Source: Lautropia sp. (GTDB taxonomy: Bacteria; Pseudomonadota; Gammaproteobacteria; Burkholderiales; Burkholderiaceae_E). Taken from it: a DNA stretch of 41,604 nt. Location: assembly GCA_030528325.1 (NCBI GenBank), contig JAUMZD010000029.1, forward strand, positions 1-41,604, given 5' to 3'. Below the pieces are notes generated by a model, which saw only the letters and a list, made by a program, of their open reading frames with translations, did no database searches and was not told the origin of the DNA. The translations under genes were made by a program, and so were the position numbers. Position 1 is the stretch's first letter. Every line of letters begins with the position of its first letter. This document shows positions 1-41,604 of this stretch, one piece after another.

Positions 1-54
<54 letters not shown>

Positions 55-226
55 AGAAACGATTGACCAGCACGACAAACGACCGACACCAAAACCGTTC
101 TGCTTGAATAACGGCTTGCATCAGACGACCACTGGTCAATGAATGGGCTATTATGAAGCAACTTTTTCAGAACTGCAAGCACCGTTGTGCCAACAGCGGG
201 CCATCCGTGCTGCGCAGCAGCACTGC
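55..226. other. Intergenic stretch upstream of tRNA-Thr
   Basis: No convincing gene. It contains a hyphenated palindrome, GACCACTGGTC, near 128-138, and TTGACCA near 63-69 matched by TGGTCAA near 133-139. A promoter for tRNA-Thr on the minus strand is expected if the tRNA is cut off from tRNA-Gly, but I could not find a clean -35/-10 pair. Confidence 0.4.
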
Positions 227-397
227 CCTAGGAGCTTGGGCGGTAGGAATCGCGAAGGCGAAAATCGGCCCCGCCGAGCACAGTTTGTGCCCGATTCGCC
301 GCCCCATAGCCCAAGCTATGGGGCAAGAAGCGGGTGCAAAATGGGCCGGCGCGGCCGGTTTGCAGCCCGCGACTTTCCTGCCGCCCAAGCTCCTAGG
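227..397 (+). repeat. 171-bp palindromic repeat, copy 1
   Basis: The element starts and ends with CCTAGG. The outer arms of about 22 bp (AGCTTGGGCGGTAGG against its complement) match at all but one base, and the rest pairs imperfectly towards a centre at GCCCCATAGCCCAAGCTATGGGGC, so the whole element could form one long hairpin. A second 171-bp copy, about 94% identical by eye, lies at 30336-30506 in inverted orientation, and a decayed partial copy at 39487-39619. No coding function is supported. It ends 62 bp before the truncated-haemoglobin start. Confidence 0.9.
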
Positions 398-459
398 TCG
401 CCGGCAGTCCACCGGCCCGACAACAGGGTTTTCATCCACATCTGAAGGCGGGCTGCCGC

Positions 460-858
460 ATGATGAAAAACGATCTGTGCACCGATGACGACATCAGGCT
501 GATGGTGCACACCTTCTACGCCCGGGTTCGGCGCGATGAGGTACTGGGCCCCGTGTTCAACACCCACATCGACGACTGGGACGCCCATCTGAAGCTGCTC
601 GAAGATTTCTGGTCGAGCATGCTGTGCCGAAGTGGGCGATTCTTTGGTGCCCCCATGCCCAGGCATGTGGCGCTGCCCAATCTGGATGCCGCCATGTTTC
701 AGCACTGGCTGGCACTGTTCGCCGAGACGCTGGCCACTCACCCCAACCAGCCGATGGCCAGGCAGGCGATCACGATCGCCACTCGCATCGCCAACCGGCT
801 ATGGCTGGGTTATCAGATGGGGAATTTCCCCGACCGCCCGGCCACGCCGCTGCCATAG
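460..858 (+). CDS. Group III truncated haemoglobin
   Basis: A 132-residue haem protein of the truncated globin superfamily. The N-terminal helix contains D-I-R-L-M-V-H-T-F-Y. The central part has W-x-x-M-L then F-F-G-A-P-M-P-R-H, matching the group III pattern in which the His after the G-x-P turn is the proximal haem ligand; A-M-F-Q-H-W-L-A-L-F follows. The length is normal for the family. Two ATGs stand in tandem (460, 463) behind a modest GAAGG-type ribosome site. Group III globins are cytoplasmic, bind O2 or NO, and their physiological role is poorly settled. Its closest upstream feature is the 171-bp repeat, so any promoter probably lies in or just after that repeat. The next gene begins 113 bp downstream on the same strand. 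Confidence 0.85.
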   Translation: MMKNDLCTDDDIRLMVHTFYARVRRDEVLGPVFNTHIDDWDAHLKLLEDFWSSMLCRSGRFFGAPMPRHVALPNLDAAMFQHWLALFAETLATHPNQPMARQAITIATRIANRLWLGYQMGNFPDRPATPLP

Positions 859-971
859 CTGCGATCATCCCTTTATATATATTTCAGGGCAAGGATCGCA
901 TCGAAGCCCGAGTGAGCGTGCCGTGCGACAACCTTGTCCCCTGCGAACTGAGGGGTCGTGGAGAAATAATC

Positions 972-1619
972 ATGAATCATGAATGCAAGAGCAGTGTGAC
1001 GACGCAGACATCCGCTGCTTCAGTAGGGACGCCCTCAGGCAGTCAGCAACCGGGAAAGATACCAAAGCTGTACATGTTCTACCTCGGCGGCAGTGCCGGT
1101 CGCTGCAACATCGAGTTGCATGACATCCAGTTTGCCGCCGTCCATGAACCCAAAGACGCATGGCCTGCGCTTCGTGACGCCTGGTTCGGCGACAGGGACA
1201 AGGTTCATCTGGACGGCTATGCGCAGATCACCTGGGCCGACGGTCATGCGGTCAGGCTGCGCCGGGGAGCACCAGCCCCGGCTCAGGGCGATCCATCCCG
1301 GAAGGGGGAGAATACGGGCGACCTCCATACGGGCGACCTCCGTCTGTACTTCGTCTATGCCGGCGGCTACCGGTCGGACTGCCTGGCGGAGCAACATGAC
1401 TTCGGCCTGTTCGTGGCCACCGACGCCGCCAGCGCCAGACGCCGCGCGATGACGCAACTACTCCCCGAACTGAACCTGCAACACAAGGACAGTCTGAAAG
1501 ACGTTGACAGCTGTATCCTGCTGGACTGTATCGACGGCTGGCACGTGGAACTCACGCCACAGCCTGGGGGTGAGCCCGACCGCCCCCAATGGCAGGGCTA
1601 TCAGCCCATCGGCGCATGA
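972..1619 (+). CDS. DUF1543 domain protein
   Basis: A 215-residue protein that looks like the DUF1543 family, whose function is unknown. It carries two similar halves: K-L-Y-M-F-Y-L-G-G followed by I-E-L-H-D-I-Q-F at about 32-55, and R-L-Y-F-V-Y-A-G-G-Y followed by E-Q-H-D-F-G-L-F at about 120-140, so it is probably an internal duplication. No signal peptide or membrane segment is seen. The chosen ATG at 972 avoids an upstream extension that overlaps the globin gene and reads as shadow sequence. The stop codon overlaps the alkB start (ATGA), implying translational coupling. The first 28 residues are polar and low in complexity. Confidence 0.7.
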   Translation: MNHECKSSVTTQTSAASVGTPSGSQQPGKIPKLYMFYLGGSAGRCNIELHDIQFAAVHEPKDAWPALRDAWFGDRDKVHLDGYAQITWADGHAVRLRRGAPAPAQGDPSRKGENTGDLHTGDLRLYFVYAGGYRSDCLAEQHDFGLFVATDAASARRRAMTQLLPELNLQHKDSLKDVDSCILLDCIDGWHVELTPQPGGEPDRPQWQGYQPIGA

Positions 1620-2266
1620 ACACGCTGGATCTCTTCGATGAAACGCCTTCCGAATGGGAGGAACGCCTGGGCCCTGCTGCCGTCATCCTTCGAAGCTTTG
1701 CATCGGCGGACGCCGAAGCCTTGCTGAACGGTCTCCGGGACATTCTGAGCAAGGCGCCGCTGCGCCATCTGGTGACACCGGGCGGACACACGATGTCGGT
1801 CGCCACCAGCAGTTGCGGCCAGCTTGGCTGGTTCAGCGACCGCCGGGGCTATCGCTATACCCCTATCGACCCGACCAGTGGCGAGCCCTGGCCCGCCATG
1901 CCGGCAAGCTTTCTCGCCCTCGCCCAGGCCGCCGCCGCCAGAGCCGGCTTCACCGGCTTCAACCCGGATGCCTGCCTCATCAACTGCTACCGCCCCGGCG
2001 CCAAACTATCGCTGCACCAGGATCGGGACGAAAAGCACCTGGATGCACCTATCGTCTCCGTTTCGCTCGGCATGAGCGCCACCTTTCTGTGGGGTGGACT
2101 GCAGCGACACGACAAGGTTCACCGAACCCTGCTCCAACACGGTGACGTGGTCGTCTGGGGCGGGGAGGATCGACTCCGGTTTCATGGTGTCGCCCCCCTG
2201 AAGGAAGCCCCTCATCCCCGCCTGGGCGCCCGCCGTTTCAACCTGACCTTCAGACAGGCTGGGTAG
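1616..2266 (+). CDS. alkB: AlkB-type Fe(II)/2-oxoglutarate dioxygenase
   Basis: A 216-residue DNA repair dioxygenase that oxidatively removes methyl groups (1-methyladenine, 3-methylcytosine) from DNA or RNA. The double-stranded beta-helix core is visible: Y-R-P-G-A-K-L-S-L-H-Q-D-R-D-E supplies the H-x-D iron ligands, D-R-L-R-F-H-G-V-A supplies the distal His, and the C-terminal R-R-F-N-L-T-F-R is the family's R-x-x-N-x-T-x-R 2-oxoglutarate-binding signature. Length matches E. coli AlkB. The ATG at 1616 overlaps the stop of the DUF1543 gene, so the two are probably co-transcribed. It converges with the minus-strand catabolic operon 137 bp downstream. Confidence 0.93.
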   Translation: MNTLDLFDETPSEWEERLGPAAVILRSFASADAEALLNGLRDILSKAPLRHLVTPGGHTMSVATSSCGQLGWFSDRRGYRYTPIDPTSGEPWPAMPASFLALAQAAAARAGFTGFNPDACLINCYRPGAKLSLHQDRDEKHLDAPIVSVSLGMSATFLWGGLQRHDKVHRTLLQHGDVVVWGGEDRLRFHGVAPLKEAPHPRLGARRFNLTFRQAG

Positions 2267-2403
2267 CACGTGTCATGAACTGGTTCGCCCACCGGAAAGC
2301 TCCTCCGGGCGTGCGGAACCCAGGGCCAAGCCCACAGATTCCTGAATGGATTCATGGGATTCGCAACACCGTACTGTGCCTGCTGAGGGGCGTGGCCGAA
2401 CGA

Positions 2404-3486
2404 TCAGCCCTGCCCCGTCTCCAGCGCGCCGCGCCGGATCTGGTCTCTCTCCAGTGACTCGAACAGCGCCTTGAAGTTGCCTTCACCGAAACCTTCATCC
2501 CCCTTGCGCTGGATGAACTCGAAGAACACGGGTCCGAGCAGGGGTTGGGAAAAGATCTGCAGCAACAACCGCCGGTTCCCCCCCTCGGTGCTGCCATCGA
2601 TCAGCAACCCCCTCGTCTTCAGGGCCGACACATCCTCCCCATGACCGGGCAGGCGCTCGGACAGCATGTCGTAATAGAAGTCGTTCGGCGCCGTCATCAG
2701 CGGCACACCGGCAGCCCGCAACCGGTCGATGGAATCCAGGATGTCCTCGGTCAGCAGCGCGATGTGCTGGATGCCCTCACCATTGAACTGCATCAGGAAC
2801 TCCTCGATCTGGCCACCGCCCTGCTTGGCCTCCTCGTTGAGCGGGATGCGGATCTTGCCATCAGGCGCCGTCATGGCCTTCGACGTCAGCCCGGTGTACT
2901 CACCCTTGATGTCGAAATAGCGAAGCTCCCGGAAGTTGAACAGACGTTCGTAGAAATCGGCCCAGTAACTCATCCGGCCACGATAGACATTGTGGGTCAG
3001 ATGATCGATCAGCTTGAAGCCATGTCCCACGGGGTGGGGATCCACGTCCGGCAGGAACTCGAAGTCGATGTCATAGATCGAGCGCCCATCCTCATAGCGG
3101 TCGATCAGATAGAGCGGTGCGCCACCAATACCCCGGATGGCCGGCAGACGCAACTCCATCGGGCCGGTCGGAATCTCGACCGGCTGAGCACCCAGTTCCA
3201 GCGCACGCTGATAAGCCTTGTGCGAATCCCTGACCCGGAATGCCAGCCCGCAGGCGGAAGGGCCATGCTCAGCCGTGAAATAGGCTGCCTGGCTCTTCGG
3301 CTCACGGTTGATGATGAAGTTGATACCCCCCTGCCGGTAAAGCGACACATCCTTCGAACGGTGCCGTGCCACCTCCATGAAGCCCAGCTTTTCGAACAGG
3401 GGCTCCAGAACCCCACCAGTCGGTGAGGCAAACTCCACGAACTCGAAGCCATCGAGTCCCATCGGGTTGTCGAACAGGTCGGCCAT
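2404..3486 (-). CDS. hpd: 4-Hydroxyphenylpyruvate dioxygenase
   Basis: A 360-residue Fe(II) enzyme converting 4-hydroxyphenylpyruvate to homogentisate in tyrosine breakdown. The two vicinal-oxygen-chelate halves are seen (about 10-145 and 155-340). The iron ligands fit: His162 in D-H-L-T-H-N, His242 in G-I-Q-H-I-A, and Glu324 in [10 protein letters not shown]. The ATG at 3486 follows AGAGGAGAAAGC, a good ribosome site. The length is typical of bacterial HPPD. It lies 197 bp downstream of the FadB-like gene, so it may have its own promoter or be the tail of the anthranilate operon. Its presence puts a second aromatic amino acid route beside the indole/anthranilate genes. No homogentisate dioxygenase is in the window. 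Confidence 0.95.
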
Positions 3487-3683
3487 GCTTTCTCCTCTAC
3501 CAGGTGGAGGGAAGACCCTTGAACCAAACACCTTGTCATCCCGAACCGAAGTGCACGAATACCCCGGCCCGGAATGAGCGACCTTGGCTCGCGCCTTCCC
3601 GGCAATCGTGTCATGAAACAGGAAGATCATTATGAGCGATCCGCGCCCCTCAAAGGCCGCCGTGGCCCCCGGACTTCCCCTGA

Positions 3684-5816
3684 TCAGGCCTGATTCAGGC
3701 TGTCGAAACCCTTGCCCTGGGCCACCAGACGCTCGAGCAACGGCGCTGGGCGCCAGAAATGCGGATCCGCCTCGGCCAGGCGCTGGATGTCGGAGAGCAG
3801 ACCTGGCAGGCCCTGCATGTCGGCCCACTTCATCGGCCCCCCCTGCCAACGTGGAAAGCCGTACCCGAACAGCAATGTCACATCCACATCCAGCGGTCGC
3901 AGGGCGATCCCCTCATCCACCACCTTCGCCCCCTCATTGACGATCGCCGCCATGATGCGGCGGATGATCTCCTCCTGAGAGAAATGACGCGGGTTCACCC
4001 CTTTGGCAGCGCGTTCGGCCACCACGATGGCCAGCACTTCGTCATCCACCTGCCCGGTTCGCGCCCCCTCCTCGTAACGGTAGAAACCACGGCCCGTTTT
4101 CTGCCCGAACCAGCCCCGTTCGCACAACCGGTCGGCTATATGTACATAGCGGGCGTCTGGATCACGCATCGGCGCCCGACGCTTGCGCGTGGCCCAGCCG
4201 ATGTCGCCGCCGGCCAGATCGATGACCTGATAAGGCCCCATGGCAAAACCGAAAGCACGCATGGCTTCGTCGATCTCGTAGGGGGAAGCGCCGTCCTCCA
4301 TCAGATGATCAGCTGCCTCCTTGTAGACGGCCCAGATCCGGTTGCCGATGAAGCCGTCACAGACGCCGGCGCGCACCGGCACCTTCTTCATCCGCTTCGC
4401 CAGCTCGAAGGCCGTCGCCACCACCTCCGGCGACACCGCATCCGTCACCACGATCTCGAGCAGCTTCATCACATGGGCCGGACTGAAAAAGTGCAACCCG
4501 ATCACTGCCTCCGGACGACGGGTGACAGCCGCCATGGCAGGAATGTCCAGATAGGATGTGTTCGTGGCCAGCACCGCCCCCGGTTTGCAGAAGCGATCCA
4601 GCTCACGGAACACCTGCTGCTTGACCCCCATCTCCTCGAAGACCGCCTCGATCACCAGATCGGCCCCGGCCACGGCCTCGAAGCTCGTCTCAACCCGGAA
4701 ACGGCCCAGCTTCTCGGCCAACGCCTCGGTCGCCAGGCGCCCCCTGGCCACCTGAGCCTCGTAAAGTCGGCGGACATTGGCTGCACCCCGCGAGGCTCCT
4801 GCCTCGTCCTGCTCCACCATCGTCACCTGAAAACCGGCATCCAGCGCTGCAACCGTGATGCCGGCACCCATGATTCCGCCACCAATGACCGCCAGAGCAT
4901 CGAGCCGATACGGCGACACACCTGCCAATCCCGGCACTTTCTGCACCTCTCTTTCGGCAAAGAAGGCATGCACGAGGGCTTCTCGCTGTGGGCTTTCCAT
5001 ACATGCCAGGAACGCCGCCCGCTCCATGGCCAGCCCTTCATCGAAAGGCTGTTCGATCGCCGCACGCACACAGGCGATGATATGTGGGGGCGCGAACTGC
5101 CCGGGCTGACGGTTCGCGACCCGGGCCGCCAGGCCCGTCAGGGCGGCCAGGCTCGCCTCGGGGTCCTTCACCATCAGATCCCTTGTGCGCCTGATCCCCT
5201 TGCCCTCGGACAGCAACGCCGAAACATGGGACAGTCCGGCCGCCAGCGGGTCATCGCCGTCGACCAGCTCATCGATCAACCCTGCCTCCCGTGCAGCCTG
5301 GGCCGACAGCGGCTTGCCACCCAGCATCAGCTCGGCCGCCGGTGCCGCGCCCATCAACCGGGGAGCACGTTGAGTACCCCCGGCGCCAGGCAGCAAGCCC
5401 AGTTGCGACTCCGGCAAACCCAGCCGGGCTTTCGGCAGGGCCAGACGATAGTGGGCCGACATCGCCACTTCCAGCCCCCCGCCCAAGGCCACGCCATGAA
5501 TGACGGCCACCACTGGTTTCGAGCAGGCTTCGATCCGATTGCAAACGACCGGCAGAAGTGGGGGTTGCGGCAAGCTTCCGAACTCACGGATGTCCGCACC
5601 GGCGATGAACGCCTTGCCTTGTCCCACGATCAGGATGGCGCGTATATCGGGCTGGCTGTCGAACACCTCGACGGCTTCAAACAAACCCGCCCGAACCGCC
5701 TGGCTCAGCGCGTTGACGGGTGGATGGTCGATACACACCACCCCGATGCCATCACGAACGAAGGTGCGAACCACCGATACCCCCATGCCCTCCGCTGTGC
5801 CTGCTGACTGATTCAT
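3684..5816 (-). CDS. FadB-like enoyl-CoA hydratase / 3-hydroxyacyl-CoA dehydrogenase fusion
   Basis: A 710-residue bifunctional beta-oxidation enzyme. The N-terminal crotonase domain (about 10-190) shows the oxyanion-hole segment [10 protein letters not shown] and the catalytic glutamates in G-G-G-L-E (near 116) and G-L-P-E (near 136). The NAD-binding domain starts at about 308 with [11 protein letters not shown] and contains the catalytic His in G-L-H-F-F-S-P-A; two C-terminal dehydrogenase domains follow. The start chosen is the ATG at 5816 behind GGGGGATGG; GTG 5834 and ATG 5831 are possible but lack a ribosome site. It is the last gene of the 2-aminobenzoyl-CoA operon. A likely job, by analogy with the Azoarcus evansii cluster, is hydration and oxidation of the ring-opened or alicyclic CoA thioester. 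Confidence 0.93.
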
Positions 5817-5835
5817 GACACCATCCCCCATCACG

Positions 5836-6228
5836 TCAATCCGGCACGACCGCCGTCACCTCGATCTCCACCTTGGCCCTGTCCTCCACCAGATCAGCGA
5901 CCTGAACGGCGGTCATCGCCACATTGAAATTGCCGATCAACTCACGATAGGCCTGCCCGATTTCCCGGTACGCTCCCACATATTCCTTCTTGTCCTTCAC
6001 ATACCAGGTCATTCGAACGATATGCTGAGGCCCTGCATCGCCTTCGGCCAGCACGTCGACGATATTCTGCAGTGCCTGCCGCACCTGACCGGCCAGATCA
6101 TCGGTATGAAACACCCCCTGCCCATCCCATCCGATCATGCCGGCCACATAGATCTGACGACCACGTACCGACACACCATTGGCATACCCTTTCGGGCGAG
6201 GCCATCCCTGCGGAAGAAGAACCTGCAT
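5836..6228 (-). CDS. RidA/YjgF/UK114 family protein
   Basis: A 130-residue RidA-superfamily protein (A-N-G-V-S-V-R-G-R-Q-I-Y-V-A-G-M-I-G-W-D near the N-terminus; R-M-T-W-Y-V-K-D in the middle; V-E-I-E-V-T-A-V-V-P at the end). The canonical RidA active-site Arg near residue 105 is not obvious, so this is a divergent subgroup. RidA proteins hydrolyse reactive enamines and imines. The A. evansii 2-aminobenzoate cluster also encodes a member, once called a translation inhibitor. Inference: it helps release the amino group from the amino-oxocyclohexene-carbonyl-CoA made by the monooxygenase/reductase. The start at 6228 is chosen because AAGGAG lies 8 nt upstream; GTG 6237 overlaps that site. The downstream gene is nearly contiguous. 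Confidence 0.85.
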   Translation of the reverse strand: MQVLLPQGWPRPKGYANGVSVRGRQIYVAGMIGWDGQGVFHTDDLAGQVRQALQNIVDVLAEGDAGPQHIVRMTWYVKDKKEYVGAYREIGQAYRELIGNFNVAMTAVQVADLVEDRAKVEIEVTAVVPD

Positions 6229-6257
6229 TTCATGCACTCCTTGACATCAAAAAAGAC

Positions 6258-6704
6258 TCAGACGGCCTCACCCTGTGGAGAGACCGTGACACCCTCCAGG
6301 GCCTGGCGGATGTCGGCCGGCATCGGGATGGCCCGATGAGATTTCAGATCGGTGAACACCAGTACCTTTCTGGCTGACACGCGCACCTGCCCCGCATCAC
6401 GGCATTGCAGCTGGAGCGTCAATGACTTCCCTCCAATCCGTTCGACCGACAGACAGAGCGTTACTTCGTCCCCCATGCGGCTGATTGCCTGAAAATCACA
6501 TTCCAGACGGACAATTGGCAATCCGATCTGTCGCCTGCCGATCATGTCGGCATAGCCGATGCCAAGACCTTCGTCGAACCAGTCCTCGACCAGCTGATTG
6601 AAAAGGACGAGATACTGCGGGAAAAAGACGATACCGGCCGGATCACAATGAGAAAAACGTATCTGCACCGGACGACTGAACTCGATGCCTGTCTCGGAAC
6701 TCAT
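6258..6704 (-). CDS. Hotdog-fold acyl-CoA thioesterase (4-hydroxybenzoyl-CoA thioesterase type)
   Basis: A 148-residue hotdog protein. The motif H-C-D-P-A-G-I-V-F-F-P at about 19-29 matches the catalytic Asp loop of the 4-hydroxybenzoyl-CoA thioesterase class; D-F-Q-A-I-S-R-M-G-D-E-V follows at the usual place. It should hydrolyse an aromatic or alicyclic CoA ester. In this operon it could return CoA from dead-end 2-aminobenzoyl-CoA or a related thioester, acting as a safety valve. The start ATG at 6704 has TTGAGGAGAA just upstream, overlapping the stop of the ligase gene. No signal peptide. Substrate assignment is by context only. Confidence 0.85.
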   Translation of the reverse strand: MSSETGIEFSRPVQIRFSHCDPAGIVFFPQYLVLFNQLVEDWFDEGLGIGYADMIGRRQIGLPIVRLECDFQAISRMGDEVTLCLSVERIGGKSLTLQLQCRDAGQVRVSARKVLVFTDLKSHRAIPMPADIRQALEGVTVSPQGEAV

Positions 6705-6713
6705 GAATTCTCC

Positions 6714-8405
6714 TCAACGGTCTGACGACAGCTTTTTCAGGACATGGCGCTGCAGCTTGCCCGTACTGGTTCGCGGCAAACTCTGCACGAATTCGATTGC
6801 CCGTGGATATTTGTAGGGAGCCACCGACTGTTTGACGAAACGCTGCAACTCCCTGACAAGCTCATCACTCGGTGATGCCTGTGACGCCAGCACGATGAAC
6901 GCCTTCACGATCTGACCTCTGGCCTCGTCAGGCACCCCCACCACCGCACACTCGGTCACGACCGGATGCGTCATCAGGACGTTTTCCACCTCCGGGGCTG
7001 CAATGTTGTAACCCGCCGAGATGATCATGTCGTCGGTACGTGCCTGATAGAAGAAGTAGCCGTCCTCATCCATCAGGTAAGCATCGCCCGTCACGTTCCA
7101 GCCATTGCGCACATAATCACGCTGCCGCGCATCGTTGAGGTAGCGACAGCCGGTCGGCCCCTTCACGGCCAGCTTGCCCACCGTGTTCGGTGGCAGCTCA
7201 TTGCCTGCATCATCCTGCACGCGTGCCACATAACCCGGAACCACCTTGCCCGTGGCGCCCGGTCTCGCGTGCGCCTCGTCGGCCGAGATGAATATGTGCA
7301 GCATTTCCGTCGCACCGATGCCATCGATCAGCTCGATGCCTGTCCGTGCCTTCCAGAGCGCACGCGTCGCAGCCGACAACGCCTCGCCCGCCGACACGCA
7401 CTTCCGCAAGGGAAGCTCGGCTCGAATATCACCGGCGTTTTCCCTGGAGGCCAGCAGATCAGCCATGCTTCGATAGGAAGTTGGCGCAGTGAACAGGACG
7501 GTGGCACCATGCTCACGAATCGCCTCGAGCAATTGCTCCGGGGAGGCCCGCTCGAGCAACACCGTGCTCGCGCCGATGCTCATCGGAAACAGCACCAGCC
7601 CCCCCAGCCCGAACGTGAAACCCAGCGGCGGCGTGCCCATGAAGATGTCATCCTCCTGAGCCTTCAGCACATGTGTCGGCCAGCATCGGCAGATGGCCAT
7701 CACGTCCCGATGGAAGTGCATCGTTGCCTTCGGAATGCCCGTCGTGCCGGAAGTGAATCCCAAGAGGCAGACATCGTCACTGGCGGTCTGAACATTGTCG
7801 AAGGCATCGGACGCCGACTGCATCAACTGATGCAGCGAAGGTTGCTCCCCCTGCCTGCCATCGCCGGACGACGAGACAACCGGCCGGGCACTGCTCCCAC
7901 CGAAATGGCAACGTCTGACCTCCTCATCGTGTGCCTCGCAAGCCTCCTCCAGTTCATCTGCCAGACGTTCATCGCACAGGGCATGGGTGATTCGAGCAAT
8001 TGTCAGGATGCTGCCGATTTCTTTGGCGCGTAACAGCGGCATCACCGCAACGGCGACCCCACCCGCTTTCATCACCGCAAACCAGCAGGCCACCATCATC
8101 GGCGTATTCGGAGCGAAAAGCAGCACACGATTGCCCGGCACCAGACCCATCTGATCAACCAGCACATGCGCGATCCGGTTGGCCTGCTGCTGAAGATCAG
8201 CGTATGACCAGCTCGTTCCATCCGGCGCCCGCAGGCACGGACGATCTCCCCGCCCCTCCGCCACATGGCGGTCAAGCAGCTCGGTGGCACAATTGAGGGT
8301 CGGAGGAAACTGCAGTTCAGGCCGGTCGAACAGATACTCCGGCTGCCACTCGAGCGGTGGCAGGTTGTCCCGGGTGAACGTGTCGATATGAGCGCTTTTG
8401 TTCAT
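6714..8405 (-). CDS. 2-Aminobenzoate(benzoate-type)-CoA ligase
   Basis: A 563-residue AMP-forming ligase activating an aromatic acid with ATP and CoA. The P-loop motif G-F-T-S-G-T-T-G-I-P-K is at about 216-226, the hinge region R-T-D-D-M-I-I-S-A-G-Y-N-I in the C-terminal third, and the catalytic lysine in R-T-S-T-G-K-L-Q-R near 552. Size and motifs fit the benzoate/2-aminobenzoate-CoA ligase family. Its neighbour, 2-aminobenzoyl-CoA monooxygenase/reductase, makes anthranilate the most likely substrate, as in the A. evansii abm cluster. A low-similarity insert rich in Ser/Gly at about 168-188 is unusual. If IorAB makes 2-aminobenzoyl-CoA from isatinate, this ligase would serve free anthranilate coming from kynurenine or outside. 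Confidence 0.88.
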   Translation of the reverse strand: MNKSAHIDTFTRDNLPPLEWQPEYLFDRPELQFPPTLNCATELLDRHVAEGRGDRPCLRAPDGTSWSYADLQQQANRIAHVLVDQMGLVPGNRVLLFAPNTPMMVACWFAVMKAGGVAVAVMPLLRAKEIGSILTIARITHALCDERLADELEEACEAHDEEVRRCHFGGSSARPVVSSSGDGRQGEQPSLHQLMQSASDAFDNVQTASDDVCLLGFTSGTTGIPKATMHFHRDVMAICRCWPTHVLKAQEDDIFMGTPPLGFTFGLGGLVLFPMSIGASTVLLERASPEQLLEAIREHGATVLFTAPTSYRSMADLLASRENAGDIRAELPLRKCVSAGEALSAATRALWKARTGIELIDGIGATEMLHIFISADEAHARPGATGKVVPGYVARVQDDAGNELPPNTVGKLAVKGPTGCRYLNDARQRDYVRNGWNVTGDAYLMDEDGYFFYQARTDDMIISAGYNIAAPEVENVLMTHPVVTECAVVGVPDEARGQIVKAFIVLASQASPSDELVRELQRFVKQSVAPYKYPRAIEFVQSLPRTSTGKLQRHVLKKLSSDR

Positions 8406-8421
8406 GCAACCGCTTCCTGAC

Positions 8422-9591
8422 TCAGTGTTTGCCCGTCTCCGGCGGGGGCATGGCTTTCAGCAGCTCTCGCCCGATGATCAGCTGCTGCACCTCCGAGGCC
8501 CCTTCATAGATTCGCAGTGCCCGGATTTCCCGATAAAGCAGTTCAACCGGCTGCCCGCTGACGACCCCGAGCCCACCGAACATCTGCACGGCCGAATCGA
8601 TGACCTGCTGGGCGTTCTCCGTGGCCGTGAGCTTGGCCATCGCCGCCTCCTTCGTCACACGCTCACCCCGATCGCGCAACCAGGCGGCCCGGTAGGTCAG
8701 CAATGCCGCACTGTCGATGGCTGTCGCCATTTGCGCCAGCTTCGTCTGCGTGATCTGGAAGTCGGCCAGCACGCCACCGAACATGCTGCGTGTCGTGGCC
8801 CGATGCAACGCCTCCTGCAGCGCCCGCCTTGCAAAACCCAAGGCGGCAGCAGCCACCGACGTGCGGAACACGTCAAGCGTTCGCATCGCCACCTTGAAGC
8901 CCTGGCCGGGTTCTCCCACCCGTTGACTTGCCGCGACACGGCAGTTCGTGAAACGAAGACGCGCCAGCGGGTGTGGCGCCATCACGTCGATCCGTTCCGC
9001 GATGTCGAGCCCTGGCGTGTCCGCATCCACGATGAAGGCCGTGATGCCCCGCGCACCGGGCGCTTCTCCGGTACGGGCGAACACGACGTAGAAATCGGCA
9101 ATGCCACCATTCGAAATCCAGGTTTTCTCACCATCCAGCACATAGGCGTCCCCATCCAGGCGCGCCGAACACTGCATGGCGGCCACGTCCGACCCCGCAG
9201 ACGGCTCCGACAGCGCAAACGCGGCAATGGCCTCTCCCCTTGCCACCCGCGGCAGATAACGTGAGCGCTGCGCCGGCGTACCATGCAGGCTGATGGCACC
9301 GCTACCCAGCCCCTGCATGGCAAACGCGAAATCCGCCAGCCCCGAGTGGCGCGCCAGCGTTTCCCGGATCAGGCAGATGGATCGTGCATCCATCGTTTCC
9401 GACGATTCGCCGATCGCATGCCTCAGCCAGCCGGCAGCACCGAGGGCCTGCACCAGCCCACGGCACTGGGCGTCCACATCGGCATCATGATGCGCGTCGA
9501 GCGTGCTCGACGCCCATTCATCCAGCTCACGCGCCAGCACGGCATGCCGTGCTTCGAAAAAGGGCCATTTCAGGTACTGGGTATCATGCAT
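8422..9591 (-). CDS. Acyl-CoA dehydrogenase
   Basis: A 389-residue FAD acyl-CoA dehydrogenase. It shows the FAD/substrate signature [12 protein letters not shown], then W-I-S-N-G-G-I-A, and Q-M-F-G-G-L-G-V near the C-terminus. The catalytic base is likely the Glu in [10 protein letters not shown] near residue 367. Length is normal. It lies 16 bp from the ligase gene and 15 bp from the enoyl-CoA hydratase gene, so it belongs to the same transcript. Role by analogy with the A. evansii pathway: oxidation of an alicyclic or ring-opened CoA thioester after dearomatisation. No odd residues were noticed. Confidence 0.92.
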
Positions 9592-9606
9592 GTCCCTGTC
9601 CTCGGT

Positions 9607-10470
9607 TCAGTTTCCCTGGAAAACCGGCTTCTGCTTCGCAGCGAACGCATGATAGGCACGCGAGAAATCCTCGGTGAGCATGCAGATCGCCTGCGCCTGG
9701 GCCTCGGCCTCGATGGCCTGCTCGATCGTCATGCTCCACTCCTGATGGAGCATCGTCTTCGTGATGCCATTGGCGAAACTGGGCCCTGCCGCCAGATCGG
9801 CCGCCAGCTGCTGCGCCTCGGGCAGCAGCACTCCCGGCTCGCACAGACGATTGAAAAAGCCCCAGCGTTCAGCTTCTTCGCCCGGCATCGCCCGACCGGT
9901 ATACAGCAGTTCGCTGGCACGTCCCTGCCCGATGATCCGCGGCAACATCGCACACGCCCCCATGTCGCAGCCTGCCAGCCCCACGCGATTGAACAGGAAG
10001 GCCGTCTTGCTGCGTGCGGTGCCGAGCCGGAGGTCCGAGGCCATCGCCATGATGGCGCCAGCGCCCGCACACACACCATCCACCGCGGCCACGATCGGCT
10101 GCGGGCAGGTTCTCATCATCTTCACCAGCTCGCCCGTCATGCGCGTGAACATCAGCAGCTCGGGGGCCGTCAGCCCGACAAGCGGCCCGATGATTTCATG
10201 CACGTCACCACCCGAGCAGAAATTGCCGCCCGCGCCGGTCAGCACGACGGCCTTGATATCCTCGGCCCACTTCAGCTGATGAAAGAGATCCCTCAACTCG
10301 GCATAGCTGTCGAAAGTGAGCGGGTTCTTCCGCTCCGGACGATTCAGCGTGATCGTCGCGACCTTGCCATCGACGGCCCAGAGAAAATGCTTCGCCTGAT
10401 AGTCGGCAAGCGGCCTCATGTTGCCTGCTTTCAGCGCCGGATCGAGCGGCTTGTGCGCGTCGTCATTCAT
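9607..10470 (-). CDS. Enoyl-CoA hydratase/isomerase family protein
   Basis: A 287-residue crotonase-fold protein. The oxyanion-hole segments are [10 protein letters not shown] near 80-90 and [10 protein letters not shown] near 130-140. The second acidic catalytic position has [10 protein letters not shown] instead of the usual G-L-P-E type Glu, so it may not be a simple hydratase; ring-opening hydrolases of the crotonase family are an alternative. The start ATG at 10470 follows GGGAGAAGA. It carries an N-terminal extension of about 25 residues compared with typical crotonases. It is in the 2-aminobenzoyl-CoA operon, 61 bp from the SDR gene upstream. Confidence 0.88.
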
Positions 10471-10531
10471 CGATTCTTCTCCCTTCTGATTGCTTCTGCC
10501 GTTAGAGCGTGTCATGCAGGTACCGCCCCAC

Positions 10532-11338
10532 TCATGGCATCACTTCGCCACCTGCCACCGAGATCGCCTGACCGGTGACGGAGGCCGTGCCCTTGCCGCA
10601 CAGCCAGGCCACCGTATCGGCGACCTCCTCCGGTTGAACCAGACGCCCCTGAGGGTTCGATCGCACCAGCTCCTCGTAGGCATCCTGCTCGGTTCGACCC
10701 GTTTTCTCGACGACCCTGGCGACCGCATCCCGCACGATGTCGGTCTCGGTATAGCCCGGGCAGACCGCATTGACCGTGATCCCCTTGCGGGCCAGCTCGA
10801 GCGCGAGCGAGCGAGTCAGGCCGATCACGCCATGCTTGGCTGCGCAATAGGCGCTCACGTAGGCATAGCCGATCTGTCCCGCCGTACTCGCCACATTCAC
10901 GATGCGCCCCCAGCCAGCAGCCAGCATGTCGGGCAGCACGGCCTGTGTGCAGAGCATCGTGCCGGTCAGGTTCACGGCCAGCATCTGCTGCCACAGATCG
11001 AGGCCTGTTTTCAGGAAGGGGGCACTCTCGGCCTGCCCGGCGTTGTTGACCAGAATCTGGATGGGCCCCCAGGCAGCACGCGCTTCGGCCAGCGCTGCGT
11101 GCAACGCGGCCGGATCGCTGACATCGGCCGCCACGGCCTGCATCCGCCCCGGATACTGCGCCGCCAGCCCGTCGACGCTGGCTCGTTTGCGCCCCAGCAC
11201 CGTCACCCTGTATCCGGCCTGCACCAGTCGCCGGGCAATGGCCGCACCGATACCGCGTCCACCGCCCGTCACGAGGGCATGAAGGCTGCCCGAATCAGGC
11301 GCCGTGTCCTGCCCATCCGAAAGCTGTGTGCTCATCAT
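10532..11338 (-). CDS. Short-chain dehydrogenase/reductase (SDR)
   Basis: A 268-residue classical SDR with the NAD(P)-binding glycine motif T-G-G-G-R-G-I-G near 25-32, N-N-A-G near 105, and the catalytic Ser, Tyr and Lys in [10 protein letters not shown] and Y-C-A-A-K. A 3-hydroxyacyl-CoA dehydrogenase or keto-reductase role for the alicyclic intermediate is likely from context; the A. evansii cluster also has beta-oxidation dehydrogenases. Two ATGs stand in tandem (11338, 11335) behind GAGGGA, which overlaps the end of the monooxygenase/reductase gene, 7 bp away. Exact substrate cannot be read from sequence. Confidence 0.9.
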
Positions 11339-11345
11339 GCGTCCC

Positions 11346-13709
11346 TCATCCATTGGCAACAGAAGCCGAGCGCGCGGCCTCCAGCGCTGCCTGAGCCGCT
11401 GCTTTCTCCCGCGCAAAATTGGCTTCCATCTGCTGCTTGGCCGAGCGGTACTGTTTGGGCCAGACCACCGGCGTATAACCGATCTTCGCCGCTTCCGTCA
11501 GCGTCCAGGCCGGATTGGCCAGATGGGGACGCGCGACCGCGCACAGGTCTGCCCGGCCAGCAGCCAGAATGCTGTTCGCATGATCGGCCTCACTGATGGC
11601 ACCGACGGCAATGGTCGGAATGCCGGCCTCCTGGCGGATCCGGTCGGCGAAAGGCGTCTGGAACATCCGGCCATAGACCGGTTTTTCCTTCTTGCTCACC
11701 TGCCCCGAGGAGCAGTCGATCAAGTCGGCACCCGCCTCCTTGAAGGCCCGGGCGATCTCGACGGCATCAGCCGGCGTGATGCCCCCTTCCACCCAATCAT
11801 GGGCAGAAATCCTCACCGACATCGGTTTGTCTTCGGGCCAGACTGCGCGTACGGCCTCGAACACCGCCAGCGGATAGCGCAGACGGTTCTCCAGACTGCC
11901 ACCAAACTCATCCTCTCGCTGGTTGGTCAGCGGAGAGATGAAACTCGACAGCAGGTAGCCATGTGCGCAATGCAGCTCCAGCCAGTCCGCACCCGCTTCG
12001 TCGGCTGCACGGGCAGCCGCCACGAACTGCGCCTTCACCTCATCCATCTGCTCGCGCGTCATCTCGGCAGCCCACTGGCTGATGCCTTCCAGATACTGCT
12101 GCGGCGATGCCGACACGATCGGCCAGTTTCCGTCCGGCAACGGCTGATCGATACCCTCCCAGGCACGTCGGGTCGAGGCCTTGGCACCCGCATGGCCAAT
12201 CTGGATGGCAAATTTGGCATCGGTGTTCCGGTGAATCCAGTCTGCGATGCGGCGGAAAGCCTCGACATGCTCCGGCCTGTACAGCCCGGGGCATCCCGGC
12301 GTGATGCGCCCTTCCGGACTCACGCAGGTCATTTCCGCAAATACCAGTCCCGCACCACCCATTGCCCGTGCCCCCAGGTGGACAAGGTGATAGTCTCCCA
12401 CGAGGCCATCTTCTGCTGAATACTGCGCCATCGGTGATACGACGATCCGGTTTTTCAGTGTCAGGCCACGCACCGTGTACGGCGTGAACATGGGCGGCAC
12501 GGGCTTCTGTTCTGCTGCCACGTCCATGCCGGCCTGCTCGGCGAACCATCGCTCGTATCCCTCCAGCCAGCCTGCATCCCTCAGACGCAGATTCTCATGG
12601 CTGATGCGCTGACTGCGCGTCAGCATCGAATACATGAACTGCTCGGGCTCAAGCTGGTCGCAATATCGTCGACCACAGACCTCGAACCACTCCATCGCAT
12701 TCCAGGCGGCATTCTGAAGTCTCAGGGTCTCCACCCGCCGCGCCTCCTGATAGGCCTCCAGCACGGCGGGGATCCTGTCGACGGTGTCACCGAGCGCCTT
12801 GAACTGGCGCGTCAGCTCGATCGCGTCCTCGATGGCCAGCTTCGTGCCCGAACCGATCGCAAAATGCGCGGTATGGACGGCATCGCCCATCAACACCACG
12901 TGGCTGCCCTGCGCGTTCTTCAGCCACCACTGCTCACATACCACCCGCTGGAAGTTGATCCAGGCCGAACCGCGCAGATGGCGGGCATTGGTCATCAGGC
13001 TGGCCCCTTCCAGATTGTCAGCGAACAGTTTCTGGCAGAAATCGATCGATGCCTGCTGGTCGGCTTCGTCGAGTCCGTGGGCACGCCAGGTATCTTCCGT
13101 TGTCTCGACGATGAACGTCGAGGTCTGCTCATCGAACTTGTAGATGTGCGCCTGGAACCAGCCGTGATCGGTACGCCTGAAGTCGAAGGTGAAGGCATCA
13201 TAGACCTTGTCCGTTCCAAGCCAGATGTAGCGGTTCGGTCGCGTCACGATATCCGGTTTGAACACGGCTTCGTATTTTTTCCGGATGATCGAATTGATAC
13301 CGTCGGCCGCCACGATCAGATCCGCGTCAGGATAGGACTCGTCAGACGCTACCTCCGTCTCGAAAACCAGATTCACCCCAAGCGCTTCACAGCGGGCCTG
13401 GAGTATGTTCAACAACTTCTTGCGTCCGATGCCGACGAAACCATGACCACCGGACCGGATCTTCCTGCCCTTGAACCACAGCTCGATATCGTCCCAGTGA
13501 TTGAAAGCCTGCTCGATTTCCGCTGCCGACTCGGCATCCCACTGGCGCATGTTGTCCATCGTGGCATCCGAGAAAACCACCCCCCAGCCGAACGTGTCGT
13601 AAGGCCGGTTTCTCTCGACCACCGTCACCTCGTGCGAAGCGTCAAGTTTCTTCATCAGCAGGCCAAGATACAGCCCGGCCGGCCCTCCGCCTATGCACAC
13701 GATCTTCAT
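11346..13709 (-). CDS. 2-Aminobenzoyl-CoA monooxygenase/reductase (two-flavoprotein fusion)
   Basis: A 787-residue fusion (about 87 kDa expected) of two flavoproteins. Residues 1 to about 390 are a group A FAD monooxygenase: [10 protein letters not shown] at the N-terminus and [10 protein letters not shown] further on. From about 405 to 770 it is an old yellow enzyme domain: [22 protein letters not shown] and a C-terminal I-A-V-G-A-I. This architecture is known from A. evansii ACMR, which hydroxylates and reduces 2-aminobenzoyl-CoA to 2-amino-5-oxocyclohex-1-ene-1-carbonyl-CoA. Salicylyl-CoA 5-hydroxylase-type enzymes resemble it and remain an alternative. The ATG at 13709 has AGGAG six bases upstream. 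It sits 41 bp after iorB and is the pathway's key dearomatising step. Confidence 0.93.
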
Positions 13710-13750
13710 ACTGACTCCTGTCTTCTTATCGCATCCCGGAAATCCTGGAC

Positions 13751-15382
13751 TCACCCATGCCGATGAGCCCCTTCATCCTCTGACTGCCCCCCCTCGTCGA
13801 GGGCCATGCCGCTGGCCGCCAGCGCTGCCCGCAGCCGCTGCCCATGCTCGTCGGCCAGCGCCGCATCACGCCAAGCTTTCAGCATGGCCGGCGTCAGGGC
13901 ATCGCCAGCCTGCCGAATCCCTTCCATCAGCAGGCGGTAACTGCGCAATCCGCGCTCATGCGTGTCGCTGTAACCCTTGACCACACGCTGACATCGGACG
14001 ATTTCCAAAGCCAGCTCCGGCTCACGGGCAGCCTTCGCGCCGACCAGTCCAAGCCATCTCTCGATCATCGCGTTCTCGCGCTCGTAGCGCAGCGAGCGCA
14101 AACGCCAGCGCGCCGCCATCGCCACCGCTCTCATCATCAGATAGCCACGAATCGAGTTGGTGTGAATCCGCCTGCCCTGCCGCGTGGCACGCTCGACCAT
14201 TCCCCTCGCCCAAGGCGTTCGCATCAGCCACCGCCCCATGGGAGCTGGCAGCGTCTCGCAGACTTCCTGCAGGCGTGGATGCATGAACTCATGGATGTGC
14301 AACAGGTTCTGGCCAGCAGAAGACTCTGCCCGTACCCGCTCGAAACGGCTGGCACGCGTTTTCAGGTCGGCCACGCGAGCCGTATCCTCATAAGACATCC
14401 AGAGCGCCAGATGGCGTGCCGTTTCACGCAACAATTCGAATTTTGCCTCTCCCGCCTGCTCGCCGATCCGTTCCAGTCGCGTCAGGTACAGATCGGCGTA
14501 GGCAACATCCTGGTAATCGACGAGACGCCGGATGCCCTGCCAGAGCACACCATGCAGGCTCTGGGGGAAACGCTGCGCCACCCGCTCGATCAACGACTGG
14601 ATTGACGGATCATCACTGTGGGGCCTGGGCGCATCCACCAGCCTGTCCAGCCCATCGACAGGGGCTGAAGGGAAATCGGTCGGTGGCGCTTCCACGCCCA
14701 TGCCACCCCCCTCCCGTGAGAGCCCCCCCTCAGGAGAAGGGCTGTCGCCATCCACTGCTCCCCCCCTCCCATACGCCGCGTGAAAGGCTTTCAGGCTGGC
14801 CTTGACACCGATACCCCCCCGCTCGATGGTGGCCTCGAACTGTTCGCGGCTGAACGGCAACGCACCACTGCCAGCGAGCGCCCCGAACAGCACGGCGCTG
14901 ATGACGCTGCCAGCCTTCTGGGCAGCTTCGGCCATGTCGAAACAGACGAAGCGTTTCGCCGCCTGGGCTGCATGTGACAGCAGCTGGGCGCTGTCGACCC
15001 TACCGTCACCCATCGCGCTTTTTTCCGCGATCGAGTAGACGCGATGACTGGAGGCGATCAGCAGGGTGCGGTCGGGCGTGACCAGGCCCCGTTGTACCGC
15101 ACGACCTGCTTCCATCAACTCCGAAGCCAGCACGACATCCACGTCCCCCGGCAGCGGCATCAACGCCAGCACGGGCGCCTGACCGGCCAGATCAGCGACC
15201 GATTTCGGGAACAGTTCCACGTAATAGATGGTGGCACCGGTACGCTGGGCCACCCCTGGCACCGAGGTGGTCTGCGCGATGTAACCAGCCGACTCGCCCA
15301 GACTGACGATCCAGTCCGCCAGCACCCCGCCCCCTTCTCCCCCCATGGCGAGGATCGCGATCTTGATCGGTTGCGCATTCAT
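13751..15382 (-). CDS. iorB: Indolepyruvate/2-oxoacid:ferredoxin oxidoreductase, beta (gamma-domain) subunit
   Basis: A 543-residue protein. Residues about 5-205 form the pyruvate ferredoxin oxidoreductase gamma domain ([13 protein letters not shown] then [14 protein letters not shown]). From about 255 to the end it looks like the DUF6537-type C-terminal region of large fused 2-oxoacid oxidoreductases. A linker at about 206-245 is rich in Gly, Pro and Ser and looks variable. With IorA it decarboxylates an aryl 2-oxoacid and transfers the acyl group to CoA. It follows iorA by 12 bp. Alternative substrate in this context: isatinate (2-aminophenylglyoxylate). Confidence 0.88.
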
Positions 15383-15394
15383 CCTGTCACCTCC

Positions 15395-17641
15395 TCAGAA
15401 CGCATGCCGTTCACGGCGACGGGCGTCGATCGCCTGGAGGCGGCCGACAACCGCCGTTCGCAGGCGATCCCGCAAACGCTCCCAGAAACCTGGGTGACTG
15501 ACGATACGCGCACGATAGAAGGACGGACACAGCACCGCAGCATGAGAGACATCCCCGCAATGCCCGCAACCGACACAACTGTCGAGCACGGTGGCGACCG
15601 GGTCGGTCCGAAGCGGATCCGGATGACTCTTGATGGACAGGGACGGGCAGCCCGACAGCCGGATGCAGGAATGGTCACCCGTACAGGTATCGTGATCCAC
15701 GCCGAACCTGTCTCGCACGACCCGTTCACCAGCCGCCAACGCCTTGCGCATGGCGGGCTTCTCACGCCGCTGCCGGTTCAACATGCACTCCGATTGCGCG
15801 ATCACGACCTTCGGGCCCTTGACGGGGGTGGTCAGCGCTTCCTTCATCGCATCCCGCATGGCAGCCACATCATAGGTGCGCCGTATCGTGCGCACCCATT
15901 CGACGCCCACACCGCGTACGGCCTGCTCGATGGCATGGCCCGTGCTGCGCGAGGGGTTGGTCGCCTTGGATGACAGGATGTCCTGCCCACCGGTGGCCGA
16001 GGTATAGCTGTTGTCGACGATGACGATCAGGTTGTCGCTACGGTTGAACACCGCATTGGCCACACCGCTGGTCAGGCCGTTGTGCCAGAATCCGCCATCT
16101 CCCATGACCGAAATGGCGCGCTTGCCCCCGGAAACGTTCAGGGCGGCCGAGCCCGCACTGCCCAGCCCATAGCCCATCGTCGTGTTGCCAAGGCTGAAAG
16201 GCGGCAGAATCGAGAACAGATGGCAGCCGATATCCGCACTGACGTGCTGCGGGCCGATGTCCCGCTCAAGCAGTTTCATCGCACTGAAGATGGGGCGCTC
16301 CGGGCACCCCGTACAGAAGCCGGGCGGGCGCGCATGCACGCTCTCGGCGAGTGGCGCCAGCGCCTCGGGCGGCAGGATCGGAATGACACGCCGCCGTGAG
16401 CGTGTCTTGATGGTGATGCCGGCCGCGTCATCGAACGCGTCTTCCCTGACAGGAACATCCTTCGGGGCACCAGCCGTTGCCGCATCGACGGCGCCAGGCC
16501 GGGAATCCGTCTGCAGGCCATACTGTCCGGCAAACTGCCGAACCCCTTTCATCAGCACCTGGGCCGAATATTCACCAGCCATCGGCAGCACATCCTTGCC
16601 GTGAAGAACACAGTCCAGCTGGTTCTGACGCAGGATCGTGGCGATGTTCTGCTCGATGAAATTCGGCTGCCCTTCCTCCACCATCAGGACGGCCCGCTTG
16701 TCCTTGCAGAAGCGCAACACCTCGTCATCGACGACCGGATAGGCCACGTTCATCACGTAGAGCGGCACGCGACTGTTGCCAAACACGTCGGCCAGCCCCA
16801 GTCGCTCGAGCACCCGCAACAGCGTGTTGTAGGTTCCGCCCTGCACGATGATGCCCACATCAGCGGCCTGATCGGCAAAAAACTCATTCAGCCCATTGGC
16901 CCTGATGTACTCGAGAGCAGCAGGCCAACGATCCCGGATTTTCTCCTGCTCGTGCAGGAAGCTGGCCGGCGGCAGCACGATGCGATTCACGTCACGCTGT
17001 GGCTGCTCCAGCGCATCACGCACGCTGAAGCGCGGACGCTGGTTGTCCGACGCGATGAAGTGCCCGTGGACATGGCAGGCACGGATACGCAGCTGCAGCA
17101 TCACCGGCGTATGACTGGCCTCCGACAGCTCGAAACCCTGCTTGACGGCCTGAACGATCGACGGCAGGTTCGGACGCGGATCGAGCAGCCACATCTGCGA
17201 TTTCATCGCGAAAGCGTGGCTTCTCTCCTGCATGATGGACGAACCTTCGCCATAGTCTTCACCGACGATGATCAGCGCCCCGCCCGTAACGCCACCTGAA
17301 GCCAGATTGGCCAGGGCATCGGATGCCACGTTCGTGCCCACCGTCGCCTTGAACGTGATCGCACCACGCAACGGATAGTTGACGGAAGCCGCGAGCGTGG
17401 CAGCCGCGGTCGCCTCGCTTGCGCTGTTCTCGAATCGGACACCGTACTCGCCCAGAATGTCCTGCGCATCGGCCAGCACATCCATCAGGTGCGAAATGGG
17501 CGAGCCCTGATACCCAGCCACATACGCGACCCCGGATTCCAGCAACGCCTTCGTGACGGCGAGAATGCCTTCGCCGCTGAACACCTCACCGGCCGACATC
17601 CGCAGTTTCTTGACTTCTTCGACAAAAGACCGTTCTGCCAT
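15395..17641 (-). CDS. iorA: Indolepyruvate/2-oxoacid:ferredoxin oxidoreductase, alpha (TPP) subunit
   Basis: A 748-residue thiamine-diphosphate subunit. The N-terminal pyrimidine-type domain has G-Y-Q-G-S-P-I-S near 43-50, G-F-C-T-G-C-P-E-R lies at 441-449, and the TPP/Mg motif starts at G-D-G-G-F-W-H-N-G (514-522) and ends at V-D-N. The C-terminus carries ferredoxin-like cysteines (C653, C659, C665; C689, C692, C695, C705) for iron-sulfur clusters. The family makes acyl-CoA from aryl 2-oxoacids with ferredoxin as acceptor. It is the first gene of the 2-aminobenzoyl-CoA operon, divergent from the AraC-type regulator. The start at 17641 follows GGAGC. Such oxygen-sensitive enzymes are unusual in an oxygenase-based operon. 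Substrate not settled: indolepyruvate, or isatinate from the neighbouring indole operon. Confidence 0.9.
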   Translation of the reverse strand: MAERSFVEEVKKLRMSAGEVFSGEGILAVTKALLESGVAYVAGYQGSPISHLMDVLADAQDILGEYGVRFENSASEATAAATLAASVNYPLRGAITFKATVGTNVASDALANLASGGVTGGALIIVGEDYGEGSSIMQERSHAFAMKSQMWLLDPRPNLPSIVQAVKQGFELSEASHTPVMLQLRIRACHVHGHFIASDNQRPRFSVRDALEQPQRDVNRIVLPPASFLHEQEKIRDRWPAALEYIRANGLNEFFADQAADVGIIVQGGTYNTLLRVLERLGLADVFGNSRVPLYVMNVAYPVVDDEVLRFCKDKRAVLMVEEGQPNFIEQNIATILRQNQLDCVLHGKDVLPMAGEYSAQVLMKGVRQFAGQYGLQTDSRPGAVDAATAGAPKDVPVREDAFDDAAGITIKTRSRRRVIPILPPEALAPLAESVHARPPGFCTGCPERPIFSAMKLLERDIGPQHVSADIGCHLFSILPPFSLGNTTMGYGLGSAGSAALNVSGGKRAISVMGDGGFWHNGLTSGVANAVFNRSDNLIVIVDNSYTSATGGQDILSSKATNPSRSTGHAIEQAVRGVGVEWVRTIRRTYDVAAMRDAMKEALTTPVKGPKVVIAQSECMLNRQRREKPAMRKALAAGERVVRDRFGVDHDTCTGDHSCIRLSGCPSLSIKSHPDPLRTDPVATVLDSCVGCGHCGDVSHAAVLCPSFYRARIVSHPGFWERLRDRLRTAVVGRLQAIDARRRERHAF

Positions 17642-17897
17642 TGTGGCTCCTGTTGGCCTACTCACCGCCGTAACGTGATGTCCCGGCCTGCGCTCCTCCT
17701 GATGGCCCCCGGATGACACGCCTGCTGCAGCGCACCACCCGGTGCATGGCCAGGCTCGGCGCCCGGCCCCGCCATTGTTTTGAACCAATTTTATTTAAAA
17801 CTAAACTATTTGGACATCGTGTAAACCCTATATGGGAGCAAGGCCCCAGGAAATTGTAAGATGCGTTCCGGAGACAAAAAGGCAGGGAGATGCCCCC
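17642..17897. promoter_or_regulatory. Divergent promoter region between iorA operon and AraC-type regulator
   Basis: A 256-bp gap with a strikingly AT-rich core at about 17776-17830 in otherwise GC-rich DNA. On the minus strand TTTACA (near 17820-17825) and a TAAAAT-like -10 (near 17790) are candidate elements but their spacing is not ideal. The 10-mer ATCGTGTAAA at 17816-17825 recurs with one change (ATCGTGCAAA) at 24379-24388, upstream of the indole operon, and may be part of a regulator site. Both calls are inference. Confidence 0.5.
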
Positions 17898-18938
17898 ATG
17901 AAGCATGCTCGAACCCTGACTGGCAACGGCGCATCAACCTATGCCGATGCAACCCTTCATGCCATCGACCATTTTCTGAATGCACCTGACTGCCTGCTGT
18001 TTTCATCGCAGGATCTCGACGAGGTGCGTTCGATGGTCGGACGCGTCATGAAGCCCCACGAACTTCGCTTGTGTCGTCAGTCGGACCGCCTGTCGGCCCG
18101 GATGCACCACCGGACGCTCGGCAATCTTTCGATCAGCCGTCTGCGTTATGGCACCCATGTGCAGATCACCCCTGGACCACTGGAAAGTTTCTATCTGATC
18201 CAGATGCCGATCGCCGGCGGTGCCCTCATTCGCAGCGGAAACTGTCAGATCGAGTCCGATACCAGCCTGGCATCGGTACTGAGTCCCGACGATGACACCC
18301 ACATGCAATGGCATCAGGGCAACGACCAGCTGCTGCTGCGACTGTCCCGCTCCCTCGTCGAACGCACGCTGATCGGACATCTGGGGCATCCGCTCGAAGA
18401 GCCACTGCGCTTTGAACTGGGTTTCCGCTGGCAGCAAAGCGCCGCCTGGTGCAGTACGCTCAGCTATATCCTGGCCTGTGCAGCCCATCATCCCAACCTC
18501 CATCCCGATCAGCACAAGCTGTTGCTCTCACAGCTCGAGCAACTCTGTGCATCGGTTCTGCTGACTTCCCACGCACACAATTACGCCGACAGCCGGCCTC
18601 CCCGGCGGTGCAAGGTGCTGCCCCGCCACATCCGCCGGGCACAGGACTTCATCGAGGCCCATGCGCACGAAGCCATCACGGTCGAACAGCTGGCCACGGT
18701 GGCCGGCGTCAGCGCACGCAGCCTTTATGCCGGCTTCCGCGATTTCCTGCAGGTCACACCGATGAACTATCTGCGTGACCTGCGGATGGCGCGTGCCCGA
18801 ACCGAACTGCTGAGCGGAGAAGCCAGCAGCGTGGCCAGCGTCGCACTGCGCTGGGGCTTCGCCCACATGGGCCGCTTCGGCAACGACTACAAGAAGCGAT
18901 ACGGCGAAACCCCGGGCCAGACATTGCGCCGGCACTGA
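17898..18938 (+). CDS. AraC/XylS-family transcriptional regulator
   Basis: A 346-residue regulator. The C-terminal domain (about 245-345) has both AraC helix-turn-helix units: I-T-V-E-Q-L-A-T-V-A-G-V-S-A-R-S-L-Y-A-G-F as the first, and V-A-L-R-W-G-F-A-H-M-G-R-F-G-N-D-Y-K-K-R-Y-G as the second. The N-terminal part resembles the AraC-binding-like domain found in regulators of aromatic oxygenase genes (XylS, AntR type). The ATG at 17898 is preceded by AGGGAGA. It is divergent from iorA and convergent with the indole operon, so it probably activates one or both operons in response to indole, isatin or anthranilate. The effector is unknown. Confidence 0.9.
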   Translation: MKHARTLTGNGASTYADATLHAIDHFLNAPDCLLFSSQDLDEVRSMVGRVMKPHELRLCRQSDRLSARMHHRTLGNLSISRLRYGTHVQITPGPLESFYLIQMPIAGGALIRSGNCQIESDTSLASVLSPDDDTHMQWHQGNDQLLLRLSRSLVERTLIGHLGHPLEEPLRFELGFRWQQSAAWCSTLSYILACAAHHPNLHPDQHKLLLSQLEQLCASVLLTSHAHNYADSRPPRRCKVLPRHIRRAQDFIEAHAHEAITVEQLATVAGVSARSLYAGFRDFLQVTPMNYLRDLRMARARTELLSGEASSVASVALRWGFAHMGRFGNDYKKRYGETPGQTLRRH

Positions 18939-19075
18939 GCGACAGACACCCCGACCCGTAGCAGCCAACAACCACCAGCGCCCCGTCGGCGCCCCCGCCG
19001 CAATGCCCGAAAGCCACCTGCCCCGGACATCGCGACTTCTCCGGCTCTGCCTTCAGACCTGCCTGTCCGCGGCCA

Positions 19076-20689
19076 CTACTTCAGCCTGCTGGCAATCTCC
19101 ATCGCCACCGAGGTGCCCGAACCTGCGCCGAGCCCCGGCCCAGGGTGAGTGGAAGCACCGATGTGATAGACATTGCCGATGGGCGTCCGGTTGCCCCTCG
19201 CACCGCCTGCCCCGGCAAAGGGCCTGAGCCAGAAGAACTGATCCGGCGAGCAGATGCCCGAATACGGATCACCGCCAACCAGATTGCAGTTGAGCGCCTC
19301 GAGGTCTGCCGGTGAATAGGCCCGCCGTCCGACGATCTGCTCCGACAGCCCCGGCATGACCCGCTCCAGACGCTGCTGGACACGATCGGCAAATGCCTCA
19401 CGCACCGCCTCGTTCCAGCGTCCATCCTCCGGCACGCTGATCTGCCCGCCTGCATCCCCCTTCAGCCGAACCGGCAGCTCCTGCATCTGGATCCAGAGAA
19501 TCCAGCCACCTGCCGGCGCACGGGACGCATCGACTGCCACGGGCTGACCGATGCCAAGCGTCGGGCGAGCCGGCAGCAGACCGTTCTTCGCTTCGGTCAC
19601 CGACGTGCACACCTGCTCCATGCTTTCGGTCAGATGAACCAGCGGTACCTGAAGCAACTCGGGCTCACGCCATGCCGGCACGCTATCGAGTGCAAAATGA
19701 ACCTGCATGCATCCGCGACCGTAGCGATAGGCCTGCGCACGCTCCCGTACCTCCGGCGTCACGTCGGGCAACAGCCGCTCATACAGCTGATGTGGCGTGA
19801 CATTGCAGACCACGGCATGACTGGCGACGAACTGCCGGCCATCGGCCAGCCGGACACCCCGCGCACGGCGCTGACGGCCTGATCCCTCGAGCATCACCTC
19901 GGCGACCTCGGCGTTGACCTCCAGCCGCCCGCCGCGCTGTTCGATGACCTGCTGCAGTGCCTCGACCAGGCGGCTGCCTCCCCCCCTGATCACGGGCATG
20001 CCGCCGCCGACCACCGCTGCAAAGGTCAGCTTCCCGATCAGCGCCGACCCCGCATCATCCGGCCCGAGCCCTGAATGCAGCGTCCAGGGCGCCATCAGCG
20101 CACGGGACACGTCCGAAACGAATTCCCGCTCGGACCAACGGCGGAAGGTCTCGAGCGACTGCGAGGCAAACGCCATCAGCCCGTCCAGACCGCGCTGACG
20201 CCATGCCCCGAACAGCAGCTTCAGCATGTCCTTGCTGTAAGGATTCTTGCCCAGCAGCCCGAAGAGCAGCGAGGCATCCTGACCGAACAGGCGGTCGGCC
20301 ATCTTCAGGAGCGCGGCGCCATCACCCGGCGACAGCCTGTCGAGCACGTCGGCTGCCGCCTTCAGATCCTGACGCAGCGCAACCCCCTTGCCATCCGGCA
20401 GGACCAGCCCCGTGGAATACGCCGAGGAGAGCACCTCGAGGCCCGCACGCTCCAGCTCGGGCTTCAGCTCGGCGTAGGCCGGGCTGCCGACGAACAGCGG
20501 ATGCCACGAGGAGAAGACCTCATGCTGGTAACCGGGAAAGAGCGATTCCGTCCGGATGCAGCCACCCAGACGATCATTGCGTTCCAGCACCAGCACCCGC
20601 TTGCCACGCACGGCCAGCAACGCAGCCCCGACCAGCGAATTGATGCCGCTGCCGACGAAAATGACCTGTGCTTCAGACGCGCTTGTCAT
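19076..20689 (-). CDS. Phytoene-desaturase-like FAD oxidoreductase
   Basis: A 537-residue FAD/NAD(P)-binding amine-oxidase/phytoene-dehydrogenase-like protein, close in shape to the PYROXD2 group. The N-terminal dinucleotide motif is G-S-G-I-N-S-L-V-G-A-A-L-L followed by L-E-R-N-D-R-L-G-G-C. The C-terminal FAD contact region is Y-H-I-G-A-S-T-H-P-G-P-G-L-G-A-G-S-G. It is the last gene of the indole operon, 4 bp after the cyclase gene, hence translationally coupled. No function in indole catabolism is established for this family. Inference: it may oxidise dioxindole (3-hydroxyindolin-2-one) to isatin, the step between the SDR and the isatin hydrolase. Confidence 0.85.
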   Translation of the reverse strand: MTSASEAQVIFVGSGINSLVGAALLAVRGKRVLVLERNDRLGGCIRTESLFPGYQHEVFSSWHPLFVGSPAYAELKPELERAGLEVLSSAYSTGLVLPDGKGVALRQDLKAAADVLDRLSPGDGAALLKMADRLFGQDASLLFGLLGKNPYSKDMLKLLFGAWRQRGLDGLMAFASQSLETFRRWSEREFVSDVSRALMAPWTLHSGLGPDDAGSALIGKLTFAAVVGGGMPVIRGGGSRLVEALQQVIEQRGGRLEVNAEVAEVMLEGSGRQRRARGVRLADGRQFVASHAVVCNVTPHQLYERLLPDVTPEVRERAQAYRYGRGCMQVHFALDSVPAWREPELLQVPLVHLTESMEQVCTSVTEAKNGLLPARPTLGIGQPVAVDASRAPAGGWILWIQMQELPVRLKGDAGGQISVPEDGRWNEAVREAFADRVQQRLERVMPGLSEQIVGRRAYSPADLEALNCNLVGGDPYSGICSPDQFFWLRPFAGAGGARGNRTPIGNVYHIGASTHPGPGLGAGSGTSVAMEIASRLK

Positions 20690-20693
20690 GGCA

Positions 20694-21485
20694 TCACTCC
20701 ACCAGGGCGAGCACGCGGAGCGGGCTGCCCGAGCCCTGCTCGATCTTCAGCGGCGCGGACAGGATCAACGCCCCCGTCGGCGGCAGCTGATCGAGATTCT
20801 TCAGGCACTGCAGGCCGTAACGGTTGGCCCCATGCATCAGGGTATGACAGGGATACGCGATGGGCCAGGCATAGGACTGTCCTGCATCCGTATTGATCGT
20901 CTCCACGCCGAAACCATGCACGTTCCGCTGATGGATCATCCATTCGACGGCCTCCTGCGTCGGCCCCGGCGTATGGGCACCATCGTCGCGCATGTTGAGG
21001 AAAGCATCGGCGTCGTCTGCCCGCTTCGACCAGTCCGTCCGGAACAGCACCCAGGCCCCTTCCGGAATGCGTCCGTGCTTTTTCTCCCAGGCCTCCAGAA
21101 ACTCGACCGTCAGCAACCAGTCATCGTTGCCGGCCACCTCGGCACTGGCATCCACCACCACGGCTGGCGCAATGAAGTTCTGAGGCTCGATGGTGTCGAC
21201 ACAGTTCTTCGGATGATCCCGCCCGCTGATCCAGTGGGCCGGTGCATCGAAATGGGTGCCGGTGTGTTCTCCGCAGGAAAAGTTGTTCCAGTACCAGCCC
21301 GGCCCGTTGTCGTCGTATTTCGAAATCCGCTCGATACGGAAGGGCTGTACCTGACCAAACTGCGGCGGCAGTTGCAGGGTCGGAAACGATGGCGACAGGG
21401 TCTGTGTCAGGTCGATGACACGAACCGAACCGTCCACCAGCTTTGCACACAATGTGCTCAACACACCCGTGTTCTGAGTATCCAT
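20694..21485 (-). CDS. Isatin hydrolase-like metal-dependent cyclase-family hydrolase
   Basis: A 263-residue member of the cyclase/kynurenine-formamidase superfamily. The metal-binding motif H-T-G-T-H-F-D-A-P-A-H-W sits at 74-85 (His74, His78, Asp80, with His84 near), as in Mn-dependent isatin hydrolases, and W-Y-W-N-N-F just before it also resembles that subgroup. Isatin hydrolase opens the lactam of isatin to isatinate. The neighbouring indole monooxygenase-type genes support this over kynurenine formamidase, though the latter cannot be excluded. The ATG at 21485 follows GGAGGAG. It is 38 bp downstream of the flavin reductase gene. Confidence 0.85.
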   Translation of the reverse strand: MDTQNTGVLSTLCAKLVDGSVRVIDLTQTLSPSFPTLQLPPQFGQVQPFRIERISKYDDNGPGWYWNNFSCGEHTGTHFDAPAHWISGRDHPKNCVDTIEPQNFIAPAVVVDASAEVAGNDDWLLTVEFLEAWEKKHGRIPEGAWVLFRTDWSKRADDADAFLNMRDDGAHTPGPTQEAVEWMIHQRNVHGFGVETINTDAGQSYAWPIAYPCHTLMHGANRYGLQCLKNLDQLPPTGALILSAPLKIEQGSGSPLRVLALVE

Positions 21486-21523
21486 ATACAGTGTCTCCTC
21501 CGGTGATCCGTGAACCTGCCTTG

Positions 21524-22075
21524 TCAGGCAGGTGCTTGCACCGATACAAATCGCCCCCCGTGAAAGACGAGTGGCTCGTTGGGTTGACTGGCCGTCCTGA
21601 CGATGCGACCAATCAGCAGCAGGTGGTCACCTACCGTCCGGCAATGATCATGGGCACAGACCAGCGTGGTCAAGGCCCCTTCGATGGCAGGCACCCCTTC
21701 AGGGGTTTCCTGTACATCCACGTCAGCGAACTTGTCCGGAATGGCCGGATTCGCAAAGCGTCGGGCCAGATCCTCATGAGAACTGGCCAGCACATTGATG
21801 GCAAAGTGCCGGCTGTCCCGAAAGACGTCGAGGCTGGGTGAATGGTTGACCAGACTCCACAGCACAAGTGGGGGATCCAGGGACAATGAAGCAAACGAAT
21901 TGATCGTCAGCCCGACCTTGCGACCGTCGGCTGCCCGCGTCGTCACGATGGCAACGCCTGTCGGATAGCAACCGAACAGCTTGCGCAGCGTTGCCGGCGC
22001 CAGATCGACGCTTCCCCACTGGGAATCGGGCGCCTGCCCTGCCCCCGTTACTTCAACAATGGCTGGCTGATTCAT
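21524..22075 (-). CDS. Flavin reductase (StyB/HpaC type)
   Basis: A 183-residue NAD(P)H:flavin reductase of the flavin-reductase-like FMN-binding domain family: L-R-K-L-F-G-C-Y-P-T-G-V-A-I-V-T-T at the start, L-T-I-N-S-F-A-S-L-S-L-D-P-P-L-V in the middle and D-H-L-L-L-I-G-R-I near the end. It supplies reduced FAD to the two-component monooxygenase encoded immediately upstream. Its ribosome site GGAGG overlaps the monooxygenase stop codon, so the two are made together. Length is normal for StyB/IifD-type partners. Confidence 0.93.
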   Translation of the reverse strand: MNQPAIVEVTGAGQAPDSQWGSVDLAPATLRKLFGCYPTGVAIVTTRAADGRKVGLTINSFASLSLDPPLVLWSLVNHSPSLDVFRDSRHFAINVLASSHEDLARRFANPAIPDKFADVDVQETPEGVPAIEGALTTLVCAHDHCRTVGDHLLLIGRIVRTASQPNEPLVFHGGRFVSVQAPA

Positions 22076-22084
22076 GACGCCTCC

Positions 22085-23323
22085 TCAAGCTGCGTCCGGA
22101 ACTTGATGCTCACGCAGAAGATCATCGGCCGCCGCTGCATCGACCCACCAGGGGAAATAGCTCGAGGGACGGTCGAAACCGTTGGCGAGCAGATTGGCCA
22201 GCGAGGCCGACTGCTGGGCCGCCGCCAGTACTTTCGGCAGATGGGGCGCCGGCGACAGCAGGCCATTCGTCCAGCGCACGACCTGCCCGGCGTAATCCCA
22301 GTAACGTTCGAAAGTCTGCTCCATCCAGTCCCGCGTGAAGGGCTTTTCCCCGTGCGCCAGGATCGCATCCAGATACACCTTGGCCGCCACGGTGGCATTG
22401 TTCGACCCCTGCCCCGTGATCGGATCATTCAGGACGACCGCGTCTCCCAGACCGAGCACCAGCCTACCCGAAGGCAAGGTCATGACAGGCTTGCGAACCG
22501 TCGGCGGGAACGCGCCTGACAGCACGCCATTGGCATCGGTCAGTTCGACCTTCGCGGCACGCACCCCCTCCCAGGGCAGATAGGTTTCCAGGAAGCGCTT
22601 GCTGACGGCCAGATGCTCTTCTGGCGTTTTCACGTCCCGCCAGCAGTCCAGCGGCCCGCCCGGAATGCCCTCGAACACCATGATGTCACAGGGGCCGCTC
22701 AGTGTGAGAGCAGGAAACACGAAATACTCGCCAATGCCCTGCATCAGATTGAAGGAAACCCGGGAATATTCTGGCGTTGGCGCCAGTCCATGCACATAGG
22801 TCAGTGCGAGTGCTCGCTGTGGGCGGTCGAAGGGCGAACGCTCGGCATCACGTTCGAACAGCCGCACGACTTCGCCCTTGCCCGCTGCCATGATGACCAG
22901 ATCATTCTGCTGCGTCAGCACCTCCAGTTCTTCGATGCCGACATCCTGGATCACCAGCTTGCCGCCAGCCGCCTCGAAGCGCTCCATCCAGACCGGCATC
23001 TTCACCCGCTGGTCGACGGACTGGGCGGGCTTCTCGAGGCGCGCACTCCAGTCGATCGCCTTCGTACCCGGCTGTTCGGGATTGGGAACCGCAAAGCCGA
23101 TGCCCTCGACCGGCGGACACGTATCGCCCCATTCGTCGATGCCCAGATCGCGCTCGATCTGAAGTTTCGAATCAAAAATGCACTGGCTCGACATGATCTT
23201 TCCCTGCCGGATGTCGTCAGGCGTCCGGTTGGTGATCACGCTCACGTCATAGCCCTGCTTCAGCAGCCCAAATGCCAGTGGCAAACCCGACTGGCCAGCC
23301 CCCACAATCGCAATTCGAGTCAT
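22085..23323 (-). CDS. Styrene/indole monooxygenase-type FAD oxygenase subunit
   Basis: A 412-residue group E (two-component) flavoprotein monooxygenase like StyA and the indole oxygenases IifC/IndA. The FAD motif G-A-G-Q-S-G-L-P-L-A lies at 8-17. S-S-Q-C-I-F-D-S and a C-terminal G-L-G-D-A-V-V-L-N-D-P-I-T-G-Q-G match the family. With reduced FAD it should epoxidise indole (or styrene) at the 2,3 position. Downstream genes (isatin-hydrolase-like, 2-aminobenzoyl-CoA enzymes) favour indole. Start 23323 follows AGGAGA. Styrene remains possible, but no styrene-oxide isomerase or aldehyde dehydrogenase is present. Confidence 0.9.
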   Translation of the reverse strand: MTRIAIVGAGQSGLPLAFGLLKQGYDVSVITNRTPDDIRQGKIMSSQCIFDSKLQIERDLGIDEWGDTCPPVEGIGFAVPNPEQPGTKAIDWSARLEKPAQSVDQRVKMPVWMERFEAAGGKLVIQDVGIEELEVLTQQNDLVIMAAGKGEVVRLFERDAERSPFDRPQRALALTYVHGLAPTPEYSRVSFNLMQGIGEYFVFPALTLSGPCDIMVFEGIPGGPLDCWRDVKTPEEHLAVSKRFLETYLPWEGVRAAKVELTDANGVLSGAFPPTVRKPVMTLPSGRLVLGLGDAVVLNDPITGQGSNNATVAAKVYLDAILAHGEKPFTRDWMEQTFERYWDYAGQVVRWTNGLLSPAPHLPKVLAAAQQSASLANLLANGFDRPSSYFPWWVDAAAADDLLREHQVPDAA

Positions 23324-23364
23324 TTGGTGTTCTCCTGCACGGAAAGGGTTCGTCTGTCTCCGGC

Positions 23365-24153
23365 TCACTCGGCCAGGCGGGGAATGGCAGGCAAGGCCTG
23401 CTCGGGGCCCATCGCGGAATAACCCCCGTCGACGGCATAATCCGCCCCTGTCACGAAAGAGGCATGGCCCGACAGCAGGAAGGCCACCACATCGGCAACT
23501 TCGGCAGGGTTTCCAACCCGTCTGATCAGGTGGTAATCTGCGGCGACCGAATCGGTCTTCTCGCGATTGCCGCCCGTGATCTCGTCCATCACGCGGGACC
23601 AAGTCCAGCCGGGCGACACGGAATTGACGCGGATACCGTCGGAGGCAAAGTCCATCGCCATGTTCCGTGTCAGCTGAACCAGGGCGGCCTTGGACACGGG
23701 ATACAACCAGCGCCCGGTCTGTGCCACCTTGGCGGAAATGCTGGTGAAGTTGACGATCGCGCCTCCCCCCTGACGGATCATGTGAGGCCGTGCAGCACGG
23801 GCAGCCATCACGGCACTGACCACGTTGATGTCGAGCGCCTTCAGCCAGTCGTTCCGGCCCGATTCGACCCCGTCGTCGAGATAGGTGGCGGCCAGATTCA
23901 CCAGATGATCCAGACGGCCGAAATGATCTGCCACCTCACCAATAGCCGATTCCAGTCGCTGGTCATCCGTGATGTCCACCTCCCAGAAACGGATGCCTTC
24001 GGGATCGCTGGCTGCCAGACGCTCACCGCCTGCAGCATCCACGTCAAAGACAGCCACCCGAACCCCATAGTCCCGAAGCGTCTTCACGACACCCGCCCCG
24101 ATCAGCGTGGCACCTCCGGTGACGATCGCCACCTTTCCTTCAAGATCCTTCAT
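23365..24153 (-). CDS. Short-chain dehydrogenase, probable indole-2,3-dihydrodiol dehydrogenase
   Basis: A 262-residue SDR, first gene of the indole operon. The cofactor motif is T-G-G-A-T-L-I-G-A-G-V (near 12-22), an atypical version of T-G-x-x-x-G-x-G; D-V-D near 40 suggests NAD(H). The usual N-N-A-G is replaced by N-L-A-A. The catalytic residues fit F-T-S-I-S-A-K, Y-P-V-S-K. In the iif cluster of Acinetobacter an SDR (IifB) oxidises indole-2,3-dihydrodiol to 3-hydroxyindolin-2-one; the same role is inferred here. Start 24153 has GGAGGAG upstream. Confidence 0.88.
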   Translation of the reverse strand: MKDLEGKVAIVTGGATLIGAGVVKTLRDYGVRVAVFDVDAAGGERLAASDPEGIRFWEVDITDDQRLESAIGEVADHFGRLDHLVNLAATYLDDGVESGRNDWLKALDINVVSAVMAARAARPHMIRQGGGAIVNFTSISAKVAQTGRWLYPVSKAALVQLTRNMAMDFASDGIRVNSVSPGWTWSRVMDEITGGNREKTDSVAADYHLIRRVGNPAEVADVVAFLLSGHASFVTGADYAVDGGYSAMGPEQALPAIPRLAE

Positions 24154-24557
24154 TCGCTCCTCCGTCCATCGCTTTCTTTCTGTCGGAGGCGGGTCTGCCC
24201 CGTCTCCATGATCCCGGGCGCCATCACCAGCTCGGCTGATCGATGATGGATTCCCCGGCTCATGACGCTGGATGGTGGTGTCACCAGAAGCAGATCCGAT
24301 AGCCATGCACCGCATTGCTTATCCATTCCTTGCGGGTATCGACGCCTCGTGAAGGATCGAGAGCACCCCTCTGTCCGGATCGTGCAAAGACTATCCACTC
24401 CCGGCGCACAACCTGCAGGTTGCTGCAACGCACCAGATGCTTTCGAGTGCCCCGGGTTTGCGCCAGATACCCCTGTCCCCTGCTAAGCCACCCCGGCAGC
24501 ACCCCGGCATTTGCGGATAATGGGAACGGTTCTCTCAGGCACGCGAGGTGAACACCC
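24154..24557. promoter_or_regulatory. Divergent intergenic region, indole operon / ABC exporter
   Basis: A 404-bp gap without a supported gene. It must carry the indole-operon promoter on the minus strand and the ABC operon promoter on the plus strand. Visible elements: a perfect 14-bp palindrome at 24409-24422, the ATCGTGCAAA 10-mer at 24379-24388 shared with the iorA upstream region, and GATAAT at 24516-24521 as a possible -10 for the ABC operon without a clear -35. Confidence 0.5.
24409..24422. promoter_or_regulatory. Perfect 14-bp palindrome, possible operator
   Basis: CAACCTGCAGGTTG is its own complement. It lies 256 bp upstream of the indole-operon start and 136 bp upstream of the ABC-ATPase start. 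A repressor or activator site is plausible but no regulator is linked to it. Confidence 0.4.
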
Positions 24558-25283
24558 ATGTCCAACCCATCGGATGAGCCCCGCCCCCTCTTCAAGGCCC
24601 AGGGTGTGACCAAGGTCTACGGTTCGGGCGACGTGGCCGTGCATGCGTTGCGGGGCGTGGACCTGACCCTGAATGAGGGGGAGTTCGTCGTGATGCTCGG
24701 GCCCTCGGGCTGCGGGAAATCGACGCTTCTGAACATCCTGGGTGGACTCGACGTGCCCACCGACGGGCAGGTCTGGTATCACGGGCAGGATCTGACCCGG
24801 GCCGATGATGAGACCCTGACCCGCTTCCGTCGCGAGCACGTGGGCTTCGTCTTCCAGTTCTACAACCTGATTCCCAGCCTCACCGCACGGGAGAACGTGG
24901 CCATCGTCACCGAGATCGCCCCGGCACCGATGGCACCCGAAGAAGCGCTCGCGCTGGTCGGTCTGGGCGAGCGGCTGGATCATTTTCCGGCCCAGATGTC
25001 CGGCGGCGAGCAGCAACGGGTCGCCATCGCCCGCGCCATCGCCAAGCGTCCGGTCGTGCTGCTGTGCGACGAGCCGACGGGAGCCCTGGATTCGGCCACC
25101 GGTGTGCGCGTGCTTCAGGCGCTGGAGCAGGTCAACGCCCGGCTGGGCACCACCACCGTCATCATCACCCACAATGCCGACATTGCCCGCATGGCCGACC
25201 GCGTGCTGACGATGGGTGACGGCCGGATCGTGAAGGAAGAACGGAACACGTCGCGGCTACCGGCCGATGCGCTGCGCTGGTAG
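24558..25283 (+). CDS. ABC transporter ATP-binding protein (MacB/LolD type)
   Basis: A 241-residue ATPase. Walker A is G-P-S-G-C-G-K-S at 48-55, the Q-loop at Q100, the signature S-G-G-E-Q-Q at 148-153, and Walker B L-L-C-D-E at 168-172 followed by P-T-G-A-L-D, the form typical of the MacB/LolD/FtsE group. It energises the permease encoded 11 bp downstream. The start has GAGGTG upstream. Substrate unknown; the operon with a periplasmic adaptor suggests export of a lipid, peptide or small hydrophobic compound. Confidence 0.95.
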
Positions 25284-25294
25284 GAGCACCGATC

Positions 25295-27679
25295 ATGCGC
25301 CTGCCCGCCCTTTACCTCAAAGCCTTTCGTGACCTGTGGCGGATGCGTGGGCAGGCGCTGGCCATCTCGCTGGTCGTGGCTTCCGGGATTGCCATGCTGG
25401 TGATGTCGCAGGCCACGCTTGACTCGCTGCGCACCACGCGCGACCGGATGTATGAGGACTACGCCTATGCCGACATCTGGGCCGGCCTGAAGCGGGCGCC
25501 CGAACATCTCGGCAGGCGACTGGACGACATCGAAGGCGTGGCCAGTGTCGAGACCGGCATCCAGAGCGGTGCCAAGCTCCAGCTGCCCGGTTTCGACGAA
25601 CCCATCGAGGCGCTGATGCAGTCCCTGCCCGACGATGGCACCCAGCCCCGGCACAATCGGCTGCACCTGCGTGCGGGCCGCCTGCCAGCGCCCTTCGTCA
25701 CCGACGAGGTCGTCATCAGCGATGCCTTTGCCAAGGTGCACCAACTGAGACCTGGCGACCGTCTGCGCGTCACCGTCTACGGACGCAGCCAATGGCTGAC
25801 CCTGGTGGGCATCGCCGTCTCGCCCGAGCACCTGAACCAGGCAAAGCCCACCAGCATGTTTCCGGACTACACACGCTATGCGATCGTGTGGGCCCCCCGG
25901 GCCTCCCTGGCTGCGGCACTGAACATGAGCGGAGCCTTCAACCACCTGTCGATCCGGCTGACGCCCGAGGCTCGCGGCCCCGAGGCCGAGCTGAGCGTGA
26001 TCCGGGCCGTGGATCAGCAACTGGGTCGGTGGGGCGGTCTGGGCGCCGTCGGCCGAATGGAGCAGCCGGCCTATCGCATCCTGTATGAAGAACTGCGCCA
26101 GCTCGGCACGATGACACGCCTCTTTCCAGTGATTTTCCTGGGCGTGGCCGCCTTTTTGCTGAATGTGGTGTTCAGCCGTCTGATCGGCACCCAGCGCGCC
26201 CAGATCGCGATCCTGAAAGCCTTTGGCTACAGCACGCCACAAGTCGCCTGGCATTACGCGCTGATGGCCATCCTGATCTGCCTGCTCGGTTCGGTGATCG
26301 GGCTGGCCGCCGGCATGTGGCTCGGCACCCAACTGGCCGGGCTCTACCAGATCAACTTCCATTTTCCCTATCTGAGCTTCAGGCTGAACGAACAGGTGGC
26401 CTTCATCGGCATCCTGGTTTCACTCCTGGCCGCCCTGGCCGGCACCGGCCATGCCGTCCTGAAAGCCGCCGGCGAACCCGTCGCCCAGGCCATGCGCCCC
26501 GTGATGCCCGAGCGCTACCACCGTACCCTGGCCGAACGGCTGGGGCTGACGGCCTGGCTGTCGCAGCCGGCGCGGATGGTGCTGCGTCAGCTCGAACGGC
26601 GTCCGTGGCGGGCCGTGCTCAGCATCATCGGCCTGGCCCTGGCCGGTGCGCTACTCGTGCTGGCCCGTTTTCAGGTGCCGACCATCACGTACCTGGTCGA
26701 TTCACAGTACCGGCTGGCCGAACGATACGACGTGGCCGTCAACTTCATCGAGGCCGCACCGACCGCTGCCCTGCACGAGTTGCGGTCGCTGCCCGGCGTG
26801 GAGCAGGTCAGCGGCCTGCGCACCGTACCGGTACGACTCTCACATGGCAGCGTCACGAAAACCCTCAGCATCGAGGGACTGCCGGCCGACGCCCCCCTGC
26901 GCGAACCGGTCAACGCCCGCCTCCGTACCGTGTCGCTGCCGCCCGACGGGCTGGTGATCTCTGCCTATCTGGCCGGGCAGCTCAGGGTGAACGTGGGCGA
27001 GATGCTGCAGGTCGAAGTGCTCCAGGGCCGTCGCGCCCGCCTGCAACTGCCCGTCATGGCCACCGTGGATGATTTCATCGGTGTGCGCGCCTACATGGAA
27101 ACCACCGCCCTCAACCGGGCGCTGGGCGAAGGAAACCTGGTCAGCGGCGCACTGATGACGGTGCAGCGTGGTCTTGAACGCCCCATCCTGCACCAGCTCG
27201 ACCGCCGCCCGAAGGTGATTTCCGCCGAAACACGCCTCTCGGCCGTCGAGGCCTTCTTCGACATGCTCGACCGGATCACCGGGCCCTTCACCTGGATCGG
27301 CACACTGATGGGGGCCATCGTCAACTTCGGCGTGGTCTACAACTCGGCGCGCATCACGCTGGCCGAGCGTGCCCGTGAGCTGGCCAGCCTGCGCGTGCTG
27401 GGTTTCACCCGGCAGGAGATCTCGCGCATCCTGCTGGGCGAGATCCTGCTCCTCGTGCTGATCTCGATTCCACTGTCCTTCGTCTTCGGCTGGGGGCTCA
27501 GCTGGCTGCTGATGCAGGGGTTGCAGAGCGAGCTGTACCGGATGCCGAACTACATTCCGAACGCGAACTACGCCTTTGCCGCGCTGGTCACGATCGCCTC
27601 GACCACCCTGTCGCTCGTGGCCGTGGTGCGTCAGACCCGCCGTCTCGACATGATCGAGGCGCTGAAGTCTCATGAATGA
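25295..27679 (+). CDS. FtsX/MacB-like ABC permease
   Basis: A 794-residue permease with two FtsX-like halves. Hydrophobic segments are seen at about 15-40, 275-300, 325-350, 370-390, 440-460, 665-690, 725-745 and 765-785, separated by two large periplasmic domains. The C-terminal half has F-T-R-Q-E-I-S-R-I-L-L-G-E, the coupling region typical of these permeases. It is flanked by its ATPase and an HlyD-type adaptor, matching a tripartite-type exporter without an outer-membrane protein in the window. Ribosome site AGGAG precedes the ATG. Confidence 0.93.
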   Translation: MRLPALYLKAFRDLWRMRGQALAISLVVASGIAMLVMSQATLDSLRTTRDRMYEDYAYADIWAGLKRAPEHLGRRLDDIEGVASVETGIQSGAKLQLPGFDEPIEALMQSLPDDGTQPRHNRLHLRAGRLPAPFVTDEVVISDAFAKVHQLRPGDRLRVTVYGRSQWLTLVGIAVSPEHLNQAKPTSMFPDYTRYAIVWAPRASLAAALNMSGAFNHLSIRLTPEARGPEAELSVIRAVDQQLGRWGGLGAVGRMEQPAYRILYEELRQLGTMTRLFPVIFLGVAAFLLNVVFSRLIGTQRAQIAILKAFGYSTPQVAWHYALMAILICLLGSVIGLAAGMWLGTQLAGLYQINFHFPYLSFRLNEQVAFIGILVSLLAALAGTGHAVLKAAGEPVAQAMRPVMPERYHRTLAERLGLTAWLSQPARMVLRQLERRPWRAVLSIIGLALAGALLVLARFQVPTITYLVDSQYRLAERYDVAVNFIEAAPTAALHELRSLPGVEQVSGLRTVPVRLSHGSVTKTLSIEGLPADAPLREPVNARLRTVSLPPDGLVISAYLAGQLRVNVGEMLQVEVLQGRRARLQLPVMATVDDFIGVRAYMETTALNRALGEGNLVSGALMTVQRGLERPILHQLDRRPKVISAETRLSAVEAFFDMLDRITGPFTWIGTLMGAIVNFGVVYNSARITLAERARELASLRVLGFTRQEISRILLGEILLLVLISIPLSFVFGWGLSWLLMQGLQSELYRMPNYIPNANYAFAALVTIASTTLSLVAVVRQTRRLDMIEALKSHE

Positions 27680-27694
27680 CGAGGAGCCTGCCCC

Positions 27695-28936
27695 ATGAAA
27701 CTGCCTTCCGCCAAGACGCTGCTCGCCATCCTGGCCGGCACGGCCATCATCATCCTGCTCGGCTGGCAGGCTTTCCGGGAACCCGCCCAGATCGCCCGCG
27801 TCGCCACCGTCGGGCATGGCCCCCTCACGCAGACGATCGACGAGGAAGGCAAGACCCGACTGAAGCAGCGTTACCGGATCAGCGCCCCGGTGGCGGGCAA
27901 CCTGCGCCGGATCAGTCTGCAACCGGGCGATGCGGTCAGTGCCGGGCAGATTCTGGCCCTGATCGACCCGGGCACGAGTGGCCTGCTGGATGCACGGACG
28001 CGCGCCCAGGCCGAAGCCGACCTGAAAGCCGGACAGAGCCAGCGCCGCGCCGCCCGGGAACGGATCGCGGCAGCCCGCGCCGCCCATCAGCTCGCCCAGA
28101 CCAGCCTGAAACGCACCCGGATACTGCGTGAAGCCAACACCGTGTCGCAGGAAGCGCTGGATCAGGCCAGCACCCGTGCGGCCACGACCACGGCCGAGCT
28201 GGCAGCGGCACAGGCCGAAGAGCAGGCCGCCATCCAGCGGGTCATCTCGGCCCAGGCCATCCTGGCCCAGGAAGGCCGCACGGTCGAGCATCAGGCCCCT
28301 CTGGCATTGCACGCCCCGGTCGATGGCGTGGTGCTGAAACGCCCCATCGACAGCGCCGGCCCCATTCAGGCCGGCCAGCTGCTGATGGAGATGGGTGACA
28401 CGAGTCAGCTGGAGATCGAGGCCGATGTGCTGTCCACCGAGGCCGTCCGCCTGTCACCGGGCATGGCGGTGCGGGTGCTGCGCTGGGGCGGACAGGGCGG
28501 CGACGGCAGTGACCGGGTGCTCGATGCCCGCATCCGGCGCATCGAACCCGGCGGCTTCACGAAAACCTCGGCGCTGGGCGTGGAAGAGCAGCGCACGCGG
28601 GTGATCATCGACATCGACAGCCCACGAAGCGAATGGGCAGCCCTCGGCGACGCCTATCGGGTGGAACTCTCCTTCATCCTTCGACACGAAGACGCGGTGC
28701 TACAGGTGCCCGCCAGCGCACTCTTCCGGATTCAGGACAAGGACAGCGAGGGCAAGCCCCGCCAGGGTTGGGCGCTGTACCGGGTGGAGGAAGGCCGCGC
28801 CCGCCAGACGCTCGTGAAAACCGGCCTGCGATCCAGCCAGGCCGTGCAGATTCTGGAAGGGGTCTCGGCCGGTGATACCGTGATCGTGCAGCCCGACGAC
28901 CGGATCAGGGACGGCGTGCCGATCGACGGGCACTGA
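27695..28936 (+). CDS. HlyD/RND-type periplasmic adaptor subunit
   Basis: A 413-residue membrane fusion protein. One N-terminal transmembrane anchor (about 7-25) is followed by a first lipoyl half (A-P-V-A-G-N-L-R-R-I), an Ala/Gln-rich coiled-coil hairpin at about 95-185, a second lipoyl half (A-P-V-D-G-V-V-L-K-R-P) and a beta-barrel. It links the inner-membrane permease to an outer-membrane channel encoded elsewhere. GAGGAG lies before the ATG, 15 bp after the permease stop, so it is the third gene of the operon. Confidence 0.92.
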   Translation: MKLPSAKTLLAILAGTAIIILLGWQAFREPAQIARVATVGHGPLTQTIDEEGKTRLKQRYRISAPVAGNLRRISLQPGDAVSAGQILALIDPGTSGLLDARTRAQAEADLKAGQSQRRAARERIAAARAAHQLAQTSLKRTRILREANTVSQEALDQASTRAATTTAELAAAQAEEQAAIQRVISAQAILAQEGRTVEHQAPLALHAPVDGVVLKRPIDSAGPIQAGQLLMEMGDTSQLEIEADVLSTEAVRLSPGMAVRVLRWGGQGGDGSDRVLDARIRRIEPGGFTKTSALGVEEQRTRVIIDIDSPRSEWAALGDAYRVELSFILRHEDAVLQVPASALFRIQDKDSEGKPRQGWALYRVEEGRARQTLVKTGLRSSQAVQILEGVSAGDTVIVQPDDRIRDGVPIDGH

Positions 28937-28938
28937 AG

Positions 28939-29130
28939 AGACCCGTATCGAGCGAGCACCCTGTGAAGCGGCACTTGCCCGAAGGTCGCCAATTCGATCC
29001 GTACCCGCGGACTCAGAGTTTTGAGCATGCCCGCGAGCCGCTCCAGCTCGTCGTCCGACACCAGATCGACCTTGTTCAGCACGATCACGTCACAAAACTC
29101 CACCTGCTCGATCAGCACCTCAAGGGATGC
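28939..29130 (-). pseudogene. Fragment of a CobW/YciC-type GTPase gene
   Basis: About 64 codons read like the middle of a CobW/COG0523 metallochaperone GTPase: L-I-E-Q-V-E-F-C-D-V-I-V-L-N-K-V-D-L-V includes the N-K-x-D guanine-specificity motif, followed by an R-L-A-G-M-L-K-T-L-S-P-R-V-R-I helix. No Walker A region or metal-binding C-x-x-C is found on either side, so it is a remnant. It starts right after the HlyD-type gene stop on the opposite strand. Confidence 0.75.
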
Positions 29131-29197
29131 TCCACTTTGGTCAAAGGAGACATGACGACTTTGGGCTGACAGGTTTCCGGTTTCGCCCCCCGCCCTG

Positions 29198-30289
29198 TCA
29201 GTCGCGCGAATCCAGCTCCCAACCCGGCACGCCCGCCCGGATCGCCGCCGAGAACCTTTCACTGGCCTCACGCGGCCCCAGCCCGGCCGTGGCCTGATCC
29301 GCCGGCAGGGCACGCGGGTTGATGTGCCCCAGGCGCTGCAGCTCGGCATAGGTTCTCCCCGGCGCCAGCCCCTGGTGGTCGAAGGCGTACGCGGCAAAGT
29401 GCCCCGAGGCCAGCAGGCGCCAGTCCAGCGGCAGGCCCGGGTCGAGCTGGCGGGCCAGGTCGAAGACGATGGTCGTGCAATTGCTGCCGAGCGTGTCATA
29501 GAAAGCCGGGCGCTGGCGCAGTGCTTCCGCTTCCTTCAGATAGGCCAGGAACACCGTGCGCAACTGGGCTCGATCCAGATTCAGCCGATACAGATAGACA
29601 TCCTCGCCACGTGCATTGCTGCGCGTGCGGATGATGTCGTGCTCATCGGCCGCGATGATGACCTGCTCGTACTGACGGAAAAAGCCGGCCACCGCCGAGA
29701 AGGACTCATGGCGTTCCTTGCGGATTTCCAGCGAAAAGGCCAGCCGCTGCCCATCCTCGAAACCGAAGCTCACCAGCGTGTGTGCGATGTGAGGCCCCAT
29801 CCAGTACGACAGGATCAGATCGGCGCTCTCCAGCTTCGACAGCGCCAGGTGACGCGTTTCCCAGCGGGGCGTGTAATCGGTTTCGGTTCGCCAGTCGAAG
29901 TTTCGCACCTGATGCAGCGTGACCTGATCCCCCGCGATCTCGGGCTGCAGCAGCCGCGCCACGTCATCGGCCCACGGCCTGTCATGGGAAGGCGCCAGAC
30001 TCTGCCACCAGATCTGCAGGGCTGCGAACGCCAGCGCGAAGATCCCCGGCAGCCAGCGCGCCCGCTCTGCCCAGGGGTGGGCTGCCCGGAGGCGGTCCCA
30101 GCCGATCAGCAGGGCCACCGTCAGGATCCCCAGCAGGCACCACAGCACCAGCACCCCGCGCCCGGCCAGACCCGGGGCCTGGAACCACAACGCTCCACCC
30201 CCCCAGCCAGCCACGCCCAGCGCCAGACAGGCCAGTACCCATCGCAGCCAGCCATGCCGGGCACGCCCGTTTTCCTGAACAGCACTCAT
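29198..30289 (-). CDS. DUF4105 (Lnb N-terminal periplasmic domain) membrane protein
   Basis: A 363-residue protein with two or three N-terminal hydrophobic segments (about 14-32, 44-64, 78-95) and a periplasmic domain that looks like DUF4105. The segment L-G-S-N-C-T-T-I-V-F-D-L-A-R holds a conserved Cys and resembles the active-site helix of papain-like or NlpC/P60-like folds, with His in S-G-H-F-A-A-Y-A-F downstream. The start is taken at 30289; the upstream extension of the frame runs into the 171-bp repeat. Function unknown here; some relatives are linked to lipoprotein N-acylation. It stands alone, facing the CobW remnant. Confidence 0.75.
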   Translation of the reverse strand: MSAVQENGRARHGWLRWVLACLALGVAGWGGGALWFQAPGLAGRGVLVLWCLLGILTVALLIGWDRLRAAHPWAERARWLPGIFALAFAALQIWWQSLAPSHDRPWADDVARLLQPEIAGDQVTLHQVRNFDWRTETDYTPRWETRHLALSKLESADLILSYWMGPHIAHTLVSFGFEDGQRLAFSLEIRKERHESFSAVAGFFRQYEQVIIAADEHDIIRTRSNARGEDVYLYRLNLDRAQLRTVFLAYLKEAEALRQRPAFYDTLGSNCTTIVFDLARQLDPGLPLDWRLLASGHFAAYAFDHQGLAPGRTYAELQRLGHINPRALPADQATAGLGPREASERFSAAIRAGVPGWELDSRD

Positions 30290-30335
30290 GATGTTTTTGT
30301 GACCTCGGCAGACGCTCGTGCAAAACCATTCTTTC

Positions 30336-30506
30336 CCTAGGAGCCTGGGCGGCAGGAAAGTCGCGGGCTGCAAACCGGCCGCGCCGGCTCATTTTGCACC
30401 CGCTTCTTGCCCCATGGCACCGGCTATGGGGCGGCGAATCGGGCACGAACTGTGCTCGGCGGGGCCGGTTTTCGCCTTCGCGATTCCTACCGCCCAAGCT
30501 CCTAGG
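30336..30506 (-). repeat. 171-bp palindromic repeat, copy 2
   Basis: Same length and same CCTAGG ends as copy 1 (227-397), in inverted orientation, with about ten differences by eye. Read in the direction of the DUF4105 gene it has the same polarity that copy 1 has relative to the haemoglobin gene, and it ends 46 bp before the DUF4105 start. Confidence 0.9.
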
Positions 30507-30546
30507 ATAGACTGGTCAGATAACTATCTTCAGGCGTTCCGAGGGT

Positions 30547-31098
30547 TTACCTTTCGGCCAGGCAAGCCGCATCCCGTGCCCTCTGCCCGGGGCGCATCGA
30601 CGCCAGCGGGGCGATACGCTCCCATGCCTTCTCAAGATTGATCTGCTGGGCAACGCAGGCCAGCTGACGCATGTCGTCATCCACCTGACAAGTGGGTCGT
30701 GCTTGAAGCCAGCTCAGAATATCGGCCAGATGCCAGAGCGTGACGCTCCCCTCGTGTACGGGAACAGGAAAATCCGTGGCATGTGCCAACATCATCTTGC
30801 GCATCGCCTGACGCGACACGCCCACGATATCCGCCACATCACTCAGCCCGACCAGATCAGGCGAGACTTCGATCAGCACGGCCTCCGGCACGGCCCCGGC
30901 CACATCCGACATGGCCGAGCGCACCGCCTCTTCGGCACCGACCGCTTCCCGGGCAAACTCAAGTGCCAGTCGACCTGTCACCCCGATTCCCGCCAGCGCG
31001 TCATCGCACCCTGCTTCACCCAAACGCTCCAGCAGCAGGGCCATGTCCTGCACGCCAGGTGGCAGATGGTATTTGAGCGTGAAAACATATTCGGTCAT
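30547..31098 (-). CDS. HTH-domain protein, probable antitoxin partner
   Basis: A 183-residue protein. A helix-turn-helix is seen at about 104-130: V-G-L-S-D-V-A-D-I-V-G-V-S-R-Q-A-M-R-K-M-M, followed by S-V-T-L-W-H-L-A-D-I-L-S-W-L, as in excisionase/AlpA-like or Xre-like binders. The N-terminal 90 residues form another domain (T-E-Y-V-F-T-L-K-Y-H-L at the start), not recognised. The ATG at 31098 overlaps the stop of the small HicA-like gene, the coupling typical of toxin-antitoxin pairs. It most likely binds the palindrome upstream of that gene. Confidence 0.65.
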   Translation of the reverse strand: MTEYVFTLKYHLPPGVQDMALLLERLGEAGCDDALAGIGVTGRLALEFAREAVGAEEAVRSAMSDVAGAVPEAVLIEVSPDLVGLSDVADIVGVSRQAMRKMMLAHATDFPVPVHEGSVTLWHLADILSWLQARPTCQVDDDMRQLACVAQQINLEKAWERIAPLASMRPGQRARDAACLAER

Positions 31099-31361
31099 CA
31101 CTTGGACTCCATGTCATCTGGAAAGCTGCCCGAACAGTTGTCCACGACTCTTTTCAGCTGACGGGCATGACTGAACGGATTTCTTGGCGTACTCCAGATA
31201 CTGACAATGCAAAACTCACCGCATCGACATGCCTGATCATGAAAGGGGCAATACAGACGCCCCCAGGCATGGCTTCCACCCACCTCGACTCGCCAACCAT
31301 GAGCCTCGGCATGTTTCAGTACGTCTTCGATGTCCTTTTTGGGATGAGCAGGACGCTTCAT
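31098..31361 (-). CDS. HicA-like small protein, probable toxin
   Basis: An 87-residue protein. V-L-K-H-A-E-A-H-G-W-R-V-E-V-G-G-S-H-A-W-G-R-L-Y resembles the HicA fold, where a helix, a Gly-Trp and a G-S-H active site His occur in this order; R-Q-L-K-R-V-V-D-N ends it, like the C-terminal HicA helix. A cysteine-rich insert (D-Q-A-C-R-C-G-E-F-C) is unlike standard HicA. The ATG at 31361 has GGAGGA five bases upstream. It is first in a two-gene unit with the HTH protein. Toxin activity is an inference from fold, size and gene order. Confidence 0.6.
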   Translation of the reverse strand: MKRPAHPKKDIEDVLKHAEAHGWRVEVGGSHAWGRLYCPFHDQACRCGEFCIVSIWSTPRNPFSHARQLKRVVDNCSGSFPDDMESK

Positions 31362-31372
31362 CAATGTCCTCC

Positions 31373-31415
31373 AGTATGCAGGGCCTGCCCGGGGTTGTCA
31401 ACTGACAACCCCGGG
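31373..31415 (-). promoter_or_regulatory. Promoter with 28-bp palindromic operator of the TA-like pair
   Basis: On the minus strand TTGACA (31401-31396), a 17-bp spacer and CATACT (31378-31373) form a good sigma-70 promoter. The -35 box lies inside a palindrome at 31388-31415 with two perfect 13-bp arms around two bases. This is how autoregulated toxin-antitoxin operons look. A start point 6-7 bases after the -10 would cut off the GGAGGA ribosome site, so the transcript may be nearly leaderless or start elsewhere. Confidence 0.65.
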
Positions 31416-31484
31416 GGTGCTCCACTCAGGAAAACATGTTCGACCGCCTGCGCTCAGCTTTCAATCGGCCATGCCTCACATGGA

Positions 31485-31758
31485 TTAGAGCGTGTTATGC
31501 ACTTATTCGTCCCCGCGCTGGCCCCAAAACCGCGGGCTGACAAGGCGCCACGCGCCGGTAAGGCTGGCCGCCTTATCAAGCGTGGCAACGCCGTCAGCGT
31601 GCGGTTTTGGGGCCAGCCCGAAGGGAAAGCCCCTCTGGGCGTGCAGAACAAGGCGCCAAGCCCGAAGAATCCTGGATGGCTTCAAGGGGGTTGGCAACGC
31701 AGTGCTGCGCGCCCAGAGGGGCTTTCGCGGGGACGAATAAGTGCATAACACGCTCTAA
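31485..31758. mobile_element. 274-bp MITE with perfect 33-bp terminal inverted repeats
   Basis: The left end at 31485-31517 starts TTAGAGCGTGTTATGCAC and the right end at 31726-31758 is its exact complement over 33 bases. Inside there are further inverted pairs: CTGGCCCCAAAACCGC (31518-31533) with its complement near 31602-31617, and a pair around CCCCTCTGGGCG. No transposase frame is present. A TA at both edges would fit a TA target duplication. It is inserted between the TA-like pair and the S33 hydrolase gene. Confidence 0.9.
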
Positions 31759-31794
31759 GCCAGATGGGCGTGCCGGATTTTCCTTTGAAACCGG

Positions 31795-33315
31795 TTACCT
31801 CCCACGCTCGGCCAGACACGCCACATCCAGCGCCTTCGGATCGGGGCTTTGCAGAAACTGCCCCAGCACCTGCGGCATGCACCCGGCGACGATGGCGTTA
31901 TGCCCCAGATGCGGCAGCAGCAGATGACGAGACTTCGGGAGTTTCGCCGCCAGCTCATCACCGAAGGACGGCGGGATGATCGGATCCTGCCCACCCGAGA
32001 CGATCAGCGTCGGAATGCTGGAAGCCAGCGGCTCATGAAAATCCTTCGCCAGCGGGCGTGAGGGCCACTGCTCGCAGCCGGCCTGGGACACGCGAATCAG
32101 CTCATGGATGCGCAACCAGTCCTGCATGACGGCAGGCGGTTGCGGACGTCGGCCCAGCTCTTCGGTGCAGGTGGTGGCATAGTAGGTGCCCAGCGGCACC
32201 ATCCGGGTCATGACCTGCTCGATGTTCATGCTGAGCAGCGTCGCCATCTCATACTGCTTCTGGCCCAGATGCGCGATCATCTCGGGCAACAGGGCTGCGG
32301 TCTCGGGCGCATAGGCCAGCATCCTGACCGTGCCGCCCAGCGCGGATTCCGTCAGTGTCCGGCTGATGATCCGCCCGGTGGCCGGATCGGGCACCTGTAC
32401 CGTCACCGGTTTGTCACGCAGGGCCGCCAGGGCCGCGATCAGCTGGGCGCGACTGTCACCCGCCTGCGCGGCGCAGGCCGGGTGCTGCTGGCAGGCCGCG
32501 AACACATCATCCAGCACGCGATACACGCGCGTCACGCCCTCGACGAGGCTACGATCGTTCGGCAGCGGAGAATCCAGCACCATCGAACGCACCCGATCCG
32601 GGTACGCCCGGGCATAGTGCTGCGCCACGCGCGTGCCGTAGGAAACGCCCAGCAGATTCATCGTCGGGAGCCCCATCGCCGCCCGGACGCGCTCCAGATC
32701 CCGCACGACATCCGGCGTGCCGTAATGGCGCACATCGGCCTTGTCGGCCAGCTGACGCGGGCAGCTGGCGATCAGCGCCTCGGTCTGCGGCAGTGTCAGG
32801 TCGATCAGGGGCGTGCCATCCGGCGACGCACAATCAAGACGGTTCGATGCCCCCGTGCCCCGCTGGTCGATCAACAGCACCGGATGATGCGACACGGCCG
32901 CCCCCAGCATGGGCGACAGCTGAGGCCAGCTTTCACGGGCCGACTGCCCCGGCCCGCCCGCCAGCAGCACGACCGGATCAGTCGCCGCAGGCTGGGCAGA
33001 GGCCGGCACCCACGATACTTGCAGGGTGACCTGGCGGCCTTTCGGCTGGTCGGGGTTCTCGGGCACCTCCAGCGTGCTGCACAACGCAGGCAGCTCGGCC
33101 GCTGGCATGCCGGGCATCTCGTCCCCTTTCAGCGTGCAGGGCTTGAAGCTGAGGCTTCCGATCTGCTGCGCCCTCAACGCAGATAGCTCTGCGCCAGCCT
33201 TCTCCTCGACTTCGCCTGCCCCCGATTGAAAAGCCCCCGCCTGAACACTCCAGCCGCACAACACCCCCAGCATCAGGGACTTTTGAATCCAAGGCCACAA
33301 CTTTCGATGACGCAT
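31795..33315 (-). CDS. Secreted alpha/beta hydrolase, S33 tripeptidyl-aminopeptidase-like
   Basis: A 506-residue protein with an N-terminal signal peptide ending near G-A-F. The alpha/beta hydrolase fold is clear: V-L-L-A-G-G-P-G-Q-S oxyanion loop, nucleophile Ser in G-V-S-Y-G-T near residue 225, V-L-D-S-P-L-P after it, catalytic Asp in S-G-G-Q-D-P, and His in P-H-L-G-H-N. A TAP-like C-terminal part is present. It probably cleaves N-terminal residues or short peptides in the periplasm. Ribosome site GGAGAAG precedes the ATG. A 96-bp piece of its 5' region is copied at 39621-39716. It stands next to, and in the same direction as, the C39 peptide locus; a link is not shown. Confidence 0.9.
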   Translation of the reverse strand: MRHRKLWPWIQKSLMLGVLCGWSVQAGAFQSGAGEVEEKAGAELSALRAQQIGSLSFKPCTLKGDEMPGMPAAELPALCSTLEVPENPDQPKGRQVTLQVSWVPASAQPAATDPVVLLAGGPGQSARESWPQLSPMLGAAVSHHPVLLIDQRGTGASNRLDCASPDGTPLIDLTLPQTEALIASCPRQLADKADVRHYGTPDVVRDLERVRAAMGLPTMNLLGVSYGTRVAQHYARAYPDRVRSMVLDSPLPNDRSLVEGVTRVYRVLDDVFAACQQHPACAAQAGDSRAQLIAALAALRDKPVTVQVPDPATGRIISRTLTESALGGTVRMLAYAPETAALLPEMIAHLGQKQYEMATLLSMNIEQVMTRMVPLGTYYATTCTEELGRRPQPPAVMQDWLRIHELIRVSQAGCEQWPSRPLAKDFHEPLASSIPTLIVSGGQDPIIPPSFGDELAAKLPKSRHLLLPHLGHNAIVAGCMPQVLGQFLQSPDPKALDVACLAERGR

Positions 33316-33409
33316 TTTTTCTTCTCCACTTCGTTGAAATGTTTTCCCGATGGACAGTTTTCATGCTTTCGCCCTATCCCCTGTCATCCTGCCTGCTTTT
33401 TTCCTCCTT

Positions 33410-34510
33410 TCACCGCTGAAACGTGATCGGCACAGCATCCACGAACACCAGCAACGGATAACGCAAGGAAGGCTGGGGAAGTAGATGCAGTTCACGCACG
33501 CTGCCTGCCTGATCGAGCAGCCTGACCCTCATCGCCGCACGCTCCCCCGGGATGATCGTGGCTCGAACATCCACCACACCATCCTGCTCCTTCAGCCGGA
33601 AACACTCGGCATCTGCATGAAACGAAAACTCAAGCGGAATGCCCTCCACCTCGATCTGCCAAACCTCCAGCGGCACCCTGCCCTTCAAGGCACTCGCCAG
33701 CCTGAGCCAGGACACACGCGACAACCGGCGATACAGACTGGGGGATGAAGACGAGAATGACCGGGACAGCCGAAGCTCGTGGCGAGCAACCAGCCCCTGG
33801 ATCCACGCATCCCGCTCCCCGACCTCCTCTGACGACATCGACTCACCACTCAAGTTGGTCCCCTGCGCCTGCGCCGAATGATTGGGTCCTGGCTGGAAGG
33901 CCCGTCTCGAGAGGCTCAAGGCCGCCAGGCCCATCACGATCAGCACCACGACGATTGCAAGCTCATATGCCAGCAAACCATCCGCCTGCCTGCCAGCTTC
34001 ACGTCCGACCAGAAGCCACCAACCCAACCGAAGCACGATAAAGAGACATGCCAGACCGATCAGGCCATGACCCACCCGTCTGAAGCGGTTCGCCAGCGGG
34101 ATGGATGCTGGGCCTGACAGAGCTGACATCAGCTCCGGCAGAAAAATCTCGATCACGGCGAAAACGAATTGCATGCCCCCCCAGAAACTCCCTTGTTCAG
34201 AAGAACCCAAACCGTTTCCTGATACGCCCACCCTCGGGAACCAGCCCCCCTTCATGTTGACGATCAGCGAATATTCACCGGCCAGACCACGCCCGTCATC
34301 GATCAGACCCGAAACCCGGACATGACGACACGCCTCATCGTCATGGAAAACATCGATTTCCATCTGCGAATAATCATCAGCCCCCGGAACACCATGCTCG
34401 ACTGTGTGAGGAAGCCCCCAGGAGCCAGCCTTCGTCTGAAGATCCGGGTTGTCGCGCCAGAACCGGTGCACGGTTTCCTTGGCCACCGACAGAAGTTGAT
34501 CCTTGTCCAT
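33410..34510 (-). CDS. Membrane protein with a new N-terminal domain shared with the 36411 gene
   Basis: A 366-residue protein of unknown family. Residues 1-100 (starting M-D-K-D-Q-L-L-S-V-A-K-E-T-V-H-R-F-W-R-D-N-P-D-L) match, almost along the whole length, the 104-residue protein encoded at 36411-36725. Three hydrophobic segments follow at about 108-130, 148-170 and 180-202. The C-terminal 140 residues are a soluble beta-rich domain. The start at 34510 follows GGAG. It is the last gene of the putative peptide locus; membrane location and position make an immunity or accessory role possible, but nothing in the sequence proves it. Confidence 0.7.
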   Translation of the reverse strand: MDKDQLLSVAKETVHRFWRDNPDLQTKAGSWGLPHTVEHGVPGADDYSQMEIDVFHDDEACRHVRVSGLIDDGRGLAGEYSLIVNMKGGWFPRVGVSGNGLGSSEQGSFWGGMQFVFAVIEIFLPELMSALSGPASIPLANRFRRVGHGLIGLACLFIVLRLGWWLLVGREAGRQADGLLAYELAIVVVLIVMGLAALSLSRRAFQPGPNHSAQAQGTNLSGESMSSEEVGERDAWIQGLVARHELRLSRSFSSSSPSLYRRLSRVSWLRLASALKGRVPLEVWQIEVEGIPLEFSFHADAECFRLKEQDGVVDVRATIIPGERAAMRVRLLDQAGSVRELHLLPQPSLRYPLLVFVDAVPITFQR

Positions 34511-34526
34511 CTCCAACACCTGGCCC

Positions 34527-34736
34527 TCAGGGCAGCCCCCATTTGTTCCTGAGCAGCTTTGAAATACCGACACCCACGAAGGTGGAAAGCAGCGCTCGCC
34601 ACAGCCAGCGGGGATCGCCTTCCGGCACGCCCTCCAGCGGGCATAGCCAGGCGGCCACCATCAACACGGCGGCTGTCGATATGCCGATGATCAGCATCGA
34701 CATCATGAGAAGCAGCATATACGGCATTTTCTTCAC
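34527..34736 (-). CDS. Small membrane protein, unknown
   Basis: A 69-residue protein with one strong transmembrane helix (about 5-31) and a second weaker hydrophobic segment around 46-60. The start is GTG 34736 or ATG 34727; neither has a strong ribosome site. It ends 16 bp before the 366-residue membrane protein gene and starts right next to an inverted-repeat element. Small hydrophobic proteins next to bacteriocin genes often give immunity; here that is only a possibility. Confidence 0.5.
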   Translation of the reverse strand: MKKMPYMLLLMMSMLIIGISTAAVLMVAAWLCPLEGVPEGDPRWLWRALLSTFVGVGISKLLRNKWGLP

Positions 34737-34738
34737 TA

Positions 34739-34876
34739 TTAACAGACTGTTAAAATAAAGCCAGACAGCGGATCCATCATGAATATGGCAAAAAAATCAT
34801 GTCCGCAAATCAATGGGTTATGAGATGCACGTAGCGACGGGATGGCCGATTCCGGGGTATTTCAACAGCCTGTTAG
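34739..34876. repeat. 138-bp inverted-repeat element (MITE-like remnant)
   Basis: AACAGACTGTTAAAATA at 34741-34757 and, inverted, TATTTCAACAGCCTGTT at 34858-34874 match at 15 of 17 positions. The ends (TTAACAG, CTGTTAG) resemble IS ends. No transposase or gene is inside. It separates the 69- and 102-residue membrane protein genes. Confidence 0.6.
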
Positions 34877-34878
34877 AC

Positions 34879-35187
34879 TCAGAAGACATCATGCCCTTCT
34901 TTTCCGTTCGTCTTCGCTTTTTCCCTTTCTAAATCTTTGCAAGTATCAACCCAGAAGTACATTGGAATCCCACCAAAGAAAGAGATTGCCCCATAAGAAA
35001 AAGCCAAAATCAAGGGCTCAAAAGGCTGGCCGGAAGAATAATTAGCCACCCCATAGACAAAGCCAAAAAATGCCCCTAACAGGGAACATGTCTTTATAGC
35101 CCAGAAGAATCCCTTCTCCTTCTCTATCGCATAAGACGGAACGGACATAACTACCATGGCCACCAGTCCAAAAAAAAACCCTTCCAT
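34879..35187 (-). CDS. Small membrane protein, unknown (102 residues)
   Basis: A 102-residue protein with three hydrophobic stretches: about 3-20, 28-50 and 56-78, and a basic/acidic C-terminal tail. It is encoded just after the terminator-like hairpin that follows the last precursor gene. GC content is clearly below the flanking catabolic region. No family recognised. As with the 69-residue protein, an immunity role is possible by position only. Confidence 0.6.
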   Translation of the reverse strand: MEGFFFGLVAMVVMSVPSYAIEKEKGFFWAIKTCSLLGAFFGFVYGVANYSSGQPFEPLILAFSYGAISFFGGIPMYFWVDTCKDLEREKAKTNGKEGHDVF

Positions 35188-35226
35188 AAAGCCCTCAATT
35201 CATTCATAAGCTTTCAAGACAAGATC

Positions 35227-35266
35227 GAAAGAAATGCACTGAACTTTCGTCCAGTGCATTTCTTTC
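35227..35266 (-). terminator. Hairpin terminator after precursor C gene
   Basis: A perfect 15-bp inverted repeat (GAAAGAAATGCACTG at 35227-35241 and its complement at 35252-35266) around a 10-nt loop, 5 bp after the stop codon of the 35272 gene. The descending arm on the minus strand is T-rich, though there is no long T-tract after it. Confidence 0.65.
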
Positions 35267-35271
35267 ATCTT

Positions 35272-35748
35272 TTACCGGTTGAATCCGTAATGATTCAAAC
35301 CTCTCTGAATCGAATTATTCGCGGCGAGAAGGCCAGGTCTCCACGCAATATTCCCTGTGACGAACCCACCCGCGGCACGAACCAAAGGCCCTCCAATTGC
35401 CCCGGTAATAGCCCCTGCCAACGCAGCATTACGAAGACCTGCCTGGCTAAAAGATGCCCTGTGTGTCGCAGCATAATATACCGAGCTGATCAAACTATTC
35501 ATTGCCATACCCCCAAGAACCAAAGGAATGAACGCTCCTTGGGTTTCTTGCATCTCAGAACTTGGCAATGCCGCCAACTGCATCGGTTTCTCTCCCTGGT
35601 CGAACAACCCCTGAATGTCTTGCTGGCTAAAAACAGCCTGCAATTGCTGGGTTGGCAGCCGGCTTGCGGACATTTCCGCAGCCTGCGCCTGAACGGAGAC
35701 CATCCCCACGGTGGCCAGCACCAGCACGGTTTGTTTGAGCTTCTTCAT
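35272..35748 (-). CDS. Sec-exported precursor C with double-glycine-type leader
   Basis: A 158-residue protein. Residues 1 to about 23 form a Sec signal peptide (M-K-K-L-K-Q then hydrophobic, ending A-Q-A). A polar pro-segment follows and ends in L-P-S-S-E-M-Q-E-T-Q-G-A (61-72), fitting the C39 double-glycine leader positions L-12, E-8, M-7, T-4, G-2, A-1. The predicted product (73-158, 86 residues) is rich in Gly and Ala with G-x-x-x-G-like motifs (A-G-A-I-T-G-A-I-G-G) and N-I-A-W-R-P-G near the end, a motif nearly shared with precursor A. The start at 35748 follows AGGAG. A bacteriocin- or surface-peptide role is inferred. Confidence 0.7.
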   Translation of the reverse strand: MKKLKQTVLVLATVGMVSVQAQAAEMSASRLPTQQLQAVFSQQDIQGLFDQGEKPMQLAALPSSEMQETQGAFIPLVLGGMAMNSLISSVYYAATHRASFSQAGLRNAALAGAITGAIGGPLVRAAGGFVTGNIAWRPGLLAANNSIQRGLNHYGFNR

Positions 35749-35850
35749 ATAGACTCCTGTCTTGATCAACCTACAACAACAAGCCTCGAAAGACTCCCGA
35801 GGCACTCATGGGCAGTGTTGCCGCACCCCCATCTCTATTAGGCCTTGCCT
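35749..35850 (-). promoter_or_regulatory. Duplicated 5' leader of precursor C
   Basis: About 102 bp nearly identical to the leader of precursor A (37225-37327). It holds a hairpin (GCCTCG/CGAGGC, 35783-35803) and a 12-codon open frame on the minus strand (35809-35771; M-S-A-S-G-V-F-R-G-L-L-L, stop TAG) ending in three TTG Leu codons. The ribosome site of the main gene follows. Possibly a 5' UTR regulatory element; no known riboswitch class was recognised. Confidence 0.6.
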
Positions 35851-35898
35851 GCGCACTGCACTAGCAAGCGCCCTTTTCCTATCCCATAACCTTTCACC

Positions 35899-36306
35899 TC
35901 ACTGCTGAGCAGCTCTCCAAAGATGCCAGCCACCAATCCGAAAACATACATCACCCACAAGGCACCCTCCAGGTGGAAGGTTTCGGAAATTATGTTCCAA
36001 TCTCACATCCCAATATCGCCACCCTCCGGGCTCAAACATATAATTCCGGAAAGCCCCCTGCGTTTCTCTCATCTCCAAATCAGACAACCGGGCAAGCTCA
36101 GAAAGCTCTGAGCCTTCTTCAAAAATCTGTTCATTGGGCACACTCAGATCAGCCGGCAGATTTTCAACTGTTGCCAATTCAGCAGCCTGTTGCTTTCCAG
36201 GCGCCATAGACACTTCTTCCAATGCCCAGGAATTTGGCGCTAGAACGGCTACGATGGCCGCACTGGTCATCAGAGAAGATAGATAGAACGGTTTCCTATT
36301 TTTCAA
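35899..36306 (-). CDS. Sec-exported precursor B with double-glycine-type leader
   Basis: A 135-residue protein. The start is TTG at 36306, chosen because AGGAGA lies 7 bases upstream and the next residues (K-N-R-K then hydrophobic) make a normal signal peptide ending near N-S-W-A. The pro-segment ends L-S-D-L-E-M-R-E-T-Q-G-A (74-85), an almost ideal double-glycine leader. The predicted product is 50 residues (86-135), rich in Trp, Tyr, Phe, Arg and Gly, with two cysteines (115, 121) that could form a disulfide in the periplasm. It differs strongly from A and C after the leader, as expected for peptides sharing one peptidase. Confidence 0.7.
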   Translation of the reverse strand: MKNRKPFYLSSLMTSAAIVAVLAPNSWALEEVSMAPGKQQAAELATVENLPADLSVPNEQIFEEGSELSELARLSDLEMRETQGAFRNYMFEPGGWRYWDVRLEHNFRNLPPGGCLVGDVCFRIGGWHLWRAAQQ

Positions 36307-36410
36307 GACAAAGTCTCCTAGATTTCTTACCAACCAACCTCCAGCCTTTGCCTATCACGATGAGAACTCACACCATCATGATCAACCTGCCTTGGCCTCA
36401 GGTTCCAAAC

Positions 36411-36725
36411 TCAGAAGAACCAACCTTTTTTCTTGACTCTTCCCCCCTCGGAAACCAGTGCTCCCAACGGGTCTACGATGATGGTGTAATGCCCCTTGAG
36501 GCCGATACCATCCTCAACAAATGCCGATACTCTTACATTTACTTTTTCTGAGTCATCATACATGGCCTCAATTTCCATCTGGTAGTAACCTTCATCGCCC
36601 CAACGACCATGCTCGAATGACAAAGGCTGCCCCTCCTCGTCTGCCTTCGCACGAAGGTCAGGATTATCTCGCCAAAACCGATGAACAGCCTCCTTTGCAA
36701 GAGACAGAAGCTCTTCTTTATTCAT
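36411..36725 (-). CDS. Stand-alone copy of the new N-terminal domain
   Basis: A 104-residue soluble protein beginning M-N-K-E-E-L-L-S-L-A-K-E-A-V-H-R-F-W-R-D. It matches residues 1-100 of the 366-residue membrane protein (33410-34510) throughout, including Y-Q-M-E-I-E and the G-x-G-L-x-G-x-Y-x-x-I-V-x segment. No signal peptide. It lies between precursor genes A and B. Family not recognised. It could be a cytoplasmic partner of precursors, or an orphan immunity domain; both are guesses. Confidence 0.7.
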   Translation of the reverse strand: MNKEELLSLAKEAVHRFWRDNPDLRAKADEEGQPLSFEHGRWGDEGYYQMEIEAMYDDSEKVNVRVSAFVEDGIGLKGHYTIIVDPLGALVSEGGRVKKKGWFF

Positions 36726-36795
36726 GCTTTTCCCCACTTCTGGCTAGCGCCTACCACGGCACCTGCATGTATCAGGCGCCGTGCCTCACGCCAAT

Positions 36796-37224
36796 TTATG
36801 GCCGGAAGAAGGGCCGATCGGGCAGTGGAAGTCTGAAAACTTTCCCCGATCCCGAGACTCCTGGCCGCCAAATATTGGCTTGCAAGTGAGGAAGCCTTCC
36901 AAGCCGACCAAATGCATGATGCGCCGTGTGATGGGCAATTCTCATCATGTATGGCAAACCAATTCGCGCGAGACTCAATGTCACCGGCGCGAACCAAAGC
37001 ACCGCACCTTCCGTTGTCTTCATTTCATGGGCAGACAACACAGCAACCTGCATTTGCTGACTGGACTGCTCAAACATGAAACTCATGTCAGATCGAGTAA
37101 AAGAAACCGCTGGCCGCGCATTGTTCAGCGATACCATATCCTGTTGACTCGCAGCATAGGCTTGAGTAGACAACATGCTACCCGCCACAGTCAGTGTCAC
37201 AAGAGCTTTCTTAAGCTTCATCAT
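36796..37224 (-). CDS. Sec-exported precursor A with double-glycine-type leader
   Basis: A 142-residue protein. The signal peptide (M-M-K-L-K-K then hydrophobic, ending A-Y-A near 24) is followed by a pro-segment whose F-T-R-S-D-M-S-F-M-F-E-Q pattern resembles precursor C (F-S-Q-Q-D-I-Q-G-L-F-D-Q). The leader end L-S-A-H-E-M-K-T-T-E-G-A (63-74) fits the double-glycine consensus. The predicted product (75-142, 68 residues) has a hydrophobic N-terminal part, several His and Arg, and N-I-W-R-P-G near the middle. The ATG at 37224 follows GGGAG. It is the first gene after the C39 peptidase. Confidence 0.7.
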   Translation of the reverse strand: MMKLKKALVTLTVAGSMLSTQAYAASQQDMVSLNNARPAVSFTRSDMSFMFEQSSQQMQVAVLSAHEMKTTEGAVLWFAPVTLSLARIGLPYMMRIAHHTAHHAFGRLGRLPHLQANIWRPGVSGSGKVFRLPLPDRPFFRP

Positions 37225-37327
37225 GTAGACTCCCATCTTGGTCAAGATTACAACAACAAGCCTCGAAAGACTCCCGAGGCACTCATGGGCGGTGTTGCCG
37301 CACCCCCATCTTTGCCGGGCCTTGCCT
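37225..37327 (-). promoter_or_regulatory. Duplicated 5' leader of precursor A
   Basis: Nearly identical to 35749-35850. The hairpin is at 37260-37280. The same 12-codon frame is at 37286-37248, with stop TAA instead of TAG. The two copies diverge outside this block, so the duplicated unit is the transcribed leader rather than a whole gene. Confidence 0.6.
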
Positions 37328-37383
37328 ATGCCCCGATATGGGCATGTGCCCGGTTTTTTTGACTCACGCAACGATTGAAATCA

Positions 37384-38325
37384 TTACCACCAGCCTGGTC
37401 TTACACTAAGTTGCTCAACGGCAATACCACTTTGACGGCGAGGTGCTTTGGAGAAGTAGCCCTGAGCTATCTTGATTGACTTTCCAGCTTTTTGAGCTGA
37501 AGCCTTGGTAGTCCCCTCCTCACGCTCATGTTGAGCTGGCAATATGGCGAGAAACTTCCCAGCCAACGCCGGCGCCTTCTTGTCCTCCCGCGTCTGCCAC
37601 ATCTCCAGAAACTGCGCCCGGCTGTAGGTTCTGTTACCCAGGCTCGGGTCTGCCAACCAAACCGTGTTGGCATCGATGCCTCTCAGCACGCTGAAATGGT
37701 CATCCTTTCGGTGCTTCACATACACCACCACCGGAATCTTCAGCCGCGTGAGCTGCTCCCAGCTGGCGGCAAAGCCCTGCGCCCGAAAACCGAAGCCCGG
37801 CATCACGCGGGCCATGTCCTCGAAACTGGCCATGCCATCTTCCTTGGCCATCGCTTTCAGGATGGCCTCTTCGGTCGTGTTCTGACCATAGAACTGATTC
37901 AGCAAGGTGGCCAGTGACGCTGCTCCGCATGAGAAATCCTGATCCTGCTTCACGATTTTCTGGTCACGAAGCGTCTTCCAGCTTTTGACAGGAACCTGTC
38001 CGGCAATGGAATGCGTAGCCAGCAGCACGGCTTCCGGCCCAGGCTTCGGCACCGCCCGTTTTGGGGGCAGTTTTATCTCAGGCTTTTTCGCTTCCTTACG
38101 GTCTTTTACCTGCCCTTTCTTCTCTGAAGAAAGCTCTTGTTGGTGTTGCGACGAATCAACTCTGGACCCCGAATGCCCCTTCTCCTCGGCAGATCTGCTT
38201 CTCTTGGCTTGCTGCCGATCTGGGGCGTCGTTAGCCCACACCTCAGCAGTCGAACCAGAGCTGACCGCAAGAACTGCCATCACCCATCCAGCCTGCAGTG
38301 CGCCGGCCACACGTTCGGACTTCAT
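37384..38325 (-). CDS. Stand-alone periplasmic C39 peptidase
   Basis: A 313-residue protein with a signal peptide ending near V-W-A (about 31), a charged linker rich in Lys, Glu and Pro (35-95), and a C39 double-glycine peptidase domain at about 105-265. Catalytic Cys133 (D-F-S-C-G-A-A-S), His210 (K-D-D-H-F-S-V-L) and Asp226 (L-A-D-P-S-L-G) are intact; Gln127 is placed for the oxyanion hole. There is no ABC transporter part, unlike bacteriocin exporters, so it should act in the periplasm. FapD of the Fap amyloid system is a known periplasmic C39 relative. Its start overlaps the barrel gene stop (ATGA). The adjacent precursors with E-M-x-x-T-x-G-A are its likely substrates. Confidence 0.88.
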   Translation of the reverse strand: MKSERVAGALQAGWVMAVLAVSSGSTAEVWANDAPDRQQAKRSRSAEEKGHSGSRVDSSQHQQELSSEKKGQVKDRKEAKKPEIKLPPKRAVPKPGPEAVLLATHSIAGQVPVKSWKTLRDQKIVKQDQDFSCGAASLATLLNQFYGQNTTEEAILKAMAKEDGMASFEDMARVMPGFGFRAQGFAASWEQLTRLKIPVVVYVKHRKDDHFSVLRGIDANTVWLADPSLGNRTYSRAQFLEMWQTREDKKAPALAGKFLAILPAQHEREEGTTKASAQKAGKSIKIAQGYFSKAPRRQSGIAVEQLSVRPGWW

Positions 38326-39218
38326 AAAGCAGCTCCCTTTCCGAAGGTATACAGCCAGTTCACCCGCAGTTCAGCACCATGGTTACCGGAAGCATTCATC
38401 TTGAATGTCGCATTGAGCGTATTACCCCGGTCGAAGCCATAACCCACACCCACCAGAAGGTCCGACTGACTGCGACCAATCCCCTGAGCCTGACCATTGG
38501 CACGTTCTGCGCCCCGGCGTGTCCATTGCATACCAGTTGTCAATGTGACCCGGTCGTTGACCGCAAAACCGACGGATGGCGAAAGCATCAACAGATTACC
38601 CTGTTGCAGAGTACCTTCAGCCGTGTCATGGCTACCATTGATCCGGTAGCCACCTGTCATTGAAAAGACAATCGGATCAATGGCCTTGTAGGTGGTAAAA
38701 CCCAGCATGGCAGACTTGAAAGATTCTGTGCCACCCTGCACCCGCTCACTGAGGGCGACTTCGACAAACCCCAACCAGGCGGGGTAGTCATCTTCTTCAC
38801 GAAACTGATGGTTCAGCCCCAACCAGGCATCAGCAAAGTGGTTTTCCCGATGCTTCCGCCGGCCTTCAACATCACGAATCCGCTCACCTGTGTAGAGGTA
38901 GCTGGTGCGTGCATACAGCTCCGTCTTCGCCGTCAATCCGTAGCGCAGGCCAAAAGTACCAACCAGTGTGTCACGATTGCTCGAACGCTCACCCATGGCA
39001 GAGGGCACCGTCACGAAGGAGGCTGGCCCTGTCTGAATGGAAATTGGCTCCCCGGCAGAAAAGCCGGTCTGATCAGCATTCGCATGCGTGACCGACAGAT
39101 CCAGCTTGACCTTTCCCTTGTCAGTCACGAGATCCTCAACGGTCAAGGGCAGATCTGCCCAGGCAGGCACGGCCTGGATGGCCAACAGCCCCAGAAGAAC
39201 ACACTGTGGACGATGCAT
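38322..39218 (-). CDS. Outer-membrane beta-barrel protein of the C39 locus
   Basis: A 298-residue protein with a signal peptide (ending A-W-A near 21) followed by alternating polar/hydrophobic strands with aromatic girdle residues and Gly-rich turns (for example L-R-Y-G-L-T-A-K-T-E-L-Y-A-R). The last strand is L-R-V-N-W-L-Y-T-F. It resembles transporters of the phenol meta-pathway barrel family, to which FapF also belongs, but lacks FapF's N-terminal coiled coil. The start at 39218 follows GAGGAG; a nearer-upstream ATG at 39222 is out of frame. It is the first gene of the locus, coupled to the C39 peptidase, and may export the processed peptides. Confidence 0.8.
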   Translation of the reverse strand: MHRPQCVLLGLLAIQAVPAWADLPLTVEDLVTDKGKVKLDLSVTHANADQTGFSAGEPISIQTGPASFVTVPSAMGERSSNRDTLVGTFGLRYGLTAKTELYARTSYLYTGERIRDVEGRRKHRENHFADAWLGLNHQFREEDDYPAWLGFVEVALSERVQGGTESFKSAMLGFTTYKAIDPIVFSMTGGYRINGSHDTAEGTLQQGNLLMLSPSVGFAVNDRVTLTTGMQWTRRGAERANGQAQGIGRSQSDLLVGVGYGFDRGNTLNATFKMNASGNHGAELRVNWLYTFGKGAAL

Positions 39219-39486
39219 CCATGTCTCCTCAACATTTCTTGGTTTTTTCGCTGATGTTTTGGAAATACTAACCAAAAAAGAGACAAAGGTGCGCAAAATC
39301 CACAATTCCCACTGAATCTTCATAATTTCTTCATCTTCTTCACATTCATCACATCCAGGCAAGTCGCCCAGGAAGGCTGTCTCTGACCCAAAGGATCCTG
39401 TCGGACAGACACTGCCATGCTCAGTATGGCAACCCAGCAAACAAGGAAGCAAGCATACATAATTATTAGTCAGCAAATTTATGCGT
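39219..39486. other. Upstream region of the barrel/C39 operon
   Basis: A 268-bp AT-richer stretch with no supported gene. It should carry the promoter for the minus-strand operon. Long T/C-rich runs (39300-39350) are seen; no clear -35/-10 pair or operator was found. Confidence 0.4.
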
Positions 39487-39619
39487 GCCCAGCGGCTTGG
39501 GCGGCAGACATCGCGAAAGCGGAAATCGGCCTCGCCGGGCACAGTTTGTGCCCGATTTGCCGCCCTATAGCTGGCGCTCTGGGGCAGGAAGCGGGTGCAA
39601 AATGGGTCGGCGCGACCGG
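39487..39619 (+). repeat. 171-bp palindromic repeat, decayed partial copy 3
   Basis: Similar to copy 1 in the same orientation from near the left end (GGCTTGGGCGGCAG) through the middle (GCACAGTTTGTGCCCGAT) to about GGCGCGACCGG. It lacks both CCTAGG ends and breaks off exactly where the hydrolase-derived fragment starts, so a recombination or end-joining event probably joined them. Confidence 0.75.
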
Positions 39620-39620
39620 C

Positions 39621-39716
39621 GGCATGCAGGGCATCTCCTGACCCTTCAGCATGCAGGGTCTGAAGCTGAGGCTTCCGATCTGCTGCGCCCTCAACGCAGA
39701 CGGCTCTGCGCCAGCC
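39621..39716 (-). pseudogene. Fragment copied from the S33 hydrolase gene
   Basis: Matches 33104-33199, the part encoding the start of the mature hydrolase, with about eleven mismatches in 96 bases by eye. On the minus strand it reads S-A-L-R-A-Q-Q-I-G-S-L-S-F-R-P-C-M-L-K-G, against L-S-F-K-P-C-T-L-K-G in the intact gene. No other part of the hydrolase is present, so it is a remnant. Confidence 0.8.
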
Positions 39717-39851
39717 CCCAGCGGAAAGGCAAGACGACGCATGCAGAACACGACGCGCAAGCCCACACCTCCACAAGCCCACCACCATCAGGGGATGTTC
39801 CCCCCGCAACCCGTCGGGCGGCCTATGATGAGGATAAGGAAGGAGAATCGC

Positions 39852-41210
39852 ATGCTCACGCTGACCAGCCTCGGGGGCGCCGGCACCGTTACCGGCTCCA
39901 AGCACCTGCTGACCTTCGGCAACACCAGCATCCTCGTGGATTGCGGGCTGTTCCAGGGTCTGAAGAACCTGCGTGAGCTGAACTGGCAGCGCCTGAGCGT
40001 CGAGCCTTCCGACATCGATGCCGTCGTGCTCACGCACGCCCACCTCGATCATTGCGGCTATCTGCCCCGTCTGATGCTGGACGGCTTTCGGGGGCCTATC
40101 CATGCGACGGCGGCCAGTCGTGACGTGGCCGACCTGATCCTGCACGACAGCGCCTGGCTTCAGGAAAAGGATGCCGAGTTCGCAAACCGCAAGGGTTTCT
40201 CGAAGCACAAACCGGCCCTGCCGCTCTATCGGGTCAAGGATGTGGAACGGACGATGGAGCTGTTCAGGACGGTGCCGCTGCACCGCGAGGTCGACCTGCC
40301 GGGCGGCGCAAGGCTCTTCCTGCGGCGGGCGGGTCACATCCTGGGCGCCACCAGCGCCCAGCTGGACATCGCGGGCACCCGGCTCGCATTTTCCGGCGAC
40401 CTGGGCCGCTATGATGATCCGATCCTTCACGATCCAGAGCCCGTGCCGGAGGCCGACTACATCATCATCGAATCCACCTATGGCAACCGGCTGCATGATC
40501 CGGCCGATCCGGTCGAGCTGCTGGGCAAGATCATCGACCGCACGGTTCGGCGGGGCGGCACGGTGGTCATCCCGGCCTTTGCGGTGGGCCGTGCGCAGAT
40601 GCTGATCCATGCCCTGTGGCAGTTGCGCCGCCAGGGACGCCTGCACAACGTACCGGTGTATCTGGACAGCCCGATGGCCACCAGTGCCACCGAGCTGCTG
40701 CAACGCCATCAGGACGAGCACAAGCTCTCGCCGCGCGAGTACGAAGAGGCCTGCGCGGCCGTCACTTATGTGCGGGATGTGCCCGAATCGAAGGCGCTGT
40801 CGGCCAATCGCTATCCGAAGGTGATCATCTCGGCCAGCGGCATGGCCACCGGCGGGCGTGTGCTGCACCACATGGCTGCCTTTGCCGGCAACCACCAGAA
40901 CACGCTGCTCTTTTCGGGCTTTCAGGCGGCAGGCACCCGCGGCCGAAAACTGCTGGAAGGTGCGCGCGAGGTGAAGATCTACGGGCAATGGCTGCCCGTG
41001 AATGCGGAGGTGGTCGAGCTGCCGATGCTGTCGGCCCATGCCGACAGCGATGAACTGATGCGCTGGTTGGGCGGTTTCCAGAAGGCGCCACGCCGGGTGT
41101 TCATCGTGCATGGCGAGCCGGATGCGGCCGAGGCCTTGCGTGAGCGGGTTCAGCGCGAGCTGAAATGGCCCGCCTGCGTGCCGCTGCAGAATCAGGTGTT
41201 CGAGCTCTGA
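39852..41210 (+). CDS. Metallo-beta-lactamase/beta-CASP RNA-processing exonuclease-like protein
   Basis: A 452-residue protein of the beta-CASP group related to CPSF73 and RNase J-like nucleases. The zinc motif T-H-A-H-L-D-H is at 61-67; further ligands fit S-G-D-L-G-R and the C-terminal L-S-A-H-A-D and V-H-G-E-P motifs. The beta-CASP domain holds Y-L-D-S-P-M-A and S-A-S-G-M-A-T-G-G-R. It probably cleaves RNA. The ATG at 39852 follows AAGGAGAA. The gene converges with tRNA-Gly, 98 bp away. Confidence 0.93.
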   Translation: MLTLTSLGGAGTVTGSKHLLTFGNTSILVDCGLFQGLKNLRELNWQRLSVEPSDIDAVVLTHAHLDHCGYLPRLMLDGFRGPIHATAASRDVADLILHDSAWLQEKDAEFANRKGFSKHKPALPLYRVKDVERTMELFRTVPLHREVDLPGGARLFLRRAGHILGATSAQLDIAGTRLAFSGDLGRYDDPILHDPEPVPEADYIIIESTYGNRLHDPADPVELLGKIIDRTVRRGGTVVIPAFAVGRAQMLIHALWQLRRQGRLHNVPVYLDSPMATSATELLQRHQDEHKLSPREYEEACAAVTYVRDVPESKALSANRYPKVIISASGMATGGRVLHHMAAFAGNHQNTLLFSGFQAAGTRGRKLLEGAREVKIYGQWLPVNAEVVELPMLSAHADSDELMRWLGGFQKAPRRVFIVHGEPDAAEALRERVQRELKWPACVPLQNQVFEL

Positions 41211-41233
41211 CAGGCCGTGAAAGGAGACAGGAT

Positions 41234-41263
41234 CGCGCAAGCGCGGCAAGCGCGGCAAGCGCG
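41234..41263. repeat. Short tandem repeat
   Basis: Three tandem versions of a GCGCGGCAA-type 9-mer lie between the ribonuclease stop and tRNA-Gly. No function is seen. Confidence 0.6.
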
Positions 41264-41308
41264 AAGCAGCCCGGGCGCAGGGACGATGGGGTGGTGAATC
41301 GAGGGAGA

Positions 41309-41382
41309 TGGAGCGGGTGAAGGGAATCGAACCCTCGTCGTAAGCTTGGAAGGCTTCTGCTCTACCATTGAGCTACACCCGC
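41309..41382 (-). tRNA. tRNA-Gly (TCC)
   Basis: Complete on the minus strand: acceptor GCGGGTG/CACCCGC, D-arm with AGCTCAATGGTAGAGC, anticodon loop around CTTCCAAG (TCC), T-arm GAGGGTTCGATTCCCTT, and an encoded TCCA 3' end. It follows tRNA-Tyr by 173 bp. Confidence 0.97.
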
Positions 41383-41555
41383 CCGCGATAAGCGCCCGCA
41401 TCCACGATCAGCGACCCGATGAAGCGGAACGACCGACAAGACAGCGTGGAAGACGGGAAAGATGCGTGATGTTCCTGAAAGGGCTGCCCGGCTGGTGAGG
41501 CTGGAGACCCAGCGTGCGATGCACTTCCCTCTGCCAGAGGCCATCACGGAGAAGA

Positions 41556-41604
41556 TGGTGGAGAGGGTTGGATTCGAACCAACGTAGGCGTAAGCCAACA
41601 GATT
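41556..41604 (-). tRNA. tRNA-Tyr (GTA), 5' part outside window
   Basis: The 3' part on the minus strand: AATCTG of the anticodon stem, a long class II variable arm (TTGGCTTACGCCTA), T-arm with GGTTCGAATCC, and an encoded ACCA. The anticodon itself lies just beyond the window, but the class II arm and the order before tRNA-Gly(TCC) point to Tyr. Confidence 0.88.

Follow-up and report, generated by a model that had tools for sequence, protein, structure and literature searches.

The closest described system to the locus analysed here is the nap island of Neisseria gonorrhoeae, which encodes a stand-alone C39 peptidase, NapP, and a FapF-like barrel, NapF, together with small cationic double-glycine (GG) peptides and an immunity-type gene (PMC11798529). 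Its gene set includes NapI (LagC-like), NapR and NapH. In the part of that account drawn on here, the island is described as low in GC and acquired, the mature Nap peptides have 16 to 36 aa, and NapH is suggested for the inner membrane, a crossing that is left open; the main text contains no mention of Sec or of a signal peptide (PMC11798529). None of the bacteria tested was inhibited by the peptides, whose action lay in producer autolysis (PMC11798529). For the Fap system, the portion of the report considered here establishes by experiment that the periplasmic C39 peptidase FapD is needed for secretion; it records no peptides of the first ~70 residues in mass spectrometry of FapE and no canonical leader in the Fap proteins (PMC5557850). 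Among the matches listed from the open-licence literature, there was no further Sec-plus-C39 toxin route besides nap and Fap.

The window, the whole stretch of 41,604 nucleotides that was analysed, shares with nap a stand-alone C39 of the NapP kind, a NapF/FapF-like barrel and cationic peptides with a GG-type site. It differs in its precursors, which have 135 to 158 aa, a predicted Sec signal followed by a leader, and cores of 50 to 86 aa; the island also has other chromosomal neighbours. The first-pass annotation had taken FapD/FapF as the nearest known parallel, which was not borne out: nap is nearer, with homologues of both the C39 and the barrel at its site, the C39 being 56% identical over 198 aa. 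The likeness to Fap lies in a C39 peptidase placed, here by prediction, in the periplasm and in a barrel whose predicted fold is similar. Against this, the window C39 falls far below the FapD cut-off (92.6 versus 330 bits), the precursors have a canonical leader, amyloid-repeat substrates are not seen by eye, and the 298-aa barrel leaves scant space for the FapF coiled-coil region. The Fil pilus differs likewise, the C39 being below the FilB cut-off (71.8 versus 475 bits).

In classical double-glycine leaders the consensus is L-12, E-8, M-7, T-4, G-2, A-1. The window leader has each of these residues and, with its C39 enzyme, resembles class II microcins, but differs from them and from ABC-C39 exporters in that the local C39 has no ABC part and a predicted Sec signal precedes the leader. 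With CDI and Rhs systems the likeness is a core type of the relatives that is homologous to C-terminal tips (haemagglutinin-repeat, RHS and DUF6443 proteins), whereas the delivery part here is a Sec signal plus leader, and inspection by eye of the window's listed ORFs showed no CdiA, CdiB or Rhs scaffold. Cdz of Caulobacter reportedly uses a C39 ABC transporter and the type I route for export. As far as the part of the account considered here goes, Cdz consists of glycine-zipper bacteriocin proteins, and the likeness is to such proteins of a Gram-negative (PMC5380434).

We consider it likely that the locus is a nap-type, Sec-dependent polymorphic toxin/bacteriocin island with modular precursors. 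We infer signal-peptide cleavage, the C39 cut, barrel passage, toxicity and immunity as its steps. Sec would export the precursors across the inner membrane, as their predicted signals suggest; the C39 enzyme likely cuts them after GA, in the periplasm; the trimmed products would leave via the FapF-like barrel as toxins; and the neighbouring small genes likely confer immunity. Sec signal and leader would together form a constant export part for interchangeable cores.

Layout of the locus and its barrel and peptidase genes

The gene set and coordinates of the first-pass annotation were recovered in the ORF map, all on the minus strand (Table 1), and its coupling of barrel and C39 held, the two genes overlapping by 4 bp. 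Signal peptides of the precursors, the C39 protein and the barrel were called by eye and with a home-made rule. The small ORFs beside the precursors, which are candidate immunity genes, had no place in the first-pass annotation. A second barrel/C39 copy is found elsewhere in the genome, at the edge of a contig (C11).

Table 1. Features of the island, in window positions.
Feature	Position	Strand	Remarks
Barrel gene, NapF/FapF-like, predicted outer-membrane	38322..39218	-	298 aa; signal peptide predicted, mature protein starting DLPLTVEDL
Stand-alone C39 cysteine peptidase gene	37384..38325	-	313 aa, predicted signal peptide, charged linker
79-bp leader element before sp3	37249..37327	-	hairpin GCCTCG..CGAGGC
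Precursor sp3	36796..37224	-	142 aa, predicted Sec signal, leader LSAHEMKTTEGA at 37003-37038
Small ORF next after sp3	36411..36722	-	soluble by eye; candidate immunity protein
Precursor sp2	35899..36306 (alternative start 36333)	-	135 aa, predicted Sec signal, leader LSDLEMRETQGA at 36052-36087
79-bp leader element before sp1	35772..35850	-	copy of the element before sp3
Precursor sp1	35272..35748	-	158 aa, predicted Sec signal, leader LPSSEMQETQGA at 35533-35568
Small hydrophobic ORF after sp1	34879..35187	-	membrane-type by eye; candidate immunity protein (from position and sequence)
Small hydrophobic ORF, no role assigned	34527..34736	-	from ORF listing
366-aa protein	33410..34510	-	N-terminal part paralogous to sp3 partner

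A 107-bp direct repeat at the island is real, and the stretch adjoining it belongs to a repeat dispersed through this genome, with at least 59 matches listed. The direct repeats were therefore dropped as island borders, and no clean insertion site is claimed. A role in anti-phage defence was also discarded, as eight proteins gave no PADLOC match at E 0.01.

The C39 protein had been described as catalytically complete and free of an ABC transporter. Pfam agrees, finding a peptidase match and no ABC part, and Cys133, His210, Asp226 and Gln127, which we take to have the catalytic roles, are all in place. The match to PF03412 reaches 82.7 bits, and the same stretch also matches PF12385 (21.1 bits, cut-off 19). 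Relatives number 974 proteins at E 1e-10 among 4,106 candidates, and a named N. gonorrhoeae C39 has 57% identity. The barrel matches PF13557 (26.8 bits, cut-off 22). Its AlphaFold model, built from 7 sequences, is of medium confidence (pLDDT 63.9, pTM 0.64); in a PDB fold search with it FapF chains take the first 18 places, at a best E of 9.3e-11, closely followed by 4rl8, a COG4313 channel that is almost as good a fit (TM 0.63-0.72, E 1.9e-7).

The gonococcal nap site was identified by its HisS and pseudouridine-synthase flanks. In one gonococcal record this site contains, along with the C39, a short barrel ORF (40% identity over 164 aa to the window barrel) and no precursor with this leader; at the nap site in L061 the barrel is 41.5% identical over 289 aa. 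Around another gonococcal C39 (L100) there is no barrel and no precursor, and an intact gonococcal precursor (L101) has a barrel near and no C39 near.

The FapF match of the barrel fold would also fit secreted surface or biofilm proteins, with the products as Fap/Fil-like assembly subunits and the small neighbours as chaperones. FapD and FilB are the closest NCBIfam models to the C39, FapD being the best, and next to some weaker, FapD-like C39 loci (L050, L052, L055 and L056) there are proteins that combine a signal peptide with GG-type motifs. Nevertheless, we regard this explanation as quite unlikely, as the C39 remains far below both model cut-offs, the cores are variable, swapped and by eye devoid of N/Q-rich repeats, one core type is a CdiA/Rhs-type tip, and L059, L060 and L102 have partner ORFs without a detectable core. 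The first-pass view that amyloid-repeat proteins are not among the products stands, such repeats not being seen by eye in the precursors, and Fap families are absent among the listed NCBIfam matches for window proteins and relatives' precursors. With scores under the cut-offs and repeats not seen, amyloid subunits were not our first choice.

Precursors and their association with the C39 peptidase

As the first-pass annotation had it, three small proteins have a predicted Sec signal and then a second, double-glycine leader, and all three carry LxxxEMxxTxGA. This strict motif has 3 occurrences in the 450 window ORFs (six-frame, at least 30 aa), one per precursor, and arises in 2, 3 or 4 of 200,000 shuffles of each precursor. 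The first core residues that had been named, F73 in sp1, F86 in sp2 and V75 in sp3, agree with the motif positions. From these the sp1 core runs for 86 aa and is glycine/alanine-rich with a pI of 11.7, while the sp2 and sp3 cores have 50 aa (pI 8.9) and 68 aa (pI 12.0); those of relatives range up to more than 100 aa. The predicted structure of sp1 is all-helical with three core helices, a hint only at its low confidence (pTM 0.29).

Related to the precursors are 357 proteins, and some of the wider set lie on plasmids. In relatives (116 of 120 listed proteins) the leader has a mean pairwise identity of 73%, and its flanks 37% and 37%. Against the precursor profile sp3 scores E 7e-38, being itself one row of that profile. 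Of 75 precursors, 12 match BRANT, a His-rich profile, at a best E of 5.9e-6. The three window cores match no toxin family in Pfam or NCBIfam, and known toxin domains in them were accordingly rejected. Eight further proteins, precursors and two partner ORFs, have no Pfam family above cut-off, and a search of solved structures with the core of one relative (L091:6693) gave nothing better than E 0.4.

To follow precursor and peptidase across genomes, three sets were compared. In Neisseria, C39 and precursor each occur in 10 of 46 genomes, and the ten are identical, an overlap with a probability of 1/C(46,10) = 2.5e-10 assuming independent species; one of the ten had supplied profile rows. Within the genus of the window the two are found in the same four of nine genomes, two of which had supplied rows. 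In the order sample, where the precursor search scored at most 9 candidates per genome, all 8 precursor-positive genomes (four of them sources of profile rows) belong to the 10, out of 399, whose C39 scores above 170 bits, and all 14 precursor matches lie no more than 3.8 kb from a close C39.

Locally, a C39 is present in the same stretch for 15 of 21 motif-bearing precursors, these stretches having been chosen by precursor matches, and for the remaining 6 there is none within the stretch. C39, barrel and Sec-plus-leader proteins recur outside the order; an Acinetobacter plasmid carries together a barrel (30% identical to that of the window), two precursors and a C39 (55%). Homologous loci without the motif had been put forward as a check, and the outcome supports the first-pass interpretation: precursor and C39 co-occur genome by genome, though a few C39 loci have no detectable precursor (G089, L067, L069, L074 and the gonococcal L100 and L102). 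The link of precursors, motif and barrel/C39 pair is not chance.

An ABC-fused C39 is also encoded elsewhere in the genome, its Cys motif in place by eye, and it could cut the leaders in the cytoplasm. A distant exporter of this kind might then handle the precursors as ordinary class II microcins, leaving the local C39 and barrel to do other work. The leader does resemble classical double-glycine leaders, and the class IIb bacteriocin model TIGR03949 is matched by 11 of 75 relatives' precursors (E up to 0.1, best 5.3e-5), though the three window precursors do not match it at E 1. We find this very improbable, given that a predicted Sec signal stands before the leader and that the stand-alone C39 tracks the precursors by genome and adjoins them in 38 of 44.

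Exchangeable cores, partner genes and CdiA/Rhs-type tips

Turning to the island reading, the products resemble polymorphic toxins or bacteriocins that are accompanied by partner genes. The partner ORF of sp3 is 48.5% identical over 103 aa to the reading frame of the 366-aa protein and has no Pfam family over cut-off and no NCBIfam family; the small hydrophobic ORF with no role assigned likewise has no Pfam family. Between sp2 and sp1 there is no ORF of at least 45 aa, so that sp2 is without a partner of its own. Small hydrophobic ORFs come after many precursors of relatives. At the DNA level, the 79-bp elements before sp3 and sp1 are 92% identical to each other, and their hairpin stem also precedes precursors of L037, L038 and L088. 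The element as a known RNA was set aside, having no Rfam family, and the folding energy of four copies is ordinary (z -0.1 to -1.3).

Among 6,555 precursor pairs, 473 have cores at least 60% alike and pre-leader parts at most 40% alike, and reverse swaps occur in 233 (pre-leader parts 80% versus cores 35%). As these counts show like cores on unlike pre-leader parts and the reverse, cores have been exchanged between leaders. When core and downstream ORF were considered together in 595 precursor pairs, both were related in 24, the core only in 110, the partner only in 1 and neither in 460, in a core comparison uncorrected for composition, which inflates matches between glycine-rich cores. None of 20,000 core/partner shuffles reached 24. 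Behind related cores, the small ORFs are thus often related too. The pairing of core and partner is partly shared descent.

One core, that of L043:3643, aligns with the C-terminal end of two proteins, one of the haemagglutinin-repeat kind (55%, E 9e-16) and one RHS protein (47%, E 2e-10); in a DUF6443 protein (51%, E 7e-12) the matching stretch is close to the end. Judged by these alignments, one core type of the relatives is the tip of CdiA/Rhs-type proteins. An 82-aa ORF after the Pannonibacter gene agrees in length and place with the 82-aa L043 partner; the equivalence was rejected, with no BLAST match at E 0.01.

Core/partner pairing, core exchange, partner ORFs that lack a core, plasmid carriage and the CdiA/Rhs-type tip are all usual marks of competition toxins. 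They speak against products that act chiefly on the producer, by programmed lysis as proposed for the gonococcal Naps, an alternative that draws on the nap autolysis and the uninhibited competitors in the part of that work considered here (PMC11798529) and that seems to us unlikely. For the antibacterial island that we favour, the Sec signal on the relatives' precursors would supply the inner-membrane step of nap.

More tentatively, and at close to an even chance, Sec, a periplasmic C39 and a FapF-like barrel may constitute a general, unnamed Gram-negative route, mainly for polymorphic antibacterial toxins, including CdiA/Rhs tips freed from giant carriers. Fap amyloid and gonococcal nap would then be particular instances of it, and the gonococcal nap site examined would be a partly decayed copy keeping orphan immunity genes. 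If the island reading is right, double-glycine processing also occurs outside the cytoplasm, and a leader placed behind a Sec signal would let many cores cross via Sec, be activated in the periplasm and exit by the barrel. Such a route would account for the inner-membrane passage of nap-type peptides, would join amyloid and toxin secretion in one pathway, and would point to a large group of uncharacterised small secreted proteins.

A precursor island with a stand-alone C39 peptidase

The island is laid out below with the repeats around it.

Features of the precursor island and other elements of the window
Feature	Position	Strand	Remark
Predicted barrel gene	38322-39218	minus	first in transcription order
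C39 peptidase gene	37384-38325	minus	4-bp overlap with barrel gene
Precursor sp3	36796-37224	minus	after C39 gene
Precursor sp2	35899-36306; alternative start 36333	minus	after sp3
Precursor sp1	35272-35748	minus	after sp2
79-bp element, two copies	35772-35850; 37249-37327		precede sp1 and sp3; 92% identical
Palindrome	35225-35268		strong, directly behind sp1; terminator-like by eye
107-bp direct repeat	33093-33199; 39610-39716		brackets island; 87% identical
Dispersed repeat, roughly 130 bp	30375-30506; 39488-39619		at least 59 matches in genome (40 of 259 candidates scored)
Possible tmRNA end at window edge	41556-41604	minus	below-threshold match, 18.8 bits vs 47, E 1.9e-4

All three precursors have a hydrophobic, Sec-signal-like N-terminus (signal peptides were called by a home-made rule), and each carries one leader about 40 residues past it (LPSSEMQETQGA, LSDLEMRETQGA, and LSAHEMKTTEGA). 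The strict motif LxxxEMxxTxGA is confined to these three among the 450 window ORFs of at least 30 aa, which bears out the first-pass annotation of small proteins with a Sec-like signal plus a second leader; when the region behind residue 24 was shuffled, the motif arose in 2 to 4 of 200,000 shuffles per precursor. The cores of sp1 (86 aa, pI 11.7), sp2 (50 aa, pI 8.9), and sp3 (68 aa, pI 12.0) match no family in Pfam or NCBIfam. Small ORFs lie between and behind the precursors, and GC content is ~0.49 to 0.60 in the island versus ~0.65 in its surroundings (window positions 33900-39500). The 79-bp element contains a hairpin (GCCTCG..CGAGGC) in which GGAGTCT resembles the ribosome-binding site, and the hairpin stem also occurs upstream of precursors on three other stretches (L037, L038, and L088); it is possibly a regulatory site or recombination homology. 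For the palindrome, Rfam returned only below-threshold microRNA matches.

The C39 protein scores 82.7 bits against PF03412, lacks an ABC part, and contains Cys133, His210, Asp226, and Gln127, which we take to be the catalytic residues; the earlier description of a stand-alone peptidase with its key residues therefore holds. FapD and FilB are its top NCBIfam models, both far under cut-off, and a Lautropia C39 (P0009) is among its closest named matches, which makes Lautropia the probable genus of the window. An ABC-fused C39 is found elsewhere in the same genome, as is a second barrel gene (C11:1-1293, stretch L048; 79% identical), behind which a second C39 gene begins but is truncated by the contig edge. 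When a barrel model built from seven sequences (pLDDT 63.9, pTM 0.64) was compared to the PDB, the best 18 matches were all FapF chains (E 9.3e-11 to 5.7e-8, TM 0.57 to 0.73), followed by the COG4313 channel 4rl8 (TM 0.63 to 0.72, E 1.9e-7) and then by other porins at lower TM. A conserved membrane protein with FPRWQSLL near its start lies directly upstream of C39 on four other stretches (L003:5339-5923, L038, L040, and L042); none was seen in the window, and comparing the L003 copy with Pfam (E 1e-4) gave no family.

Co-occurrence of C39 and precursors across genomes

Of 399 genomes searched in the order, counting the window's own, 48 contain C39 at E 1e-15; best scores exceed 170 bits in 10 of them (this clade), reach 123 bits in one, and lie at 58 to 91 bits in the rest. 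The precursor profile A1 matched eight of the 399, all within those 10, and each of its 14 matches is no more than 3.8 kb away from a C39 of this clade; misses are possible, as at most nine candidates were scored per genome. Profile rows came from G000 (the window's own genome), G142, G178, and G292, and none from G205, G235, G299, or G321. In G195, which has the C39 and no A1 match, the contig starts inside the locus. Among Neisseria, where every candidate was scored, C39 and precursor each occur in 10 of 46 genomes, the identical ten, one of which (G292) had contributed rows. The expectation that motif proteins accompany such C39 loci thus stood in eight of the 10 order genomes and all 10 Neisseria, and failed in G089, where a precursor was looked for and none was seen. 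Both genes also occur in the same four of nine genomes of the window's genus, two of which (G000 and G142) had contributed rows. In the family to which G178 belongs, 11 of 324 genomes have precursors, with scoring limited to 11 candidates per genome.

When 45 stretches were read jointly, of which 36 contain a precursor, the profile matched 50 ORFs. Six of these lack the motif (fragments with only a core, copies that are shifted or altered, and one EMKETEGL) and were excluded. C39 shares the stretch with 38 of the 44 precursors and the barrel with 39, many stretches having been picked around a C39. On stretches picked mostly by precursor matches (L076-L094), the figure for C39 is 15 of 21. The six cases without C39 are L079, L080, L083, L089, L090, and L093; L083 and L090 are contigs of only 4.1 and 6.5 kb, and the genome holding L079 and L080 (G858) has C39 at another precursor locus, L081.

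Beyond the order, C39 was detected at E 1e-25 in six of 369 genomes of the class besides the window's own. In the ten stretches read from these, barrels are present in five genomes, with none found in G738. G706, G562, G604, and four of five stretches of G481 encode proteins that combine a signal-like start with an LxxxEMxxTxG-like leader, in some cases with >200 residues after the leader; no such protein was seen in G738, in G637, or on one G481 stretch. G481 has six such C39 matches, and among its five stretches (L071-L075) four have a barrel match and four encode Sec-plus-leader proteins of 82 to 315 aa. One Acinetobacter plasmid (L096) carries a barrel (30% identity to the window's), two precursors, and C39 (55%); another (L095, 6.3 kb) combines a precursor with C39 and, where the record ends, part of a barrel.

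Leader conservation, core exchange, and partner genes

A homologue search with an 11-row alignment yielded 357 proteins, 120 of which underlie the leader and core statistics. The leader pattern fits 72 of a set of 75 precursors (14 from loci plus 61 picked from the 120, including sp2 a second time), and a slightly different pattern fits 116 of the 120, the others being two EMMETEGA, one KAMKDTQGA, and one without a proper N-terminus. Mean pairwise identity is 73% for the leader (20 residues) and 37% for both the preceding 45 residues and the core, a contrast partly due to selection, as the search profile contained the leader. The same core (≥60%) follows a different pre-leader part (≤40%) in 473 of 6,555 pairs, and the reverse, a similar pre-leader part with a different core at 80%/35%, is found in 233; core/leader exchange runs in both directions. 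In P0165, the core type of a Neisseria precursor (L043:3643) stands behind a window-genus signal and leader, the first ~70 residues being those of the L037 precursor. The His-rich NCBIfam profile BRANT matches 12 of the 75 (best E 5.9e-6).

Core type and downstream partner often go together. In Neisseria, a hydrophobic protein of 94 to 96 aa comes after cores with GKHKR or GKHRR at the end (L043 and L060), and a different family after those ending in RVWRR (L043 and L062). A third family accompanies WRP-type cores on the downstream side (L004, L006, L039, and L077-L081). Relatives of both Neisseria partner types also occur without a detectable core of matching type (L059 and L060). Cores ending HVWYG plus two or three residues precede a soluble protein in the window's genus (L037), Neisseria (L059), and the Acinetobacter plasmid L096, these partners being weakly related (23%, E 5e-6; 28%, E 7e-5). 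Removing three near-identical precursors and six without a downstream ORF from the 44 left 35, or 595 pairs: both core and partner are related in 24, only the core in 110, only the partner in one, and neither in 460. None of 20,000 shuffles reached 24, with cores compared without composition correction; the pairing is partly due to common descent. Approximately the last 67 residues of the L043:3643 core match the extreme C-termini of a Pannonibacter haemagglutinin-repeat protein and a Neorhizobium RHS protein, and this core also matches a Hymenobacter DUF6443 protein ~40 codons before its end.

The gonococcal nap island and a proposed pathway

The described nap island comprises NapP, NapF, NapABC, and NapI, with mature peptides of 16 to 36 aa, between histidyl-tRNA synthase and pseudouridine synthase genes; periplasmic cutting is proposed, NapH is suggested for the inner membrane, and the main text makes no mention of Sec or a signal peptide (PMC11798529). 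Three stretches (L058, L060, and L061) are flanked by genes of these two types and contain C39, a barrel, and a precursor whose N-terminus looks like a signal and which carries EMKETEGA. In one named gonococcal record, the nap site has a C39 that shares 56% identity with that of the window over 198 aa. A barrel-like ORF there spans just 180 aa, and among the small ORFs two closely resemble partner ORFs on L060 and L091 (97 to 98% identity); a precursor with this leader was not found at this site. Elsewhere in the record, a precursor (signal-like start, EMKETEGA) adjoins a 288-aa barrel ORF, with no C39 on the 12-kb stretch, and a further C39 lies on an 11.5-kb stretch that lacks both barrel and precursor.

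At FapD-like C39 loci (L050, L052, L055, and L056), Sec proteins carry other GG-type motifs (e.g., LASLRGG), partly with repeat-rich cores; perhaps second leaders exist in the Fil/Fap branch too.

We propose that the precursors would be exported by Sec, because they carry a signal-like N-terminus, and that C39 would cut after GA in the periplasm, given the leader, the signal-like start of C39, and the periplasmic action of FapD (PMC5557850). By analogy with FapF, the products would leave through the barrel. Once released, they may act on neighboring bacteria, with the partner genes as putative protection. Speculatively, the producer would be protected if toxin and leader stayed joined until they reach the periplasm.
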